64,000 bases of DNA from an uncultured Acidimicrobiales bacterium (lineage in GTDB: Bacteria; Actinomycetota; Acidimicrobiia; Acidimicrobiales; SZUA-35): positions 1 to 64,000 of the forward strand of contig CALIFY010000019.1 of assembly GCA_938021675.1 (NCBI GenBank). The letters are read 5' to 3'. Of the stretch, positions 1-64,000 are shown one piece after another. A program made the position numbers and the translations under genes. The notes beneath the pieces were generated by a model that saw nothing but the letters and a program-made list of their open reading frames with translations, was not told the DNA's origin and did not search any database. Numbering within the stretch: the stretch's first letter is position 1; each line of letters begins with the position of its first letter.

Positions 1-1095
1 GTTCGTGCCTCGGGCGGCAACCATCTCGGCCCCACCTCCCACCAGGCCAACGCTTCGGTTGTTGCCGACGAGAGTGTTATGTCTGGCGGTGACGTTACTG
101 GAGTTGAATACGTGCACCCCCCGCCCGCCGTTTTCGACACAGACGTTGTTTTCGACGAGAGTTGATCCCTCGTACCCGACATTGTTGAAGAAGTCGATGA
201 TGATGCAGTTGCCGTCGGTCAGCTTTCCCTGTCGCGACAGCACCGCGTTGTAGTTGCCGACGACATAGTTCCCGGTGATCACGTTTGCGTAGTCGTCTCC
301 ATCCTCTAGCGGACCGCGAGCCTCGAACAGGCTGATCCCGCTCCCTTGATAGAAACTTCCGAACGCGTTCTCCCGGATCTCGTTGTGTTCAACGGTGATA
401 CGCGAACTGTGAATGAACGAAACTCCGGCCCCGCCAAACCCTTCGATGTAATTTCGGCTCACGACGATGTCGTGGCTGTCTTCCTTGCCGAACACTCCGC
501 TGCCGTGGATGCTGTCCTCGCGCCCGGTGATCACGAAACCCGACAGCCGGATGAATGCCGCACCTCGGAACTCGAAACCGTTTCCCCATTCGCCGCCGGC
601 GATGATTTCGACCGACTCCTCGGGGTAGGCCTCAATACTGATCCATTCGTCGGGGGTACCACTGCGGCGCATCACGTTCGCCCCGTGAATCCCATCCTCG
701 TATACCCCTTCGCGCAGGTAGATAGTCATCCCCGGTTCCACGACCGAAAAGGCTTCGATCGGTCGCTTGAACGGAGCGTCGACCGTTCCCGGATTCGACC
801 CCGACCCGTTCGTGCCGTCGACGTACAAGGCGTTCTCGGCGATGACGATTTCCGGTTCCTCATCTTCGGCACGCGGAACGGTTGTATCAGGCGCACTTGG
901 CACCTCGAGAACGGTGCGTCCGGTATCCGATGCTGCGGTCGTCGTCGGCGCCAACCGGAGGTCTGGCGGTTCGTCATCGCGAAAGAAGGTGGCGAAGACG
1001 ACGACACCGACTACCGCCGCGGCGATCAGAAGCGCAGACAACACCTTGCCGGGAGTGGATGTCAGCTTCTCCCGAGCCAGAACAAACCAGGGCAT
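1..1095 (-). CDS. Membrane-anchored right-handed parallel beta-helix protein (3' end outside window)
   Basis: On the minus strand an open frame of 365 codons runs from an ATG at 1095 off the left edge with no stop, so the C-terminus is missing. The product has one N-terminal hydrophobic segment (about residues 16-37), a Thr/Pro-rich linker, then short repeating strands rich in N, G and V (for example FVITG, IVVSRNYIEG, TVEHNEIREN, LVENNVC, ARHNTLVGNN). That pattern is typical of pectate-lyase-like beta-helices (PbH1 repeats) in polysaccharide-active or surface proteins. An in-frame ATG at 1128 is an alternative start; neither has a clear ribosome site. Fold is fairly certain; substrate is unknown. 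Confidence 0.8.
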   Translation of the reverse strand, partial: MPWFVLAREKLTSTPGKVLSALLIAAAVVGVVVFATFFRDDEPPDLRLAPTTTAASDTGRTVLEVPSAPDTTVPRAEDEEPEIVIAENALYVDGTNGSGSNPGTVDAPFKRPIEAFSVVEPGMTIYLREGVYEDGIHGANVMRRSGTPDEWISIEAYPEESVEIIAGGEWGNGFEFRGAAFIRLSGFVITGREDSIHGSGVFGKEDSHDIVVSRNYIEGFGGAGVSFIHSSRITVEHNEIRENAFGSFYQGSGISLFEARGPLEDGDDYANVITGNYVVGNYNAVLSRQGKLTDGNCIIIDFFNNVGYEGSTLVENNVCVENGGRGVHVFNSSNVTARHNTLVGNNRSVGLVGGGAEMVAARGTN

Positions 1096-1264
1096 CGTCA
1101 CCGAGTCTATTTGGCTGGCAACCCTCATCGTCTCAACGGGACAGAGGCGAGATACCCGTCTGCATGTCGACGGAGCTGGTTTCAGCTACTTTTTGCCTTC
1201 ACAATGGTTGACCGCTCGTCACGTGGCAACGGGTCAGCACTACCTGATAGGCAACAGGAGGCCG

Positions 1265-1537
1265 TCAGGAGGCGATGGCGGGGCCGTATGGCTCGCCGGC
1301 CTCCACATAGCAATCGACGTGGTACTGCTCGACTCGGCTCCACACCCCGTCGATGTAGACGTTACAAATGGCCTGCTGATCTCGATGCCTTGCACGGAAC
1401 TTCACCCGTTCATGGCAAAACGGGCACTCGGCCGCGCAGCCGGCTTCGATCAACCGGACGACGGCCCGGCTCTCGCTCGGGGGGACCGGTTCCGGGGCAT
1501 TGGGGTCTGTTTTGGTTGCGGCCGCTCTTGACGCCAT
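1265..1537 (-). CDS. Small Cys/His-rich conserved hypothetical protein, probable zinc binder
   Basis: A 90-residue protein. A CPFC pair near residue 41 is followed by a further Cys (QAIC) and an HVDC motif near the C-terminus, so four to five potential zinc ligands are spread over about 40 residues. The ATG at 1537 was chosen over an upstream in-frame codon at 1618 because a purine-rich GGAAGG lies just before it and the extra N-terminus is Arg-rich and not protein-like. It is transcribed in the same direction as the beta-helix gene downstream and ettA upstream. Family and function are not recognised; a structural zinc site is inference. Confidence 0.6.
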   Translation of the reverse strand: MASRAAATKTDPNAPEPVPPSESRAVVRLIEAGCAAECPFCHERVKFRARHRDQQAICNVYIDGVWSRVEQYHVDCYVEAGEPYGPAIAS

Positions 1538-1628
1538 GCCCTTCCATCGGCTGTCACGATCGATTGTTGAGACCGCACCGGCCCGGTGCGGGTCAACCGT
1601 CCGTCTTCGACGCCACAACCGGCTGCCG

Positions 1629-3317
1629 CTACCTGGTGAGCGGCTTATAGCTCACCCGAGTCGGGGTCGTCTCGTCTCCCAGTTCTTTCTGACGGAATGC
1701 TTCGTACTCGGAGAAGTTGCCTTCGAACCACCGAACTTGAGAGTCGCCCTCGAACGACAGGATGTGGGTGGCGATCCGGTCGAGGAACCAGCGGTCGTGG
1801 CTAATGACGACAGCACAGCCGGCGAAACGGTCAAGTCCGTCCTCCAGTGCACGTAGTGTGTCGACATCGAGATCGTTGGTCGGTTCGTCGAGTAGGAGCA
1901 CGTTGCCCCCACGTTTGAGGACCCGAGCCAGGTGGACCCTATTTCGTTCGCCGCCCGAGAGGACCGCGACCTTCTTCTGTTGGTCGGAACCCCGGAAATT
2001 GAATGATGCGACGTAGGCCCGACCGTTCACCTCACGATCGCCGATGTCCAGCGTGTCGTGACCGTCGGTAATGGCTTCATACACGGTCTTGTCATCGTCG
2101 AGAACCTCGCGAGACTGATCGACGTACGCCATCTCGACGGTGGAGCCGACCTCGATGGTGCCAGCATCGGGTTGCTCGCCGTCGCCAGCTGCGGCGGCGA
2201 TGAGCATGTTGAACAGCGTGGTCTTTCCCGCGCCGTTTCCGCCGATAACGCCGACGATTCCGGCTGGCGGCAACGAGAACGAGAGATCTTCGATCAATAG
2301 TTTGTCGCCGAACCCCTTCGAGAGGTTCTCGACTTCGATGACCTGGTCGCCGAGGCGGGGACCAGGTGGGATGTGGATCTGGATCTTTTCATCGGCCGGG
2401 TTGTACTGTTCGGCCTCGGTCCGCAACGACTCGTAGGCCGCCAGTCGTGCCTTCCCTTTGGCCTGCCTGGCCTTGGGAGCCATTCGAACCCATTCCAGTT
2501 CGCGGGCCAGGGTTCGCTGTTTCGCGTCCTGCTCTCGCTTCTCTTGCCCGAGCCTGCTCTGTTTCTGTTCGAGCCACGACGAGTAGTTGCCCTCGAATGG
2601 GATGCCCCGACCTCGGTCGAGTTCGAGGATCCAACGAGCCACATTGTCGAGGAAGTACCGGTCGTGAGTAATAGCGACGACCGTGCCCTGATACTCGGAC
2701 AGGTGACGTTCCAGCCACGAAACCGACTCGGCATCGAGGTGGTTCGTCGGCTCGTCGAGCAACAAAAGATCAGGTTTCGAAAGGAGTAACCGGCAGAGAG
2801 CGATCCGCCGGCGCTCACCGCCCGACAGGTGCTCGACGCCAGCGTCCTTCGGTGGCAGACGGAGAGCGTCCATGGCGATGTCGATGGTTCGTTGAAGATC
2901 CCACGCTCCTACCGCTTCGATCTCATCTTCTAGCCGGGCTTGGTCAGCACCGAGTTTCTCGAAGTCGGCGTCTGGTTCACTCCAACCGGCCAATACTTTT
3001 TCATAGTCGGCGAGCAACGAGACGGCTTTGCCGGCGCCGTCCATCACGTTCCCCTGCACGTTCTTGCTCGTGTCCAGCTTCGGCTCCTGCTCGAGGTAGC
3101 CGACGGTGGACCCTGGAGACAAGCGGGCCTCACCGGTGTAGCCGTCGTCGATGCCGCTCATCACTTTCAACAGCGATGACTTACCGGCGCCGTTGGATCC
3201 CAATACGCCGATCTTGGCGCCAGGGAAGAACGAGAGCGAGATATTCTCCAACACTTGACGGTCTGGAGGGTGGAACCGTCCGACCTTGTGCATTGTGTAG
3301 ATGTACTGAGCCGACAT
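1629..3317 (-). CDS. ettA: Energy-dependent translational throttle protein EttA (ABC-F ATPase)
   Basis: This 562-residue soluble ABC-F protein carries two ATPase cassettes on one chain and no membrane segments. Cassette 1 has Walker A GSNGAGKSS (about 40-48), an LSGGERRR signature and LLLLDEPTNHLD. Cassette 2 has GGNGAGKTT, LSGGERNR and LLLDEPTNDLD. Length and the N-terminal YTMHKVGR match EttA (about 555 residues in E. coli), which binds the ribosomal E site and gates entry into elongation according to ADP/ATP ratio. The ATG at 3317 follows GGAG-like sequence. It lies about 100 bases downstream of the NYN/S1 gene on the same strand and could be co-transcribed. Assignment is secure at family level. 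Confidence 0.95.
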   Translation of the reverse strand: MSAQYIYTMHKVGRFHPPDRQVLENISLSFFPGAKIGVLGSNGAGKSSLLKVMSGIDDGYTGEARLSPGSTVGYLEQEPKLDTSKNVQGNVMDGAGKAVSLLADYEKVLAGWSEPDADFEKLGADQARLEDEIEAVGAWDLQRTIDIAMDALRLPPKDAGVEHLSGGERRRIALCRLLLSKPDLLLLDEPTNHLDAESVSWLERHLSEYQGTVVAITHDRYFLDNVARWILELDRGRGIPFEGNYSSWLEQKQSRLGQEKREQDAKQRTLARELEWVRMAPKARQAKGKARLAAYESLRTEAEQYNPADEKIQIHIPPGPRLGDQVIEVENLSKGFGDKLLIEDLSFSLPPAGIVGVIGGNGAGKTTLFNMLIAAAAGDGEQPDAGTIEVGSTVEMAYVDQSREVLDDDKTVYEAITDGHDTLDIGDREVNGRAYVASFNFRGSDQQKKVAVLSGGERNRVHLARVLKRGGNVLLLDEPTNDLDVDTLRALEDGLDRFAGCAVVISHDRWFLDRIATHILSFEGDSQVRWFEGNFSEYEAFRQKELGDETTPTRVSYKPLTR

Positions 3318-3416
3318 GGAGGAGAGGCTACCGGCGAGGGCTCGAAGTCGTGATGGGACGGACGCGCAACGGAGGACCCGGTATCCGAGTCCTCCGTCTA
3401 CGCATTCGTTGAGTTG

Positions 3417-4874
3417 TTAGCGGGACGCAGCCTTCTTGGCGCTTCGCTTGGCCGTCGTCTTCGTTGCTGTCTTCTTGGCGGGTGCCTTCTTGGCTGTTTT
3501 CTTCGCCGTGGCTTTCTTGGCCGTAGCCTTGGTTGCCGTTTTCTTGGCCGCGGTCTTGGTGGTCTTCTTCGTCGCAGCCTTGGCTACGGTCTTCTTGGCT
3601 GTTTTCTTCGCCCCAGCCTTTCGGGCAACCGCCTTCGTGGCGCGGGCCGATGTCGTTGCCTTAGCGGCCTTCTTCACCGTCGCCTTTTTGGCGGCGGCCT
3701 TCTTGGTCGCCTTTTTGGCTGGCCGTTTCTTAGCCGCTTTCTTGGTAGCCACGTTGGTATCGCTCCTTGTTCGATTCGCCTCTCGGACTGTTTCGTCGGC
3801 GACGGTCGTCGGCGATTGAGAGGTAATGCTTTGGTCGGTGCCACGGGATGAACCCCTGACAGAGTTGCTCTTTCTATTTCGCTTTTGGTTGTTGGCGCGC
3901 TGGTCGCCCAATGGGAGGACGCGTACTAACGCAACATTGATGCCGCGGCGATCTGTGTCAATCGACTCGACTTTCGCCGTTACTTCCTGCCCGATCGCTG
4001 CCACATCGCGAGCTCGTGTTGGAGGAGGATCCCCCATCCGACTCGACGGAAGATAGCACTGGGCAGAAGATGCTCTGACGTAGCAGCCATGCGACGAGAA
4101 CCGTTCCACGATCCCGTTGATCTCATCACCGATGGAATGCTGGGTGACGAAGACCATGAAATCGTGGGGGCTGTTCAGCTCCTTCACGTTCGTCGTCGAC
4201 TTAGCCGTCGATGATGCGCCTTTCTCGGCGTCGGCCTTTTTCTTCGTCGTCGGTGCTGATGTTCTCGACTTCTTCGCTGGAGTTCGTTTCGCCGACGAGC
4301 GCTTCTCTGGATTCGGCGGCGGGTTCTTGGCCGACGGTACCGGTGGCGGACCTGACGCCGAGCGGGAGCGGCGGGAGGTGCCGCTCTTCTTTTCAGCTCG
4401 TGGTTTTTTCTCTGGTCGTGCCGAGCGAACCGAACGACGACTGGCCGGACCGCGCACCGGGACTCGAGGCATGAAGATCCAGCCGACGCCGTCGACCGGC
4501 TTACCGCCAATCAACCGGTCGTCATCAAACAACCAGGCGTGCTCGCCGTGGAACTCTTGGAACGAATCGTTCGACAGGACAGTCGCGTCGGCGCGCTCGG
4601 CGACTTGGAGAATGAAGGCGTCGCCTCGACCGACCGTGCCGGCCGGTGGTGTGATGACCTCGCCGTTGTCGACCGCCTCGTCGAAAGACGCTCGTTCGTT
4701 GGCATCGATGCGATGAGCAAACGTGGCGTCGACGATGACGGTGACCTGACGCGACGGAGTCTCTTCGAGGACGGCGCGCACCGCCTCATCGAGTTGAGAA
4801 AGGCTCGGCCGCGTGCGTCCTTCAGTCGCGATATTGGATCCGTCGACTACAAGGTGTCGACTAGTGGTGCCCAT
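3417..4874 (-). CDS. NYN (Zc3h12a-like) ribonuclease fused to an S1 domain and a histone-H1-like Lys/Ala tail
   Basis: A 485-residue protein in three parts. Residues about 5-135 are a PIN/NYN nuclease of the Zc3h12a type: VVDGSN with its acidic residue, VIVDATF, then GDAFIL and a LSNDSF motif, which together give the Asp cluster that binds metal. After a basic Pro/Ser/Lys linker, residues about 250-335 resemble an S1 RNA-binding OB fold (GDEINGIVERF, CYLPSSRM, GQEVTAKVESID). The last about 110 residues are almost only Lys, Ala, Thr and Arg in AKK-type repeats, like histone H1 or the tail of mycobacterial HupB. ATG 4874 was preferred to a TTG at 4889. An RNA nuclease that binds structured or ribosome-associated RNA is likely; the target is unknown. 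Confidence 0.8.
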   Translation of the reverse strand: MGTTSRHLVVDGSNIATEGRTRPSLSQLDEAVRAVLEETPSRQVTVIVDATFAHRIDANERASFDEAVDNGEVITPPAGTVGRGDAFILQVAERADATVLSNDSFQEFHGEHAWLFDDDRLIGGKPVDGVGWIFMPRVPVRGPASRRSVRSARPEKKPRAEKKSGTSRRSRSASGPPPVPSAKNPPPNPEKRSSAKRTPAKKSRTSAPTTKKKADAEKGASSTAKSTTNVKELNSPHDFMVFVTQHSIGDEINGIVERFSSHGCYVRASSAQCYLPSSRMGDPPPTRARDVAAIGQEVTAKVESIDTDRRGINVALVRVLPLGDQRANNQKRNRKSNSVRGSSRGTDQSITSQSPTTVADETVREANRTRSDTNVATKKAAKKRPAKKATKKAAAKKATVKKAAKATTSARATKAVARKAGAKKTAKKTVAKAATKKTTKTAAKKTATKATAKKATAKKTAKKAPAKKTATKTTAKRSAKKAASR

Positions 4875-4954
4875 GACATCATCAGTCAATCACTAACGAC
4901 GGCATTTTCCATCGATGCTGCGCGAATTGTCGGCTGGTCATATCATCGGCCGGC

Positions 4955-5596
4955 GTGACAACCGAGCACTTCTCCAACGTTCGCGCCGTGCTATTCGACT
5001 TCGGTGGCGTCGTCAGTACCAGTCCGTTCGACGCCTTCGCCGAGTACGAACGTACCGCCGGTCTTCCACCGGGGATCATTCGTAAGGTCAACTCGACGAA
5101 CTCCGATGGCAACGCCTGGGCACTCTTGGAACGCGGCGCTGTCGACATCGATCGCTTCGTTGAGTTGTTCGAAGAAGAGGCGTTGGCTCATGGATGCACC
5201 GTCGACGGCAGACGAGTTCTCGGACTGATCTCGGGAGACGTTCGTCAAGAGATGATCGATGCCATTCAGCAGATCAAGGTCAACGGTCTGGTGACCGCCT
5301 GCCTGACAAATAACTTTCGTCAATCCGGTCGAGGCGACGAGGTGGCGGCGGTCCTGTCTCTGTTCGACCATGTGGTCGAGTCGTCGGTTCTCGGCGTACG
5401 CAAACCGGACCCGGCCTTTTATGAGCGAGCGCTGGATCTGATCGGCGTCGACGCGTCGAGGGCGGTCTTCCTCGACGACCTCGGCATCAACCTCAAGCCC
5501 GCCCGGGCCATGGGCATGACAACCATCAAGGTCGTCGATGCTCCAAGCGCGCTCGACCAGCTCGAAGCGTTGCTGGGGTTTTCGCTTCGCCGCTAA
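4955..5596 (+). CDS. HAD-superfamily hydrolase (subfamily IA)
   Basis: A 213-residue protein starting on GTG. HAD motif I is FDFGGV with the nucleophilic Asp near residue 14, although the usual DxD second Asp is replaced by Gly, so the classic general acid is missing. Motif II is around CLTNN, motif III the Lys in VRKPDP, and motif IV FLDDLGIN. The DFGGV variant occurs in the family related to acyl-CoA dehydrogenase-associated and epoxide-hydrolase N-terminal phosphatase domains. It is divergent from the NYN gene and convergent with kgd. Phosphatase activity or another role cannot be decided from sequence. Confidence 0.85.
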   Translation: MTTEHFSNVRAVLFDFGGVVSTSPFDAFAEYERTAGLPPGIIRKVNSTNSDGNAWALLERGAVDIDRFVELFEEEALAHGCTVDGRRVLGLISGDVRQEMIDAIQQIKVNGLVTACLTNNFRQSGRGDEVAAVLSLFDHVVESSVLGVRKPDPAFYERALDLIGVDASRAVFLDDLGINLKPARAMGMTTIKVVDAPSALDQLEALLGFSLRR

Positions 5597-5606
5597 CGCC
5601 GCGGGG

Positions 5607-8600
5607 TCAGTTCAGTCCGCCGAAGGCCCGTTGCAGAAGTTCGTCTTGTTCCTGACGGTGGATAGCTATCGATCCGGTTGCCGGGCTTCCAGACTCTGGA
5701 CGACTGACCCGCCGGATGCGGTGTGATTCGCCGTGGGCTTCGTAGAGCCGACCCTTCACCGCGTTCCACGCTCCCATGTTTTCCGGCTCTTCCTGAAGCC
5801 ACACGATTTCTTCGGCGTTGTAGTACCGACGGAGCACATGTTCGACTCCGGAGAACGGCCACGGGTACAGCTGCTCTACCCTCACCACCGCCACCGTCGA
5901 GGCTCCGCTGACGTCGCGGAATGCTTCGGCTTCGACCGCTACCTTGCCGGAAGCCAAGATGACTCTTTTGACGTTGCCCGGGTCGTCTGTGGTTGCGGCG
6001 TCGAGCACTTCTTCGAACGAGCCGGAGGTCAGCGCGTCGACCGGAGAGCGAGAAGACTTGGCCCGCAACCCCGACTTCGGGGTAAAGACGACGAGTGGCC
6101 GTGAGTTCTGTCTGACGACCTGGCGTCGGATCAGGTGGAAAAACTGAGCTGCGGTCGTGACGTTGGCTACTTGAATGTTGTCTTCTGCGCACAGCAGCAG
6201 GAACCGCTCCAATCGCCCGGAGGAGTGTTCCGGCCCTTGGCCTTCGTATCCGTGGGGGAGGAGCATGACCAGGCTGACCGTCTGGTTCCACTTATCCTCG
6301 GCCGCTACCAGAAACTGATCGACGATGATCTGGGCGCCGTTGACGAAGTCGCCGAACTGCGCCTCCCACAACACGAGAACACCTGGGTTGGCGACGGCGT
6401 AGCCGTACTCGAAACCGAGACCGGCGTATTCCGAGAGCGTTGAGTCGTACACCCAAAAACCCGTCTTGGTCGGAGCCACCTCACCAAGTGGGGTGAACTC
6501 TTCACCGGTTTGATAGTCGAGAAGGGTGGCATGGCGGTGAGCGAACGTGCCGCGCCGGGTATCTTGGCCGGCCAGCCGTACCGAGGTTCGGTCAGCGAGA
6601 AGGGACCCGATAGCCAAAGCTTCGCCTAAGGCCCAGTCGACCTCGCCGTCGGCCCACATCGCATCTCGTCCGTCGAGCTGTTTCGCCAGCTTCGGGTGAA
6701 CGGTGAACCCTTCGGGAACGGTGCTGATGGTCTGGTAGATGTCGGCCAGCTTCGCAAGTGGGACTCCGGTCTCGACGTGAGGAAGTACACCCTGGGGCGG
6801 AGGTGGGGGCTTGGCCACCGCACCCTTTGCCGGGGCACTACCGCGGGTGTTATCGAGCGCCTGTTGGAGGACGAACTGAAAGTATTCGAGGGCTTGCTCG
6901 GCCTCATCGACTGTGAAGTCACCGCGGTCGATAAGTGCCTGGGTGTACAGCGTCCGGACCGGTGAACGTTGTCCTATTCGTCGGTACATCAACGGCTGGG
7001 TGTAACTGGGGTCGTCGCCTTCGTTGTGGCCGTGGCGTCGATACCCGATCATGTCGATGACAACGTCTTTGTTGAATCGTTGTCGAAACTCGAACGCTAG
7101 CAACGCAACCCGAACGCACGCCTCGGGGTCATCGGCGTTTACGTGAAAGATCGGCGCCTGCACCGTCTTGGCGACGTCGGTGCAGTAGTCCGAAGATCGG
7201 GCGGCGTGGGGTGCGGTGGTATAGCCGAGCTGGTTGTTTACGACGAGGTGGACCGTCCCACCGACCTTGTATCCCTTGACCTGCGACATGTTGAGCGCTT
7301 CGGCCACCACCCCTTGGCCGGCGAATGCGGCATCTCCGTGGAGGAGGACGGGAAGAATGGGATAGTTCCCGGCCGTGCTCTGATCCATGTAGGCCCGGAC
7401 CATGCCGAGTACAACCGGATCTACCGCTTCGAGGTGTGACGGGTTCGCCGCCAACTCGATGTCGATCGCGTGGTTGTCGGGGCTGGTGTGTTTACCGACC
7501 TGGCCGAGGTGGTATTTGACGTCGCCCGAACCCTGAACAGCGTCCTCGTCGACCGCTCCCTCGAATTCGGTGAACAGTTCCGTGTACTCCTTGCCCATGA
7601 TATTGACGAGCACATTGAGCCGACCGCGGTGGGCCATTCCGATGACGACCCGCTCCATGCTGGCATCGGCCGCGGCCGACAGCACGGCATCGAGGATTGG
7701 AATCGCACTCTCGGTCCCTTCGATGCCAAACCGCTTTTGGCCGACGTACCGGGCGGCTAGAAATTTCTCGAGGGCTTCGGCCGCACTAAGCCGTTCGAGG
7801 AGATGCTGTTGGGCAGCTCGATCAAGCGGCGCAACCGGCGTTTCGAGATGCTCTTGGATCCAACGTTTTTCTTCGGGGTCGGCGATGTGCATGTATTCCA
7901 CGCCGATGGTCCGGCAGTAGGCGTCGCGAAGCACACCCAGAATGTTGCCGAGCTTCATCATCTGGGCCTCACCGCCAACCGACGCGTAGATGCCGTCCCG
8001 GTTACCGGTAAGGAACTCGCGGTCGAGGTCCCAGATCGTTAACCCGTATGTGGCCGGGTCCAGTTCTGGATGCATTTGGGCTGCGCCCTCGGCCAACGGG
8101 TTGGTGTTGGCGATCAGGTGACCTCGTACCCGGTACTGATTGATGAGCGTGTTGACCGCCAGCTGCTTTGCAACTTGGCCGGTGATGTTGCTGTCGGTGT
8201 CCGAAGCATCGTGGTCGATACGCCACTGGACAGCGGTGTATGGCACGTTGACATCGGCGAAGAGCTTGTCGTAGAACTCATGTTCGCCGAGCAGGTACTC
8301 GTGGACCCGCTTTAGGAACAGACCAGACTCGGCGCCCTGAATTATGCGATGGTCATACGTTGAGGTGATGGCGATCACCTTCGACAGGCCAAGCTGGGCC
8401 AGCATCTTTGGGTCTGCCGCCTGGTATTCGGCGGGGTAGCCGATGGCCCCGACGCCGATGATGGCCCCCTGACCGGGCATGAGCCGCGGCACCGATTGGA
8501 CTGTGCCGATGGTGCCCGGGTTGGTCAGACTCACGGTTGCGCCCATCAAGTCATCGACCTGGAGCTTGTTGGCGCGGACCTTTTGGATCACCGCCTCGTA

Positions 8601-9473
8601 CGCATCGACGAACTCCGAGAAGTCCATTGATTCGGTTCCCTTGATGACCGGGACGATCAGTGACCGGGAGCCATCGGAGCGTTGCTGGTCGACGGCCAGT
8701 CCGAGGTTGATGTGAGGGTTTCTGACCAAGAGCGGTTTGCCGTCATCGTCGGTCTTGTAGCTGTTGTTGAGATTGGGTACTTCTGTGGCGATCGCTCGAA
8801 CCACGGCATATCCGATGACGTGGGTAAAGCTGACTTTGCCACCGCGGATCCGTTTGAGGTGATTGTTGAGGACTCGACGGTTGACCTCGAGCAGCTTGGC
8901 CGGTATTTCCCGAAAGCTGGTGGCGGTCGGGACCTCCAGGCTGGCCTCCATATTGGCGGCAATGCGAGCGCCGACACCGCGAATCGGTTCGGAGTGATCG
9001 GTCGGCTCTGTGCTGTCGGTCTCATCCCCACTCCCATTCCCACTTCCACTCGGGCTCGGGGTGGTTGTTTGAATTGGGGGGGAGGTGGCGGTACCGCTCG
9101 ACGGGCCTTGCGTCCGCTCAGGAGGCTGGGCCTTCGGGGTGGGCTCGGTCGGCCGTGCAGTCGTTGGCTGTGGTGACCGAGCAGGTCGTACCGGTGCCGG
9201 TGCCGGTGCCGGTGCCTGTGGCTTTGGTCTTGGCGCCGGCGGTGGTGCCTTTTGCTCGGCAACGACGATCGGTGGCGGACTCGGCGCGGGGGCGGTCCCT
9301 GATGGATCGGTCGCGGTCGACACTGGTTCGCTTTTGAACTTGTGCTGCCAGTCTTCTGGGACGGAGCGAGGGTTGCCTTGGTACCGGCGGTACATCTCGT
9401 CGATAAGCCACGAGTTGGGCCCCGACGTTTCCTGGTCGTCGTCCGAGCTGTCACCGGTCTCGTTGGTGGTCAC
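5607..9473 (-). CDS. kgd: Multifunctional 2-oxoglutarate metabolism enzyme Kgd (E2o catalytic domain fused to E1o)
   Basis: A 1288-residue actinobacterial fusion. An N-terminal E1-type helix region (SWLIDEMYRRYQG) is followed by a Pro/Ala linker encoded partly by hexamer repeats (PAPAPAP). A dihydrolipoyl succinyltransferase catalytic domain (about 165-400) carries the DHRIIQGAESG active site. The TPP-dependent 2-oxoglutarate dehydrogenase/decarboxylase E1 then fills the rest, with GMAHRGRLN, GDAAFAGQG and the C-terminal WLQEEPENMGAW. It links 2-oxoglutarate to succinyl-CoA, succinate semialdehyde or 2-hydroxy-3-oxoadipate in the TCA cycle. There is no lipoyl domain, as is usual for this fusion, so it must use lipoyl-E2 of another complex. 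Start is GTG. No GarA-type regulator is nearby. Confidence 0.95.
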   Translation of the reverse strand: MTTNETGDSSDDDQETSGPNSWLIDEMYRRYQGNPRSVPEDWQHKFKSEPVSTATDPSGTAPAPSPPPIVVAEQKAPPPAPRPKPQAPAPAPAPVRPARSPQPTTARPTEPTPKAQPPERTQGPSSGTATSPPIQTTTPSPSGSGNGSGDETDSTEPTDHSEPIRGVGARIAANMEASLEVPTATSFREIPAKLLEVNRRVLNNHLKRIRGGKVSFTHVIGYAVVRAIATEVPNLNNSYKTDDDGKPLLVRNPHINLGLAVDQQRSDGSRSLIVPVIKGTESMDFSEFVDAYEAVIQKVRANKLQVDDLMGATVSLTNPGTIGTVQSVPRLMPGQGAIIGVGAIGYPAEYQAADPKMLAQLGLSKVIAITSTYDHRIIQGAESGLFLKRVHEYLLGEHEFYDKLFADVNVPYTAVQWRIDHDASDTDSNITGQVAKQLAVNTLINQYRVRGHLIANTNPLAEGAAQMHPELDPATYGLTIWDLDREFLTGNRDGIYASVGGEAQMMKLGNILGVLRDAYCRTIGVEYMHIADPEEKRWIQEHLETPVAPLDRAAQQHLLERLSAAEALEKFLAARYVGQKRFGIEGTESAIPILDAVLSAAADASMERVVIGMAHRGRLNVLVNIMGKEYTELFTEFEGAVDEDAVQGSGDVKYHLGQVGKHTSPDNHAIDIELAANPSHLEAVDPVVLGMVRAYMDQSTAGNYPILPVLLHGDAAFAGQGVVAEALNMSQVKGYKVGGTVHLVVNNQLGYTTAPHAARSSDYCTDVAKTVQAPIFHVNADDPEACVRVALLAFEFRQRFNKDVVIDMIGYRRHGHNEGDDPSYTQPLMYRRIGQRSPVRTLYTQALIDRGDFTVDEAEQALEYFQFVLQQALDNTRGSAPAKGAVAKPPPPPQGVLPHVETGVPLAKLADIYQTISTVPEGFTVHPKLAKQLDGRDAMWADGEVDWALGEALAIGSLLADRTSVRLAGQDTRRGTFAHRHATLLDYQTGEEFTPLGEVAPTKTGFWVYDSTLSEYAGLGFEYGYAVANPGVLVLWEAQFGDFVNGAQIIVDQFLVAAEDKWNQTVSLVMLLPHGYEGQGPEHSSGRLERFLLLCAEDNIQVANVTTAAQFFHLIRRQVVRQNSRPLVVFTPKSGLRAKSSRSPVDALTSGSFEEVLDAATTDDPGNVKRVILASGKVAVEAEAFRDVSGASTVAVVRVEQLYPWPFSGVEHVLRRYYNAEEIVWLQEEPENMGAWNAVKGRLYEAHGESHRIRRVSRPESGSPATGSIAIHRQEQDELLQRAFGGLN
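9191..9214. repeat. Hexamer tandem repeat (CCGGTG x4) in the kgd linker
   Basis: Four perfect copies of a six-base unit lie inside kgd and encode alternating Pro-Ala in the flexible linker before the acyltransferase domain. A second degenerate hexamer run near 9025-9050 encodes Gly/Ser/Asn. Repeat number changes would stay in frame. Confidence 0.8.
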
Positions 9474-9587
9474 GTTATGAGCCTACATGACATGCAGGTG
9501 GCCGAGAGCGGGCGCAAACGGTCGGTCTGTGCCGGTCCACGGCAATGATTCCCCGAAGCACGACCGAGAGCGGTTATCGTCCTCTTT

Positions 9588-10361
9588 GTGCTCGTGGCAA
9601 CTTGGAACGTCAACTCTTTGAACGTCCGGATTCCTCGTGTTGAGCAGTGGCTGGCCGAAGTAGCTCCCGACGTCCTCTGCCTCCAGGAAACGAAACTAGC
9701 GGCCGAGGCGTTCCCCTTCGAGGTCTTCACCGAACGCGGATATGAGGTAGTCCATCACGGGCAGGGCCAATGGAACGGGGTGGCGATAGCGTCCCGCATC
9801 GGTATCGAGGACCCGATAGACGGGTTTGCCGATGGGATCGAGCCGGATCAGGATGCCAGGGTCGTATCCGCCCGTTGCGGGTCGGTTCGGGTCCACAGCG
9901 TGTACGTGCCGAACGGGCGGGAGGTCGGACACGAGCACTATCACTACAAACTGAGTTGGCTCAACCGTCTCCACCAACACCTCGATGCCACGGTTACCCC
10001 CGATGATGAGGTTGTGGTGGCCGGCGACTGGAACATCGCCCCTACCGACATCGACGTGTGGGATAGGGCACAGTTCGAAGGACTGACCCACGTGACCTCA
10101 CAGGAGCGAGCGGCGCTAGGCGACCTGATCGATTGGGGTCTGATCGACACGTTCCGGGCCCGGTATCCCGAGCCTGGCTTGTTCAGCTACTACGACTATC
10201 AGGCCGGACGATTCCACAAGCGAGAGGGTATGCGAATCGATTACGTGCTGGCTTCGGCGTCCCTGGCGGCGCGATCGGTCGTCGATCTGATAGATAGGAA
10301 CGCTAGGAAGGGCAAAAAACCCAGCGACCATGCCCCCGTCCTGGCCGGATTTGCCAGCTGA
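9588..10361 (+). CDS. xthA: Exodeoxyribonuclease III (AP endonuclease, XthA family)
   Basis: A 257-residue exonuclease/endonuclease/phosphatase-fold enzyme that acts on abasic sites and 3' ends in base-excision repair. Visible motifs are WNVNSL near the N-terminus, the metal ligand Glu in LCLQETKL, GDWNIAPTDID in the middle, and the C-terminal RIDYVLAS and SDHAPV with the catalytic His. The length fits the family (about 260-270). GTG at 9588 is the start; the next codons give MLVATWN. It is divergent from kgd and followed after 21 bases by the antiporter gene. Confidence 0.94.
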   Translation: MLVATWNVNSLNVRIPRVEQWLAEVAPDVLCLQETKLAAEAFPFEVFTERGYEVVHHGQGQWNGVAIASRIGIEDPIDGFADGIEPDQDARVVSARCGSVRVHSVYVPNGREVGHEHYHYKLSWLNRLHQHLDATVTPDDEVVVAGDWNIAPTDIDVWDRAQFEGLTHVTSQERAALGDLIDWGLIDTFRARYPEPGLFSYYDYQAGRFHKREGMRIDYVLASASLAARSVVDLIDRNARKGKKPSDHAPVLAGFAS

Positions 10362-10382
10362 TCGCATGCCACACCTATTCCC

Positions 10383-12608
10383 ATGTTGACCGCTCTCGAC
10401 CATCACACCCTGCTCGTCTTCTGGGTCCAGCTACTCGTAATCTATTCGGCGGCCCGTGCCCTCGGTGCGTTGGCGCGCCGGTTGAATTTGCCCTCGGTCG
10501 TAGGTGAGCTTGGCGCCGGTCTCGTACTCGGTCCGAGCGTGTTTGGGGTGGTGTGGCCCGGCGGATTCGATTGGTTCTTGCCGAGCGGCTCGCACGCCGA
10601 GGTGCAATCGGCCATGTTGTTGGCCGTCAGTTGGTTCAGCGCTGCCTTCCTCCTCGTCGTCGCTGGCTACGAGACCGACCTCGACCTGATTCGTCGCCTC
10701 GGTCGAGCGGCCGTGCTCGTCACCATCGGAAGCCTTCTCGTGCCGTTGGTCGGTGGCATCGTTGCTGGTTGGTCGATGCCCGAGACGTTCTACGGCGAGA
10801 TCGATGGTGAGAGCCCGAGCCGCTTGGTCTTCACCTTGTTTATCGCCGTGAGCGTCGCGGTGTCGGCGTTGGCCGTCGTGGCCAAAATCCTCGGTGACCT
10901 CGGGCTGATGCGACGCGACGTCGGCCAGATCACCATTGCCGTCGGCATGGCAAACGATGTCATCGGTTGGATCATTCTCGGCGTCATCGCCGGTCTCGCC
11001 GCCTCTGGTGAGCTTTCAGCGGTCCGAATCGCGTTCACCGTGATCGGGCTCGGAGGCTTCCTCGTCTTCGCCATGGTCTTTGGCCAACGGGCCGTCGATG
11101 TGGCGTTGCGGTCGGCCCGACGTGAAGGTCGGAACGTGGCCGGTGCCCTCACGGTGACCGTTGGCACCATGTTCTTGTTTGGCGTGGTGACCCAGGCCCT
11201 CGGGGTGGAGGCGGTGCTGGGCAGCTTCGTCGCCGGTGTGATCCTGGCCCGTTCGCGATATCAGCAGATCGAGTCCCAACACATCGTGGAGGACCTGACC
11301 GGTGTGTTGTTCGCACCGTTGTTTTTCGCTACCGCCGGTTTGCGTCTCGACCTGTCGTTACTTCGAGGCACGGCGTTGCTGTGGGCCGTGATCTTGCTTG
11401 TCGTCGCCCTCGTGTTGAAATTCGTTGGCGCCTACGCGGGGGCCCGCCTTGCCGGTCTTACCGGTCGGGAGGGCGTGGTTCTCGGTGCCGGGCTCAACGC
11501 CAGGGGCGCCTTGGAGATCATCATCGCCACCGTCGGGCTGTCGCTTGGGGTGTTCAATCAGACCGCATTCACCATCATCGTCATGATCCCCATCGTGACT
11601 TCGCTGCTTGCCTCCGTCGGTTTGCGACTATCGAGCCGAAACCTAGAGGGCTCTGTGGCCGAGCGCGAACGCTTGGCCCGGGAAGAGGCGTTGGACCGGA
11701 ACTTACTCATCCGCAACAACCGGATCCTGCTGCCATCGGTTATCGAAGACAACAGCATCGTGGCGGCTCAGATCGTCAACTTCGCCTGGCCAGAAGAGCT
11801 GGCGGCGACCGTCATGGCGGTTCGATCCAACGGGCACGGGCCAAACCTCGAGGTCTTGGAGAACGTGCTGTATGGCCGAGAGTTGGAGGTCGAACTCCTC
11901 GACGACGTCGACATCTCCGAAGCGGCGGCGCGTATCGTTGCCCAGTCGAAACTCGGATACGGCGTCATCGCCGTCGGGGCGGTGTCCGACCCAGGACACG
12001 GAGAATTTGTCTCCCCGCTCGTTGACGAACTGTTGAAGGCCAGTGACCTTCCCGTCGTGATCGTTCGCAAGGCGCGGAACTTGCCTGGCCGTCTTCCCCG
12101 GGCCTTTGCTCAGGCATTGGTGCCGGTGGTGGCCAGTCCGTCATCGCGCGCGGCACAAGAGCTAGCGGCCAATCTGTCGTCCCGTCTTGGAACACAGCTG
12201 ATGTTGAGCCATGTGGTCTTTCGGGAAAAGGAGCTGGCGGACATCGGTGGATTCCTCGAACGGTTCCGAAGCCCGATCCCGGCGGCCGAGAGCGAAGTGG
12301 CGGCTCGGGTCTTGGCCCAGGCTCACGCGTTGGCGGTCGAGACATCGGCCAACGCCGACACAGAGATCCGGTTCGCGTCTCTCCCGGCCATCGAAATCGT
12401 TGATCAGGCAGAGGAGATCGATGCCGACCTGATCGTCCTTGGCGCTCATCTCCGGCGGCTCGACGACGGCCGGCCGAGTCTCGGTCCAAACGTCGAGCAC
12501 GTCCTCGAACACGCCTTTCAGACGGTGGTGGTAGTGGTGATGCCAGACGGACGGCCCGATCAGGCGCCGAGCGTCGCGGTCGCCGAGGGCCAACCGGCCG
12601 ACACCTGA
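10383..12608 (+). CDS. CPA2-family cation:proton antiporter with C-terminal universal-stress domains
   Basis: A 741-residue protein. The first about 410 residues hold roughly 12 hydrophobic helices of the Na+/H+ (or K+/H+) exchanger fold, with the paired polar residues VGMANDVIGW in the central helix and the GLNARGALEI segment. The cytoplasmic half contains two universal-stress-protein-like domains (about 440-570 and 590-735), the second ending in LIVLGAHL and a GPNVEHVLEHA nucleotide-binding-type loop. Such domains probably sense ATP or another nucleotide and gate transport. It exchanges monovalent cations for protons across the inner membrane; ion specificity is not readable here. Confidence 0.9.
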   Translation: MLTALDHHTLLVFWVQLLVIYSAARALGALARRLNLPSVVGELGAGLVLGPSVFGVVWPGGFDWFLPSGSHAEVQSAMLLAVSWFSAAFLLVVAGYETDLDLIRRLGRAAVLVTIGSLLVPLVGGIVAGWSMPETFYGEIDGESPSRLVFTLFIAVSVAVSALAVVAKILGDLGLMRRDVGQITIAVGMANDVIGWIILGVIAGLAASGELSAVRIAFTVIGLGGFLVFAMVFGQRAVDVALRSARREGRNVAGALTVTVGTMFLFGVVTQALGVEAVLGSFVAGVILARSRYQQIESQHIVEDLTGVLFAPLFFATAGLRLDLSLLRGTALLWAVILLVVALVLKFVGAYAGARLAGLTGREGVVLGAGLNARGALEIIIATVGLSLGVFNQTAFTIIVMIPIVTSLLASVGLRLSSRNLEGSVAERERLAREEALDRNLLIRNNRILLPSVIEDNSIVAAQIVNFAWPEELAATVMAVRSNGHGPNLEVLENVLYGRELEVELLDDVDISEAAARIVAQSKLGYGVIAVGAVSDPGHGEFVSPLVDELLKASDLPVVIVRKARNLPGRLPRAFAQALVPVVASPSSRAAQELAANLSSRLGTQLMLSHVVFREKELADIGGFLERFRSPIPAAESEVAARVLAQAHALAVETSANADTEIRFASLPAIEIVDQAEEIDADLIVLGAHLRRLDDGRPSLGPNVEHVLEHAFQTVVVVVMPDGRPDQAPSVAVAEGQPADT

Positions 12609-12626
12609 ACCGAGGGTGGCGCACCC

Positions 12627-12680
12627 TTCGGAGGCCGCCGATGGCGGCTATGTTTCGGAGGCCGCCGACGGCGGCTATGT
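12627..12680. repeat. Two tandem 27-bp repeats, each a hairpin, between convergent genes
   Basis: Units 12627-12653 and 12654-12680 differ at one base. Each contains GCCGCC-GA(T/C)-GGCGGC, a strong six-base stem with a three-base loop, followed by TATGT. The second unit overlaps the stop codon of the helicase gene at 12675. Position and structure fit a bidirectional transcription terminator or a repetitive extragenic palindrome. Confidence 0.75.
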
Positions 12681-14669
12681 ATTGTCGGAGGTTCGAAGTA
12701 CGGCCAAGATTTCGTCGCCGTAGCGATGGAGTTTCGTCGGCCGCATTCCTGGCAGCGCTGCCAGTTGCGCCGTGGTGATCGGCCGTTGCCCGGCGACAGC
12801 CTGAAGAAGCTGGTCCGGTACGATGACGTGAGGTGGCACGCCGCCGGCTCGGGCTTTACGGGTTCGCCAGGTGCGAAGAGCATCGAGCGTCGCTGTCTCG
12901 TCAGGAGGACCCGCTGCAGCCGGCTCGGCGATCCGACCGCGGGTTCTGTCGATCCTGACTCGCCAGTTGATGGCGGCGGGAGCGTTTCGGTCGAGGTCGG
13001 CGATCGTGCGGGTGATGGCGTCGAGCATTGGTGATGGGGTCCGCGACGTGGTCTTGGCACCAAAGGTTCGTTCCTCGGCCCATGTGAGGTGGAGTTCGCG
13101 CTCTGCTCGGGTGAGCGCCACGTACAGAAGTCTCCGTTCTTCAGCTTGTTGAGCAGCCGTTTCGGCGTATGCGATTGGCACGAATCCGTCTTCTAAACCA
13201 GCGATGTGGACGACCGGCCACTCCAGCCCCTTGGCACCGTGAAAGGTCACCAGTTCTACCGCGTCGGCCTGGCTGTCGACGTCGCTGCGTTGGATGGTGT
13301 CGATCCAAGCCATAAGCCCCGGCCCGGTCGGACGAGGATCGACGACCAAGTACTCGTGGATCAACCGACTGAGCGCGTTCAGGTTGTCGCGGCGCTCGGC
13401 GGTGAGCCCCGACTGGGGGCCGAGGGGAGCGGACAGCCGCTCGTCGAGGTGTTCCAGTTGTTGGAACAAATCGATACCGTCGCGCCCGATCGCCCGCAGT
13501 TCACCCTTGACCTCTGGCGATCCGAGCGGACCGGGACCACCGCGGACCCTGGCCGGTATGTGGAGGTCGGACAGGGCCTGTTCGATGAGGATGAGCTGGG
13601 CGTTGGTACGGACGAGGACGGCCTGATCCGACCATCGGTCGCCGACCGAATGGGCGGCCTTCGCCGCGTCGGCGATTCCACTGGCCTCGGTCTGATCGGT
13701 CGGAAATGATTGGACTGTCGGACAGGGGCCGTCACCGCCGTGGGCCGTGAGCTTTGCTGCGGCTGCCCTGGTGAGCGTGGTGCCAGCCACGGCGAGGACT
13801 TGAGGGCTCGACCGGTAGTTGTCGTGTAATTCGACGACGGTCGACTCCGGCTGTTGGGAGAGCCCGACCAGCAGCGACGGGTCAGCGCCGTTCCAACCGT
13901 AGATGGCCTGGTTCGGGTCACCGACGAGGAACAGATCGTGACGCTCCCCGAGCCATTCCTGAAGAAGGGCGAACTGGAGGGGGTTCACATCCTGGAACTC
14001 GTCGACGTAGAAGTGTCGATGCCGCCACCGGACCGCCTCCCGGTAGTCCTGGTCGGCCCGGAGGTCGCGGGTGGCCAAAGAGAGCAGGTCGTCGAAGTCG
14101 ACAACTCGTTTTTTCCGCTTCTCCTGCTGGTAACGAACCATCAGCTCGGCGATATCGCCGGCCGGGATCGGCGGGGTGCGTCCGGTCAGCCGTGCGGCCC
14201 GTTCGTAGGCGTCCGGTTCGACGAGGCGGGCCCGAGCCCAGTCGATTTCGGCAACGATATCGCCCAGTTCGGCTCCGGCCCGGCGGCGGTTGCCTCCGCC
14301 GCCGATCAGCTGCCCGACGAGCCGACCCTTGCTGGTGATCAACGTCGGCGGCACTTTTCGGCGTTCGCTCCATCGCTGCCGAAGCTGGGTGAGCGCAACA
14401 CCGTGGAACGTGCCGGCGAGCACACCATCGCGCAGGCCGAGCTTGGTTTGTCGATCTCGGAGTTCGGCCGCCGCTTTACGGGTGAACGTCAAGGTCAACA
14501 CTCGGCGAGGGTCGGTTTCTCCTTGCAAAATCCGCCAGGCGATACGACGGGTAAGGACGCGCGTCTTACCCGAGCCGGCTCCCGCCAGCACCACCACCGG
14601 GCCGCCGGTAGCGGTTACCGCCTCGATCTGTGGCTCGTTCAAACCATCGAGCAAGCGCTCGGCATCCAT
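12675..14669 (-). CDS. uvrD2: UvrD2-type ATP-dependent DNA helicase with HRDC domain
   Basis: A 664-residue superfamily 1A helicase. Walker A is GAGSGKTR (motif I, about residue 30), followed by VDEFQDVNP (motif II), GDPNQAIYGWNGAD (motif III), VTFHGAKGLEWP (motif V) and YVALTRAE (motif VI). The last about 75 residues form an HRDC domain (VIPDQLLQAVAGQRP-like, LPGMRPTKLHRYG). Gene layout and HRDC match actinobacterial UvrD2, but no CxxC pairs occur between the helicase core and HRDC, where mycobacterial UvrD2 has a tetracysteine motif. The role is 3'-5' unwinding in repair. ATG at 14669 gives MDAERLLDGLN directly before the first helicase motif. Confidence 0.88.
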   Translation of the reverse strand: MDAERLLDGLNEPQIEAVTATGGPVVVLAGAGSGKTRVLTRRIAWRILQGETDPRRVLTLTFTRKAAAELRDRQTKLGLRDGVLAGTFHGVALTQLRQRWSERRKVPPTLITSKGRLVGQLIGGGGNRRRAGAELGDIVAEIDWARARLVEPDAYERAARLTGRTPPIPAGDIAELMVRYQQEKRKKRVVDFDDLLSLATRDLRADQDYREAVRWRHRHFYVDEFQDVNPLQFALLQEWLGERHDLFLVGDPNQAIYGWNGADPSLLVGLSQQPESTVVELHDNYRSSPQVLAVAGTTLTRAAAAKLTAHGGDGPCPTVQSFPTDQTEASGIADAAKAAHSVGDRWSDQAVLVRTNAQLILIEQALSDLHIPARVRGGPGPLGSPEVKGELRAIGRDGIDLFQQLEHLDERLSAPLGPQSGLTAERRDNLNALSRLIHEYLVVDPRPTGPGLMAWIDTIQRSDVDSQADAVELVTFHGAKGLEWPVVHIAGLEDGFVPIAYAETAAQQAEERRLLYVALTRAERELHLTWAEERTFGAKTTSRTPSPMLDAITRTIADLDRNAPAAINWRVRIDRTRGRIAEPAAAGPPDETATLDALRTWRTRKARAGGVPPHVIVPDQLLQAVAGQRPITTAQLAALPGMRPTKLHRYGDEILAVLRTSDNT

Positions 14670-14704
14670 CGGGAGACCTTAGCGCCCTCCGGTGACGGCG
14701 ACGG

Positions 14705-15343
14705 ATGGGTTACCATCTCTCCGTGGCATTTCCCGAAGATCAGCTCTACTCCGAAGAGGAAGTGGTGCTCGACCTCAGACCTCATTGGTGGTTTTTCGCC
14801 CAGCAGACGGTGGCGCTCATTGCCGGTCTCGTCCTCGGCGTAATCGCCCTCGTCTACATACCGAACGCCGTGGCGGCCGTTGTCGCCCTCGGATTGATCG
14901 CCGCCGTGCTGGTGTGGTTCATCGGCCGGTACATCGTGTGGGCGACCACGAGCTTCGTGGTGACCACCGACCGACTGATCAACCGGTCGGGGGTATTCAG
15001 CCGCCAAGGCACCGAAATTCCCCTAGAGCGGGTCAACACGGTGTTCTTTAGCCAATCGTTCTTCGAGCGGCTCATCGGCTCCGGCGACCTTGAGATCGAG
15101 TCGGCCGGCGAGCAGGGATCTCAGAAGTTCAGCGACATTCGCAAGCCCCTGAATGTGCAGAACGAGATCTACCAGCAGATGGAAGAAAACGAGAATCGCA
15201 AGTTCGATCGGGTTGGACGCAACATGGCCGGCGGTCTGTCGATACCGGAGCAGATCGAGAAGCTCGACGAACTCCGCAACAAAGGCATCATCAGCGCCGC
15301 AGAGTTCGAGGAAAAAAAGAACGATTTGCTCGATCGGATGTGA
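14705..15343 (+). CDS. PH-domain (YdbS-like) membrane protein with SHOCT tail
   Basis: A 212-residue protein with two adjacent hydrophobic helices (about 30-75), a bacterial PH-like beta domain (FVVTTDRLINRSGVFS, IPLERVNTV, GDLEIESAGEQG), a charged linker, and a C-terminal SHOCT motif (IEKLDELRNKGIISAAEFEEKK). SHOCT motifs are short oligomerisation helices. A GTG at 14723 is an alternative start. It is divergent from uvrD2 with a 35-base gap. Function is unknown beyond membrane association. Confidence 0.82.
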   Translation: MGYHLSVAFPEDQLYSEEEVVLDLRPHWWFFAQQTVALIAGLVLGVIALVYIPNAVAAVVALGLIAAVLVWFIGRYIVWATTSFVVTTDRLINRSGVFSRQGTEIPLERVNTVFFSQSFFERLIGSGDLEIESAGEQGSQKFSDIRKPLNVQNEIYQQMEENENRKFDRVGRNMAGGLSIPEQIEKLDELRNKGIISAAEFEEKKNDLLDRM

Positions 15344-15395
15344 CGGGTCTTACAGACTCCGGTAGGACGGGTCATCGTCCGGGTAACGTGTCGCG

Positions 15396-16805
15396 ATGAC
15401 CGCTCCCACCTCGGCACAATACTCTTTGAACCTCCGGGTACGGCTGGACAACGTGCCCGGTGTCCTCGGCAGCTTGGCTACCACTATCGGCGATGCCGGT
15501 GGCAACATCTTCGCCATCGAAGGGTTCGTGGCCAAGGGTCCGATTCTCGAACGAGACATCGTGGTCAATTGCCGGGATGCCGCTCACCAGGCCGACATCG
15601 TCACCGCGGCCAATGGCGTTGCCGGGGTGACGGTGCTCGACCATTTCGATCGCACGTTCCGCATGCACGAGGGCGGCAAGATCGAAGTGTTGCCGCTCTG
15701 TCCGGTCGGCGATGCCGACGATCTGTCGATGGCCTACACCCCTGGGGTGGCGCGAGTCTGTCGGGCCATCGCCGATGATGAGCGGGTGGCGGACACCCAC
15801 ACGATTCGCAAGAATACGGTGGCCATCGTCAGCGATGGCACGGCGGTGCTCGGGCTTGGCGATATCGGCCCGAAGGCGGCGATGCCGGTCATGGAGGGCA
15901 AGGCGCTGCTATTCAAGGAATTTGGCAATGTCGATGCCTTTCCGGTCTGCCTCGACGTATCGACCGCCGAAGAGGTAATCGAGACCGTCGTTCGGCTGGC
16001 GCCAACTTTCGGCGGGATCAACCTGGAAGACATCGCCGCACCCGGAGCGTTTGCCATCGAAGCGGCGTTGAAGGAGCGACTCGACATTCCCGTCTTCCAC
16101 GACGATCAGCACGGTACGGCCGTGGTTGCCTTGGCCGGTCTTCGTAACGCCCTCAAGATCGTCGACAAAAAAATGGGTGACGTTACCGTCGTTCTGGCCG
16201 GCCTTGGGGCGGCGGGGATAGCGGTGGGCAAAATCTTGATGGAGGCCGGGGTCGGCGCCATCATCGGTGCCGATCGAGCTGGCGCCGTCTATGAAGGGCG
16301 CGACGATCTGAACCCGGCCAAGCAGTGGTTCGCCGAGCAAACCAACCGGGATCGTCGAACGGGTTCGATCGGGGAACTGCTGGCCGGTGCCGACGTCTTT
16401 GTCGGCCTGAGCGGTCCCGGGCTTATCACCGCCGACGACGTCAAAACGATGGCCGATGACCCGATCGTGTTCGCCATGGCCAACCCCGACCCCGAGATCG
16501 ATCCAGCCGATGTCGAGGGATTGGTGGCGGTAATGGCCACCGGACGTAGCGACTACCCGAACCAGATCAACAACGTGCTGGCCTTTCCCGGCATCTTCCG
16601 GGGAGCGCTCGATGCCCACGCCTCCGATATCACCGAGCACATGAAGTTGGTTGCCGCCGAGGCCATCGCCGACTCCGTTGGAGCCGATCAGCTTGCCCCA
16701 GACCACATCATCCCCTCGGTGTTCGACAAGGCGGTCGCTCGGCGGGTGGCCGCCGCGGTCAAGGTCGCCGCAGTGGAAGATGGAGTATCTCGCCTCGCCG
16801 AGTAG
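15396..16805 (+). CDS. NAD(P)-dependent malic enzyme with N-terminal ACT domain
   Basis: A 469-residue enzyme that oxidatively decarboxylates malate to pyruvate. Residues about 8-85 are an ACT regulatory domain (LRVRLDNVPGVLG), which usually binds an amino acid or other effector. The catalytic part shows YTPGVARVC, the NLEDIAAPG divalent-metal region, DDQHGTAVV with acidic ligands, the Rossmann GLGAAG motif and ANPDPEI. It sits 52 bases after the PH/SHOCT gene and is convergent with the epoxide hydrolase. With PEPCK and malate synthase elsewhere in the window it belongs to anaplerotic C3/C4 flux. Cofactor choice is not decided. Confidence 0.93.
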   Translation: MTAPTSAQYSLNLRVRLDNVPGVLGSLATTIGDAGGNIFAIEGFVAKGPILERDIVVNCRDAAHQADIVTAANGVAGVTVLDHFDRTFRMHEGGKIEVLPLCPVGDADDLSMAYTPGVARVCRAIADDERVADTHTIRKNTVAIVSDGTAVLGLGDIGPKAAMPVMEGKALLFKEFGNVDAFPVCLDVSTAEEVIETVVRLAPTFGGINLEDIAAPGAFAIEAALKERLDIPVFHDDQHGTAVVALAGLRNALKIVDKKMGDVTVVLAGLGAAGIAVGKILMEAGVGAIIGADRAGAVYEGRDDLNPAKQWFAEQTNRDRRTGSIGELLAGADVFVGLSGPGLITADDVKTMADDPIVFAMANPDPEIDPADVEGLVAVMATGRSDYPNQINNVLAFPGIFRGALDAHASDITEHMKLVAAEAIADSVGADQLAPDHIIPSVFDKAVARRVAAAVKVAAVEDGVSRLAE

Positions 16806-16887
16806 GTCGGCTCCGTGTGTGACCCTCGTGCAGTCGCTGTCAGCTGTTCTGGCTGATGACGGAACTCGTTAGCCGGTTCAACCCCCG

Positions 16888-17898
16888 CTAGCTATCGGTG
16901 GCGACGGCGTCGACGAAATCGAGCAACAACCGGTTGGTCAAATCGGGCCGTTCCTGCTGGATCCAATGTCCGCACTGGGGAAGGATCTCAGACCGGACCA
17001 AGCGAGGCAACGACGTCGGGAACCGGTCGATAGCCGATTGCCCCAACAGGGTGACCCCGTCCCGTTCTCCGCCGATGAACAACGCAGGGACCGTCACGGG
17101 CGCGTGGTGCCACGGCGCGAGTTCGGTCCAATCGCGATCGATGTTGCGATATCGATTGAACCCACCGGTCAGCCCGGTCCGTTCGAATTCGCCGAGATAG
17201 AAGGCGAAATCGTCATCAGTCATCCAGGCCATCTGGTCGGCTTCGGGGTATTGCAGCCGCGCTCTGAGTTCTTGGCCGCGGGGTACCAGCCCCACGGGCG
17301 GCGCCGAAAAATCGGCCTCGCCGGAGATGGTGAAGTAGAAACCGCGAAGCCACCCCTCAAGGTCTCGGTCGACTTCGGCCTCGACCAGGCCAGGTTCTTG
17401 GAAGTAGTCGATGTAGAACTGATCGGCTCCCGACAATTCGCGGAGTTTGGCCAGCGGCGGGGTGCTGCTTCTGGCCGTGTAGGGAACGGACAGTCCGGCG
17501 ACACCGCGCACCCTGTCCGGTCGGAGTAGCGCAGTGTTCCACGCGATGGGGGCGCCCCAGTCGTGACCGACGATGATGGCTTGTTCGGCGTCGAGGTCAT
17601 CGATGAGGGCGATGACGTCGCCGACGAGCGCGGTCATGGCGTATGCCTCGATATCGGTTGGCTTTGCTGAACGGCCATAGCCGCGGACGTCGACGGCAAA
17701 CGCTCGATGGCCGGCATTGCTCAACGCGCCAAGTTGGTGCCGCCAGGAATACCAGCTCTCGGGGAACCCATGGATCAAGATAACCGGTGGGCCCTCGCCG
17801 GCCGAGCCGGCAGTGCTGGCGTGCATACGGTGGCCGGACGAGGAGAAGTAGCGGGAGGCAAAGGTGGGCACGGTCGACACCGTAACCGTTGTTTGCAT
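16888..17898 (-). CDS. Epoxide hydrolase-type alpha/beta hydrolase
   Basis: A 336-residue protein with the epoxide-hydrolase oxyanion motif HGFPESW (about 44-50), GHDWGAP with the nucleophilic Asp, a cap domain bearing the Tyr-containing FNRYRNIDRDW segment seen in soluble epoxide hydrolases, an acidic residue near GGERDGV and the catalytic His in CGHWIQQERP. It would open epoxides to diols by an ester intermediate in the cytoplasm. No signal peptide. It is divergent from another alpha/beta hydrolase at 17970; the 71-base gap must hold both promoters. Haloalkane dehalogenase is the main alternative but the cap residues favour epoxide hydrolase. Confidence 0.88.
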   Translation of the reverse strand: MQTTVTVSTVPTFASRYFSSSGHRMHASTAGSAGEGPPVILIHGFPESWYSWRHQLGALSNAGHRAFAVDVRGYGRSAKPTDIEAYAMTALVGDVIALIDDLDAEQAIIVGHDWGAPIAWNTALLRPDRVRGVAGLSVPYTARSSTPPLAKLRELSGADQFYIDYFQEPGLVEAEVDRDLEGWLRGFYFTISGEADFSAPPVGLVPRGQELRARLQYPEADQMAWMTDDDFAFYLGEFERTGLTGGFNRYRNIDRDWTELAPWHHAPVTVPALFIGGERDGVTLLGQSAIDRFPTSLPRLVRSEILPQCGHWIQQERPDLTNRLLLDFVDAVATDS

Positions 17899-17969
17899 CC
17901 TCGCTAGAGATCGCTCAACGATCTCCGCCCCACCACACTGTGACGCCGAGCCGGGCTACGGTTGTTGCA

Positions 17970-18836
17970 ATGCCCACGGTCTCGGCAAATGGCATCTCGA
18001 TCGCATACGAGGAACGTGGCGGAGGGCCGCCGATGCTGCTCGTCATGGGGCTCGGTGCCCAGCTGACCGCATGGCCCGATGACCTCATCGAGTTGCTGGC
18101 TCGCCGGTTCAGAGTGGTGACGTTCGACAATCGCGACGCGGGCTTGAGCACCGAGATAGACGGCCCGGCGATCACCCCGGCGGCCTATATGCGGTCGACG
18201 TTTCGCCTCGGCACGCCTCGGTCGGCGTACCTATTGGCCGACATGGCCGACGACGCGGTCGGACTGCTCGACGCACTTCACATCGATCGGGCTCACGTGG
18301 TTGGAGTGTCGATGGGAGGCATGATCGCTCAGACCATGGCGATCAGCCACCACACTCGGGTGGTCAGTCTGACGTCCATCATGTCGAATACCGGCGACCG
18401 TCGGCGGGGTAGAACCGCGCCGCGACTCATGGCCAAGCTGGCTCGGCGCCCGCCGGCATCGGCCGATACTGCGGTGGAGGAGTTCGTCAAGACGTACGCC
18501 CTGTTGGCCGGACCGGTATGGGATCGAGCCGAGGTCGAGCAGAACGCCAAGGCGGCGATCGCCCGTAGTTATCGACCGGCCGGTACCGCCCGCCAGCTGG
18601 GTGCTATCACCGCGAGCCCGAATCGAACGTCGGACCTGGCCAACGTGTCGGCCCCAACTCTTGTCATCCATGGCATGCTCGACCGCCTGGTTCTTCCAAG
18701 CGGCGGCATGGCCACAGCCGGAGCGGTACCGGGGGCTCGATTGTTGATGTTTCCCGACATGGCCCACGATCTACCGGCCACCCGCATTCCCGAGATAGCC
18801 GAGGCCATCGAGGCCAACACTGTCCGCGCCGCGTGA
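17970..18836 (+). CDS. Alpha/beta hydrolase (serine nucleophile)
   Basis: A 288-residue hydrolase. Motifs: LVMGLGAQ oxyanion loop, FDNRDAGLS, nucleophile elbow GVSMGGM, acid in HGMLDRLV and His in DMAHDLP. The ATG at 17970 gives MPTVSANGISIAYEE, the usual family N-terminus; the longer open frame upstream is not needed. It is closely similar in motif layout to the gene at 24756 (same FDNRD, SMGGM, PSGG and GHDLP/AHDLP features), so the two look like paralogues. The substrate (ester, lactone or polyketide) is unknown. Confidence 0.87.
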   Translation: MPTVSANGISIAYEERGGGPPMLLVMGLGAQLTAWPDDLIELLARRFRVVTFDNRDAGLSTEIDGPAITPAAYMRSTFRLGTPRSAYLLADMADDAVGLLDALHIDRAHVVGVSMGGMIAQTMAISHHTRVVSLTSIMSNTGDRRRGRTAPRLMAKLARRPPASADTAVEEFVKTYALLAGPVWDRAEVEQNAKAAIARSYRPAGTARQLGAITASPNRTSDLANVSAPTLVIHGMLDRLVLPSGGMATAGAVPGARLLMFPDMAHDLPATRIPEIAEAIEANTVRAA

Positions 18837-18878
18837 TCGGGTACTACCATCCGGTGCGGGACCAGCGAAGAGGGCGTG

Positions 18879-19748
18879 ATGAGTGACGAGGGCGACAAAG
18901 GCCGAGGCCGGGAATCGGGCCGCGACCGCAGCGAGGCCACTACGGAGAAGAGTTCTACCGATGACCTGTTGGCCGATCTCGGATCGTTAGGCGATGTAGG
19001 GAGTACGTCCGGTGTGCTCGACATAGGTACCGAGAGCACGTCCGGTGGCGACGGCAAAGATACCAAAACCACGGCCGGTCGGCGGCGGACCAAATCAACC
19101 GGCGGTGGTCGTCGGTTGATCGGCGTACTGGCGCTCTTGCTCGGTGTCGTGGGTTCACTGCTGGCCATCGTGGCCGCCGCCGTTTCGATCCGGTTCGGCG
19201 CTGGCGCTTCGGGAACTATCGAGCAGCTCATGTCGCCGATCGGTATCGCCACCGACCGACTGGAGACCAGGATCGATCAGGTCGACGACCTGGTCGAGTC
19301 CGGCGGTGTCGACGCCGCCGCGGTGCCGGAGGTTGAAGCTCGGGTCGATGGAATGGTCGATCTTGCCAGGTCGGCCCGCCAGACCACCACCGCAATCGAA
19401 GATCGACCGGTCTATGGCCGACTCCCTTCCGATGTGGAGGGTCTATTGGAAGAGCTGGTGTGGTTCGAGGATCGCGCTGAGGCCATCGATAGCGCGGTCC
19501 GAAGCGTTGATGAGGCCGACGGGGGAATCGATGCCGCCACCGCGGCGGCGGTCGTCGATGACGTCAACGAGATGCAGGCGACCGTCTCGGCGGTTCAGGA
19601 CCGGGTGGAGACGACCGAACGAAGCCTGCGCCGGTGGGCTCGAATGGCCAGTGTGCTGGGACTTTTCGTATCGCTTTGGGGTCTCTGGGGCCAGATCTCA
19701 CTGGCTCGACGCGGTTGGCGCGGGGTGCGCCGGCGACCTCGTCAATAG
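18879..19748 (+). CDS. Hypothetical two-helix membrane protein with coiled coil
   Basis: A 289-residue protein not assigned to a family. The N-terminal about 75 residues are charged, Gly/Ser-rich and probably disordered. A hydrophobic helix follows (LIGVLALLLGVVGSLLAIV), then about 150 residues of Glu/Asp/Val/Ala heptad-like sequence consistent with an extracytoplasmic coiled coil, and a second hydrophobic segment (MASVLGLFVSLWGLWG) before a basic tail. ATG 18879 was taken over the preceding GTG because AGAGGG lies at good spacing. It sits 42 bases after the hydrolase and may share its transcript. Confidence 0.7.
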   Translation: MSDEGDKGRGRESGRDRSEATTEKSSTDDLLADLGSLGDVGSTSGVLDIGTESTSGGDGKDTKTTAGRRRTKSTGGGRRLIGVLALLLGVVGSLLAIVAAAVSIRFGAGASGTIEQLMSPIGIATDRLETRIDQVDDLVESGGVDAAAVPEVEARVDGMVDLARSARQTTTAIEDRPVYGRLPSDVEGLLEELVWFEDRAEAIDSAVRSVDEADGGIDAATAAAVVDDVNEMQATVSAVQDRVETTERSLRRWARMASVLGLFVSLWGLWGQISLARRGWRGVRRRPRQ

Positions 19749-19775
19749 ACACCTCGCGGCGGGAGGCGAACCGAT

Positions 19776-19804
19776 CTGACGCCGGAGGCTTTGACGGTTA
19801 CGAT
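19776..19804 (+). promoter_or_regulatory. Candidate sigma-70-type promoter for the ferritin-like gene
   Basis: CTGACG (19776-19781) and TACGAT (19799-19804) are separated by 17 bases and precede the start codon at 19845 by about 40 bases. A GGGGA ribosome site lies six bases before the ATG. Called by consensus only. Confidence 0.4.
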
Positions 19805-19844
19805 TCTTGGTGGATCTACCAGCTAGTAACTATGGGGATCGATC

Positions 19845-20945
19845 ATGACGAGCGTTGCCGGAACCGACCCCGACTTGTTGGCGGTTACGAACACCGATAT
19901 CGAAACCTCCATCGCCACCGTAACGAACAACGCGGACACGATTTTCACGTGGGACTACGAAAAAGGTGCTCGACCTGCCCTGAACAAGCTCTATGAAAAG
20001 GCAAAGGGCGCGCAATGGGATGGTGAGAAAGATCTCGACTGGTCGATAGACGTAGACCACGAGAAGATGGTTCGCCTCAACGGAATTCCCGACCGTGAAT
20101 CGTTGGCCGCACTCGGAATCGATGTCACCGGAACCTGTTTCGAGCGGTGGGGGGAGCGAGAATGGTTAGAGCTAGAAATGGAGACGTCGGCCTGGATACT
20201 GGCGCAGTTCCTCCACGGTGAGCAAGGTGCGCTGGTGTGCACGGCAAAGATCGTAGAGACCGTGCCGTGGATCGACGCCAAGTATTACGCCGCGACCCAA
20301 GTCATGGATGAGGCTCGGCACGTCGAGGTGTTTTCGAAATACCTCGATACCAAGGTCGATGGCTGGTACCCGATCAATGCCCACCTCCAGGCCCTGCTAG
20401 ACGACATCATCAACGACCATCGTTGGGACATGACATATCTCGGAATGCAGGTCATGGTCGAGGGCTTGGCCCTTGCCGCCTTCGGCAACATGATGAACCA
20501 AACTCACGACCCGTTGCTGAAAAAACTGCTCCGCTACGTGATGAGCGACGAGGCCCGCCACGTCGCGTTCGGCGTGCTCAGCCTGCAAGAATACTATTCC
20601 GAGTTGACCGAGGCCGAGTTGTTCGAACGGCAGGAGTTCGCATACGACGCCGCGCTTCGGATGCGCAATCGGTTCAAGCGGCAAGAGGTATGGGAACGAC
20701 TCGGCGTCGACGTTCACGAGGCGATCAAGACGTTCTCGGCTCCAGACCCGAACGACGATCCATTCCAACAGCTTCTGTTCGCCAAGATCGTCCCCAACTG
20801 CAAGAAGCTCGGTCTTCTGGATGCCAATGGCGGTTGGCTCCGAACGAAGTTCGAGCAGATGCATGTCATCCAGTTCGAGGACGCCTTGGACACCGAAACC
20901 GAATACATGCTTCTCGACGCGGTGTCCGGTTCCGAGAGCAGCTAG
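19845..20945 (+). CDS. Ferritin-like di-iron protein (R2/desaturase-like fold)
   Basis: A 366-residue all-helical protein. A likely iron ligand Glu occurs in FLHGEQGAL, then a DEARHVEV motif, a further Glu in MVEGLALAA, and a second DEARHVAFG motif. This E..DExxH..E..DExxH order is the signature of di-iron carboxylate proteins such as ribonucleotide reductase R2-like oxidases, acyl-ACP desaturases and AurF-type N-oxygenases. It has a candidate promoter of its own and no obvious partner gene nearby. Which reaction it performs cannot be told; a fatty-acid or aromatic oxygenase is inference. Confidence 0.8.
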   Translation: MTSVAGTDPDLLAVTNTDIETSIATVTNNADTIFTWDYEKGARPALNKLYEKAKGAQWDGEKDLDWSIDVDHEKMVRLNGIPDRESLAALGIDVTGTCFERWGEREWLELEMETSAWILAQFLHGEQGALVCTAKIVETVPWIDAKYYAATQVMDEARHVEVFSKYLDTKVDGWYPINAHLQALLDDIINDHRWDMTYLGMQVMVEGLALAAFGNMMNQTHDPLLKKLLRYVMSDEARHVAFGVLSLQEYYSELTEAELFERQEFAYDAALRMRNRFKRQEVWERLGVDVHEAIKTFSAPDPNDDPFQQLLFAKIVPNCKKLGLLDANGGWLRTKFEQMHVIQFEDALDTETEYMLLDAVSGSESS

Positions 20946-20964
20946 TCACGGGTCGCTGGTCGGA

Positions 20965-21588
20965 TCAGCCGGCAGGTACCGGGCCCCGGTCGTCATTGAG
21001 GCTCCATTCGAACAGACGACCGACTAGATCATCATGGAGTCCGGCGGCGGTGGCTGCGGCGAGCAACACGAGCGCACCGGCACCGACGACTGCCCAATAC
21101 GGCTCGATCCGGTTGAGTACCCGATCGGGAATGAGGTGATGGGCAGCCCCGAGGGCGATGAGTGGGGCGAGAGTTCCGGCGAGAAAGACCGTCATCAACG
21201 CCAGACCGGAAAAGCCGCGACCGGGGAGTTCAACCAGCAGCTTCCCGAACGATTCGCCGACACAGGGTTTCCAAATTTCGGCCGCCCCAGCACCGGCCAA
21301 CAGGCCCGATCCGAGGCCCACCAGGTCGAACCGGCGCAGGACGGGGACGAAAAGAACTACGACGGCCAAGAGCATCAACACCGCGGCCACCGCGGGATGG
21401 AAGCCGCCACCGCGGTCAGCGAAACGCAGCCACGACAGGCCAAGAACGCCGACCCCGAATCCACTGATAGCAGGAATGGCGGCAGAGCGAGCGGTCAACG
21501 CCATCGCCGCCCCTGGAATCAAGAGAATCAACGAGCATGGCAATAGGGCGGATTCGAACCCTTCAGCGAGGAGATTGATGGTGTCCAT
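20965..21588 (-). CDS. CcdA/DsbD-type thiol electron-transfer membrane protein
   Basis: A 207-residue protein with about six hydrophobic helices. One conserved Cys lies in LLPCSLILLIPG of the first helix and the partner in WKPCVGE of the fourth, the pair that passes electrons across the membrane in CcdA. The stop is 20 bases from the convergent ferritin-like gene. It starts 17 bases after a TlpA-like thioredoxin gene, which would be its extracytoplasmic partner. The role is probably disulfide reduction for cytochrome c maturation or repair of oxidised secreted proteins. No cytochrome maturation genes are in the window. Confidence 0.82.
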   Translation of the reverse strand: MDTINLLAEGFESALLPCSLILLIPGAAMALTARSAAIPAISGFGVGVLGLSWLRFADRGGGFHPAVAAVLMLLAVVVLFVPVLRRFDLVGLGSGLLAGAGAAEIWKPCVGESFGKLLVELPGRGFSGLALMTVFLAGTLAPLIALGAAHHLIPDRVLNRIEPYWAVVGAGALVLLAAATAAGLHDDLVGRLFEWSLNDDRGPVPAG

Positions 21589-21605
21589 CTGTTACCTCCG
21601 GCCGG

Positions 21606-22367
21606 CTAGGGACCGTTCTCGATGAGGTTGGCGACAACGGCCTCCAGCCCGTCATAGTCGCCCTCTCCGATGTGGTCATACCGGACATCGCCGTTCTGGT
21701 CTAGTACGAATACCCGAGGCCAGAATCGTCGGTTGCCCTGCCAGGCGCGAAAGTTGGTCTTTTCGGTGTCGAGAGCGACCGGCCAGGTGACACCGAGGTC
21801 TGCTGCCGCCGCGGCCACCGCCTCCGGGTCTCGTTCGAAGTCGAACTCCGGGGCGTGCACGCCGACAATCTCCAAGCCTTCTGGCTGCCAGCGGGCATAC
21901 AGCTCCTGGGTGTGGGGCAACCGGTTCTTGCAGTTGAAACAGCCGAAGGTCCAGAACTCGACGACTCGGACCTGTCCGGCGAAGTCGTCGAGACTGGTGG
22001 CCTCGGTGTTCAACCAGCCGTCAAGGTCGGTGAGGGGAGGTTTGTCGTCCAGAATTGGTAGCGGTTCGGCTGCCGCAACCGTGGTGTCGGCGCCGGTTGA
22101 CGCCTGCTCGCCGGCGACGCCGCTCGACCCGACGTCTTCTTCGGCACTGTCCGCGCCGGGTTCGGGGCCGTTTTGGGTGCCGTCCGCCGTCTCGGACGTG
22201 CCGTTCGAAGCGCCGCCTGTGTCGTTGTCTTCTGGGCCGGCTTGTTGGCTTTGATCCGGCCCGGTGGCTAGCTCAGCGGCGTCGCTGCTCGAGCCAAACT
22301 TGGCGGCCAACAGTCCGATCCCGACGATGGCGATGACAAGAATGGCGATGAACTGACTACGTTGCAT
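21606..22367 (-). CDS. TlpA/redoxin-like membrane-anchored thioredoxin
   Basis: A 253-residue protein with an N-terminal hydrophobic anchor (AILVIAIVGIGLLA), a long acidic Thr/Gly/Glu linker (about 30-95) and a thioredoxin fold. The active site is CFNC in FWTFGCFNCKN, and the fold continues with VGVHAPEF, a cis-Pro in WPRVFVLD and GDVRYDHIGEG. It probably faces outside and exchanges electrons with the CcdA-like protein encoded next. Starts at ATG with AGGAG upstream, 33 bases after the ElaA gene. Confidence 0.88.
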   Translation of the reverse strand: MQRSQFIAILVIAIVGIGLLAAKFGSSSDAAELATGPDQSQQAGPEDNDTGGASNGTSETADGTQNGPEPGADSAEEDVGSSGVAGEQASTGADTTVAAAEPLPILDDKPPLTDLDGWLNTEATSLDDFAGQVRVVEFWTFGCFNCKNRLPHTQELYARWQPEGLEIVGVHAPEFDFERDPEAVAAAAADLGVTWPVALDTEKTNFRAWQGNRRFWPRVFVLDQNGDVRYDHIGEGDYDGLEAVVANLIENGP

Positions 22368-22400
22368 GATGCTCCTCGTACCAGTATCGCCGGACGTTGC

Positions 22401-22832
22401 TTAGGGATACCGCATGGGGACGTGAGATATTCCGTCCTCAACAAACTCGGCTCCATCGACCTGAAACCCCAACGACTCGTAGTATGCGATGAGATAGGTC
22501 TGTGCATACAACATGGTAGGGGTACCCGTGGTTCTCGTCATGGCACGGGCCATTAACATCCTCGAAATTCCGGTCCGCCGCCGATCCCGCCTCGTCATCA
22601 CCCTACCGATCCGGTGGCCGGACGGTTCGGTAAGGAGTCGGGCATAGGACGCGATTCCCACATCATCGGTGACCCAAAGATGAATGGTGTCCGGCCGAAG
22701 GTCGAGGCCATCAACCTCTTGGTACGCACAGTCTTGTTCGACCACGAATATCGCAGTTCTCAGCCGAAGGATGTCATGCAGCTGGGCGGCCGATAATCGG
22801 TGACCTTGGGCCTCATGCCAGGTGTCGACCAT
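22401..22832 (-). CDS. elaA: GNAT acetyltransferase, ElaA family
   Basis: A 143-residue protein. The ElaA pattern is visible in LRLRTAIFVVEQDCAYQEVDGLD and RIGRVMTRRDRRRTGI, with acetyl-CoA-binding Arg/Gly positions, then YYESLGFQ. ATG 22832 was chosen instead of a longer frame to 22991 because it lies two bases after the stop of the ABC permease and yields the family N-terminus. The target of acetylation is unknown. It is part of a compact minus-strand run with the exporter upstream and thioredoxin downstream. Confidence 0.87.
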   Translation of the reverse strand: MVDTWHEAQGHRLSAAQLHDILRLRTAIFVVEQDCAYQEVDGLDLRPDTIHLWVTDDVGIASYARLLTEPSGHRIGRVMTRRDRRRTGISRMLMARAMTRTTGTPTMLYAQTYLIAYYESLGFQVDGAEFVEDGISHVPMRYP

Positions 22833-22834
22833 CG

Positions 22835-23638
22835 TCAGACACCAACGTCGCGCCGGTTGAACGTCCAGACGGCCACGAAAAGGCAGAGTGCGATGGCGCC
22901 GAGGAAAACAGCGATCGCCGCCGGGTCGATCCCATTGGCCAACGGATTCGGATGTTGAAGCCAATAAAACGGGGTCAGTCGTCTCATCCAAAGGATCTCC
23001 TCAACCAGCGGTGCTAAGCCGTTGATGAAGAAAAACGTTGCCGTTACGGCGGCTGAGATACCGGTGGTTACCCCCCGCCGACCGGTGCCGGCACCGAGTG
23101 CGGTGGCGAACGCGCAGAACGTCAGGGCCAACAACCCGAGGGTGACGTTGGCCCCGACCATGCCGGTAAGGGTGAAGTCAAGATCGACGATGGGGTTCAA
23201 GATGGCCAGGATTCCAAACAGGCTGAGAACGACGACGCCGATGATGATCGCGGCGGCGGCGAACTTGCCGAGGACGATCTGGGTTCGGGTTACCGGTTGG
23301 GCCAACAGGAGATCGAGAGTACCCCGTTCCTCTTCGCCAGCTATCGCCGAGGAGCCGAGGCCGATGCCGAGCGCCGCTAAAACGACGGGCCCGATCCCGG
23401 AGTAAATTCGGCTGTTTACCAGCCCGACGGCCGTCACCAACGTCGACGCATCTTCGATGCCGAATACGCTGAGCAGACCCTCGGGCATCGAGTCGAACAG
23501 GCTCTCGTATGCTTCGGCGTCGTTGCGGATAGAGGGAAAAAACGCAACGGTCAACCCGGCCAATGCCATCATGCCCAACACCCACCAAAGCGTGCTGCGG
23601 CGGCGCTCCCACACCGTGGTGGACAAGATGGTCAGCAT
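22835..23638 (-). CDS. ABC-2-type exporter permease
   Basis: A 267-residue integral membrane protein with about six hydrophobic helices and the conserved GEEERGTLDLLLAQPVTR cytoplasmic segment of NosY/ABC-2 permeases. The start codon overlaps the end of the ATPase gene by seven bases, showing translational coupling. It forms a homodimeric exporter with that ATPase. The substrate is not indicated; drug, lipid or peptide are all possible. Confidence 0.88.
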   Translation of the reverse strand: MLTILSTTVWERRRSTLWWVLGMMALAGLTVAFFPSIRNDAEAYESLFDSMPEGLLSVFGIEDASTLVTAVGLVNSRIYSGIGPVVLAALGIGLGSSAIAGEEERGTLDLLLAQPVTRTQIVLGKFAAAAIIIGVVVLSLFGILAILNPIVDLDFTLTGMVGANVTLGLLALTFCAFATALGAGTGRRGVTTGISAAVTATFFFINGLAPLVEEILWMRRLTPFYWLQHPNPLANGIDPAAIAVFLGAIALCLFVAVWTFNRRDVGV

Positions 23639-24633
23639 GGTTCGCTCTTGGTGCTGTCCGCTGTTTCGGCGGGATTCGATTCGTCGCCTGCATCGGCTGT
23701 CCCACCCGAGGTTGAACGATCGGTTTGCCGGCCGGAGTCCTCCATCCGGTAATAGTCGAGGAAGACGTCCTCCAGATCACCGTCGTGGCTCACGATGTTG
23801 TGGACTTGGTGAGTGGCCGCCTGCTTGATCACCTCGTCGATCGACCCTTCGACCACCATGATCAGCGTGGCTTGGTCGTCTGCCGAGTTGACCTGATGAA
23901 CCGCATCGAGCATCTCGAACGGACGGGGGTCTACCTGATGGCCGAACCGAATCTCGACCCGTCGAACCGCCCGCCGCTTCAAGACGGCGACGTCTTCGGT
24001 GACGACGACTTTGCCGTCCCGGACGATAGCTACTCGGTCGGCCACCCGCTCGACTTCGGGCAGCAGGTGCGAGGACAGAAACACCGTCCGACCCGAACTC
24101 CGCACCTCGTCGACCAGAGCATAAAACTCCTGACGGACCAGCGGGTCGAGGCCCGAGGTCGGTTCGTCGAGGATCAGAACCTCCGGCTCGTGCATCATGG
24201 CTTGGGTCAACCCGACCTTCTGGCGGTTTCCGGTGGAGTAGCCGCCGATCTGTCGGTCGAGATCCAGATCGAGCCGGTCGGCGATCAACGAGGCCATCAT
24301 GTCCAAGTCACGGCCCCGGAGTGAGGCGAAATACCGGCAGAGCTGCCGGCCCGTCATGTGGTAGTACATTTCGAGATCGCCGGGAACGTAGCCGACCCGG
24401 CGCCTGACTTCCAGGGCCTGAACCCTCGGATTCAAGCCAAGCACGGAGGCCGCCCCTGCCGTCGGCCGGATCAGATCGAGGAGAAGCCTGATCGTGGTGC
24501 TCTTACCCGCCCCGTTTGGGCCGAGGAACCCGAAAACCTCGCCTTGGGTTACCGCAAGGTCGATTCCTTCTATGCCTCGTTGCTTACCGTAGAATTTGGT
24601 CAAGCCGAGCGTCTGGATGGCCAGCTCATCCAC
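23632..24633 (-). CDS. ABC exporter ATP-binding protein
   Basis: A 333-residue ATPase: Walker A GPNGAGKST, Q-loop region YVPGDLEMYY, signature-like YSTGNRQKVGL (STGNR in place of LSGGQ), Walker B LILDEPTSGLD and the H-loop FLSSHLLPEV. The C-terminal tail after about residue 290 is acidic and Ser/Thr-rich. GTG 24633 gives VDELAIQTLGLTKFYG, the normal beginning; the open frame extends to 24726 without a better site. The altered signature is typical of many export ATPases in actinobacteria. It pairs with the overlapping permease. Confidence 0.88.
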   Translation of the reverse strand: MDELAIQTLGLTKFYGKQRGIEGIDLAVTQGEVFGFLGPNGAGKSTTIRLLLDLIRPTAGAASVLGLNPRVQALEVRRRVGYVPGDLEMYYHMTGRQLCRYFASLRGRDLDMMASLIADRLDLDLDRQIGGYSTGNRQKVGLTQAMMHEPEVLILDEPTSGLDPLVRQEFYALVDEVRSSGRTVFLSSHLLPEVERVADRVAIVRDGKVVVTEDVAVLKRRAVRRVEIRFGHQVDPRPFEMLDAVHQVNSADDQATLIMVVEGSIDEVIKQAATHQVHNIVSHDGDLEDVFLDYYRMEDSGRQTDRSTSGGTADAGDESNPAETADSTKSEPC

Positions 24634-24755
24634 CGACAGGGAACCTACCAGCGCTGAGGGGTAGAAGAATAGTCGGCGGTCGGAAACCGCCGAACTACCT
24701 GCCAAACTCTCGATGTGGGTACGCAACGACCGTCAGGACGGTGCCGGTGGTAGCG

Positions 24756-25601
24756 GTGAGATCGGGGACAGCCGCTCGTGTCGATGGTGTCCACAACGTT
24801 GAGCTGTATTGGACCGTGCACGAGCGATCGGACCTTGTGCCGCTGATGCTGATAAACGGGCTTGGATCGCCCCATGTCGCCTTCGACCCCGGTTTCGTAG
24901 CCGAACTGAACTCGGCGGGATGCGCGGTCCTCCGGTTCGACAACCGCGATGTCGGCAAGTCGAGTCGCCTTTCGGTCGGCGCTGGCTACAACTTCAGCGA
25001 TATGGCAGCCGATGCTGTGGCCGTGCTCGACGCCGTCGGTTGGCCGCAAGTCCACGTCGTCGGCCAATCGATGGGTGGGATGGTGGCTCAGCAGCTGGCC
25101 ATCGATCGACCCGACCGGGTGCTGAGCCTGGTCGCCCTCATGTCGTCGAGCGGGGAGAAAGGGTACGGGGAGTCGACCGACGAGGCGATGGCCGCATTCT
25201 TGCAGCCGTCACCCCGCCAGCCGGAGGCTTGGCTCGATCATTGGGTGCGGACCGAGCGGGTGTGGGCGTCGCCGGAATTCTGGGACGAGTCCCGGGTGAG
25301 AGCGAACGGGCTGGCGATGCAACAACAGGGGATCGATCCAAAGGGTGCTTTTCGCCAGTTTCGAGCGATGCTCGGGGCGCCGAGTCGAGACGACGCGTTG
25401 GCCCGACTCGAGCTTCCGGCGTTGGTTGTCCACGGCAGCCGCGATCCGTTGGTAACGCCAAGTGGAGGTCGCCACTTGGCCGAGGTCATTCCCGGCGCAC
25501 GTTACGTGGAGATCGACAAACTCGGCCATGACCTACCACCAGAACTCTGGTCGACGGTGGCCGGCCATATCGCCGACTTTGTGATCGAGGTCGGATGGTG
25601 A
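24756..25601 (+). CDS. Alpha/beta hydrolase (serine nucleophile), paralogue of the gene at 17970
   Basis: A 281-residue hydrolase with LINGLGSPH, FDNRDVGKSS, nucleophile elbow GQSMGGMV, acid HGSRDPLV and His in KLGHDLPP. Three in-frame GTG codons (24741, 24747, 24756) could start it; the last gives the shortest lead before the first strand and was chosen with low certainty. It is divergent from the ABC ATPase with a gap of about 120 bases. Substrate is unknown. Confidence 0.85.
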   Translation: MRSGTAARVDGVHNVELYWTVHERSDLVPLMLINGLGSPHVAFDPGFVAELNSAGCAVLRFDNRDVGKSSRLSVGAGYNFSDMAADAVAVLDAVGWPQVHVVGQSMGGMVAQQLAIDRPDRVLSLVALMSSSGEKGYGESTDEAMAAFLQPSPRQPEAWLDHWVRTERVWASPEFWDESRVRANGLAMQQQGIDPKGAFRQFRAMLGAPSRDDALARLELPALVVHGSRDPLVTPSGGRHLAEVIPGARYVEIDKLGHDLPPELWSTVAGHIADFVIEVGW

Positions 25602-25741
25602 ACGTCGCACCCTGTCGAGGAGTGGGAGAGGGCGTCGGCTCGGTCGGGTTCCACCGACACCGGCCCTGCAGGGGCCCAAACTGCTGGCTTTGCTGGAGAT
25701 GTCCGGTCACCGGCGAATAGGGGTCGAGGCCTGTCCAACGC

Positions 25742-25776
25742 CCGTTCCGCCCAACGCCGCGCCGGTGGCGGAACGG
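25742..25776. terminator. Inverted repeat between convergent genes, likely bidirectional terminator
   Basis: CCGTTCCGCC (25742-25751) pairs perfectly with GGCGGAACGG (25767-25776) around a 15-base loop. A third copy of GGCGGAACGG lies at 25824-25833, just before the stop of the TPP decarboxylase gene. There is no poly-T run. The 230-base gap contains no other gene. Confidence 0.5.
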
Positions 25777-25835
25777 TGATTCGCCTGAGTTCGGGTGGCG
25801 GGGTCACGGCGGCGGGCGAGGTGGGCGGAACGGCA

Positions 25836-26459
25836 TCAGCTGATCACCGCCGAACGGAAGCGGTTGATGGCGGTGACACCGTCGAAGGAATAGGGAAAGG
25901 CCATCGGCAACTTTTCGGCGGTGACGCCGACGGTCCGCACGACCGGTCCCGGGGTTGAGCGGAGGTCGACTCGCAGGGTGTCGATGGACTGGTCGGTCAA
26001 CGCGGTGGCGGGCCCGACGGCCACGGCGTTTTCGATCCCGCAGGCGTCGGCGACAGCGGCCAGGTCGGTTGCCGGACGACCGTTGCGGTGGCCGCCGGTA
26101 GCGGTTGGCTGGCTTCCGGTTTCTCGGTACACGCCATTGTCGAGCACGAGGATGGCCAGATTGGTTGGCGCCGAACCGGAGATGGTTGCCAGCGTGCCTA
26201 GTCCCATCAACAAGTCGCCGTCGCCGACGAGTAGCAGGACCCGCTTCTTCGGGGTGGCCAAAGCCAACCCGAAGGCGAACGACGTCGTCACTCCCATGGT
26301 GCCGACGAAACAGAAGTTGTTTACGTGGTTGCCAAGCGAGGAGAGGTCCCACGTTGTCGTACCGAGGCTTGAAACGACGAGAAGATCATCTGGTCGGTCG
26401 ACGAGGAGCGTGTCGAGGAGTGCCCGTCGATCGGCCAACTCCGGAGATGTTTCGGTCAT
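25836..26459 (-). CDS. TPP-dependent decarboxylase, beta (C-terminal TPP-binding) subunit, phosphonopyruvate/sulfopyruvate type
   Basis: A 207-residue protein equal to the pyrophosphate-binding half of TPP decarboxylases. It shows GTMGVTTSFAFGLAL, then the GDGDLLM...DNG motif (GDG followed by N) that binds Mg-TPP, and GVYRETGSQ. It overlaps the alpha-subunit gene by four bases (ATGA), so the two are co-translated. Two-subunit versions occur in sulfopyruvate decarboxylase (ComDE) and phosphonopyruvate decarboxylase. No PEP mutase or sulfolactate genes are in the window, so the acid decarboxylated is unknown. Confidence 0.85.
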   Translation of the reverse strand: MTETSPELADRRALLDTLLVDRPDDLLVVSSLGTTTWDLSSLGNHVNNFCFVGTMGVTTSFAFGLALATPKKRVLLLVGDGDLLMGLGTLATISGSAPTNLAILVLDNGVYRETGSQPTATGGHRNGRPATDLAAVADACGIENAVAVGPATALTDQSIDTLRVDLRSTPGPVVRTVGVTAEKLPMAFPYSFDGVTAINRFRSAVIS

Positions 26460-26926
26460 CCCCCCTCCTCGAACTGTTTGGCGCCGAGCAACGACTGGCT
26501 GAGCAGAACCGCCGCCGACCCTCTGGTGTTGTGGGCCATGGCCAACGCCGCCTCGACCGTCGAGCCGACCCGGTCACCGTCGTCGACCCGGTAGGTTTGG
26601 ACGCCCATGGCCTCGAGAATGGTCGGTGCGGCCAGCCCCATCGGGACTTGCCATGGGATGAACTCACCCCATTCGCCCCGCATGGTCACGATGGAGAGAA
26701 ACGGGACCCGGCAGGCGTTCGGGAGGGCGAGGGCATTGACGGTGTTTCCCACGCCGCTCGACTGCATGAGCAGCACACCTCGACGACCGCCAGCCCAGGC
26801 CCCGCACACGATGCCAACTCCTTCCTCTTCGGTGGTCAAGGTGATGACGTCCATCGTTGGTTCATCGTCGCATCGGGTGATGAGCTGAGCGTGGCCACCA
26901 TCGGGAACATGGGTAATGAGGGTCAC
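26456..26926 (-). CDS. TPP-dependent decarboxylase, alpha (N-terminal) subunit; true N-terminus probably further upstream
   Basis: A 156-residue frame from GTG 26926. It has the TPP catalytic Glu region (TTEEEGVGIVCGAWAGG) and GVLLMQSSGVGNT. Codons immediately upstream in the same frame (to about 26971) read IDWHTDIFDVLIAGG, which looks like genuine family N-terminus, yet no ATG, GTG or TTG lies between an in-frame TAG near 26983 and the GTG used. A GTG at 26981 preceded by GGAGAG is one base out of frame at a GGG run (26972-26974). Either a frameshift or a rare AUC start is possible. It overlaps the beta subunit by four bases. Confidence 0.75.
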   Translation of the reverse strand: MTLITHVPDGGHAQLITRCDDEPTMDVITLTTEEEGVGIVCGAWAGGRRGVLLMQSSGVGNTVNALALPNACRVPFLSIVTMRGEWGEFIPWQVPMGLAAPTILEAMGVQTYRVDDGDRVGSTVEAALAMAHNTRGSAAVLLSQSLLGAKQFEEGG

Positions 26927-27030
26927 CCCGCCGGCGATGAGAACGTCGAAGATGTCGGTGTGCCAATCGATCCCGAGACACTACTCTTCGTTTCTCTCCG
27001 TGCGAAACTAGGCTCGCTGGGCTGGGGCAG

Positions 27031-27070
27031 TTTGAACCGAACTCGGGCAATTCGAACTGAACTCGGGGCA
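27031..27070. repeat. Near-perfect 20-bp direct repeat in divergent promoter region
   Basis: 27031-27049 and 27051-27070 share the pattern TT(T/C)GAAC(C/T)GAACTCGGG(G)CA in tandem, one helical turn pair apart (about 20-base period). They lie between the TPP decarboxylase genes and the CoA racemase start at 27087. A tandem operator for a regulator is inferred. Confidence 0.55.
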
Positions 27071-27086
27071 TGGGTACGGTGAGGGC

Positions 27087-28232
27087 ATGGGACCGCTGGA
27101 GGGAATTACCATCATCGAACTGGCCGGGATAGGACCTGGCCCGTTCTGCGCCATGATGTTGGCCGACATGGGCGCCGACGTAATTCGAATCGATCGAGCG
27201 GCCGCGGTGTCCGGCGGTGACCCCGATGACCCCCCGAAGGATGTGCTGAACCGTAACCGCCGGTCGATTGGGGTGGACCTCAAACACTCGGGTGGCGTCG
27301 CCGCGGTCCTGAAGATGGTCGAGTCGGCGGACGGGCTTATCGAGGGGTTCCGACCGGGGGTGACCGAGCGTCTGGGCCTGGGTCCCGACGATTGTGCGGC
27401 CAGGAATCCGAAGTTGGTATATGGCCGAATGACCGGTTGGGGACAGGATGGTCCGTACGCCACCACCGCCGGTCACGACATCAACTACATCGCGCTTTCC
27501 GGCACGCTGAGCCTTATCGGTCGTCGCGGTCACGCCCCGGTCCCGCCGCTCAACCTTGTCGGTGATTTTGGGGGTGGCGCGATGTACCTGGCCTTTGGCA
27601 TGGTGTGCGGCATCCTTGAGGCCGGTCGTTCCGGTCGTGGCCAAGTGGTCGATGCGGCCATGGTCGACGGGGCAGCATCTCTGGCCAACATGTTTTGGTC
27701 GATGCAAGCCGCCGGTTATTGGGGTCCTGAGCGGGGGACCAATCTGTTGGACACCGGGTCCCACTTCTACGATGTCTATGAATGCTCGGACGGCGAGTAC
27801 GTGTCGATCGGATCGATCGAGCCTCAGTTCTACGCCGAGTTGTTGGCCCGTTCCGGCCTTGGTGAGGATGACGACCTACCCCGACAAATGGATAGCGATC
27901 AGTGGCCGGCCATGAAGGAACGGGTGGCCGAAGCGTTCAAAACGAAAACCCGTGATGAGTGGTGTGAGCTGATGGAGTTGACCGATGTCTGCTTCGCCCC
28001 CGTCCTTTCACCCCACGAGGCGGTGAACCATCCCCACAACGTTTACCGTCAGACCTTCGTCGACGACTTTGGCCTCACGCAGGCCGCTCCTGCTCCCCGT
28101 TTCGATCGGACCACCCCCGAACTTCACCGTCCGGCCCCCCATCCCGGTCAGCACACAGACGAGATTCTTGCCCAGTTCGAATTTGATCGAGACGAGGTGT
28201 CCGAGCTGCGGCAAACGGGTGCGGTGTCGTGA
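27087..28232 (+). CDS. CoA-transferase family III protein, alpha-methylacyl-CoA racemase-like
   Basis: A 381-residue CaiB/BaiF-family protein. Racemase-type residues are present: His in TAGHDINYIALSG and Asp in LVGDFGGGAMYL, which are the acid/base pair of Mycobacterium Mcr, and the CoA-binding NRNRRSIGVDLK segment. It interconverts (R)- and (S)-2-methylacyl-CoA for beta-oxidation of branched lipids or sterol side chains. It is divergent from the TPP decarboxylase pair and convergent with the M50 protease. Starts at ATG with GAGGG at six bases. Confidence 0.9.
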   Translation: MGPLEGITIIELAGIGPGPFCAMMLADMGADVIRIDRAAAVSGGDPDDPPKDVLNRNRRSIGVDLKHSGGVAAVLKMVESADGLIEGFRPGVTERLGLGPDDCAARNPKLVYGRMTGWGQDGPYATTAGHDINYIALSGTLSLIGRRGHAPVPPLNLVGDFGGGAMYLAFGMVCGILEAGRSGRGQVVDAAMVDGAASLANMFWSMQAAGYWGPERGTNLLDTGSHFYDVYECSDGEYVSIGSIEPQFYAELLARSGLGEDDDLPRQMDSDQWPAMKERVAEAFKTKTRDEWCELMELTDVCFAPVLSPHEAVNHPHNVYRQTFVDDFGLTQAAPAPRFDRTTPELHRPAPHPGQHTDEILAQFEFDRDEVSELRQTGAVS

Positions 28233-28276
28233 CGGTTGCCGATGGTCTCGACCGTCGTCCGGTCCAGGAACCCCGG

Positions 28277-29071
28277 CTACAGGCATCCGGATGGAATGTC
28301 TCGCTGCCAGAATCGGAAGAGGTGGAATCCGCAGCTCCAGTCACTCGAATCGATGCCGAACAAGCCGGTGGCCAGCGACACACTGTCAAAGAACACGGCT
28401 CGCGCTGGGTCGACATAAAAGATGACGAGGATGGCGATGAGTGGTCCGTAGGTGGCGACCGGTCGCATCAGGTCTTGTGTTTGCCTCGACAGCGTAGGTT
28501 CGATGGCCGCATACCCGTCGAACCCGGGAATCGGCAGCATGTTCAGAACGAACACGGCGATTTGAAGGAAACCGAAGAACGCCAGCGCGGTCGCCAAGGT
28601 GGGCTGGCTCCATCGATCGATCACCCCCTGTCCGACCAGTAGGAGCGAGGTGACGCCGGCGGCAAGGTTGGTTAACGGTCCGGCTATGGCAACCAACGTG
28701 GCCCGACTATCGCTGAGCACGCTGCGGTTCAGCTGCACCGCGCCACCAGGGAGTCCGATGCCGCCCCAGATAATGAACAACAACGGCAGGATAAACGACA
28801 TGACCGGATGGGTATACCGCCGGGGATCGAGCGTGAGGTATCCCCTTCCGGGAATCGACGTATCGCCGCCCCGCCAGGCGAGGAAGGCGTGGGCAAACTC
28901 GTGAAAGACGAGGGTAAGTGTCCAGGCGCCGGCGATAAAGACGAACACCGCGATACGAGGGTTTGACACCTCGGTGGTAGTCATCCATCCAGCCACAGCG
29001 GTGATGGCAACTATTGCCAGGAACAACGGGCTCGGTCTGACACCTTGCGCCGTTCGCCAGTCTGACAACAT
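28277..29071 (-). CDS. Site-2-protease-family zinc metallopeptidase (M50)
   Basis: A 264-residue integral membrane protein with five to six hydrophobic helices. The zinc motif HEFAH lies in the second helix and the third ligand in NMLPIPGFDG (NPxxDG-like). No PDZ or CBS domain is present, so this is the short group. It would cut membrane proteins within the bilayer. Convergent with the CoA racemase (44-base gap). No anti-sigma factor is adjacent, so the substrate is unknown. Confidence 0.87.
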   Translation of the reverse strand: MLSDWRTAQGVRPSPLFLAIVAITAVAGWMTTTEVSNPRIAVFVFIAGAWTLTLVFHEFAHAFLAWRGGDTSIPGRGYLTLDPRRYTHPVMSFILPLLFIIWGGIGLPGGAVQLNRSVLSDSRATLVAIAGPLTNLAAGVTSLLLVGQGVIDRWSQPTLATALAFFGFLQIAVFVLNMLPIPGFDGYAAIEPTLSRQTQDLMRPVATYGPLIAILVIFYVDPARAVFFDSVSLATGLFGIDSSDWSCGFHLFRFWQRDIPSGCL

Positions 29072-29138
29072 TTCCTTAGCCTACTGCCGGGCATGGCGAG
29101 GCAGTTGTACCACCCGAGCGTGAGCCTAGGATAGGGCC

Positions 29139-29939
29139 ATGTCTACCCTGGTCTGCTTTCACGCTCACCCTGACGACGAGGCGCTGTCGACCGGTGGTCT
29201 TATGGCCAAGGCAGCGGCCGCTGGGCATCGGGTAATTCTCGTCACCGCCACCCGCGGGGAACAGGGAGAGCCCCAACCGGGGGTGCTCGCCGAAGGCGAG
29301 GAGCTTTGGCGACGACGGGTCGAAGAGCTGGCCGAGTCGGCCGAGATCCTCGGGGCGGAGCCGCCACGCTTCCTCGACTACGAAGACTCGGGGATGATGG
29401 ACGAACCGGAAAACGACAATCCAGCCTGTTTCTGGCAGGCCGATGTCGAGGAGGCGGCCCAGCGATTGGCGGTGATCCTCACCGAGGTCGATGCCAACGT
29501 GCTGACCATCTACGACGACCATGGGTTGTACGGTCACCCCGACCACATTCAGGTGCATCGGGTCGGCCTTCGGGCGGCTGAACTGGTGGGGATCGGCAAT
29601 GTCTACGAGGCGACCGTCAACCGTGAGCGGGCGTTGGAGTCGATCGGTGAAATGGCGGCCGAAATGGAAGCCGATGGTGTTGAGGCGCCTTCGGTCGACG
29701 ACTTTGGTGAGTTTGGTGTCACGGAGTCCGACCTCGCGTTCACCATCGATGTCACAGATCAGCTCGATGCAAAGCGGGCCGCGATGGCCGTGCACCGAAG
29801 CCAGATCTCCGACCAGAGCTTCTTTCTGTATTTGCCCCCGGACCGGTTCGCCAAAGTGTTCGCCAACGAATGGTACGCGGTGCCGGGAAAAACCGATACC
29901 GGTGGCCCGGTACTCACCGAGCTGTTGCCCGGTTTCTGA
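29139..29939 (+). CDS. PIG-L (LmbE) family N-deacetylase
   Basis: A 266-residue cytosolic zinc enzyme with AHPDDEALSTGG at the N-terminus (His, Asp, Asp ligands/base) and HPDH in the middle. In actinobacteria this family includes MshB and Mca of mycothiol metabolism; the protein is slightly shorter than Mca and has no feature that decides between them, so a generic name is used. It is divergent from the M50 protease. The stop is 18 bases from a small minus-strand gene. Confidence 0.9.
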   Translation: MSTLVCFHAHPDDEALSTGGLMAKAAAAGHRVILVTATRGEQGEPQPGVLAEGEELWRRRVEELAESAEILGAEPPRFLDYEDSGMMDEPENDNPACFWQADVEEAAQRLAVILTEVDANVLTIYDDHGLYGHPDHIQVHRVGLRAAELVGIGNVYEATVNRERALESIGEMAAEMEADGVEAPSVDDFGEFGVTESDLAFTIDVTDQLDAKRAAMAVHRSQISDQSFFLYLPPDRFAKVFANEWYAVPGKTDTGGPVLTELLPGF

Positions 29940-29957
29940 TCGACTGTCCAGAAACGA

Positions 29958-30236
29958 TTACGGCGGTGACGGATCGGTGGATGCTGGCTCTCCCGGTAGC
30001 CCGGCAAACCCCGGGAACCCGTCGAGGTGACCGACGCCTCGGAAGACATGGGAGTGGCCATCGGAGCTTACGAGGATGGCCGGACCGGCCAGCCGGCCTT
30101 CGGGGCCGACCATGTCGAGGTCATACGGCTCGTTCTGGAGCATCCACCTCGTACTCGACCGATGGACGAGTTCCCAGTCGAGGTCGGTGGTTTGGTCTTT
30201 TGCTGCCACGATGAGATGTCCACCGGTAGAAGGCAT
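29958..30236 (-). CDS. Small hypothetical protein
   Basis: A 92-residue frame. The sequence (GGHLIVAAKDQ, LDWELVHRS, YDLDMVGPEGR, HVFRGVGH) has balanced composition and reads more like protein than the plus-strand frame opposite it. ATG 30236 is used; a GTG at 30287 would add 17 residues. It is convergent with the PIG-L gene and divergent from the small membrane protein. No family recognised; it could be a false call. Confidence 0.45.
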   Translation of the reverse strand: MPSTGGHLIVAAKDQTTDLDWELVHRSSTRWMLQNEPYDLDMVGPEGRLAGPAILVSSDGHSHVFRGVGHLDGFPGFAGLPGEPASTDPSPP

Positions 30237-30370
30237 GACTCGGCCAGAGGTCGACAACGACTCGATGAAATAGCGACGATGACGCACCTAGATACTCTGA
30301 CACAGTTGGCTCACTATCGGCCGCTCGGGTTGTCCCGATCCCCAGTCGATCGTCGTGGTGGGATCGTCGT

Positions 30371-30742
30371 ATGACCATTGCTGACATTCACTCCTGGCTC
30401 GGTTGGGTAGTAGCGGGAGCGAACGCCATCGCCGGAACGTGGGCACTCATCGCCCATTGGCGGAGTTCCGTCCGGGGCCGGGCGTTGTGGATAGTTACCG
30501 CGGTAGCTCAGGTCTTGATCGGCATCCAGGTCATCATTGGGGTGGTCGATATGCGACTCAATTCACGTGATGTGGCTGGCACCCACTTGTTCTATGGATT
30601 TGTGGCGTTGTTTTCTGTCGCCATCATCTATACCTATCGGCAGCAAATCGAGCGTTGGCAGTATGTGCTGTATGGGCTCGGAGGCTGGTTTTTGATGGGT
30701 CTTGCGCTTCGTTCCATGTTTATTCCCCCGCTTGCCGGTTGA
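30371..30742 (+). CDS. Small four-helix membrane protein
   Basis: A 123-residue protein made almost entirely of four hydrophobic helices with short loops. Histidines lie near the N-terminus (DIHSWLG) and at the start of helix three (THLFYGF), positions that could ligate heme, but this is only suggestive. Starts with ATG. No family recognised. Confidence 0.7.
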   Translation: MTIADIHSWLGWVVAGANAIAGTWALIAHWRSSVRGRALWIVTAVAQVLIGIQVIIGVVDMRLNSRDVAGTHLFYGFVALFSVAIIYTYRQQIERWQYVLYGLGGWFLMGLALRSMFIPPLAG

Positions 30743-30834
30743 AACCGTTGTCACACACAAAAGTTGGGGAACCCTTCATCTCGTCTCGGTAGAATACCGA
30801 TCGGCGGTGGGCGGCCAGACGAGGGCGAATCATC

Positions 30835-32040
30835 ATGTGCTTTTCTGATCTTCTGCGGCGTTTTATGGCCGTGCACGGCTTCAGTAGCCGTGGTCTGTCC
30901 CGGCAGGCCAACAAACTAGCTGCTGACGTGCCCGGTTGGCGGCCGTTGCATCACGACGGAGATGGGATTGAGAATTGGCTACGGCCACGACGCTCTTGGC
31001 GGCGGCCAAAGTCCATAAGGCCCCGATACTGGATGCAGCTCGCGGCGATCGCCCAGATCCTTGAATTGGACGAGGTGGAGGCTCAAGAATTCTTCCAAGC
31101 AGCCGGTTGGTCGCTCGATGGGTTGCGGGTTAAGGCGACGGTCGAGCAGCGGCATCTTGTTGACTTCGGTCAGCCTGCACTTCTCGAGAACTCTCCGGTG
31201 AGGGTGAGCGAAGGTAGCGAGCTCGTACCTGCTTCGGGAGGTATCGTTCCGTTTCGGCGCGGAGGAAAATCGCTGGTCAAATGGAGGCGTTCACCTCTAC
31301 ACGCACCATCTCGACCGTGGATTGCACTTTCGGCCGCGGTAGCGATCATCGGGGTCGCCGCCGCGGCGATCGTTATCGCTCGCCCGTCAGAAGACGCCGG
31401 GGTGGTAGACGACGCCAGATCGGATGTATCCGACGGTCCAACGGCGGGGGCGAACCCAGCCGGCGACGACGGGCAGGAGGCGGCGGAATCAGCGGAGCCG
31501 GCGAGCCCAGCGCTCCCGTCGATTCCGATAGGAAGGTCCTGCATGATCGACTTGGCCGATCAGCCATACGGGCCCGAGTACATCGTCGGCCAACAACCGG
31601 AAGAATGTCCAGATCTCAGAATCTCGAACCAGTACGCCTCGTACTCTGGCGATGATCTGTTGCCTTGGGACCAGGGTGTTGCCCAGTGTTACGCTGGCCC
31701 GCCGCTCATTCGCCTATGGGTCGGTTTCGATCTGTCGGACGGAACGGAGGGTTGGTTGCCGCTCAGCGGGGGTACCAGTGCCGACATCTTCGTCGAGGAT
31801 CGGCCATCGGAGCCGGAACTTCGAGTAACGCCCGAAGTCGGTGCAACAAGCATCGGAACGTTCGAGTATTCCGACCTTGCCGGCAACGCCTTCGCGGTGC
31901 AGCTCGACTTGCCAGAGCGGTTAGATCCGACGTTGGCAGATGAACGTGGCAAGTATCACCTGGGTGGCTGCTGGCAGCAAGCCGATCGCGATGGCCACCG
32001 AGGCCTGAACTTCTTTTGGCCACCAGGAGTCAACCCGTAG
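30835..32040 (+). CDS. Membrane-spanning protein with N-terminal HTH-like region and extracytoplasmic domain
   Basis: A 401-residue protein of unknown family. Residues about 3-95 resemble a helix-turn-helix region (FSDLLRRFMAVHGFSSRGLSRQAN, then a helical ILELDEVEAQEFFQAAGW). A basic linker leads to a single hydrophobic helix (about 163-183, ALSAAVAIIGVAAAAIVIA), an acidic low-complexity stretch, and a Cys-containing outer domain (SCMIDLAD, EECPDL, QCYAG, GGCWQQ) of about 170 residues. The order DNA-binding-like, helix, sensor-like is that of one-component membrane regulators or RodZ-like proteins. Function is inference. Confidence 0.65.
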   Translation: MCFSDLLRRFMAVHGFSSRGLSRQANKLAADVPGWRPLHHDGDGIENWLRPRRSWRRPKSIRPRYWMQLAAIAQILELDEVEAQEFFQAAGWSLDGLRVKATVEQRHLVDFGQPALLENSPVRVSEGSELVPASGGIVPFRRGGKSLVKWRRSPLHAPSRPWIALSAAVAIIGVAAAAIVIARPSEDAGVVDDARSDVSDGPTAGANPAGDDGQEAAESAEPASPALPSIPIGRSCMIDLADQPYGPEYIVGQQPEECPDLRISNQYASYSGDDLLPWDQGVAQCYAGPPLIRLWVGFDLSDGTEGWLPLSGGTSADIFVEDRPSEPELRVTPEVGATSIGTFEYSDLAGNAFAVQLDLPERLDPTLADERGKYHLGGCWQQADRDGHRGLNFFWPPGVNP

Positions 32041-32188
32041 CCCCTGGCACCCCGGTGCGCCCCACGACGGCGGTCCGTAGCCTGGTGAGGGTATTGTCGA
32101 CGAAATCGGAGAGTGCCGGGCAACAGACGCTCGGCGCTTACTGCCGTTGTTCGATGTGCCGACATCGCATCCGGCTAGGAGTACAGTC

Positions 32189-33103
32189 ATGTCACGAACG
32201 AAGCGTTACCTCCAACGTAGGGCCGTTGAACGGATGCCGTCACCGGTGCTGGACCTGGTTGGCAAGGCCGTACTGAAAGCGGTAGACCGGGCGGTCGACG
32301 AGCGGTGGGACCGCGCCCGTCAGATGGCGGCCGAAGCTGAGGGTGTCACCGTCGAACAGCGGACCCGTTCCATCGCCAAGAGGTTTCGACGGGAACTCGC
32401 AGCGGCCGGCGCGGCCAGCGGGGCAGTCGCGGCCGCTCCCGGCATCGGAACCGGTGCTGCGGCCGGCGCTCTCGTAGCCGACCTTGGCTGGTTCGCCATG
32501 CGGGCAACCGATCTGATCATGGCCTACGGAGCGGCACAAGGCCATCTCGATTCGACCCCCGAGGAACGTCGTGCTTGGGTGTTGTCGATTCTGGCCTTCG
32601 GGGAGCGGGCGGCCGATGAGTTTGCCGAGTTGCTCACCGAAGTTGACTCCGGCGTAACGATTGCTGGGGTGACGATTGGAGGTGAGCGGGTGTCCGCTCG
32701 CCTGGCCGGCCTGGCAGGAAGCGATGCGGCGACCCTCGATGCGCTGCGCCGTGTCAACACTTCGTTGGCTTCCACGGTGGTCAGCCGATATGGCTCCCGC
32801 CGTACGGTGTTGGCCGTCGGCAAGTTGTTGCCGTTCGGTGTTGGCGCCGTCGTCGGTGGTACCGCTAACTACGCCCTCATCCGGGTCATCGGCTCACAGG
32901 CCAGGAAGTTCTTCGCCAGCTATGACCGTCTGCGGCCTCCGCCGCCCCGGCCTGGTCAACGGGCGTTGGCTGGGCCGCCACCGGCGTTAGCGGTGGGGAA
33001 TGGGCAGACGGTAATCGACGTGCCATCGCCGCCTGAGGGGTCGAAGAGGCCGGAAGACCCAAAGAAGCCTGAGCCACCGCAGAGACCGGGCGCCGACCGG
33101 TAA
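32189..33103 (+). CDS. EcsC-like membrane-associated protein
   Basis: A 304-residue protein with Ala/Gly-rich amphipathic helices (AAGAASGAVAAAPGIGTGAAAG, GKLLPFGVGAVVGGTANY) characteristic of the EcsC family, and a Pro-rich charged C-terminal tail (about 255-304). ATG 32189 follows GGAG at nine bases and was preferred to a longer frame from 32147. EcsC proteins are linked to ABC exporters or membrane stress in other bacteria, but no such gene is adjacent. It ends 45 bases from the convergent PEPCK gene. Confidence 0.7.
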   Translation: MSRTKRYLQRRAVERMPSPVLDLVGKAVLKAVDRAVDERWDRARQMAAEAEGVTVEQRTRSIAKRFRRELAAAGAASGAVAAAPGIGTGAAAGALVADLGWFAMRATDLIMAYGAAQGHLDSTPEERRAWVLSILAFGERAADEFAELLTEVDSGVTIAGVTIGGERVSARLAGLAGSDAATLDALRRVNTSLASTVVSRYGSRRTVLAVGKLLPFGVGAVVGGTANYALIRVIGSQARKFFASYDRLRPPPPRPGQRALAGPPPALAVGNGQTVIDVPSPPEGSKRPEDPKKPEPPQRPGADR

Positions 33104-33148
33104 CACCGATAGGTGCCGATCAGGACGCCCCCATCTCATCCAGGCACA

Positions 33149-34825
33149 TCACATCACATCACGAATGCCGAGGTCTGCGAACCGCTTCTCGTGATAGTTG
33201 GTTCTGAACATGGCTCGCAGATCGATAGCCGCAGTGTCGTAGGCATCGGGGTCGGCCCAGGTGTTTCGCGGGTTGAGAATTTCCGACGGCACGCCAGGGC
33301 AACTCCGGGGGACGGCGAGGCCGAAGATGGGGTCGATTTCGGTCTCGACGTCGTCGAGGTCGCCGCCCAGGGCCGCATCGAGTAACGCCCGGGTGTGATC
33401 GATCGACATACGGTTGCCGACGCCGACCGGTCCGCCGGACCATCCGGTGTTCAACAAGATGCAGCGAGTCTTGTGGTCGCCCATCTTTTCAGCCAGGAGT
33501 GTGGCGTAGACCGATGGTTTGTGACTCATGAAAGGGGCGCCAAAACATGCGGAGAAGGTTGCTTCTGGTTCGGTTATACCGACTTCGGTTCCCGCCAGCT
33601 TTGAGGTGAAGCCGGTTACGAAGTGGTACATCACCTCGTCGGAATCGAGAATGGACACCGGTGGCAGGACCCCGAACGCGTCGGCGGTGAGGAGCACGAT
33701 GGTTTGTGGGTGGGGGCCAGCCGCTCCGACGGCAACGTTTGGATTGCAGGTCAACGGGTAGGCGAACCGGGTGTTTTCGGTCAACGAACGATCGGCGAGG
33801 TCGAGGTCTTGCGGGTCGGTCACGGCCAGGGCGTGGCCCGGTAGGGCCGGCACGTTTTCGATCAGCGTGCCCTTCATCGACAGGGCGGCAGCGATGACCG
33901 GCTCGGCGTTCTTGTCGAGGTCGATCAGTTTGGCGTAGCAACCGTTTTCGAAGTTCGACAAGCCGGTATCGGTCCATACGTGCTCGTCGTCTCCGATCAG
34001 CTGCCGGTCTGGGTCGGCAGACAGGGTGGTCTTGCCGGTGCCGGAAAGGCCGAACAGAATGGCTGAGTCGTCGTCGACGCCGACGTTGGCCGAGCAGTGC
34101 ATCGAAAGCTGGCCTTTTGCCGGGAGGACGAAGTTCATGATGGTGAACATCGTCTTCTTGTTGACACCGCAATAGTCGGCTCGTCCGAGGACGAGCGCCA
34201 CTCGGTGCGTTACGTCGATGATGACCGCCCGCTCGCTTCGGGTGCCGTCACGTTCGGGCACGCAGCGGAACGATGGGACGTTGAGCAGGGTCCAGCCGTC
34301 CTCGGCTCGGTCGGCCTGAGAGTCGACGTGTTTCGGAAACATGATGTTGCAGAAGTAGGCGTGCGAGGCGTACTCGCCGACGAATCGGTACGGCTCTGCG
34401 AAACCCGGATCCCAACCGCAGAACACGTCGGTGGTGTAGAGGGTCGCCTGGCGGCGGTTGAGGTGGTCGATGACCCGGGGGAGTAGGTTGTCGAACAAAT
34501 CGGGGTCGAATTGTTGGAAGTCTGGCTTCCACCACAGCTCATCGATGACGGTCGACCGTGCGACGGCGAACGTGTCTTTCGTAGGCCTGCCGGTACAGGT
34601 GGGGTCGGTGTAGTAGAGGAGCGGGCCGTCAACACCGAGAGAGGTCGAGAATGCCTTTTGGTCGTTGCCGTCACCATTGGGGTCGACCCACCCCCTGTCG
34701 TTGGCGATTGCCTCGGCAAAAAGCTGGTCCTGAGACAGCTCCGACCGGAGGTTCACCGAAACGAGACCGAACTGTGATTCGAGCTGCTCGGCGGTTGCGG
34801 TTGATGACTTCTTTGTCTTCAACAT
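33149..34825 (-). CDS. pckA: Phosphoenolpyruvate carboxykinase (ATP)
   Basis: A 558-residue enzyme converting oxaloacetate and ATP to PEP. The ATP-type family is shown by the kinase loop GLSGTGKTTLSAD, the IGDDEHVW segment, MHCSANVG with the Mn-binding His/Lys region and the late TRCILLNTGWSGGP. ATG 34825 has GGAG at nine bases; the longer open frame reads through the small gene upstream. Many actinobacteria use the unrelated-length GTP-type enzyme, so the ATP type is notable. It lies 70 bases after a cold-shock-like gene and would be its operon partner. Confidence 0.95.
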   Translation of the reverse strand: MLKTKKSSTATAEQLESQFGLVSVNLRSELSQDQLFAEAIANDRGWVDPNGDGNDQKAFSTSLGVDGPLLYYTDPTCTGRPTKDTFAVARSTVIDELWWKPDFQQFDPDLFDNLLPRVIDHLNRRQATLYTTDVFCGWDPGFAEPYRFVGEYASHAYFCNIMFPKHVDSQADRAEDGWTLLNVPSFRCVPERDGTRSERAVIIDVTHRVALVLGRADYCGVNKKTMFTIMNFVLPAKGQLSMHCSANVGVDDDSAILFGLSGTGKTTLSADPDRQLIGDDEHVWTDTGLSNFENGCYAKLIDLDKNAEPVIAAALSMKGTLIENVPALPGHALAVTDPQDLDLADRSLTENTRFAYPLTCNPNVAVGAAGPHPQTIVLLTADAFGVLPPVSILDSDEVMYHFVTGFTSKLAGTEVGITEPEATFSACFGAPFMSHKPSVYATLLAEKMGDHKTRCILLNTGWSGGPVGVGNRMSIDHTRALLDAALGGDLDDVETEIDPIFGLAVPRSCPGVPSEILNPRNTWADPDAYDTAAIDLRAMFRTNYHEKRFADLGIRDVM

Positions 34826-34895
34826 GAACGGATCTCCGTTTGTTTGTGTGGTGGCCGAGGAACGCATGTCGGACCTCTGCCACCGGTTCGATCTA

Positions 34896-35135
34896 CTAGG
34901 TTTCGGGCTCCTGCCATGCCGGGGTGCCCATATCGACCTCGGAACCAAGGCGGAGCGATGTCGCCCGCGACTGTTGATCGAGGTCGAAGATCACTCGCTG
35001 ACCAGGCCGCAACATACGGAAGACGGAACCGACGAGCGCGTCGGTCGCCAGTTCATACTCAGCCATCTCGACGGTGTCGGTAATGACTACCCCGTCGCGT
35101 GTGGCCGGATCGTATGACTTGACAACACCCTGCAT
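34896..35135 (-). CDS. Cold-shock-domain-like small protein
   Basis: A 79-residue protein. MQGVVKSYDPATRDGVVITD resembles the first strands of a cold-shock OB fold, followed by a hydrophobic strand LRPGQRVIFDLD, but the canonical RNP1 KGFGFI motif is absent. An AAGGA ribosome site precedes ATG 35135. It precedes pckA on the same strand with a 70-base gap and is divergent from malate synthase. Possible nucleic-acid binding is inferred from fold similarity only. Confidence 0.6.
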   Translation of the reverse strand: MQGVVKSYDPATRDGVVITDTVEMAEYELATDALVGSVFRMLRPGQRVIFDLDQQSRATSLRLGSEVDMGTPAWQEPET

Positions 35136-35462
35136 AGTTCACGTCCTTCGGAAAGAGGTTGCGTCAGTATCGAGAGCGAGCGTTGTCGAGGGTTGCCCGA
35201 CTCACTCAGCATTCATTGTAGGAATGACTAGTCCGAACTCGATGCCAAAATCCGATTGAGCAACAACAATAACGGTCGATTGCTGGTTGGAAAAGCTGAG
35301 ATCGTATGATATCACCCGTCGGAATAGCATCGATCGGAACCGTGGATTCACCGGAACGGCTTCGCTGGCGCTCCCTTCGTAGCAAACTGGCGGGCCGGCT
35401 CGGCGAGCGCTTTACTGCATATCGGTCCGGCAACGTGAGCGGCCGGCAAGAGGAGTGGCACC
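35136..35462. other. 327-base divergent intergenic region between the cold-shock-like gene and glcB
   Basis: This region must contain promoters for both transcripts. It is locally AT-richer around 35215-35315. The only firm signal is the AGGAG ribosome site at about 35449-35455 before glcB. No convincing open frame, terminator or long repeat was found; the frame beginning at 35306 overlaps glcB out of frame and is Arg-rich. Confidence 0.5.
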
Positions 35463-37658
35463 ATGGCAACGCCAGAGTCAGACGACACGGTCGAGGTGGC
35501 GGAACTATTCGTTGGCCGCGAACTGTACGACTTCGTGATGAACGAAGCGCTTCCCGGAAGCGACGTCGATCCAGATCGATTCTGGGCTGGGCTGTCCGCT
35601 CTGGTCAATGACTTCGGGGATCGAAACCGTGAACTTCTCGAAGAGCGAGCCACCATGCAGGCATCGATCGATGCGTGGCATAGCGAACGCCGCGGACAAC
35701 CCCACGATCACCGAAGTTACCGGGCCTTCCTAGAAGAGCTTGGCTATCTTCGCCCCGAGGGCCCCGACTTCGTGATCGAAACCGATCGCATCGACCCCGA
35801 GATCGCCGAGACTCCTGGACCGCAGCTCGTCGTCCCGGCGACGAACGCCCGCTACGCGCTCAACGCAGCAAACGCTCGTTGGGGGTCGCTTTACGACGCG
35901 CTCTACGGAACCAACGCCCTTGGCGATCGCCCAGGACCAGGTCCGTACGATCCGGAACGCGGCGCTCGGGTCATTGCCTGGGGTCGTTCGTTTCTCGACG
36001 AATCGGTGCCACTCTCCGACGCCAGCCACGTCGACGTTGTCGAATATGCAGTGGCCGATGGCGCCCTTGTCGCAACGATGGCCGACGGATCGAGGGCCGG
36101 ATTGGCTGATCCCACAGCGTTCGAGGGATACGCGGGAACCGAGGACGCTCCGACGGCAATCCTGTTGTCCCATCACGGACTGGGCATCGAACTGAGAGTG
36201 GATCGTCACGACCCGATAGGTGGTCGAGACGCCGCCGGTGTCGCCGACGTCCATCTCGAGGCAGCGGTAACCGCCATCGTCGACTGTGAAGACTCAGTTG
36301 CTGCAGTCGATTCGACCGACAAGGTGCTCGTCTATCGAAATTGGCTCGGGTTGATGCGAGGCGACTTGACCGAGTCGGTGACCAAAGGCGACAAAACATT
36401 CACCCGGGCGCTCGAACCGGACCGTACCTACACCGCTCCCACTGGCGGATCGGTGACCCGATCGGGTCGAGCGTTGTTGCTCATCAGGAACGTTGGCCAC
36501 CTCATGACCACCCCTGCGGTGCTCGACGGTGCTGGCCGCGAGGCCGGTGAGGGACTCCTCGATGCGATGATCACCGCGCTGTGCGCCGTCCACGATATTC
36601 GAGGTCGAGGTCTCAACTCGTCGGCCGGCTCCATGTATGTCGTCAAACCGAAAATGCACGGTTCGGACGAAGTGGCCTTCACCGGCGACGTGTTCAGCCA
36701 CGTCGAGTCGGTATTGGGTCTTGAACCGAACACGATCAAGATCGGGGTGATGGATGAGGAACGGCGGACCACCCTCAACCTAAAGGAATGCATTCGCGCC
36801 GTCAGACACCGATTGGCGTTCATCAACACCGGATTCCTCGACCGAACCGGCGATGAGATACACACATCGATGGCGGCTGGCCCGATGGTTCGCAAAGGGG
36901 ACATGAAGACGCAGCGGTGGATCACCGCCTATGAGCAATGGAATGTCGACATCGGTCTTGCCTGCGGTATGCGGGGTCGGGCCCAGATCGGCAAGGGAAT
37001 GTGGGCTGCGCCTGAATTGATGGCCGAGATGCTCGATCAGAAAATCGGGCACCCCGAGACGGGTGCCAACTGTGCATGGGTGCCGTCCCCGACCGCGGCC
37101 ACCCTGCACGCAACCCACTACCACCAGGTCGACGTCGTCGCTCGACAAGCCGAACTGGCCGGTGGTCACCGTCGGGCGTCGCTCGATGACCTACTCGCCA
37201 TCCCACTCGCTGACCCGACCGATGTCGCCGGTGGTTGGAGTGATTCTGATCGCCAGGCAGAGCTCGACAACAACGCCCAGGGCATCCTGGGGTATGTCGT
37301 GCGGTGGGTCGATCAGGGGGTTGGCTGTTCCACGGTGCCCGATATCGATGAGATCGGTCTGATGGAGGACCGTGCCACCTGCCGGATCTCGTCTCAGCAC
37401 ATCGCAAACTGGCTTCACCACGATGTGGTGAGCGGCGATGAGGTGGTGGAAACGATGCGGCGGATGGCGCAGGTAGTCGACCGGCAGAACGCCGACGACC
37501 CCAACTATCAACCGATGGCCCCCGACTACGACGGGCCGGCCTTCCTGGCCGCCCTCGACCTGGTGCTGAGCGGTGCGGAACAGCCATCGGGGTACACCGA
37601 ACCAATTCTTCACGCCAGGCGACTGCAGCTGAAGTCTTCAGCCGGAACGTCGGGCTAA
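35463..37658 (+). CDS. glcB: Malate synthase G
   Basis: A 731-residue single-chain malate synthase of the G type (about 720-740 residues). It condenses glyoxylate with acetyl-CoA. Visible are the metal-ligand region [23 protein letters not shown] and [17 protein letters not shown], and the late catalytic segment [11 protein letters not shown]. The start ATG has AGGAG at the right spacing. Isocitrate lyase is not in the window. Divergent orientation from pckA suggests shared control of growth on acetate or fatty acids. Confidence 0.96.
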
Positions 37659-37726
37659 GACATCTGCGGGTGCCAGCTGGTCGGCGTAGTCGGGAGCTGG
37701 TCCTCGCCGGGACTATGGTTGCCCCG

Positions 37727-39940
37727 ATGACTGAGGTGGACCTGCGTCGATTGGCCAGCTTGTCGGTGACCAAGCTGCACGGTGTTGGCGACAAGAAGGC
37801 GAAAGGGCTAGCTAAGACCGAGATTCACACGTTGCTCGATCTGCTGACCCACTACCCACGAAAATACCTTGACCGGACGAAAGAGGCTCACATCGCTGAG
37901 CTGATGGAAGGTGAGCAGGCCAGCGTCTTGGTCACCGTCGAAAACACGACGAGCCGGCGGATCCGGGGCGGCAAGGTGATGATCAACTCCATCGTCGGTG
38001 ATGACAGCGGATCCTTGACGGTGACCTTTTTCAATCAGGCGTGGCGTGAACGGCAACTGAGCGCTGGTCGTCAGGCCGTCATCTACGGCAAGGTGGAGAT
38101 CTACCGCGGGCGACGGCAGATGACGAACCCGGTGGTCGATTTGGTTGGCGATAAGACCGGTCGCATCGTTCCCGTTTACCCCCAGTCTGAGAAGGCGGGC
38201 CTTCATTCCTGGGACTTGGCGGAGTGGGTAGGTGAAGCGCTTCGTCGGACGTTGCCACCGGCGGGTCGGGGCATGCTCGATCCGCTACCCGCCTACCTGC
38301 TCGACGAGCACGACTTTGTAACCAGGGGAGCGGCCTTCTCCGGAATCCACCAACCGGAATCGACAGCCGAGATCGCCGAGGCGCGACGGCGACTGGTGTT
38401 CGATGAACTGTTCCGGCTGCAGTTGGCTCTCGTGTTGCGGAAGCGGGCCATCGAGCGGACCGAGATCGGCTTGGCTCACGAGGTCGATGGGCCGTTGCTC
38501 AACGGATTCACCAAGGAGCTACCGTTCGACCTAACGGGGGCCCAACGGCGAGCTATCGACGAAATTCGTCGAGACCTGGCTCGGCCTATTCCAATGCACC
38601 GCCTACTCCAGGGCGACGTCGGGTCTGGGAAGACTCTTGTGGCGGTGGCCACGATGCTGGCCGCCGTCGATGGCGGCCATCAAGCGGCGTTGATGGCGCC
38701 GACCGAAGTGTTGGCCGAACAGCACTATGCCGGGATCCGGCGCCTGCTCGAAGGTTTGACGGTGGAGGCGTCCGGGTCGTTGTTTGCCGAACGTCCGCTT
38801 CGGATCGAGCTGCTCAGCAATCGTGTGGCGTCGGCCGAACGTAAACGCATTCTCAGTGGACTGTTGACCGGCGAGGTCGACATCGCCGTCGGCACTCACG
38901 CCCTGATTCAAGACAACGTGTTGTTCGGCTCGCTGGGGGCTGTCGTTATCGATGAGCAACACCGGTTCGGTGTTGAACAACGGGCGGCGCTTCGTGATCG
39001 GAGCTACGGCGATGAGGTCCCCGACCTGCTGGTCATGACGGCAACCCCCATCCCACGGACTGCCGCGATGACCGTCTACGGCGATTTGGACGTCTCGGTG
39101 CTCGATGAGCTTCCGCCCGGCCGGACCCCGATCGAGACTCGATGGGTGCCGGCTCCGGGCAGCCTCGATCAGGCTCCTGACGACGGCGGGGGCGATGAGG
39201 GCGATGCAGATGGTCTCAGCGCGGCGGAGATAGCGGCCGCATTGGAGGAGCTGTGGGATGACGTGCGCGGTCAAATCGATGAAGGACGCCAGGTGTACGT
39301 GGTCTGTCCCTTGATCGACGAGTCGGAGAAGCTGGAGGTCGCCTCAGCTGACGCTACTTTCGAACGGCTTCGCGAGGTCGAGCTCGACGGCTATCGAGTC
39401 GGCCTGCTCCACGGCCGGCTCACCCCAGCGGAAAAAGATCAAACCATGGAGCTGTTCCGAACCGGTCACCTCGATGTGCTGGTGGCAACCACGGTGATCG
39501 AGGTCGGCGTCGACGTCCCGAATGCAACCGTGATGGTAATTCTCGACGCCGGACGGTTCGGGATCGCTCAGCTTCATCAGCTACGGGGACGGGTCGGGCG
39601 GGGCCAACATCAATCGACCTGCTGGCTCGTCGGCCAGGTGACAACCGATGACGGCGGGGCTCGGCTTCAAGCCCTGGTCGATTCAACCGACGGGTTCGAA
39701 CTCGCTGAGGTCGACCTCGATCTTCGGGGCGAAGGGACGATTCTCGGGGAGAGACAGAAGGGACGGAACGACCTGAAACTTGCATCGCTGCGGCGAGATC
39801 GAGCCGCGGTGGCGGCGGCTCGGCGGGCCGCTATCGATCTGATCGATGCGGATCCAGGTTTGGAAGCGCATGAGGCGATGGCCGACGAGTTGGAGATTTT
39901 CCTCGATACCGAGGATGCCGAGTTCCTGCTCAAGGGGTGA
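37727..39940 (+). CDS. recG: ATP-dependent DNA helicase RecG
   Basis: A 737-residue SF2 helicase that reverses stalled forks. Order: N-terminal wedge with GVGDKKAKGLAK helix-hairpin-helix and OB fold (SVLVTVENTTSRR), then helicase motifs QGDVGSGKT (I), VIDEQHRFG (II), MTATPIPRT (III), TTVIEVGVDVPNA (V) and QLRGRVGRG (VI), and the C-terminal TRG-like region. An acidic insertion (DDGGGDEGDADG) sits between the two helicase lobes. In-frame ATGs at 37670 and 37715 are alternatives; 37727 gives MTEVDLRRL. Starts about 70 bases after glcB. Confidence 0.95.
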   Translation: MTEVDLRRLASLSVTKLHGVGDKKAKGLAKTEIHTLLDLLTHYPRKYLDRTKEAHIAELMEGEQASVLVTVENTTSRRIRGGKVMINSIVGDDSGSLTVTFFNQAWRERQLSAGRQAVIYGKVEIYRGRRQMTNPVVDLVGDKTGRIVPVYPQSEKAGLHSWDLAEWVGEALRRTLPPAGRGMLDPLPAYLLDEHDFVTRGAAFSGIHQPESTAEIAEARRRLVFDELFRLQLALVLRKRAIERTEIGLAHEVDGPLLNGFTKELPFDLTGAQRRAIDEIRRDLARPIPMHRLLQGDVGSGKTLVAVATMLAAVDGGHQAALMAPTEVLAEQHYAGIRRLLEGLTVEASGSLFAERPLRIELLSNRVASAERKRILSGLLTGEVDIAVGTHALIQDNVLFGSLGAVVIDEQHRFGVEQRAALRDRSYGDEVPDLLVMTATPIPRTAAMTVYGDLDVSVLDELPPGRTPIETRWVPAPGSLDQAPDDGGGDEGDADGLSAAEIAAALEELWDDVRGQIDEGRQVYVVCPLIDESEKLEVASADATFERLREVELDGYRVGLLHGRLTPAEKDQTMELFRTGHLDVLVATTVIEVGVDVPNATVMVILDAGRFGIAQLHQLRGRVGRGQHQSTCWLVGQVTTDDGGARLQALVDSTDGFELAEVDLDLRGEGTILGERQKGRNDLKLASLRRDRAAVAAARRAAIDLIDADPGLEAHEAMADELEIFLDTEDAEFLLKG

Positions 39941-39951
39941 CCGGTCGGATC

Positions 39952-40140
39952 CTACCGATCTGGGTATGTCGCGTCATCGGTCACGTCTTCGATGACGATA
40001 TCCCACCGGTCCAGGCAGTCGGCGCACCGGTATGGGACGACGGTTCCTGATTCGACCTCGCCATCCTCAGGATGCCAGCCAAGCGGGTAGCACGTTCCCC
40101 CGCAGTCGACACAAACGATTTGGGCATCGGGTAGGAGCAC
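39952..40140 (-). CDS. Small zinc-ribbon-like hypothetical protein
   Basis: A 62-residue frame ending just past recG on the other strand. VDCGGTC and YRCADC form two C-x(2-3)-C knuckles about 25 residues apart, as in a zinc ribbon. GTG 40140 is the first usable start that does not invade rsmD; the open frame continues much further as antisense of rsmD and that part is not credible. No ribosome site. It is divergent from rsmD. Function unknown. Confidence 0.45.
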   Translation of the reverse strand: MLLPDAQIVCVDCGGTCYPLGWHPEDGEVESGTVVPYRCADCLDRWDIVIEDVTDDATYPDR

Positions 40141-40197
40141 GCGGTGAACGATACCGTCTGGTCTAGGTTCGACCAGCAGGACGGGAGTTTGAACGAG

Positions 40198-40731
40198 ATG
40201 CGTGTCATTGGGGGAACCGCCCGGGGTCGAAAGCTTCATGCCCCGCCCGGCAGAGGGACCCGTCCGATAACCGATCGAGCGAAGGAGGGCATTTTCAATA
40301 TGCTGTTCTCCCTCGGTACCGTGCAAGACTCGGTTGTCGTCGACCTGTTCGCTGGTAGCGGCTCGTTCGGAATCGAGTCCCTGAGTCGGGGAGCTGAACG
40401 AGCGGTGTTTGTCGAACGGAACCGGGAGGCGGCCGCCGTTATCGAGAAGAACCTCGACGTCCTCGGATTCTCGCAACGGGCGCGAATCGTGACGTCGTCT
40501 GTCGAGGCCGCTCTGGCTGGTCTCCCGACGGCTGACATCGCGTTCTGTGACCCTCCGTACGCCGACGATCCTTGGCTCGACCTTCTGGGTCGGCTCGACG
40601 CAGAACTTCTTGTCGGCCATGCTGCGACTCCGGTGGAGTTGACGATGCATTGGGACGAGCTTCGTCGTCGCAGCTACGGTGGCGCCCAAATCGTTATCGC
40701 CAAACGGGTCATCGCCCAAGACGTGACCTGA
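40198..40731 (+). CDS. rsmD: 16S rRNA (guanine(966)-N(2))-methyltransferase RsmD
   Basis: A 177-residue SAM-dependent enzyme: MRVIGGTARGRKL, the RPITDRAKEGIFN segment, SAM motif I VVDLFAGSGSFGIE and the catalytic DPPY in FCDPPYADD. It modifies 16S rRNA in the assembled small subunit. ATG 40198 chosen because the family starts there; upstream codons to 40144 are extra. It is usually next to coaD; here an unrelated gene intervenes. Confidence 0.95.
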   Translation: MRVIGGTARGRKLHAPPGRGTRPITDRAKEGIFNMLFSLGTVQDSVVVDLFAGSGSFGIESLSRGAERAVFVERNREAAAVIEKNLDVLGFSQRARIVTSSVEAALAGLPTADIAFCDPPYADDPWLDLLGRLDAELLVGHAATPVELTMHWDELRRRSYGGAQIVIAKRVIAQDVT

Positions 40732-40750
40732 CCCGCCAGTGCAGGAGACG

Positions 40751-41683
40751 TTAGGGCGTCTTCTCTCTTTCTTCCGTTACATCTTTCTCTACTGTGCAGC
40801 CAAGGTGGGCACTGGTGTGATACTCAACTTCATCGGTTTCTTTGTTGAGATGGGTTGTGATGCAAAACGGGTTTTCTTCTTCAACTTCACTCAACCCGAC
40901 CGAGACCGCTCCATTCATGCCGCAGATATCGGGTTGTCCTTCGCAGGTTCCGTAGTATGAGTACGCCGGTGTTGTGGGATCCCAACGATCAAAGAATCTA
41001 CTGCATTGATTGCCGGCTTCAGCGAAGAGGCCATTGCGTACTATTAAGAAAATGTTCTTGGCCTCGTACGAACCGTCGGCACCATCGATCTCCGACTGAG
41101 ACCAACATATGCGGTTACTCAGTCTTGGGGCAACGATAGGTGCGTCGGTGGTCGACGTCTGAATGATGTCCGGCGGAAGGACAATCGTCGGTAACGATTC
41201 GGTGACTGACTCCCAGTCGATCGTGCTGCTCGTGGCCGTCGTGCTCGTCGTATTCGTGCTCGTGGCCGTCGTGCTAGTCGTGTTCGACGGTTTGTCGGCC
41301 GGCGTTATCATTTTTTCTGTAGTCGCTGTTGCCTCTTGAGTATTTGCTGTCTGATCCGTTTCGGTGGTCTCGTCGGTATCGAGACCCGCGGTCGGATCGT
41401 AGCTGGCCACGTTCTTTTCATCGGTGACTGTCTTTGCCGTGGGCAGCGTTGCGTTGTTTTGACCCGATAGGAGACCCGTAGTTTCGGTAGTGGTGGAAGA
41501 TGCCTCTACGGCAGCCTGATGGATGAGTGGGTCGTTCGGGGCCTGCGAGGAGTTGTTTTTGTTGGCAAACTGCATGATGCCTGCGGCAAGGAGAAAAATT
41601 CCAACGCCAAGAATAATGGAGGTAAAAACGGGCCTCTTCCGTGGAAAGGATCTGCGGAAGTGTTTGATCCCGAGTTTCGCCAT
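40751..41683 (-). CDS. Orphan secreted or membrane-anchored Thr-rich, Cys-containing protein
   Basis: A 310-residue protein with no recognised family. After a basic N-terminus comes one hydrophobic helix (about 19-38), a long Thr/Ser/Asn-rich stalk (about 45-165) with a repeated STTATS(T/S) block, and a globular C-terminus with six cysteines (ICWSQ, QCSRF, TCEGQ, ICGMN, FCITT, GCTVE), likely three disulfides outside the cell. The gene is visibly more AT-rich than its neighbours and uses AAA, ACT and TTT freely, so it may be acquired. It is convergent with rsmD. Confidence 0.7.
   Translation of the reverse strand: MAKLGIKHFRRSFPRKRPVFTSIILGVGIFLLAAGIMQFANKNNSSQAPNDPLIHQAAVEASSTTTETTGLLSGQNNATLPTAKTVTDEKNVASYDPTAGLDTDETTETDQTANTQEATATTEKMITPADKPSNTTSTTATSTNTTSTTATSSTIDWESVTESLPTIVLPPDIIQTSTTDAPIVAPRLSNRICWSQSEIDGADGSYEAKNIFLIVRNGLFAEAGNQCSRFFDRWDPTTPAYSYYGTCEGQPDICGMNGAVSVGLSEVEEENPFCITTHLNKETDEVEYHTSAHLGCTVEKDVTEEREKTP
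41228..41287. repeat. Two tandem 30-bp repeats in the Thr/Ser stalk
   Basis: Two consecutive 30-base units (from about 41228 and 41258) differ at a few bases and encode repeated Thr/Ser/Asn decapeptides in the stalk of the orphan secreted protein. Copy-number change would alter stalk length in frame. Confidence 0.65.
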
Positions 41684-41763
41684 AGGTAGCTAGAGGGTAG
41701 TCGGCGAGCATGGATGTGTTAAGCGAGAACAAAAGTGACATTTGACTATCTGGCTAGCTGCAC

Positions 41764-41886
41764 GTGAACTACTTGTTGGGGATGAACGCACAGACGGCGG
41801 GAGTGATGGCGTGCCTGGTCGTTTCGGTTGGGTTGGGGGACCTCATCTCGATCGGGACGGGGATGAGCTTGATTGCCTCACTTTGA
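41764..41886 (+). CDS. Possible 40-residue hydrophobic small protein
   Basis: In the 230-base gap between the orphan gene and coaD, a GTG at 41764 (or ATG at 41782) opens a frame of 40 codons. The product is hydrophobic with a central VMACLVVSVGLG helix and could be a small membrane protein. No clear ribosome site. The rest of the gap shows nothing recognisable. Low confidence. Confidence 0.22.
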   Translation: MNYLLGMNAQTAGVMACLVVSVGLGDLISIGTGMSLIASL

Positions 41887-41913
41887 CCGCTGTTGGCGAC
41901 TAGCGTGGGAGCG

Positions 41914-42420
41914 ATGACCGTGGCGCTCTACCCGGGATCCTTCGACCCGGTACATGCTGGCCACCTCGCTGTCATAGAAGTAGCAGCGGGTCTGTTTGGC
42001 GACGTCGTCATCGCGGTTGGCCACAATCCGGCCAAGCCGTCCGGCTATCTGTCGGTCGAGGAGCGAGTCGCCCTGATCGTCGCCTCTACGACACATCTCG
42101 CCAACGTTCGAACCGAGACGTTCAGCGGTTTGGTGACCACCGCTGCGACACGGTTTGGTGCAGACTGCCTGCTCAAGGGAGTCCGAAACGCTACCGACCT
42201 CGACACCGAGCTGTTGCAGGCGAACATGAACGCGGAGAGTGGAGGCGGCCTGCCGACCGTCCTCATTCCTGGGATTGGGCCGGGCGCGCTGGTGTCGTCC
42301 CGCTATGTCCGAGAGATCGCGGGCCATGGGGGCGACGTGTCATCGGTCGTGCCGGATGCGGTGGCCGCGGCGCTAACCGCTCGGAGTGACAAGGGCGAAC
42401 GCAGAGAGGATCAGACATGA
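41914..42420 (+). CDS. coaD: Phosphopantetheine adenylyltransferase
   Basis: A 168-residue enzyme of coenzyme A synthesis. Nucleotidyltransferase motif YPGSFDPVHAGHL (T/HxGH) at the N-terminus, LLKGVRNATDLDTE in the middle and SSRYVREIA near the end. ATG 41914 gives the family start; the open frame extends seven codons further. Overlaps the next gene by four bases (ATGA). Confidence 0.95.
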   Translation: MTVALYPGSFDPVHAGHLAVIEVAAGLFGDVVIAVGHNPAKPSGYLSVEERVALIVASTTHLANVRTETFSGLVTTAATRFGADCLLKGVRNATDLDTELLQANMNAESGGGLPTVLIPGIGPGALVSSRYVREIAGHGGDVSSVVPDAVAAALTARSDKGERREDQT

Positions 42421-43124
42421 GCCGGGACGCTAGGGATCGTTACCTCGATCGATACGACGACGAGTACGGCAACGAGTATGACAACCACGATGAGTTCGAC
42501 GACGACGATCCGAGGTCGAGGCGGACGAACAGCGACGCCGAGCTGCCAAACCCTTACGCCGTGCCCGAGGTCGAAGAACTCTTAGAGGAAGCGATCGAAA
42601 TCCTTGCCGAGGCACGACCGTTGCCGATGTCGACCACGGTTAAGGTCAACCGCGATGAGTTGCTTCATCTGTTGGAGCAGGCTCAAGAGAAACTGCCCGA
42701 GGAGCTTCGGGCCGCTCGCTGGCTTCTGAAAGAACGCGACGACTTCGTAGCGAAGGCTCGCCAGGAGCACCAAGACCTCATCGAGGAAGGGCGGGCCCAG
42801 GTCGGGCGGATGGTTGAGCGTCAACAGGTGGTTAAGGCCGCGGAGCAGCGGGCTCGTCAGGTTGTGGCCGACGCCCGAGAAGAAGCCAATACGCTCACCC
42901 GTCAGGTCGAAGACTATTGTGACCAGCGGCTTGCCAGCTTTGAGCAAATTCTCAGCCGTACAGCAACCACGGTGCAAAAGGGCCGACAGCGATTGATGGG
43001 CTCAGCGTTGTCGACAACGGAAGAAATCCTGCGGAGCGGAGGTTCTTCGTCGGCACACGACATCGACCTCGATGCCAACTCCAATGGCATGCACGACCGA
43101 AACCTGGTCGACGACTCCCCGTAG
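42417..43124 (+). CDS. DivIVA/ATP-synthase-B-like coiled-coil protein
   Basis: A 235-residue acidic protein. An Asp/Tyr/Glu-rich first about 45 residues precedes VPEVEELLEEAIEILAEARP and then a continuous coiled coil (about 75-205). This gene recurs between coaD and DUF177 in actinobacteria and is annotated as a cell-division-initiation or DivIVA-like protein. It is translationally coupled to coaD. A role in polar or division-site scaffolding is inference from family. Confidence 0.75.
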   Translation: MSRDARDRYLDRYDDEYGNEYDNHDEFDDDDPRSRRTNSDAELPNPYAVPEVEELLEEAIEILAEARPLPMSTTVKVNRDELLHLLEQAQEKLPEELRAARWLLKERDDFVAKARQEHQDLIEEGRAQVGRMVERQQVVKAAEQRARQVVADAREEANTLTRQVEDYCDQRLASFEQILSRTATTVQKGRQRLMGSALSTTEEILRSGGSSSAHDIDLDANSNGMHDRNLVDDSP

Positions 43125-43149
43125 TATCGACCGATACGGACCCTTACCC

Positions 43150-43713
43150 GTGACCGACCAACGACCGACTGCCGATGACGACGATGCCGATCGGCTCCCA
43201 ACGCTGCTGATCAACGTTGCCGACCTTCGTCGACGTCTCGGGCAGCGCCGGACAGAGCCGGTAGATGTTCGACTGCCGCGACATACCGTCGTTGGGTCTC
43301 GGACCGGTGAGGGGCCGGTGATCGGCTCCACCGTCGTCGAGTCGATCGAGCGAGGCGTTTCGGTAACCGGACTCGTTCGGTTCCAATGGGTGGGTGACTG
43401 CCGGCGATGCTTAGAACAAACCGGGGGTGAGCTTGACGTCGACATCGACGAGATATTTCAAGTCGACGCGCCGCCGGACTCCGAGCTGCTCGACTTCGAT
43501 GGGGACCAAATCGACCTTGTGCCGATCGTTCGTGATGCGGTCGTGCTGTCGCTGCCGCTGGTCCCGCTGTGTGGCGATGACTGCACCGGCCCGGATCCCG
43601 ATCGTTACCCGGCATTGACCATCGAGGCCGCCGAGGAGGCGAAAGAGGCTGAGCGTTCAGCGGCGCCCGACCCCCGGTGGGCTGCCCTCGACCAACTCGA
43701 CCTTGAGGGTTGA
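43150..43713 (+). CDS. DUF177 (YceD) family protein
   Basis: A 187-residue protein. The family core is DCRRCLEQTGGELDVDIDEIF and IVRDAVVLSLPLVPLCGDDC, with two Cys pairs that may bind zinc. It almost always precedes rpmF; in other bacteria YceD affects 23S rRNA and L32-containing particles. GTG 43150 was chosen; the longer frame overlaps the previous gene. rpmF begins 86 bases later. Confidence 0.88.
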   Translation: MTDQRPTADDDDADRLPTLLINVADLRRRLGQRRTEPVDVRLPRHTVVGSRTGEGPVIGSTVVESIERGVSVTGLVRFQWVGDCRRCLEQTGGELDVDIDEIFQVDAPPDSELLDFDGDQIDLVPIVRDAVVLSLPLVPLCGDDCTGPDPDRYPALTIEAAEEAKEAERSAAPDPRWAALDQLDLEG

Positions 43714-43799
43714 CGGCCGCCGAGTCTTCTACCGGGTGGAGAGTGTCCCTGAGATAGGTAGTCTATGGCGCTGGCCGACCGACGAGCCCTGGTGAAGAG

Positions 43800-43979
43800 A
43801 TGGCTGTTCCAAAGAAGAAAAAGTCCAAGTCAAAGACTCGCAGCCGACGGGCGTCCTCGTGGAAGTTGTCGGCGCCGTCCCGTAGCACATGCGATCGCTG
43901 TGGCGCGACCAAACTGCCTCACCGAGTGTGTGGATCTTGCGGTTGGTATAAGGGTCGGCAAGCCGTCGACGTTGCCTAA
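43800..43979 (+). CDS. rpmF: 50S ribosomal protein L32
   Basis: A 59-residue protein read directly: [12 protein letters not shown], a basic SRRASS stretch, and four Cys in CDRCG and CGSCG that form the zinc-binding C+ version. It ends in TAA at 43977. It follows DUF177 and precedes plsX as in many bacteria, linking ribosome and lipid synthesis. Confidence 0.95.
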
Positions 43980-44000
43980 TTCCGAGGTCTGGCGGATCCG

Positions 44001-44978
44001 GTGACCTCTCGCCTTCCTGTCGCCGTCGATGCGATGGGCGGCGACAATGCCCCTCATCTAGTTGTCGAGGCGGCCAGGATTGCCGTTGAACGGTTCGATA
44101 CGCCGGTTCTCCTCGTTGGCGATCCTGATCGACTGGGCGACCTGGGCGATCTCCCGTTCGTGCCGGCCACCCAGGTGGTGGCAATGGGGGCCGAGCCGGC
44201 CCGTGCGGTACGAAAGTTGAAAGACTCGTCGATTGTCCGTGGCGCCGAGGCGGTGCGGGACGGTCGAGCGTCGGCGTTATTAAGCGCCGGCAACACCGGC
44301 GCCGCCATGGCGGCCTCGTTGCTGCGCATGGGGCGGATCAAGGGTGTGGCGCGGCCGGCGATCGCCGTGCCGTTTCCCGTGCTCCGGTCAACACCGACGA
44401 CGGTGCTCGATTGCGGAGCGAACGCCGACTGTCAACCGGAGTGGCTCATTCAGTTCGCTCAGCTTGGGACGGCATATGCTCGGGTTCGCTTCGGCCTGGA
44501 ACGACCAAGGGTTGCCGTCCTTACGATCGGCGAGGAGGCGGGTAAGGGGAACTCCGTTGTTAAGGAGGCCTGCGAGCTATTCGAGCTCGACGGGTGGGCC
44601 GAACAGTGCGGGGCGGAATACGTCGGCAACGTTGAGGGCAGCGACCTGTTGGCTGGAGCGGCCGATGTCGTCGTCTGCGATGGTTTCACCGGCAATGTTG
44701 TACTCAAGTCGCTGGAGGGAGGATTCGATCTCTTCCGGTCCGAGGTCCGAAAGGTGCTCGCCGCCTCGCCGGATGTCACGGCTCTCGATCCGCTGTTTGA
44801 ATTCTGGGAACCAGGTAACACCGGGTCAGCGATGTTGCTCGGTACCCGAGGTGTGACGATGATCGCTCACGGATCATCTTCTGCGATCACCCTTGCGAAC
44901 GCCATCCGTACGACAGATGAACTTTCCCAGGTCGATATCGTGCGAAGTCTTCGCGCCTCGGTGGGCGAAATGACCTGA
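44001..44978 (+). CDS. plsX: Phosphate acyltransferase PlsX
   Basis: A 325-residue enzyme that makes acyl-phosphate from acyl-ACP for phospholipid synthesis. VAVDAMGGDNAP at the N-terminus, SAGNTGAAM, DCGANADCQPEWL and VCDGFTGNVVLKSLEG are all family motifs. GTG start at 44001, 21 bases after rpmF. It feeds glycerol-3-phosphate acyltransferase and sits before acpP, its acyl donor. Confidence 0.96.
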   Translation: MTSRLPVAVDAMGGDNAPHLVVEAARIAVERFDTPVLLVGDPDRLGDLGDLPFVPATQVVAMGAEPARAVRKLKDSSIVRGAEAVRDGRASALLSAGNTGAAMAASLLRMGRIKGVARPAIAVPFPVLRSTPTTVLDCGANADCQPEWLIQFAQLGTAYARVRFGLERPRVAVLTIGEEAGKGNSVVKEACELFELDGWAEQCGAEYVGNVEGSDLLAGAADVVVCDGFTGNVVLKSLEGGFDLFRSEVRKVLAASPDVTALDPLFEFWEPGNTGSAMLLGTRGVTMIAHGSSSAITLANAIRTTDELSQVDIVRSLRASVGEMT

Positions 44979-45305
44979 TCGGTGTGATAATGCCGCCTTT
45001 TTAGGGGTTTTCTCTCCCCTCATGTGGCCTGGCCCGAGTCATCGGCCGTAGCGATAGCTCAGTCTGGGCGGGGATAAGTCCAAGAACGAAGCGGTTTTGG
45101 TAGCCTAGTCTCTGGACGTAGGGGTGTTCTGCTTGCTATAAGCCGTTTTCGCCGCCGGCTAGTGACAGCGGATACTGTTGCCCGCGACACGTGGAGGCTC
45201 ACGCCCCTCGATGGCACGCACCGCAGTACCGCGTTGAGAACACCGCGTTGAGAACGAGGAGTCGTAAAACGAATGCCGGCAGAAACTCACATGGAGCAGT
45301 CACCG
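44979..45305. other. 327-base region between plsX and acpP
   Basis: Shortly after plsX, AGGGG (45003-45007) and CCCCT (45016-45020) flank a pyrimidine-rich loop, a weak terminator-like hairpin. Downstream are ACCGCGTTGAGAAC repeats (about 45230-45253) and a GAGGAG box at about 45256 that could serve an earlier acpP start at 45273. No other gene is supported. Confidence 0.45.
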
Positions 45306-45572
45306 ATGACGCGAGTCGAGATCTTCGAGCTGATTCGCGACCGGTTGGCCGACATCTTGGAAATCGAACCGGACCAGATCCGGGAGGGTGATTCCTTCGC
45401 CGACGACCTCGACGCCGATTCGCTAGCTCTCATCGAGTTGGTCGAAGCGCTCGAAGAGGAATTGGCTGAGCGCACCGTCGGGTTTCGTATCGAAGACGAA
45501 GACCTTCAGGATCTGAAGAGCGTCCGGGATGCCGTCGACTACGTGGACAATAAGGCTGGGGCCGGATCCTGA
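45306..45572 (+). CDS. acpP: Acyl carrier protein
   Basis: An 88-residue acidic protein. The phosphopantetheine site is DADSLALIEL (Ser of DSL), followed by helix VEALEEELAERT and FRIEDEDLQDLKSV. Starts considered: ATG 45306 with GGAG at nine bases (chosen, family-like MTRVEIFEL) and ATG 45273 with GAGGAG at eleven bases, which would add eleven residues. It carries growing acyl chains for fatty-acid synthase II and donates to PlsX. Its stop overlaps the rnc start. Confidence 0.94.
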   Translation: MTRVEIFELIRDRLADILEIEPDQIREGDSFADDLDADSLALIELVEALEEELAERTVGFRIEDEDLQDLKSVRDAVDYVDNKAGAGS

Positions 45573-46294
45573 GCAGTGGGAGCGAGGTCGAGGATTTCTG
45601 TGAGCGGCTAGGTCATCGTTTCAGCGACGATGAGTTGCTTACCCTCGCCCTGACGCACCGAAGTTATTGCGCCGAGAATCCGTCGACGTTATCGAACGAG
45701 CGACTGGAATTTCTCGGCGACTCGGTGCTCGGCCTCGTCGTAACCGATCACATCTATGCCTCGTACCCCGAGCTTCCCGAAGGCCAGTTGGCGAAGTTGC
45801 GGGCGTCGGTTGTCAACACCATCACGCTGGCCGAGCTCGCGATGAGCCTCGGCGTGGGCAAGCTGCTGCGGCTTGGGAAAGGCGAGGACCAATCCGGCGG
45901 CCGTGAGAAGGAGTCGATCCTGGCCGACGCGCTAGAGGCTATTCTTGGCTCGGTTTACGTCGACGGCGGATGGCCCGCTGCTCGAAAGGTCATCCTCGAC
46001 CTGACCCTGGACTCCATCATCGAAGCGGCTGAGCAGCCAGGTCGCAAGGACTACAAGACGCAACTTCAGGAACTTACCGCCCGCCTCTCTCTCGGGACAC
46101 CCGTCTACGAGATCAGCGGATCTGGTCCTGATCACGACAAGCGGTTCACCGCCATCACCATCGTCGACGGCGTTGCCCGTGGGCACGGGGCTGGTACTTC
46201 CAAAAAGCGGGCTGAGCAGGTAGCGGCCCGCTCTGCCTATGCGGCGGTACTTACCCTGCTTGGGAAGGGAGAATCCCGCAATGACCAACTTTGA
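45569..46294 (+). CDS. rnc: Ribonuclease III
   Basis: A 241-residue dsRNA endonuclease: ERLEFLGDS catalytic signature, KESILADALEAILGS with the second acidic set, and a dsRBD (DYKTQLQELTARL, KKRAEQVAARSAY). Codons for CERLGHRFSDDELL, a normal RNase III beginning, lie in frame before the first TTG (45635); between an in-frame TAA at 45551 and that TTG the only near-standard start is CTG 45569, which overlaps the acpP TGA (CTGA). CTG is therefore proposed. If wrong, the protein would start at TTG 45635 and lack helix one. Confidence 0.9.
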   Translation: MSSGSEVEDFCERLGHRFSDDELLTLALTHRSYCAENPSTLSNERLEFLGDSVLGLVVTDHIYASYPELPEGQLAKLRASVVNTITLAELAMSLGVGKLLRLGKGEDQSGGREKESILADALEAILGSVYVDGGWPAARKVILDLTLDSIIEAAEQPGRKDYKTQLQELTARLSLGTPVYEISGSGPDHDKRFTAITIVDGVARGHGAGTSKKRAEQVAARSAYAAVLTLLGKGESRNDQL

Positions 46295-47120
46295 ACTCCC
46301 CGAGGTCGAGACGCTCCGTCGCGATCTCGAGCGGGAGACAGCGACGCGAAAGATCAAATCGGCCGAGGCGGTGGTCCTCAAGTCTCTGCCCGGAGTCAAA
46401 GTCCGAAAGGACTTTGACCAGAACCTTGCCGGCGCCAAGGTTGTAGTTGCCGAGCGCCATGGATTACATCTTTTGCTTCGGCTGGACAACGACCACGTCA
46501 TCGTCATCCGGCTCGGTGAGAACGGCCGTCTCGAACGTGTGGCGTCGAAGGAAAAGCCAGCTGAAGACGTCGCCGCAATCATCCGGTTTACTCAAGGCGG
46601 CGACCTTCGATTCGCCGACAAAAAGGGATCGAGTTCGCTTCGGGTCTTCCACGAAGACGAACTTTCCAGCGCGCTGCCCGGACCGGACGAGATGGGCCTC
46701 GACCTGATGGAGAAACCCTTGTCGTGGGTTGACTTCGGACGGATGGTTACGGCCAGAAAAACGCCGCTGAAGCTATTGCTGACCGACCCATCGGTGTTTG
46801 TCGGCATCGGCGACATCTACTCGAACGAGATCCTGTTCGACGCCGGCCTACGTCACGATCGGGTGGCGACCGAGCTGTCGACCCAAGAGATCCGCCGGCT
46901 CTACCGGTCGGTCGTCGGGATCATGCACGACGCCATCAAGTACCGCGGGACGTCCCTCGCTGACCGTCCGTTCCTCGATCTCGGTGGTCAAGCGGGCGAG
47001 TTCGCCGACCACCTCGCGGTGTACGGGAAAGCCGGGGAGCTGAGTCCCCGGTCCCGTGAACCGATCCAAAAGACCAGCTTCAAGCACCAGGTCGTGTATT
47101 ACTGCAAGACGCAAGTCTGA
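46281..47120 (+). CDS. MutM/Fpg-like protein lacking the known glycosylase active site
   Basis: A 279-residue homologue of formamidopyrimidine-DNA glycosylase in the usual mutM position between rnc and smc. The fold is clear (ELPEVETLRRDL, LLLRLDNDHVIVIRLG, VGIGDIYSNEILFDAGL, YRGTSLADR). However the N-terminus is MTNFELPEVE where active enzymes have MPELPEVE, so the catalytic Pro is Phe and is preceded by extra residues. The conserved Lys of the RAKYL segment is replaced (RHGLHL), the gap-filling Met is Glu (RLGENG), the Asn of GNIY is Asp, and the C-terminal CPRC zinc finger reads SPRS with only one Cys left. It overlaps rnc by 14 bases with a GGGAG ribosome site. Glycosylase activity is unlikely. 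Confidence 0.88.
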   Translation: MTNFELPEVETLRRDLERETATRKIKSAEAVVLKSLPGVKVRKDFDQNLAGAKVVVAERHGLHLLLRLDNDHVIVIRLGENGRLERVASKEKPAEDVAAIIRFTQGGDLRFADKKGSSSLRVFHEDELSSALPGPDEMGLDLMEKPLSWVDFGRMVTARKTPLKLLLTDPSVFVGIGDIYSNEILFDAGLRHDRVATELSTQEIRRLYRSVVGIMHDAIKYRGTSLADRPFLDLGGQAGEFADHLAVYGKAGELSPRSREPIQKTSFKHQVVYYCKTQV

Positions 47121-47233
47121 TTTCAACTCGTCGATCGTAACGAACGGCGGCCGGATTCGGGGCCGTCACCAGGTGACGCGTGTCGTTAGCGGTAAGGGTT
47201 TCCGAGGTCACCGGTGCGGCTCTGGTCGGCCGG

Positions 47234-47239
47234 TAGAAT
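47234..47239 (+). promoter_or_regulatory. Candidate -10 element before smc
   Basis: TAGAAT lies 36 bases before the smc GTG in the 154-base gap after the MutM-like gene; no good -35 hexamer is seen at 17 bases. Weak call. Confidence 0.25.
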
Positions 47240-47274
47240 CGACCGCTGCGACGCGGAGTGGTGAAAGGGCACGA

Positions 47275-50200
47275 GTGTTTCTCAAAGCGCTGACGATCAA
47301 GGGCTTCAAGTCGTTCGCCGATGCGGCGAACCTGCTGCTCGAGCCCGGGATTACGGTCGTTGTCGGACCGAACGGAAGCGGCAAGTCGAACGTGGTCGAT
47401 GCCATGGCCTGGGTACTCGGTGCCCAGGCACCTACGGCGGTGCGGTCTCAGAAGATGGAGGACGTCATCTTCGCCGGCACCGCGGCCCGCAAGGCTCTCG
47501 GCCGAGCCGAGGTGTCCCTCACCATCGACAACTCCGACGGACAGCTGCCGATCGACTTTACCGAAGTAACGATCACCAGAACGCTGTTTCGGACCGGTGA
47601 ATCCGAGTACGCCATAAACGGCGTCGGTTGTCGGCTACTCGACATTCAGGAACTCCTTTCGGACTCCGGAGTCGGCCGTCAGCAGCACATCATCGTGTCT
47701 CAGGGACGGATCGACTCGGTGCTGAACGCCCGACCCGAGGATCGCAGAGCGATCATCGAAGAAGCGGCCGGTGTTCTCAAGTACCGGAAGCGTCGGGAAC
47801 GGGCCGAACGCCGCCTGGCCGCCACCGGCGAAAATTTGGCACGGCTTCAGGATCTGACCCGCGAGGTCAAAAGGCAAATCCGGCCTCTTGAAAAGCAAGC
47901 GGAAGCCGCCCGTCGTCACGGAGCGGTGCTAACCGAGTTGACCGGGCTAAAGACCCACCTGGCTGGTCGAGAACTCAAGGCGTTGACCGGTCAGCTCGAA
48001 ACCGGACGCCGGTTGCAGATCACCTATGACGAGCGCGAATCCGAACTGTCGACAGGTCTGGCCTCCCTCGACGCCCGCATTCTTGAGCGAGAGTCTGAAC
48101 TGTCGGCCCTCGGTGCCTCAGACGTTGCCGATGTGTTGAGCGCGGCAAAGAGCATGGGGGAGCGGGCCCGCGGTCAGCGAAACGTCATTTCCGAGCGGAG
48201 AGCAAGGCTGGAGGGCGAGCTTCAGGCCGCCGTCGACGATGGGTTGGTGGCGAACCTGGAAGCTGAGTCGGCTCGACTGATCGCCGAGTTGGCAGTGGCG
48301 TCGGCCGACCTCGATTCGCTAAAACCCGAGTACGCCAAGCTCGAAACTTCCGAAGCTGAGCTGGTGACAGAGCAGCTCAGCTTCGACAGCGAGTGGGGCG
48401 ACACGATCGCGTTGTCACCGACCCAGGCGGCTGAGATCCGAGCTCGGATCGAAGCGTTGGGCGTGACCTCGGAGCGAAACGAACAGGAGCTGGCACGCCT
48501 CAGTAGTCGGATCGAGGCGCTCGACGAACGAGCCTCGACCGCAACCGCGGCTCGCGATCAGTCGATCGAGTCGCTGGCCTCCAGCGAGCGGGCTGAACCC
48601 GACCTGCTGGCCCGGCTTGAACAGGCTCGGGGGGAGGCCGAACGGTCCGAAGCCGAGTTGGAGGCCGTCCTCGACGAGCAGCGTGAAGCCGAGGCGACCG
48701 CCAACAAGTGGCAGGCCAGAGCCGAAGCACTCGATCAGGCGCTAGACGAAGCCAGAACCCGCGCTGGGGCCGAAGCCTTGGCCGCCAGCGATGGTGTGCT
48801 CGGTACGCTGCTCGATCTCGTCGATATCGATGAGGGCTGGGAACAGGCGGTTGAAGCCGCGGTTGGCGATGCCCTAGCCGCCGTGGTGATCGACGGGGAC
48901 GCCAATGCCCGCGTCGCACTTGGGACGCTTGACGATCAAGGTCTGGCCGGAGCGGTGTTGACCCTTGGGCTCGATGCGGGCGAAGCCACCGAGCAACGCC
49001 CGTTCACCGAAGCCGACGACCGTGTACCCGAGTCTGGCTGCCGAGTCCGGTCGCTTGTCCGTCCTCTTCGGCCAGACGTCGGACCACTTCTCGACGTATT
49101 GATCGGCAACGCCGTCGCCCTCGACGGTACGTGGCGTCAGTTCCTCGACATCATCGTCGACAATCCCGGCCGGGTGTTCGTAACCAGACAGGGCGATCGG
49201 TTCAGCGAGCGCGGTTGGCGGCTCAGCCAAGGCGGGTCTGGTGGAGCGACCGGCGCAGCCCTCGAAGAGGCTCGGGCCATGGAGCTGGAGACCGGCGAGA
49301 TCCGCGAACAGGTCCGCCAACGGGCGTTGACCGCTCGAACTACCGCCGGGTCGGCGGCAAAGGCAATGAAAGAGATCGAGTCGGATCTGGCCGGTTGTCG
49401 ATCCGCCGGCGAGCGGGCCGCCAACGCCGTCGATCGAGCGGTCGCAGACTTGGCCAGGGTCGAAGGAGACCGGGCCGCTCTGGTAGAACAGCGTGCCGCC
49501 ATCTTCGCCAGCAAACAGGCTGATGCCAGCGAGCTGCGGAAGCTGATGGCCGAGTTGCCATCGGTCGAGAGCGAAGAGGAGGAGCACCGAAACCGCGCCG
49601 AGGCCTTGACCCGATCGAGGGCGACCCTCGAAGATCGGACCCGCAAGGTCGCCGGAATGCGGACCGATTTAGAAGTGAGAATCGGAGCTATCGAGGAGCG
49701 CCGCGATCTGCTGCGCACCCGGCAGGCCGAGACCGAGTCCCGGTTGGAACGGTTGGTGAACGAGCGACGGATCGCCGAGACCCGCCGAGTCCGTATCGAG
49801 GGGGCCATCGCCAGGGTAAACGGCCTTGATCAGCGGTTGATCACCGCCGCCTCCACTCTGGCAACCTGGGTTGAGCAGCTCCAAACCGAGCAGCGAGCGC
49901 AGTCCGAAGCGGCTCGAGAGGTATCTGACAAACTGGCCAGCGATCGTGGCGACAGAGCGGCATCGGAGAAGGAACTGGCCGAACTTCGGGAACGGCGAAG
50001 CCGATTGGAGCTTTCCGAAACCGAGCATCGGGTCAAGTTGGAAGCCTTGACCGAGGCGGTGCGGCGAGAGCTCGACACCGACCCGGAAATTGCTATGACC
50101 ACCGAGTGTCCAGAGCTGGAACCCGGGGTCATGCCCGAACACCGGGTTCGCGATCTTGAGCGAGAACTGAAGATCATGGGCGCCATCAACCCGTTGGCCC

Positions 50201-50940
50201 TTGAGGAGTTTGAGGAGCTCAAGATCCGCCATGAGTTCCTAGAAGGACAGCTCAACGATGTAAAGATCGCTCGTCGTGATCTACACAAGCTGATCCGATC
50301 GATCGACGATGAGATCGTCGGCGTGTTCTCGGCGGCGTTCGCCGATGTGTCGACCAATTTCAACCAGCTGTTTCAGACCCTGTTCCCCGGTGGGAAAGGG
50401 GCGGCCAAGCTGACCAACGGTGAGGATCTGCTGAACTGCGGGATCGAGATCGAGGCCAAACCATCGGGCAAGAACGTCAAGAAACTGTCGCTGCTTTCGG
50501 GAGGCGAACGATCGCTCGTCGCACTGGCTTTCCTGTTCGCAGTGTTTCGGAGCCGACCATCCCCGTTCTATGTTATGGACGAGGTCGAGGCAGCGCTCGA
50601 TGATATGAACCTGTCGCGATTCCTGGCGCTCCTCGAGGAGTTCCGCTCCGAAGCGCAGCTCATCGTCGTCAGCCACCAGAAGCGCACGATGGAAGCAGCG
50701 GACATCCTGTATGGGGTCACCATGAAACCGGGTGGTTCGTCGAAGGTGGTCACAGAGAAAGTCGACGAGCGAAAAGCTGGGTCCGTCCCGACGGTCGACG
50801 CCACCGGGCAGAACGACGAAAACGGCGCCGATGGCGAAGGCAGCGACAGCGACGGCGCCTCTCCTCGCCCCGACGAAGAGATCGACCTCACCGAGGAGTC
50901 AGGGCAATCGTTGGAACCAGAGGAGGCTGAAGCCGGCTGA
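47275..50940 (+). CDS. smc: Chromosome segregation protein SMC
   Basis: A 1221-residue SMC ATPase. N-terminal VFLKALTIKGFKSFAD, Walker A GPNGSGKSN (about 31-39), a coiled coil, a hinge at about residues 500-660 (GVLGTLLDLVDIDEGW, GNAVALDGTW), a second coiled coil, then signature LSGGERSLVALAFLFA and Walker B PFYVMDEVEAALDD. An acidic Asp/Glu-rich tail of about 60 residues follows the ATPase head. GTG 47275 was chosen for the canonical N-terminus; the frame is open to 47056. It forms condensin with ScpA/ScpB. Its last 42 bases overlap the convergent VWA gene. Confidence 0.95.
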   Translation: MFLKALTIKGFKSFADAANLLLEPGITVVVGPNGSGKSNVVDAMAWVLGAQAPTAVRSQKMEDVIFAGTAARKALGRAEVSLTIDNSDGQLPIDFTEVTITRTLFRTGESEYAINGVGCRLLDIQELLSDSGVGRQQHIIVSQGRIDSVLNARPEDRRAIIEEAAGVLKYRKRRERAERRLAATGENLARLQDLTREVKRQIRPLEKQAEAARRHGAVLTELTGLKTHLAGRELKALTGQLETGRRLQITYDERESELSTGLASLDARILERESELSALGASDVADVLSAAKSMGERARGQRNVISERRARLEGELQAAVDDGLVANLEAESARLIAELAVASADLDSLKPEYAKLETSEAELVTEQLSFDSEWGDTIALSPTQAAEIRARIEALGVTSERNEQELARLSSRIEALDERASTATAARDQSIESLASSERAEPDLLARLEQARGEAERSEAELEAVLDEQREAEATANKWQARAEALDQALDEARTRAGAEALAASDGVLGTLLDLVDIDEGWEQAVEAAVGDALAAVVIDGDANARVALGTLDDQGLAGAVLTLGLDAGEATEQRPFTEADDRVPESGCRVRSLVRPLRPDVGPLLDVLIGNAVALDGTWRQFLDIIVDNPGRVFVTRQGDRFSERGWRLSQGGSGGATGAALEEARAMELETGEIREQVRQRALTARTTAGSAAKAMKEIESDLAGCRSAGERAANAVDRAVADLARVEGDRAALVEQRAAIFASKQADASELRKLMAELPSVESEEEEHRNRAEALTRSRATLEDRTRKVAGMRTDLEVRIGAIEERRDLLRTRQAETESRLERLVNERRIAETRRVRIEGAIARVNGLDQRLITAASTLATWVEQLQTEQRAQSEAAREVSDKLASDRGDRAASEKELAELRERRSRLELSETEHRVKLEALTEAVRRELDTDPEIAMTTECPELEPGVMPEHRVRDLERELKIMGAINPLALEEFEELKIRHEFLEGQLNDVKIARRDLHKLIRSIDDEIVGVFSAAFADVSTNFNQLFQTLFPGGKGAAKLTNGEDLLNCGIEIEAKPSGKNVKKLSLLSGGERSLVALAFLFAVFRSRPSPFYVMDEVEAALDDMNLSRFLALLEEFRSEAQLIVVSHQKRTMEAADILYGVTMKPGGSSKVVTEKVDERKAGSVPTVDATGQNDENGADGEGSDSDGASPRPDEEIDLTEESGQSLEPEEAEAG

Positions 50941-51870
50941 GAGGGCGAGCAATACCAGGCCGGCCGCTACGAACCAATCGGTGATCTCACGGTTCACGTC
51001 TTCGAATCCGACGGCCGAACCGATATCGGAATACACCGCTTCTAGCTCTTCTAGCGACGAGGCGGTAAAGAAGGCGCCCTCGGTCTGCTCGGCGATAGTC
51101 CGCAAGTTGTCCTCGCGGACGGGAACTCTGATCGGGTCGGTCTCTACGAACGGTGTTCGGGGGTCGTCATAGACGATCGTGCCGTTCTCGGTGCCGAACG
51201 CGATGGTTGAGATTGGGATATCGGCGTCGATCGCCGCGTCGACCGCGTCGGCATCGGCCCGGCCGACCGTCGTCTCACCGTCGGAGAGCAAGACGATCCG
51301 AGCCGGAGGCGGTTCGCCGGTCGCATCGGCCGGGGCGTTCGTCAAGGCATCGAGCGAAGTGAAGATGGCCTCGCCGATGCCGGTTGACTCTGCGAGACGA
51401 AGCCCGTCGATAGCGGCCAAGGCCGGCGCCCGCTCGGTGGTCGGGGTTACCAAGACCGAGGCCGTCCCGGCAAAGGACACGATTCCCACATTTAAGGTAG
51501 GCGGCAACTCCTCGACGAAACGGCTGGCAGCGGCTTGTGCTGCGGTCAGCCGATCTGGGTCGACGTCGGTTGACTTCATCGAGAGGGAGACATCGATGGC
51601 GATGATGACGGTGGCCCGCTCCCGGGGAACGCGCACCTGTCTGGCCGGTTGAGCAAACCCAACGACCAGCGTGGCCAATGCGACGAGGAACACCGCGGCC
51701 GGGATGTGGCGGCGGAGCCCAGGCCGCTTCGGGGCCACCGAATCGAACAGGTCAGACGAGCTGAACCGGAGTGCGTAGGTGCGCCGGCGCCGCTGCAACA
51801 AGAGGTAGGTGATGGCGATCGCCGCCACCGCGAGCAGAAACCAAAGACGCCAGGTTGATAGGAACGTCAT
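50899..51870 (-). CDS. BatA-like von Willebrand factor A membrane protein
   Basis: A 323-residue protein with two N-terminal hydrophobic helices, a VWA domain carrying the MIDAS motif (IIAIDVSLSMKS, then SDGETT) and a C-terminal hydrophobic helix. ATG 51870 overlaps the DUF58 stop (ATGA). Together with MoxR and DUF58 it forms a chaperone-like complex on the outer face of the membrane; the role in actinobacteria is unclear. Its 3' end overlaps smc by 42 bases. Confidence 0.87.
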   Translation of the reverse strand: MTFLSTWRLWFLLAVAAIAITYLLLQRRRRTYALRFSSSDLFDSVAPKRPGLRRHIPAAVFLVALATLVVGFAQPARQVRVPRERATVIIAIDVSLSMKSTDVDPDRLTAAQAAASRFVEELPPTLNVGIVSFAGTASVLVTPTTERAPALAAIDGLRLAESTGIGEAIFTSLDALTNAPADATGEPPPARIVLLSDGETTVGRADADAVDAAIDADIPISTIAFGTENGTIVYDDPRTPFVETDPIRVPVREDNLRTIAEQTEGAFFTASSLEELEAVYSDIGSAVGFEDVNREITDWFVAAGLVLLALSAGFSLLWFQRLP

Positions 51871-52823
51871 CGGCGTTCTCCATGGTTGGTCGCTCCGGTC
51901 GAACCGGTTTGGCGATGTCGTCGGCCGGCGACAAACGATACGAGGTCGTCCAACCACTGCCGTTCGGTGGACAGGATGAGATGGTCGACCTTGGCCGAGC
52001 GCAGGGTGGCGGCCAGCTGGTGCTGTCGTTCCGTCGCCGCGTCCGAGTACTTTTTCCGAACGGAAGCCTTCTGGGTGGCGATCTCGCGCTCGGCACCGGT
52101 TGCCGGATCGCGGACGAGTATCACGCCGATGTTCGGTAGCTCGAACTCTCGGGGGTCGGACACTTGGATGGCCACAACATCATGGCGACGAGCCACGACG
52201 TTCAGGGTGTTCTCCCAGCCTGAGTCCACCAAGAAGTCGGAGATCACTACGACGAGACCGCGGCGGCGGGCAATCGAGCCGAGACGCCCGAGCCCGTCGG
52301 CCAGGTTGGTGACGCCACTGTTGTCGGTGCGTGGTGTCTCGGCGATCTGGTGGAGTATCCGGAGCAGATGCTGTCGTGAGCTCCGCGCCGGTACCAGTTC
52401 CGGATCGCCTCTTCCGGTGAGTACCGCACCGATCTGATTGCCGTCCCTGGCGGTCAAGAAGCCGACGGCGGCCGCCGCGGCGAGGACGAGATCTCGCTTC
52501 TCACAGTTCACGGTGCCAAAGTCGAGACGCGACGATCGGTCGACGAGCAGCCAGGTTTGCAATTCGCGTTCGGCGATCGTTTGGCGAATGTATGTCTGTT
52601 GGAGACGGGCGGTCACGTTCCAATCGATGCGTCGAACGTCGTCTCCCGGCGCATACTTCCTAGTTTCGCCTAGCTCCGATCCGTGGCCTGGAACGAGACC
52701 GCGGTGTTCGCCGTGGAGTAGGCCGTCGAGGCGGTGGGTTACGTCGAGTTCGAGCCGGCGCAGTATCTCTCGGGTTGAGCTATCGACGACGTCGAGCGGA
52801 CCGGGCGGATGTCGATCAGCCAT
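51867..52823 (-). CDS. DUF58 domain protein
   Basis: A 318-residue soluble protein with the DUF58 signature (ETRKYAPGDDVRRIDWN) and a degenerate VWA-like fold (LLVDRSSRLDFG). It overlaps both neighbours: eight bases with the MoxR gene and four with the VWA gene. It is probably the adaptor between MoxR and the VWA protein. Confidence 0.88.
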   Translation of the reverse strand: MADRHPPGPLDVVDSSTREILRRLELDVTHRLDGLLHGEHRGLVPGHGSELGETRKYAPGDDVRRIDWNVTARLQQTYIRQTIAERELQTWLLVDRSSRLDFGTVNCEKRDLVLAAAAAVGFLTARDGNQIGAVLTGRGDPELVPARSSRQHLLRILHQIAETPRTDNSGVTNLADGLGRLGSIARRRGLVVVISDFLVDSGWENTLNVVARRHDVVAIQVSDPREFELPNIGVILVRDPATGAEREIATQKASVRKKYSDAATERQHQLAATLRSAKVDHLILSTERQWLDDLVSFVAGRRHRQTGSTGATNHGERR

Positions 52824-53955
52824 CGGTGGGTGGTGCCCCTTGCGATGATGGGGCCTTAGCCCGTTCGGTTCCGACCGGCGTCACGTTGGCCGCCGGTACG
52901 GTTCCCAGAATCCGGTTGAGGATGTCGTCGGCGGTCAACCCTTTGGCCAGCGCCTCATAACTGAGGATCAGTCGATGGCGGAGCACGTCCCGAGCGACGT
53001 CGAACATGTCTTGGGGAACGACATAGGACCGGCCTCGAAGAAGGGCGAGGGCCCGTGATGCGGCCACCAACCCGAGGGTTGCCCGAGGGCTGACGCCGAA
53101 CTCGATAAGCGGGGCGAGTTCCTGCAGGCCCCGAACGCCTGGCTCTCGGGTCGCCATGACCAGATCGACCGCGTACTGCGCCACCGCGTTGTCGACATAC
53201 ACACGGTCTGTCGTTTTTTGGAGTTCCTCCAGCTCGGTCAGGCCCATCACCGTCGACGCCTCGGGGATCGACACGCCGACCCTGCGAACGATTTCCAACT
53301 CCTCGGTAGGTGACGGGTACCCGACCGTCACCTTCATGAGAAAGCGGTCTCGTTGGGCTTCTGGCAGCGTGTAAACACCCTCCGACTCGATCGGGTTTTG
53401 GGTCGCCAACACAAGGAACGGGCTCGGTAGCGAACGCGTTTCGCCACCGATCGAGACCTGCCGTTCGGCCATGACCTCCAGCAGGGCAGACTGGACTTTG
53501 GCTGGTGCTCGGTTGATCTCATCGGTCAATACCAGGTTGGCGAACACCGGGCCCCACTCGATGTCGAACCGTTCATCCGAGGCCCGCCAAATCCTGGTGC
53601 CGACCAGATCTGAAGGAAGTAGGTCGGGGGTGAACTGCAAGCGGACAAAGCTGCCCCCGATGGCCTGGGCCAGCGTGGAGACCGCCAGCGTCTTAGCCAA
53701 GCCGGGCAGTCCTTCCAGAAGTATGTGACCGCGGGCGAGCAGCGCCACCAAGAGCCGCTCGACCATGTGGTCTTGTCCGACGATGACTTTCTTGATCTCG
53801 AAGAGTACGCGTTCCAGCTCGACGGCGGCCGCCCGGTTGTCGTCGGTTGTGGTCGTGACCGCCCGAGGGTCGGCATGGTTATTTGGCGTGGCGGTTGATT
53901 CGTTTGAGCTCGGGGGCACCGAGGGCTCGGTTTCGGACGAAGCGGTCTGGTCCAT
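52816..53955 (-). CDS. MoxR-type AAA+ ATPase
   Basis: A 379-residue AAA+ ATPase. After a Ser/Thr/Pro-rich about 40-residue lead come GQDHMVERLLVALLARGHILLEGLPG (Walker A GLPGLAKT), VLTDEINRA (Walker B), FLVLATQNPIE and YTLPEAQRDRF sensor regions, and the lid domain. It drives the MoxR-DUF58-VWA operon. ATG 53955 is 60 bases from the divergent response-regulator start. Confidence 0.92.
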   Translation of the reverse strand: MDQTASSETEPSVPPSSNESTATPNNHADPRAVTTTTDDNRAAAVELERVLFEIKKVIVGQDHMVERLLVALLARGHILLEGLPGLAKTLAVSTLAQAIGGSFVRLQFTPDLLPSDLVGTRIWRASDERFDIEWGPVFANLVLTDEINRAPAKVQSALLEVMAERQVSIGGETRSLPSPFLVLATQNPIESEGVYTLPEAQRDRFLMKVTVGYPSPTEELEIVRRVGVSIPEASTVMGLTELEELQKTTDRVYVDNAVAQYAVDLVMATREPGVRGLQELAPLIEFGVSPRATLGLVAASRALALLRGRSYVVPQDMFDVARDVLRHRLILSYEALAKGLTADDILNRILGTVPAANVTPVGTERAKAPSSQGAPPTDG

Positions 53956-54015
53956 GGTCTTCCATCGTGGGTGGTGGGATCTAAAGGTGGGGCAAAGCCA
54001 ACTAGTGTTGGGCCG

Positions 54016-54702
54016 GTGAGGATTCTAGTTGTCGACGACGAGGTCGAGTTAGCCGACGCCATTACCGGATCGCTACGCCGGGAAGGGTACGCCGTTGACG
54101 TGGTCTATGGCGGGCAAGATGCGCTTGAACGCCTGTCTATCAACCCCTATGACCTTGTCCTCCTCGATCTGTCGATGCCCGACGTCGATGGCTTGGAAGT
54201 CTGTCGGTTGGTGCGAACCGACCCCCGTTTCGATCCGTCGACCAGGATTCTTATGGTCACGGCCCGAGATTCGGTCGACGAGCGGGTCCAAGGGCTTGAC
54301 GATGGGGCCGACGACTACCTGGTGAAGCCGTTTGCTTTACGGGAGCTTTCGGCTCGTGTCCGTACGGTATTGAGAAGGGAAACGACTGGTGGTGATGCCG
54401 TGTTGCTCGCTGGAGAGCTCGCCCTAGACACGGCCCGCCAGCTCGTTTCCTGGTCTGATAACCAGATCGACCTCACCACGAAGGAACTGGCCCTTTTGCG
54501 TTACTTCATGACCCACGAGGGCGAGGTGCTCAGTCAGGAACGCTTACTGGAGCACGTGTGGGATGAGATGTTGGATCCGTTTACCAACACCGCCAGGGTC
54601 ACCGTTGGAACCCTTCGCAGGAAGCTGGCTGCCGCAACCGGCCACGCCATGATCGAAACCGTGATCGGTGCCGGTTACCGGTTCACGGCACCGAGCGGAT
54701 AA
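54016..54702 (+). CDS. OmpR-family response regulator (MprA-like)
   Basis: A 228-residue regulator: receiver with acidic pocket VVDDE, phosphoacceptor in LLDLSMPD, Lys in VKPFALRE, and a winged-helix DNA-binding domain (VTVGTLRRKL, GAGYRF). GTG 54016 gives MRILVVDDE; the longer frame is not needed. It is followed after 16 bases by the histidine kinase and then an HtrA protease, as in mycobacterial mprA-mprB-pepD, where it answers envelope stress. Confidence 0.93.
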   Translation: MRILVVDDEVELADAITGSLRREGYAVDVVYGGQDALERLSINPYDLVLLDLSMPDVDGLEVCRLVRTDPRFDPSTRILMVTARDSVDERVQGLDDGADDYLVKPFALRELSARVRTVLRRETTGGDAVLLAGELALDTARQLVSWSDNQIDLTTKELALLRYFMTHEGEVLSQERLLEHVWDEMLDPFTNTARVTVGTLRRKLAAATGHAMIETVIGAGYRFTAPSG

Positions 54703-54718
54703 AGGGATCGGCGACGGC

Positions 54719-55969
54719 ATGTCGAGCATGATCGGACTCCCGCGGTGGACCGAGTCGATCCGGTTCCGGCTTTCGTTGACCTATGCGCTGGCGGTGTTCG
54801 CCGGCGGGTCGATCCTCATCGGAGGATTGTACATCTGGCAGGTTCGTCAGCTAAACGAACCGCTGTTGACCCAACGAAGCACCGTCGTTGTCGACACCGA
54901 GACCGGACAGCCGCTTGGTGTTCAGATCCTGACCAACACGCCAGAACGCGATCAGGCACTACGAAACTTTGAGCGCAGCGCCTACCTGCTGACCTTGGAC
55001 AAGCTCCGCCGAGGCTCGTTGTTCGCCCTTGGCGTGCTGTTCTTCGTCGCCTTTGGCACCGGCTGGTTGTTGGCTGGCTGGGCTCTCCGGCCGGTCAACC
55101 GAATGGCCATGGTGGCCAGGGACATTACCGCCACCGATCTGTCTCGTCGTATCGGCCTTCCCGGCCCGGAGGACGAGATGAAACACCTAGCGGACACCTT
55201 CGACGCCATGTTGGACCGCCTACAGGCCGCGTTCGAAGATCAGCGGCGGTTTGTCCAAGACGCGTCCCACGAGCTCCGCAACCCGTTGGCCGCCGCTCGG
55301 TCGAGCCTTGAACTGGTGCTGGAAGACCCAGCGGCGAACGCCGCCGAACTAAGGAACTCAGCCGAAGTCGCCCACCGTTCGACCGAGCGAATGGCTGGTC
55401 TTGTTGACGATCTGCTGATCCAGGCCAGGGTCGGCGTTCCAGAAGTCATCCGCTCCGATGTCAACCTCGGTGAACTTGCCGCCGAGATCGCCGAAGAGTT
55501 ACAAGCCACCGCCCAGCTTCGGGACTTGGAGCTCGTCGCCGAGTCTCCGGAGGCCGCGGTCACCGTTCGAGGCGATGGCCCTGCCTTACGGCGAGCGGTC
55601 AGCAACCTCGTGTCGAACGCACTCCGTCTGGCGCCGGCCGACTCGACCGTTCGGATCGACGTGACGCGCCACGGCGGTTGGGCCAACATAGCGGTTCAAG
55701 ACTCCGGGCCTGGGCTGAGCGCCGATGACCGCACCTGTGTCTTTGACCGGTTTTGGCGCGGCGAACAGCAGGGAAACGGGACCGGACTCGGGTTGAGTAT
55801 CGTAAAGCAGGTCACCGAGCGGCATGGGGGTTCGGTGCGGGTCGATTCGGTGCTCGACGTCGGCTCGACGTTCACTATGGAATTACCTATCTCGGCCAGG
55901 TCGCGGGTCTCTCGCCCGACCGGCGGTGCCGTTGACAACGGGACCACAGCATCTGCCACTACCGTTTGA
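54719..55969 (+). CDS. Membrane sensor histidine kinase (MprB-like)
   Basis: A 416-residue kinase with two hydrophobic helices (about 17-38 and 103-127) flanking a short outer loop, a HAMP domain (ALRPVNRMAMVARDITATDL), the H-box DASHELRNPLAAARSSLE, N-box NLVSNALRLA, and G-boxes DSGPGLS and GTGLGLSIV. The short sensor loop suggests it senses the membrane or a partner protein. Coupled to the upstream regulator. Confidence 0.92.
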   Translation: MSSMIGLPRWTESIRFRLSLTYALAVFAGGSILIGGLYIWQVRQLNEPLLTQRSTVVVDTETGQPLGVQILTNTPERDQALRNFERSAYLLTLDKLRRGSLFALGVLFFVAFGTGWLLAGWALRPVNRMAMVARDITATDLSRRIGLPGPEDEMKHLADTFDAMLDRLQAAFEDQRRFVQDASHELRNPLAAARSSLELVLEDPAANAAELRNSAEVAHRSTERMAGLVDDLLIQARVGVPEVIRSDVNLGELAAEIAEELQATAQLRDLELVAESPEAAVTVRGDGPALRRAVSNLVSNALRLAPADSTVRIDVTRHGGWANIAVQDSGPGLSADDRTCVFDRFWRGEQQGNGTGLGLSIVKQVTERHGGSVRVDSVLDVGSTFTMELPISARSRVSRPTGGAVDNGTTASATTV

Positions 55970-56053
55970 GTGGAAACCGTCACGGTCGAGTTCTTAGACA
56001 CGCTTTAGGGCGCGGTCAGTATGGTGGAAAAACGAAATGGAGGCGTTCTACCA

Positions 56054-57565
56054 ATGACCGAGCAGCGTTGGAACTTCGATGATCTGCCGACCCGCCCAGC
56101 TGAGAGCGGTGATCCGGCCGGTCGGACGTCGGAGGTCAACCCCACGTCGCCGACGATACCTATGAGCGTTGGATCTGAGCCCACGTCCCAGACCTCGCAG
56201 TACGTTCCGGGTGGGGCCGATCCCACCGCGGTCCAGAACATTCCGCCCAACCCTGCGGCGGCACCGAACGATGAAGCTGCGCTACCACCGTCGATTCCGA
56301 ACCCTGGTTGGTCTCCGCTTGGGGCTACTCCATCAACGCCGCCGACGAGAACCGCTCAAGCCGGAGGACCTCCCCAGGCCGGTGGTGGGTCGACCCCCGG
56401 ATATCTGCCACCGGTAGCTCCGCCAGTGGCCGCCGAAGAGTCGACGGAGGTCAAGAAAAAACAGCGGTCCGGTAGCCGGTGGGGGTGGCGGGCCGCCCTG
56501 TCGTTTCTTGCTGGGGGATTGATCGCCGCCGCCGGCTTTGGTGCCGCTCAGCTTGAGCCGCTGTCGTCGACCGACGAAACCCAACCGGCGGTCGTTGAGG
56601 CCTCGACCGGCCTGACCACCGAGACCTCCGATGCACCTGATCCCGATCTGCCGCCAGAAACGGTGCCGCTCGTTCCCGCCGACGTGAATGAACCAGCTGC
56701 ATTCGTCGCCGACACGCTCGGCCCCGCCGTCGTCCAGATCACCACCAACTTTGGTGTCGGCTCCGGTGTTGTATACAAAGACGGGCTCATCATCACCAAC
56801 AATCACGTTGTGGCTGGGGCGACAAGCCTTCGGGTCACGTTTTCCGATGGGCGAGTCCTCGACGGCGAACTGCTCGGCGCCGACCCGAATGTCGACGTGG
56901 CTGTGGTGTCCGTCGGTGAGGGGCAAGGGATACCGATCGCTCAGCTGGCGACCGGCGAAAAGCCTCAGGTGGGCCAAATCGCCATCGCCATCGGGTCACC
57001 GTTTCAGCTGCAGCAGTCGGTGACGGCGGGGATCGTCTCGGCGGTAGATCGACCGATCTTCAACCGTGACAGCAGTGTGGTTGCCATGATTCAAACCGAT
57101 GCGCCTATCAATCCGGGAAATTCCGGTGGAGCTCTTGCCGATCGCCAGGGTCGGGTTATCGGAATCAATACCTCGATTCAGACCGACGGAACCCCGGGCA
57201 ACGTTGGCGTCGGATTCGCCATACCGATCGACACCGCGGTTCGCCTCGGCGACCTCATCGTTGCCGGTGAGCCGATCGTGCCAGGATTTCTCGGTGTTCG
57301 AGGTGAGCCGACCCGAAGCGACCAGCCGGAGATCGGCGAGGCGGGGGTTCTGGTCACAGAAATCACGGTCGGCTCGGCCGCCGAGGTGTCGGGACTTCTG
57401 GTGAACGATCGGGTATTGAGCGTAGATGGCGCACCGGTCACGTTGCTAGAGGAGCTGGCTGGGCTGGTCTTGGCCAATCAAGCGGGAGACATCGTCACCC
57501 TTGAGGTCGTTCGCAACGGCGAGACGATCGACGTGGAAGTTGTGCTCGGCGAACGGGAGGGTTGA
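56054..57565 (+). CDS. HtrA/PepD-like membrane serine protease with PDZ domain
   Basis: A 503-residue protease. About 130 residues of disordered Pro/Ser-rich cytoplasmic sequence precede one hydrophobic helix (ALSFLAGGLIAAAGFGAAQL), then an extracytoplasmic trypsin-like domain with the His in NNHVVAGA, Asp in PNVDVAVV and Ser in NPGNSGGAL, and a C-terminal PDZ domain (PGFLGVRG, VLVTEITVGSAAEVSGL). GGAGG precedes the ATG at 56054. It is probably both target and feedback element of the upstream two-component system. Confidence 0.93.
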   Translation: MTEQRWNFDDLPTRPAESGDPAGRTSEVNPTSPTIPMSVGSEPTSQTSQYVPGGADPTAVQNIPPNPAAAPNDEAALPPSIPNPGWSPLGATPSTPPTRTAQAGGPPQAGGGSTPGYLPPVAPPVAAEESTEVKKKQRSGSRWGWRAALSFLAGGLIAAAGFGAAQLEPLSSTDETQPAVVEASTGLTTETSDAPDPDLPPETVPLVPADVNEPAAFVADTLGPAVVQITTNFGVGSGVVYKDGLIITNNHVVAGATSLRVTFSDGRVLDGELLGADPNVDVAVVSVGEGQGIPIAQLATGEKPQVGQIAIAIGSPFQLQQSVTAGIVSAVDRPIFNRDSSVVAMIQTDAPINPGNSGGALADRQGRVIGINTSIQTDGTPGNVGVGFAIPIDTAVRLGDLIVAGEPIVPGFLGVRGEPTRSDQPEIGEAGVLVTEITVGSAAEVSGLLVNDRVLSVDGAPVTLLEELAGLVLANQAGDIVTLEVVRNGETIDVEVVLGEREG

Positions 57566-57645
57566 GGAGTATCGCCTTCGGCGAGTTCTCCAGTTGTTAC
57601 TGTCCCAGTGGAACATTGGCCGACCGAAACGCTGTTACTAGCCTC

Positions 57646-58254
57646 ATGAATCTCCGCGAAAACAAACCACTACTCGTCGGACTGTCTGTCGTCGTTGTCG
57701 TCGTTGTCGCCGTGTTGGCCGTGTTGGCCTTTGGGTTCTTCGGAATCCAATCCGCATTCATAGATAACGAGGTCGACGAGGCCGGACCGACGTTCGACTC
57801 TGGCGGCGAGGCGATTTCAACCGCTAGCGAAGAAGAACAGGACTCCACCGCCGAGACCGAAGAGTTCCAGGACGCAATGGTCGAGGCCGAGCAGAACGCG
57901 ACCGAGGCTGATGAGCGTGCCGAGGACGCTATGCCGGGCGAGATTTCTACCGTGGCCAGCGGGACGTTCGCCGGTAACTCTCGATACGAAATAGTTGGCG
58001 ATATCTCGGTTCTCACCGATGGGACCGAGCAGCGATTCGTTCGGTTTGAGAACTTCGAATCGAGCAACGGTCCTGATTTGAAGGTCTACCTTCGGGCCGA
58101 GGACGGCTCGTTCGTGAGCCTCGGCGACCTCAAGGGAAACATCGGTGATCAAAACTACGAGATCCCCGTCGACGTCGACCTGGCGGTATTTCGCACAGTC
58201 GAAATCTGGTGCGAGCGCTTTGGCGTCGGTTTTGGGAGTGGAACGCTGGCCTGA
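57646..58254 (+). CDS. Membrane-anchored DM13-domain protein
   Basis: A 202-residue protein with an N-terminal Val-rich hydrophobic helix, an acidic Glu/Ala stalk (about 40-105) and a C-terminal DM13 domain (GTFAGNSRYEIVGDISVL, FENFESSNGPDLKVYL, VEIWCERFG) with the single conserved Cys. DM13 domains are proposed redox or electron-transfer modules outside the cell. It follows the protease by 80 bases and precedes ftsY by 41. Confidence 0.83.
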   Translation: MNLRENKPLLVGLSVVVVVVVAVLAVLAFGFFGIQSAFIDNEVDEAGPTFDSGGEAISTASEEEQDSTAETEEFQDAMVEAEQNATEADERAEDAMPGEISTVASGTFAGNSRYEIVGDISVLTDGTEQRFVRFENFESSNGPDLKVYLRAEDGSFVSLGDLKGNIGDQNYEIPVDVDLAVFRTVEIWCERFGVGFGSGTLA

Positions 58255-58295
58255 TCGGCCCGTGCTTGGCCGGGACGCCGTTAAGCTCGTCGTCG

Positions 58296-59444
58296 ATGGA
58301 ACTCATCCTCATCATTCTCGTCGTCGCCGTATTGGTTATCGGAACCGTCGGCCTCGGTTTTGTCGCCACTCGTCGTCGCGGACGCGATCTCGAACTGGAG
58401 AGCGACGCCAAAATACTGGACCGTGCCGGGGTCGATCTCGACTCCGACACCCATGATGCTGGTCCTGTCGATGGCACTGTCGATGATGCTGTTGATGATG
58501 CTGTCGTTGAGGCCGAACCAGAGGTGCGGACCGACGACATCATCGTCAAGCCGTCCTTCTTCGAGCGGCTGGGCAAGGCCCGATCTGCATTCGCCGGATA
58601 TCTCGGTGACCTCGTCGGGATGTCCCGCGTCGATGATGAGGCGTGGGAGGAACTGGAAGAGGCGTTGATTCGGGCGGATATCGGTGTTCAAACGTCGATG
58701 AGTCTCATCGGCGATGTCCAGGCAAAAGCGAAGGAAACCAAGGCCGAGGATGGCAAGCAGGTGTTGGCTCTGTTGAAGGAGCGGATGCATGTGGAACTGG
58801 CCGACAAAGACCGTTCGCTGCGCCTCGACGATGACACCACGAACGTGTGGCTTGTCGTCGGAGTCAATGGCGCCGGAAAAACGACGACGATCGGCAAACT
58901 CGGGCGCCGGTTGGTCAACGAAGGGGAGTCGCCGCTGATGGCGGCGGGCGACACCTTCCGGGCCGCGGCGGCCGAACAGCTCGGTACCTGGGCTGAACGC
59001 AGCGGGGCAGAATTCGTCAGGGGTAGCGAAGGTGGCGACCCGTCATCGGTGATCTTCGACGGCGTCCAGGCCGCCGCAGCCCGTGGTTGCAACGTCGTCC
59101 TCGCCGACACCGCCGGCCGTCTCCAGAACAAAGCCAACCTGATGGACGAGCTATCCAAAGTTCGGCGAGTGGCCGACAAGGACCCCGGTGAGGTTACCGA
59201 AGTACTGCTCGTGCTCGATGCAACCACCGGGCAGAACGGGATGTCTCAGGCCAAGGTGTTTACCGAAGCGGTAGATGTGACCGGCGTGGTCCTGACCAAG
59301 CTCGATGGCTCGGCCAAGGGCGGAATCGTGTTTGCCGTTGAGTCTGAGCTGGGGATTCCAGTCAAGCTGGTAGGCCTCGGCGAGGGAGCAGACGACCTGG
59401 TCGACTTCGAGCCCACGGAGTTCGTGGACGCGCTGTTCGAGTAG
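58296..59444 (+). CDS. ftsY: Signal recognition particle receptor FtsY
   Basis: A 382-residue SRP GTPase with an N-terminal hydrophobic helix (ELILIILVVAVLVIGTVGLG), an acidic A region with an imperfect DD/VD repeat (about 55-80), then N domain and G domain: GVNGAGKTT, DTFRAAAAEQL, DTAGR, TKLDG and the late GVGEGADDLVDF. It docks SRP-ribosome complexes at the translocon. The N-terminal membrane anchor is common in actinobacterial FtsY. Confidence 0.94.
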   Translation: MELILIILVVAVLVIGTVGLGFVATRRRGRDLELESDAKILDRAGVDLDSDTHDAGPVDGTVDDAVDDAVVEAEPEVRTDDIIVKPSFFERLGKARSAFAGYLGDLVGMSRVDDEAWEELEEALIRADIGVQTSMSLIGDVQAKAKETKAEDGKQVLALLKERMHVELADKDRSLRLDDDTTNVWLVVGVNGAGKTTTIGKLGRRLVNEGESPLMAAGDTFRAAAAEQLGTWAERSGAEFVRGSEGGDPSSVIFDGVQAAAARGCNVVLADTAGRLQNKANLMDELSKVRRVADKDPGEVTEVLLVLDATTGQNGMSQAKVFTEAVDVTGVVLTKLDGSAKGGIVFAVESELGIPVKLVGLGEGADDLVDFEPTEFVDALFE

Positions 59445-59470
59445 CGACCTCTAGGCTGTAGTGCGAAATG

Positions 59471-59516
59471 TTCGATTTCCAGCTCGATTTCCAATTCGAT
59501 TTCCAATTCGATTTAC
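59471..59516. repeat. Four 12-bp tandem repeats directly upstream of ffh
   Basis: The unit (T/C)TCGATTTCCA(A/G)(T/-) is repeated almost exactly at 59471, 59483, 59495 and 59507, ending seven bases before the GTG/ATG start of ffh. The run is much more AT-rich than the surroundings and lies in the short ftsY-ffh gap, so it must be in the ffh leader. Confidence 0.8.
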
Positions 59517-59522
59517 TGACCG

Positions 59523-61046
59523 GTGAGCCCGATGTTTGATTCACTGACCGACAAGTTTGAGGGCATTTTTAGTCGGCTCGGACGCAAAGGCGTTCTGACC
59601 GAGGCCGATGTCGAAGAGGTCCTCAAAGAGATCCGAGTCGCCCTGCTAGAGGCCGACGTCAACCTTGCGGTTGTCAAGAGCCTCCGAAACCGGATCCGGG
59701 AACGGGCGGTTGGTGAAGAGGTCCACAAGGCGCTCAACCCGGCCCAGCAGGTCGTCAAGATCGTTAACGAGGAGCTTACGGCCAGCCTCGGTGGCGAAAC
59801 GATCGATATTCGGTATGCGTCTAAACCACCGACGGTGGTGATGATGGCTGGCCTTCAGGGCTCGGGTAAGACCACGAGCTCGGCCAAGCTGGCCCGCTGG
59901 TTTAAGAGCCAGGGTCGCAACCCGCTACTGGTGGGAGCCGACCTGCAACGGCCGGCCGCGGTGGAACAACTACGAACCCTTGGGCGCCAGATTGACGTCC
60001 CGGTGCATTCCGAGCCCAGCGACCCGGTGTCGGTGGCGGCCAGTGCCATCGAACAAGCCCGGAGTACCGGTCGAGACGTCGTCATCGTCGACACCGCAGG
60101 CCGGCTCGCCATCGACGAGGCGCTGATGGACGAGGTCCGCCGTATCTCCGATGCGGTCGAGCCCGACTATACGTTCCTCGTCGTCGACGCCATGACCGGT
60201 CAGGATGCGGTCACCGTCGCCGAGGCGTTCCACGAGCGCCTCGAACTCGATGGGGTCATCCTGACCAAGCTCGACGGCGACGCTCGTGGCGGGGCCGCGC
60301 TGTCGGTGAAAGAGGTGGTTGGTCGACCCATCGCCTTTGCCGCCACCGGCGAGAAACTCGAGGACTTCGATCTGTTCCATCCTGACCGGATGGCCAACCG
60401 CATTCTCGGTATGGGCGACATGCTCACCCTGATCGAAAAAGCCGAGGAGACGTACGAAAAAGACGAGGCCGAGGAAGCGGCAGCCAAAATGCTCGAGGGT
60501 CAATTTACCCTCGACGACTTTCTTGAGCAGATGCAACAGCTCAAGAAGATGGGGCCGCTCACCAACCTGGTTGGCATGCTCCCCGGTCTGCCGAAGGAAG
60601 CCCGCGATGTCGAGATCGACGATCGCGAGGTCAACCGGATCGAGGCCATCATCAAATCGATGACTCCAGCCGAGCGGGCCGATCCCGACATGGTGGATGC
60701 CTCTCGTCGCTCGAGGATCGCCTCCGGTTCTGGCACAAACCCAACCCAGGTGTCTGGTCTGATCTCCCAGTTCGGCCAGATGCGCAAGATGATGAAACGC
60801 CTGGGCGGTATGGGCACGAAGAAGGTCCGGAAGAGCAAGCGTAAGGACGCCAAACGGGGCAAGAAGGGCAAGGGGGGCGGTCGGGTAACCCCCAAGGGTG
60901 GCCGCACCACTCCAAAGGGGTCTGGTCGGGTCACGCCAAAGGGAGAAAAGGTCGGAAAGTCTCCGTTGATGTTGCCCGGCCTCGACCGGATCGACGATGC
61001 CGACTTGGAGCGAATGGCTGAAGAGCTCGAGGGATTCGAGTCCTAG
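59523..61046 (+). CDS. ffh: Signal recognition particle protein Ffh
   Basis: A 507-residue SRP54 protein. N domain, G domain (GLQGSGKTT, DLQRPAAVEQL, DTAGR, TKLDGDARGG), and M domain (DFLEQMQQLKKMGPL, QFGQMRKMMKRLGGM). The C-terminus departs from the usual Met/Pro/Gly tail: a Lys/Gly-rich stretch contains three to four TPKG units, then LMLPGLDRIDDADLERMAEEL. GTG 59523 and ATG 59532 are both possible starts. SRP RNA was not seen in the window. Confidence 0.95.
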   Translation: MSPMFDSLTDKFEGIFSRLGRKGVLTEADVEEVLKEIRVALLEADVNLAVVKSLRNRIRERAVGEEVHKALNPAQQVVKIVNEELTASLGGETIDIRYASKPPTVVMMAGLQGSGKTTSSAKLARWFKSQGRNPLLVGADLQRPAAVEQLRTLGRQIDVPVHSEPSDPVSVAASAIEQARSTGRDVVIVDTAGRLAIDEALMDEVRRISDAVEPDYTFLVVDAMTGQDAVTVAEAFHERLELDGVILTKLDGDARGGAALSVKEVVGRPIAFAATGEKLEDFDLFHPDRMANRILGMGDMLTLIEKAEETYEKDEAEEAAAKMLEGQFTLDDFLEQMQQLKKMGPLTNLVGMLPGLPKEARDVEIDDREVNRIEAIIKSMTPAERADPDMVDASRRSRIASGSGTNPTQVSGLISQFGQMRKMMKRLGGMGTKKVRKSKRKDAKRGKKGKGGGRVTPKGGRTTPKGSGRVTPKGEKVGKSPLMLPGLDRIDDADLERMAEELEGFES

Positions 61047-61235
61047 GGGGAGCGGCGTACCGCCCCACACAGGTGGAGCCCGCCGTCGGCCCAGATAACC
61101 TCAGATGTTGCCTGATAGACCCGGTTTCCGAAGGTGCAGAGCCGGGCTTCGATCGTTGGTCATGTTGCCCGCAGGGCGCCTCGACGGCGAGCGAGATCCC
61201 CGCACCGAGTTCGAGATGCAGAGAAGAGATTCACC

Positions 61236-61610
61236 GTGGCCGTACGACTTCGCCTGATGCGCATGGGTAAGAAAAAGCAACCGACATACCGTGTTGTCGC
61301 GGCCGACTCGCGTTCACCGCGCGACGGTCGATTCATCGAGATCGTTGGGACCTACAATCCTCGTTCCGAGCCATCGGAGATCAAGATCGACAACGCCAAG
61401 GCCGTCGGCTGGCTCCGTAACGGTGCCCAGCCGTCAGACCGGGTTCGTAAGTTGCTCACCGTGTCGGGAGCCTGGGAGGCATTCGAGAGCGGCACGAGCG
61501 TCGAAGAGCTCGAAGAAGCCCAGCGTGCTGCGATAGCTGCCAAAGAGGCCGCGGCTGCAGAGTCTGCGCCCGAGTCGGTCAATGCCGTCGCCGCCGGAGC
61601 TGACGCATGA
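61236..61610 (+). CDS. rpsP: 30S ribosomal protein S16
   Basis: A 124-residue protein: [21 protein letters not shown] and [12 protein letters not shown] are diagnostic. The C-terminus carries an Ala/Glu extension common in actinobacteria. GTG 61236 was chosen; the longer frame to 61134 is Arg-rich leader. The stop overlaps the khpA start (ATGA). Confidence 0.96.
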
Positions 61611-61867
61611 GCGACCAGGAATCTCCGGCCCCTGGCGCAGAGGCAGTCTTGTTGATGGTCTGTCGATCTGTGGTCAGTGAACCGGACGACGTGTCGATCG
61701 AGACGCGGGCCGACGGTGAACGGGTCCGGCTCGACGTCTCGGTTAACGCCGACGATATGGGTCGAGTGATCGGCCGTCGAGGTCGAGTAGCTTCCGCCAT
61801 CCGTACCGTCGTCGGTGCTGCTGCGGCCCAAGATGGCGTCGTGACCGAGGTCGAGTTCGTCGAATAA
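61607..61867 (+). CDS. khpA: KH-domain RNA-binding protein KhpA
   Basis: An 86-residue single KH domain with the GxxG loop in [15 protein letters not shown]. It lies between rpsP and rimM as usual. It binds RNA, often with KhpB/Jag; an acidic lead of about 13 residues precedes the domain. Translationally coupled to rpsP. Confidence 0.93.
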
Positions 61868-61899
61868 GCCTCGCACGGGCGACAAAAGAGACACGACAC

Positions 61900-62385
61900 A
61901 TGACGGTGCCTGACGGAGAACCTGAGTTCCTCGAAATCGGCCGCATCGAGCGAGCCCATGGGCTGCGAGGCGAGGTCATCGTGGATTTCGTGACCAACCT
62001 GGTTGAGCAGCGGACCGTTATCGGGGCCGAGTTCTGGATCGACGGGGGAAAGGTTGAGTTAGCCACAGCCCGACCCCATGGCCGCAAGTGGTTGCTCCGG
62101 TTTACCGATGTTGTCGACCGCGAGTCGGCCGACCGATTGCGGGGAGCTACGCTCACCGCCCGACCGCTGCCATCGGACACTGCGGTATTCGTCCATGAAC
62201 TGATAGGTCGCCGCGTCGTAGACCAGCATGGAACGCACCATGGGGAGGTCACCGCCGTCGTCGATAATCCGGCCGCTGATCTCCTCGAGTTGAGCGATGG
62301 GCAGCTCGTTCCGCTGACGTTCTACCTGCGGCACGATGCCGCCGAGGTTCACGTCGACGTTCCGCTCGGTTTGCTGGAACGCTGA
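61900..62385 (+). CDS. rimM: Ribosome maturation factor RimM
   Basis: A 161-residue protein with the N-terminal RimM barrel (IGRIERAHGLRGEV, then LRFTDVVDRESADRLRG) and the C-terminal PRC barrel (ELIGRRVVDQHGTHHGEV, VPLTFYLRHDAAEVHVD). It helps 30S head assembly with S19. Start at ATG 61900, 32 bases after khpA; trmD follows after three bases. Confidence 0.93.
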   Translation: MTVPDGEPEFLEIGRIERAHGLRGEVIVDFVTNLVEQRTVIGAEFWIDGGKVELATARPHGRKWLLRFTDVVDRESADRLRGATLTARPLPSDTAVFVHELIGRRVVDQHGTHHGEVTAVVDNPAADLLELSDGQLVPLTFYLRHDAAEVHVDVPLGLLER

Positions 62386-62388
62386 TCG

Positions 62389-63129
62389 ATGCGGATCGAC
62401 GTCCTCTCGATCTTCCCAGAAGTTGTCGACGCGTTCGCCTCGGCCAGCATTTTGGGCCGCGCTCGCAACGATGGCTTGCTCAACCTCCGCTTCCATGATT
62501 TGCGGGACGCCACCCACGATCAGCACCGATCCGTTGACGACAGCCCCTTTGGTGGTGGGGCCGGCATGGTGATGAAGCCGGAGCCGATTTTCGAGACGGT
62601 CGAGCGGGTTGAGCCTCCTCGACCCCTTATCTACCTGACGCCGACCGGTCGTCCGTTCGATCAGGCGATGGCCGCCCGGTTCGCTTCGCTCGAGGGTTTC
62701 AGCCTCTTGTGTGGACGATATGAGGGCGTCGACGAACGGGTGCGGGAACGTTTGGTCGATGAAGAGGTGTCGATCGGAGACTTTGTGCTGGCCGGTGGCG
62801 AGTTAGCGGCCGCGGTGGTGCTCGAAGCGGTCGGTCGTCTCGTACCTGGGGTTGTCGGCAATCGGCAGTCGGTCGATGAGGAGTCCTTTAGCGACGGCTT
62901 GCTCGAATACCCCCACTACACCCGACCGGCCGAGTACCGGGGATGGGCCGTGCCCGACGTTTTGCGATCCGGCGACCACGACCTTGTGGCCCGTTGGCGA
63001 AGGGCCCAATCTTTGGCCCGAACGGTCGAGAGTCGTCCCGACCTGATCGACGCCCGAGGCGGGCTTGATGACGATGAGCGGGCGTTGCTGGTCGAGTTCG
63101 GTCTCGCGGGCCGGGTTGGTTCCGAATAG
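62389..63129 (+). CDS. trmD: tRNA (guanine(37)-N(1))-methyltransferase TrmD
   Basis: A 246-residue SPOUT enzyme: MRIDVLSIFPEVV, FGGGAGMVMKPEP, YLTPTGRPFDQ, and the trefoil-knot SAM pocket LLCGRYEGVDERV to SIGDFVLAGGE. It methylates G37 next to the anticodon to hold reading frame. Coupled to rimM (three-base gap); rplS starts 99 bases on. Confidence 0.96.
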   Translation: MRIDVLSIFPEVVDAFASASILGRARNDGLLNLRFHDLRDATHDQHRSVDDSPFGGGAGMVMKPEPIFETVERVEPPRPLIYLTPTGRPFDQAMAARFASLEGFSLLCGRYEGVDERVRERLVDEEVSIGDFVLAGGELAAAVVLEAVGRLVPGVVGNRQSVDEESFSDGLLEYPHYTRPAEYRGWAVPDVLRSGDHDLVARWRRAQSLARTVESRPDLIDARGGLDDDERALLVEFGLAGRVGSE

Positions 63130-63228
63130 CGGCTCGTTAAGCTGGACAGCCGGATCGGGAGCGTTGTGCTTTCGGACAGTCCACTAGCGGCGTTGTCGCC
63201 CACCAACTCTCACCGTAGGAACCGAGAA

Positions 63229-63576
63229 ATGAACCTCACCGAACTCGTCGAGCAGGACCAACTCCGCCCCGACGTTCCCGAATTCGCCCCAGGCGACAAC
63301 GTGAAGGTCCACGTGAAGGTCATCGAGGGCAGCCGGGAGCGGGTACAGATCTTCCAAGGCCACGTCATCGCCCGTAAGGGTGAAGGCATCCGCGAGACCT
63401 TTACCGTTCGAAAGGTCAGCTTCGGTGTTGGCGTCGAGCGCATCTTCCCTCTTCACTCGCCGGTGATCGACAAAATTGAACGAGTCAATCGTGGCGACGT
63501 TCGTCGGGCCAAGCTGTACTACCTTCGCGACCGCGTCGGCAAGGCGGCCAAGGTGAAGGAAAAGCGCGACAACTAA
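63229..63576 (+). CDS. rplS: 50S ribosomal protein L19
   Basis: A 115-residue protein: [32 protein letters not shown] and [23 protein letters not shown] are typical. ATG 63229 is preceded by AGGA at nine bases. The 99-base gap after trmD could hold its own promoter. Confidence 0.96.
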
Positions 63577-63589
63577 CCGTCGCCTTCTC

Positions 63590-63877
63590 GTGACCAGCGA
63601 AGACCTCGAGCGCTACGAGACCGAGAGCGAACTCGCGCTCTTTCGAGAGTACCGCGATGTCATCGCCATGTTTCGGTTCGTCGTCGAGACCGATCGGCGA
63701 TCGTATCTAGCGAACGAGGTTGAGCGGCTGACGCCAGCCGGAGCCGACGTCGTCGAGTACGAGTTAACGGATGCCTGGGTGTGGGATATGTACCGGCAGT
63801 CTCGGTTTTTGTCGAAGGTTACGATCTCCTCGACCAGAGGCATCACGGTAGAGGAGCTTCCTGAGCGCGAGCTCTGA
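63590..63877 (+). CDS. DUF2469 family protein
   Basis: A 95-residue acidic protein (DLERYETESELALFREYRDVI, FRFVVETDRR, YELTDAWVWDMYR) matching a small family conserved in actinobacteria near rplS, rnhB and yraN. GTG start, 13 bases after rplS. Function is unknown. Confidence 0.86.
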   Translation: MTSEDLERYETESELALFREYRDVIAMFRFVVETDRRSYLANEVERLTPAGADVVEYELTDAWVWDMYRQSRFLSKVTISSTRGITVEELPEREL

Positions 63878-63965
63878 AGCTGGCTTCGAAGTCGTCGGGC
63901 GATCGTTGGTCGCGTCGGACGCTTCCCGCATATGGAGACGCTGGCTCACGCCAACGGGGGTTGCC

Positions 63966-64000
63966 ATGGCCCGCAATCAAGAAGTTGGTCGCCGGGGAGA
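63966..64000 (+). CDS. Start of YraN/UPF0102-family nuclease-like protein (truncated by window end)
   Basis: ATG 63966 with GGGGG upstream encodes MARNQEVGRRGE, the typical beginning of UPF0102 (YraN) proteins, which also follow DUF2469 in actinobacteria. Only 11 full codons are in the window, so the call rests on these residues and on gene order. Confidence 0.65.
   Translation, partial: MARNQEVGRRG

Follow-up and report, generated by a model that had tools for sequence, protein, structure and literature searches.

The gene between rnc and smc in this Acidimicrobiales genome encodes what is very probably a conserved MutM (Fpg) orthologue that has lost catalysis, a pseudoenzyme, as judged from residue alignments, phylogeny and selection among related genomes. 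The gene, hereafter the slot gene, occupies positions 46281..47120 on the plus strand of the window, the 64,000-nucleotide stretch of DNA that was analysed. We lean, with modest confidence, towards a pseudoenzyme whose binding role on a basic surface was retained after another MutM took over repair.

The gene, its neighbourhood and its fold

The degenerate MutM/Fpg orthologue, recognised by profile searches, alignment and an AlphaFold model, is read in a single frame of 279 aa with no interruption in the ORF list or its translation. The slot gene overlaps the 3' end of rnc (46294) by 14 nt, and GGGAGAA precedes its ATG, in line with the intact, rnc-overlapping frame and ribosome site described in an earlier sequence-only reading of this DNA. 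The rnc gene (45635..46294, plus strand) encodes an RNase III domain and a dsrm domain, with a real start that possibly lies upstream of the listed TTG, and smc (47275..50940, plus strand, start approximate) lies downstream of the slot gene, the order by Pfam being a YceD-domain gene, a plsX-like gene, an acyl-carrier-like gene, rnc, the slot gene and smc. By eye, ftsY-like and ffh-like genes stand further downstream of smc, and VWA-, DUF58- and MoxR-type ATPase-like genes lie on the minus strand directly after it (50899-53955).

The same arrangement is found across 80 named slot loci, of which 78 have rnc upstream and 75 have smc downstream. The exceptions for rnc are L095, at a contig end, and L063, over 3.9 kb searched; those for smc are L036, L062, L066 and L075, all at contig ends, and L039, over 4.9 kb searched. 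Both L063 and L039 carry degenerate slot-type genes and are possible breaks of the slot, without rnc and without smc, respectively. In L040, L049, L054, L065, L068 and L088, about 1-2.5 kb separates the MutM-like gene from smc, with rnc within about 0.2 kb upstream. Ordinary MutM occupies the same rnc-smc slot in outgroups, so the position is inherited and gives no sign of a new partnership.

On the evidence of profile matches and the predicted structure, the window protein keeps the MutM/Fpg fold along its whole length. It passes the curated cut-offs of both Fapy_DNA_glyco (PF01149; E 2.7e-19, 70.4 bits against 25.5) and H2TH (PF06831; E 5.7e-15, 55.5 bits against 34.7), and it has no zf-FPG Pfam match up to E 1. 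Its score with TIGR00577 (fpg), 167.1 bits, is below the equivalog cut-off of 203.3 bits, and the Nei models are not reached (NF007763, 41.5 of 252 bits; NF040775, 35.3 of 400 bits). An AlphaFold model built with 72 window and locus sequences (pLDDT 94.1, pTM 0.89) superposes on Bacillus MutM 1r2y with Z 32.2 and rmsd 2.6 over 271 aligned residues at 29% identity, which agrees with the sequence-only reading that the overall fold is kept, and Foldseek matches the model over its whole length to 2f5q (E 3.4e-27).

Loss of catalytic and recognition residues

The window protein was aligned to E. coli MutM, whose numbers here leave out the initiator Met; this numbering, like most of the residue roles, is what we take to hold for MutM. 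The roles of P2, E3, K60, N174, R264 and the intercalation loop follow the cited part of a published account, in which K60, N174 and R264 of Bacillus MutM form a family-wide phosphate grip (PMC3188539). With all coordinates on the plus strand, Phe4 (46290..46292) stands in the window protein where the catalytic N-terminal Pro (P1) belongs, behind a two-residue N-terminal extension. The phosphate-gripping Lys56, Asn168 and Arg258 have become Leu62 (46464..46466), Asp178 (46812..46814, in the H2TH region) and Gln270, and the void fillers Met73, Arg108 and Phe110 have become Glu80 (46518..46520) and, in the intercalation loop, Lys115 and Ser117 (46623..46631). His70 is replaced by Arg77. The former zinc finger (47043..47117) now reads SPRSR...YYCKTQV, with Cys243 and Cys246 changed to Ser255 and Ser258, Cys266 lost and Cys263 kept as Cys275, and it includes Arg259 of a basic signature considered below. 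Kept in the alignment are E2, E5, K154, Y170 and the one zinc Cys.

The alignment bears out the changes at Pro, Lys, Met, Asn and three of the four zinc Cys that had been noticed from the sequence, and to these are added H70, R108, F110 and R258, as well as a canonical MutM elsewhere in the genome. Loss of the Pro does not depend on where translation begins, since the residue before ELPE is Phe for any start codon. A start-codon artefact can also be rejected across the group, because the Pro column is non-Pro in 69 of the 75 degenerate rows with letters there.

A conserved group under purifying selection

Judged from sequence comparisons, the slot gene is kept under strong purifying selection in a large group of environmental actinobacteria. 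Every one of 41 genomes searched, the window's own included, has an Fpg-family match, and the window's family, with 25 genomes, yielded slot copies in 23. The sequence-only reading had allowed that close relatives might still carry the Pro and the zinc finger; all 23 family copies have instead lost three zinc Cys together with the recognition residues, and the Pro column is non-Pro in 22, the 23rd (G021, identical with L054) having a Pro three residues in from the start. In less closely related members of the order both Pro and zinc are retained, an indication of the ancestral state. The slot gene was not found in G003 or G007, where G003 gave no rnc match and the G007 rnc and G003 smc matches are partial. 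At the G007 locus (L189, same genus), a minus-strand amidohydrolase-like gene (420-1331, by eye) lies directly upstream of smc, whose match there contains one in-frame TGA.

A scan of named genomes, from which the best 80 of 576 confirmed stretches were taken, gave titles that are mostly Acidimicrobiia, Acidimicrobiales, Acidimicrobiaceae, actinobacterium or Actinomycetota, nearly all of them MAGs, with two titled Acidobacteria and one Thermoanaerobacterales. Altogether 104 slot rows were compared and divided by five recognition residues into 76 degenerate, 5 intermediate and 23 intact, a row counting as degenerate when it keeps no more than one of these five and no more than one of the four zinc Cys. 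The 76 rows correspond to 75 genes, L019 and L187 being the same one, and make up the orthologous group with shared losses that had been proposed for searching; near-copies among the rows, such as L107-L110 among the 19 near intact ones, make the effective numbers smaller. Two rows of the intact class, L181 and L182, do not show P1. In L182 (G035) the intact-type slot MutM lies in two frames, through a frameshift or a sequence error, and is canonical where covered; no second MutM was found in G035 at E up to 1e-20.

Across the 76 degenerate rows the Pro column is changed in 69, still Pro in 6 and without letters in 1. That the protein has kept an enzymatic activity, as a lyase or a monofunctional glycosylase whose chemistry has changed to use E2/E5 or another nucleophile on another substrate, is a reading we regard as quite unlikely. 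It draws on the retention of E2 (70 of 75 rows with letters) and E5 (75 of 75), on the four rows (L091, L095-L097) in which an N-terminal Pro is still possible, and on L024, a basal relative that resembles an enzyme with changed specificity. Against it, the Pro has been replaced by Leu, Phe, Tyr, Ala, Val, Ile, Arg or Asn with no consistent substitute, and the phosphate grip known in the cited part of the Bacillus MutM account as K60/N174/R264 (PMC3188539) is gone.

The degenerate genes show little sign of decay. No stops were found inside the slot matches of the genomes searched, the full-length degenerate rows have open frames of 275-284 aa, and dN/dS (YN00) is 0.006-0.099 in 12 of the 22 degenerate pairs taken and 0.034-0.063 in 4 of the 6 intact ones; the other pairs, the window's own among them, gave no value, probably through saturation. 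The C-terminal residues Ser255, Arg257, Arg259, Cys275 and Gln278 are invariant in all 76 degenerate rows. A decaying pseudogene or assembly artefact, which the many lost residues and the two-frame copy in G035 might suggest, is therefore extremely improbable and was rejected on the open frames, the low dN/dS, and the five invariant C-terminal sites in rows drawn from many assemblies; the suggestion that the gene is probably selected holds. Compared with the window's genome, the slot copy shows higher identity than the canonical copy in all 8 genomes of the genus that carry both, and in 12 of 20 family-wide.

Stepwise dismantling

The degenerate proteins share one ancestry. A 95-row tree places 74 degenerate rows in a single clade (SH-aLRT 96), and these make a clade of 78 together with L093, L029, L101 and L104 (SH-aLRT 97). 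For a smaller choice of 26 degenerate rows set among additional outgroups, a second tree gave SH-aLRT values of 95 and 96, with L024 joining next (91); when the trait columns were masked, the same groupings were recovered at lower SH-aLRT (88, 90 and 85).

The five rows at the base of the clade (L024, L029, L093, L101 and L104) all keep the four zinc Cys and differ in what else they have lost. L024 has lost M73, F110 and N168 and keeps P1, E2, K56, R108 and zinc; L029 and L101, with none of the five recognition residues left, keep P1, E2 and zinc; and L093 and L104 have lost the five recognition residues as well as P1. On this distribution the recognition residues were lost first, and the Pro nucleophile and the zinc finger later. 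The Pro column is still Pro in 6 of the 76 zinc-lost rows, so the order in which Pro and zinc disappeared was not fixed. Outside the dead clade, L103 (6004-6837) has canonical catalytic and recognition residues and changes at three of four zinc Cys; it is apparently a canonical zincless MutM, to go by its residues, and a separate case.

A second, canonical MutM

On a different contig (C14) the window's genome carries a MutM that is fully canonical. A second MutM, counted at at least 50% identity to P0002, was sought in 41 relatives (E up to 1e-20) and in 66 named-locus genomes (43 at 1e-20 and 23 at 1e-10), which, with two shared, make 105 genomes. Where the slot copy is dismantled (at most one of five recognition residues), 71 of 79 genomes yielded a second MutM, as against 0 of 23 with an intact slot copy, a co-occurrence that is essentially one evolutionary event, so that the counts are not independent. 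Among these 71 second copies, a check of the residues showed 51 to be canonical; 3 are partial matches (L045, L085 and L100), and the rest, from the 1e-10 search, were counted by identity. The 54 full-length second copies that were extracted, which include those of G003 and G007 (both have one) and one gene fetched twice, all carry the 14 canonical residues checked. Some intact-slot genomes have weaker Fpg/Nei matches, at 31-36% identity.

The second copies cluster with MutMs from other classes of the phylum (33-row set, SH-aLRT 100), which are 48-61% identical to P0002. An origin as a duplicate from within or beside the dismantled slot clade was rejected (AU test, p 0.0004). From this phylogeny it is likely that the second MutM was acquired from outside, while an older duplication may be its origin instead. 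No second MutM was found in the L024 genome (98% complete), in which three of the five recognition residues are already lost, so the first losses may precede the arrival of the second copy.

Nor was a second MutM found in 8 of the 79 dismantled-slot genomes (G006, G014, L063, L079, L082, L086, L089 and L090). The last five of these form one clade of small assemblies (1.3-1.9 Mb, completeness not known), presumably marine from their isolate names, in which the dead slot protein has dN/dS of 0.018-0.043 (three pairs). Each of the five small genomes has one other H2TH-domain match, which is of another Fpg/Nei type in the four that were read. In these four (L221, L223, L224 and L225) the Fpg/Nei-type protein starts MPEILEIEAYRR; to the eye it looks similar to L032, a gene elsewhere in the window's genome (MPEGVEIEMYRR). 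If the slot protein served solely to regulate or inhibit the second, canonical MutM, as a decoy or in a heterodimer for instance, this would fit the strong co-occurrence of the two genes; such a role is rendered distinctly improbable by the dead protein persisting in 5 of 5 members of the small-genome clade where no second MutM was found, their completeness not being known, and by the presence of the basic signature in intact slot MutMs whose genomes yielded no second copy.

Charge and a conserved basic signature

Loss of catalysis runs in parallel with a shift in charge, the mean net charge falling from +5.6 in 22 intact slot proteins to +0.8 in 5 intermediate and -3.2 in 75 degenerate ones, while the 54 second copies have +5.0. 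The shift is weaker in the window protein, which has a net charge of +1 and a pI of 7.9. The old DNA-interface sites are poorly conserved in the degenerate rows. Of 265 sites tested, 15 are almost invariant in degenerate rows and variable in second copies, and 8 of these 15 slot-specific sites are Lys or Arg (hypergeometric 0.0004 against the composition of the window protein, in a test chosen post hoc).

The basic signature is made up of residues in helix 201-220 together with Lys24, Lys26, Lys53 and Arg259. In the predicted helix (46881..46940, plus strand) Gln202, Arg205, Arg206, Arg209, His216 and Lys220 fall on one face and span about 100 degrees of the helix wheel, and the stretch with the three Lys, identified like the helix face from conservation among the rows, lies at 46350..46439 (plus strand). 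Almost invariant across the 76 degenerate rows, the signature is mostly present in the 19 near intact slot rows as well, and it varies among the 54 second copies. With near-copies counted in, all 76 degenerate and all 19 near intact rows have Arg205, Arg206 and Arg209; His216 is His in just 11 of the 19. As a whole the signature is absent from E. coli MutM, the second copies and a set of slot or rnc-linked MutMs at greater distance (L176, L177, L184, L212, L214 and L220), and partial in L178, with overlap at single sites in the second copies (Arg206 is Arg in 29 of 54, Arg257 in 45 of 54). Its presence in near intact slot MutMs and absence from these others indicate that it is older than the loss of catalysis and is not needed for MutM activity generally. 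A C-terminal signature pattern matches 53 of 90 known degenerate rows, repeats included. In another family of the phylum, L218 and L219 share most of the basic helix signature (QERRR...), and both loci have an rnc match.

Variability at these sites in canonical MutMs suggests that the signature residues are surface-exposed, although they may have a structural role instead. That a basic signature is conserved in proteins otherwise acidic on average hints at a partner that is itself acidic, either a nucleic acid met through a new face or a protein. The acidic C-terminal tail of SMC was considered for this partner and rejected: such a tail is seen in the window's SMC, L035, L037 and L038, but over 51 degenerate loci with a readable tail the mean is -1.6, the majority being short and close to neutral.

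The sequence-only reading had proposed a DNA- or RNA-binding protein evolved from MutM, perhaps working with SMC or RNase III. Descent from MutM and the unlikeness to a normal glycosylase have stood; binding of DNA in the old groove is disfavoured, the canonical phosphate contacts examined (K56, H70, N168 and R258) being lost. A binder that uses the old MutM groove together with SMC or RNase III is, in our estimate, unlikely. It would be consistent with the intact predicted fold and H2TH domain, the retention of K154, Y170 and the H2TH glycines in degenerate slot proteins, the place of the gene between rnc and smc in most loci, and a window protein that is not acidic overall. Yet the groove contacts H70, M73, R108, F110, N168 and R258 are highly variable in degenerate rows, K56 is mostly Leu, and the mean net charge of these rows is negative; as for the partners, the case for SMC or RNase III is one of position, in a slot that ordinary MutM holds in outgroups, and the acidic SMC tail is not general. 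Nucleic-acid binding by a different, basic surface is possible.

A proposed retained role, and relation to known systems

In the pseudoenzyme reading that we lean towards, the slot MutM would have gained a second, non-catalytic role on its basic surface before catalysis was lost. Once another MutM had taken over 8-oxoguanine repair, the catalytic half of the slot MutM would have been free to decay, while the binding half was retained and the second role now maintains the gene. The present protein would be a non-catalytic binding or scaffold factor for a conserved acidic partner, protein or nucleic acid, engaged by the basic surface rather than as DNA clamped in the old groove. It is possible, though we put it forward tentatively, that the rnc-linked MutM of this actinobacterial lineage was a two-job protein, a glycosylase with an added non-catalytic role in the rnc/smc neighbourhood through a basic outer surface, such that the still-canonical copies bearing the signature perform the second role too and the dead clade is a natural separation-of-function.

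The nearest known relative, rnc-linked actinobacterial MutM/Fpg, shares with the slot protein its position, whole-length fold, H2TH domain and LPE motif; unlike it, the slot protein is without Pro, K56, M73, R108, F110, N168, R258 and three Cys, and slot proteins are acidic on average over the clade. The zincless-finger Nei and NEIL1 types are enzymes with catalytic residues, which the slot protein, in contrast, has also lost. Loss of the zinc ligands is common to both, and in the cited part of the literature on these types the finger fold is predicted to be retained (PMC3188539). Another parallel is AlkD2, a glycosylase orthologue without the damage-recognition element that, in the portion of the report cited, binds DNA weakly and does not excise alkylpurines (PMC4433238). 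Like the slot protein, AlkD2 is kept beside an active enzyme of very similar structure and lacks the damage-recognition element; it differs in belonging to the HEAT-like repeat superfamily and having lost a helix, whereas the slot protein has lost point residues and kept a basic signature (PMC4433238). In Mycobacterium tuberculosis, Fpg2 (Rv0944) is truncated, being complete in M. smegmatis and M. avium, and has no catalytic N-terminus beside a catalytically conserved, rnc-linked fpg1, according to the cited part of that study (PMC2734929). The mycobacterial case is thus the reverse of the slot clade, since there the rnc-linked copy keeps the catalytic residues and here the rnc-linked copy has lost them (PMC2734929). 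Searches of the open-access literature gave no paper describing a group of dead MutMs, the Fpg/Nei papers among the matches listed included, as far as their available portions extend.

Family searches match the slot genes well to Fpg/MutM models, so annotation could over-call repair enzymes here, and in most slot-clade genomes the canonical MutM lies elsewhere. The slot clade would mark a stepwise route from an enzyme to an apparent non-enzyme, beside a second copy from another lineage and with intermediates still alive. If the reading of a retained role is true, the dead orthologues would provide a clean way to find the non-repair function of MutM.
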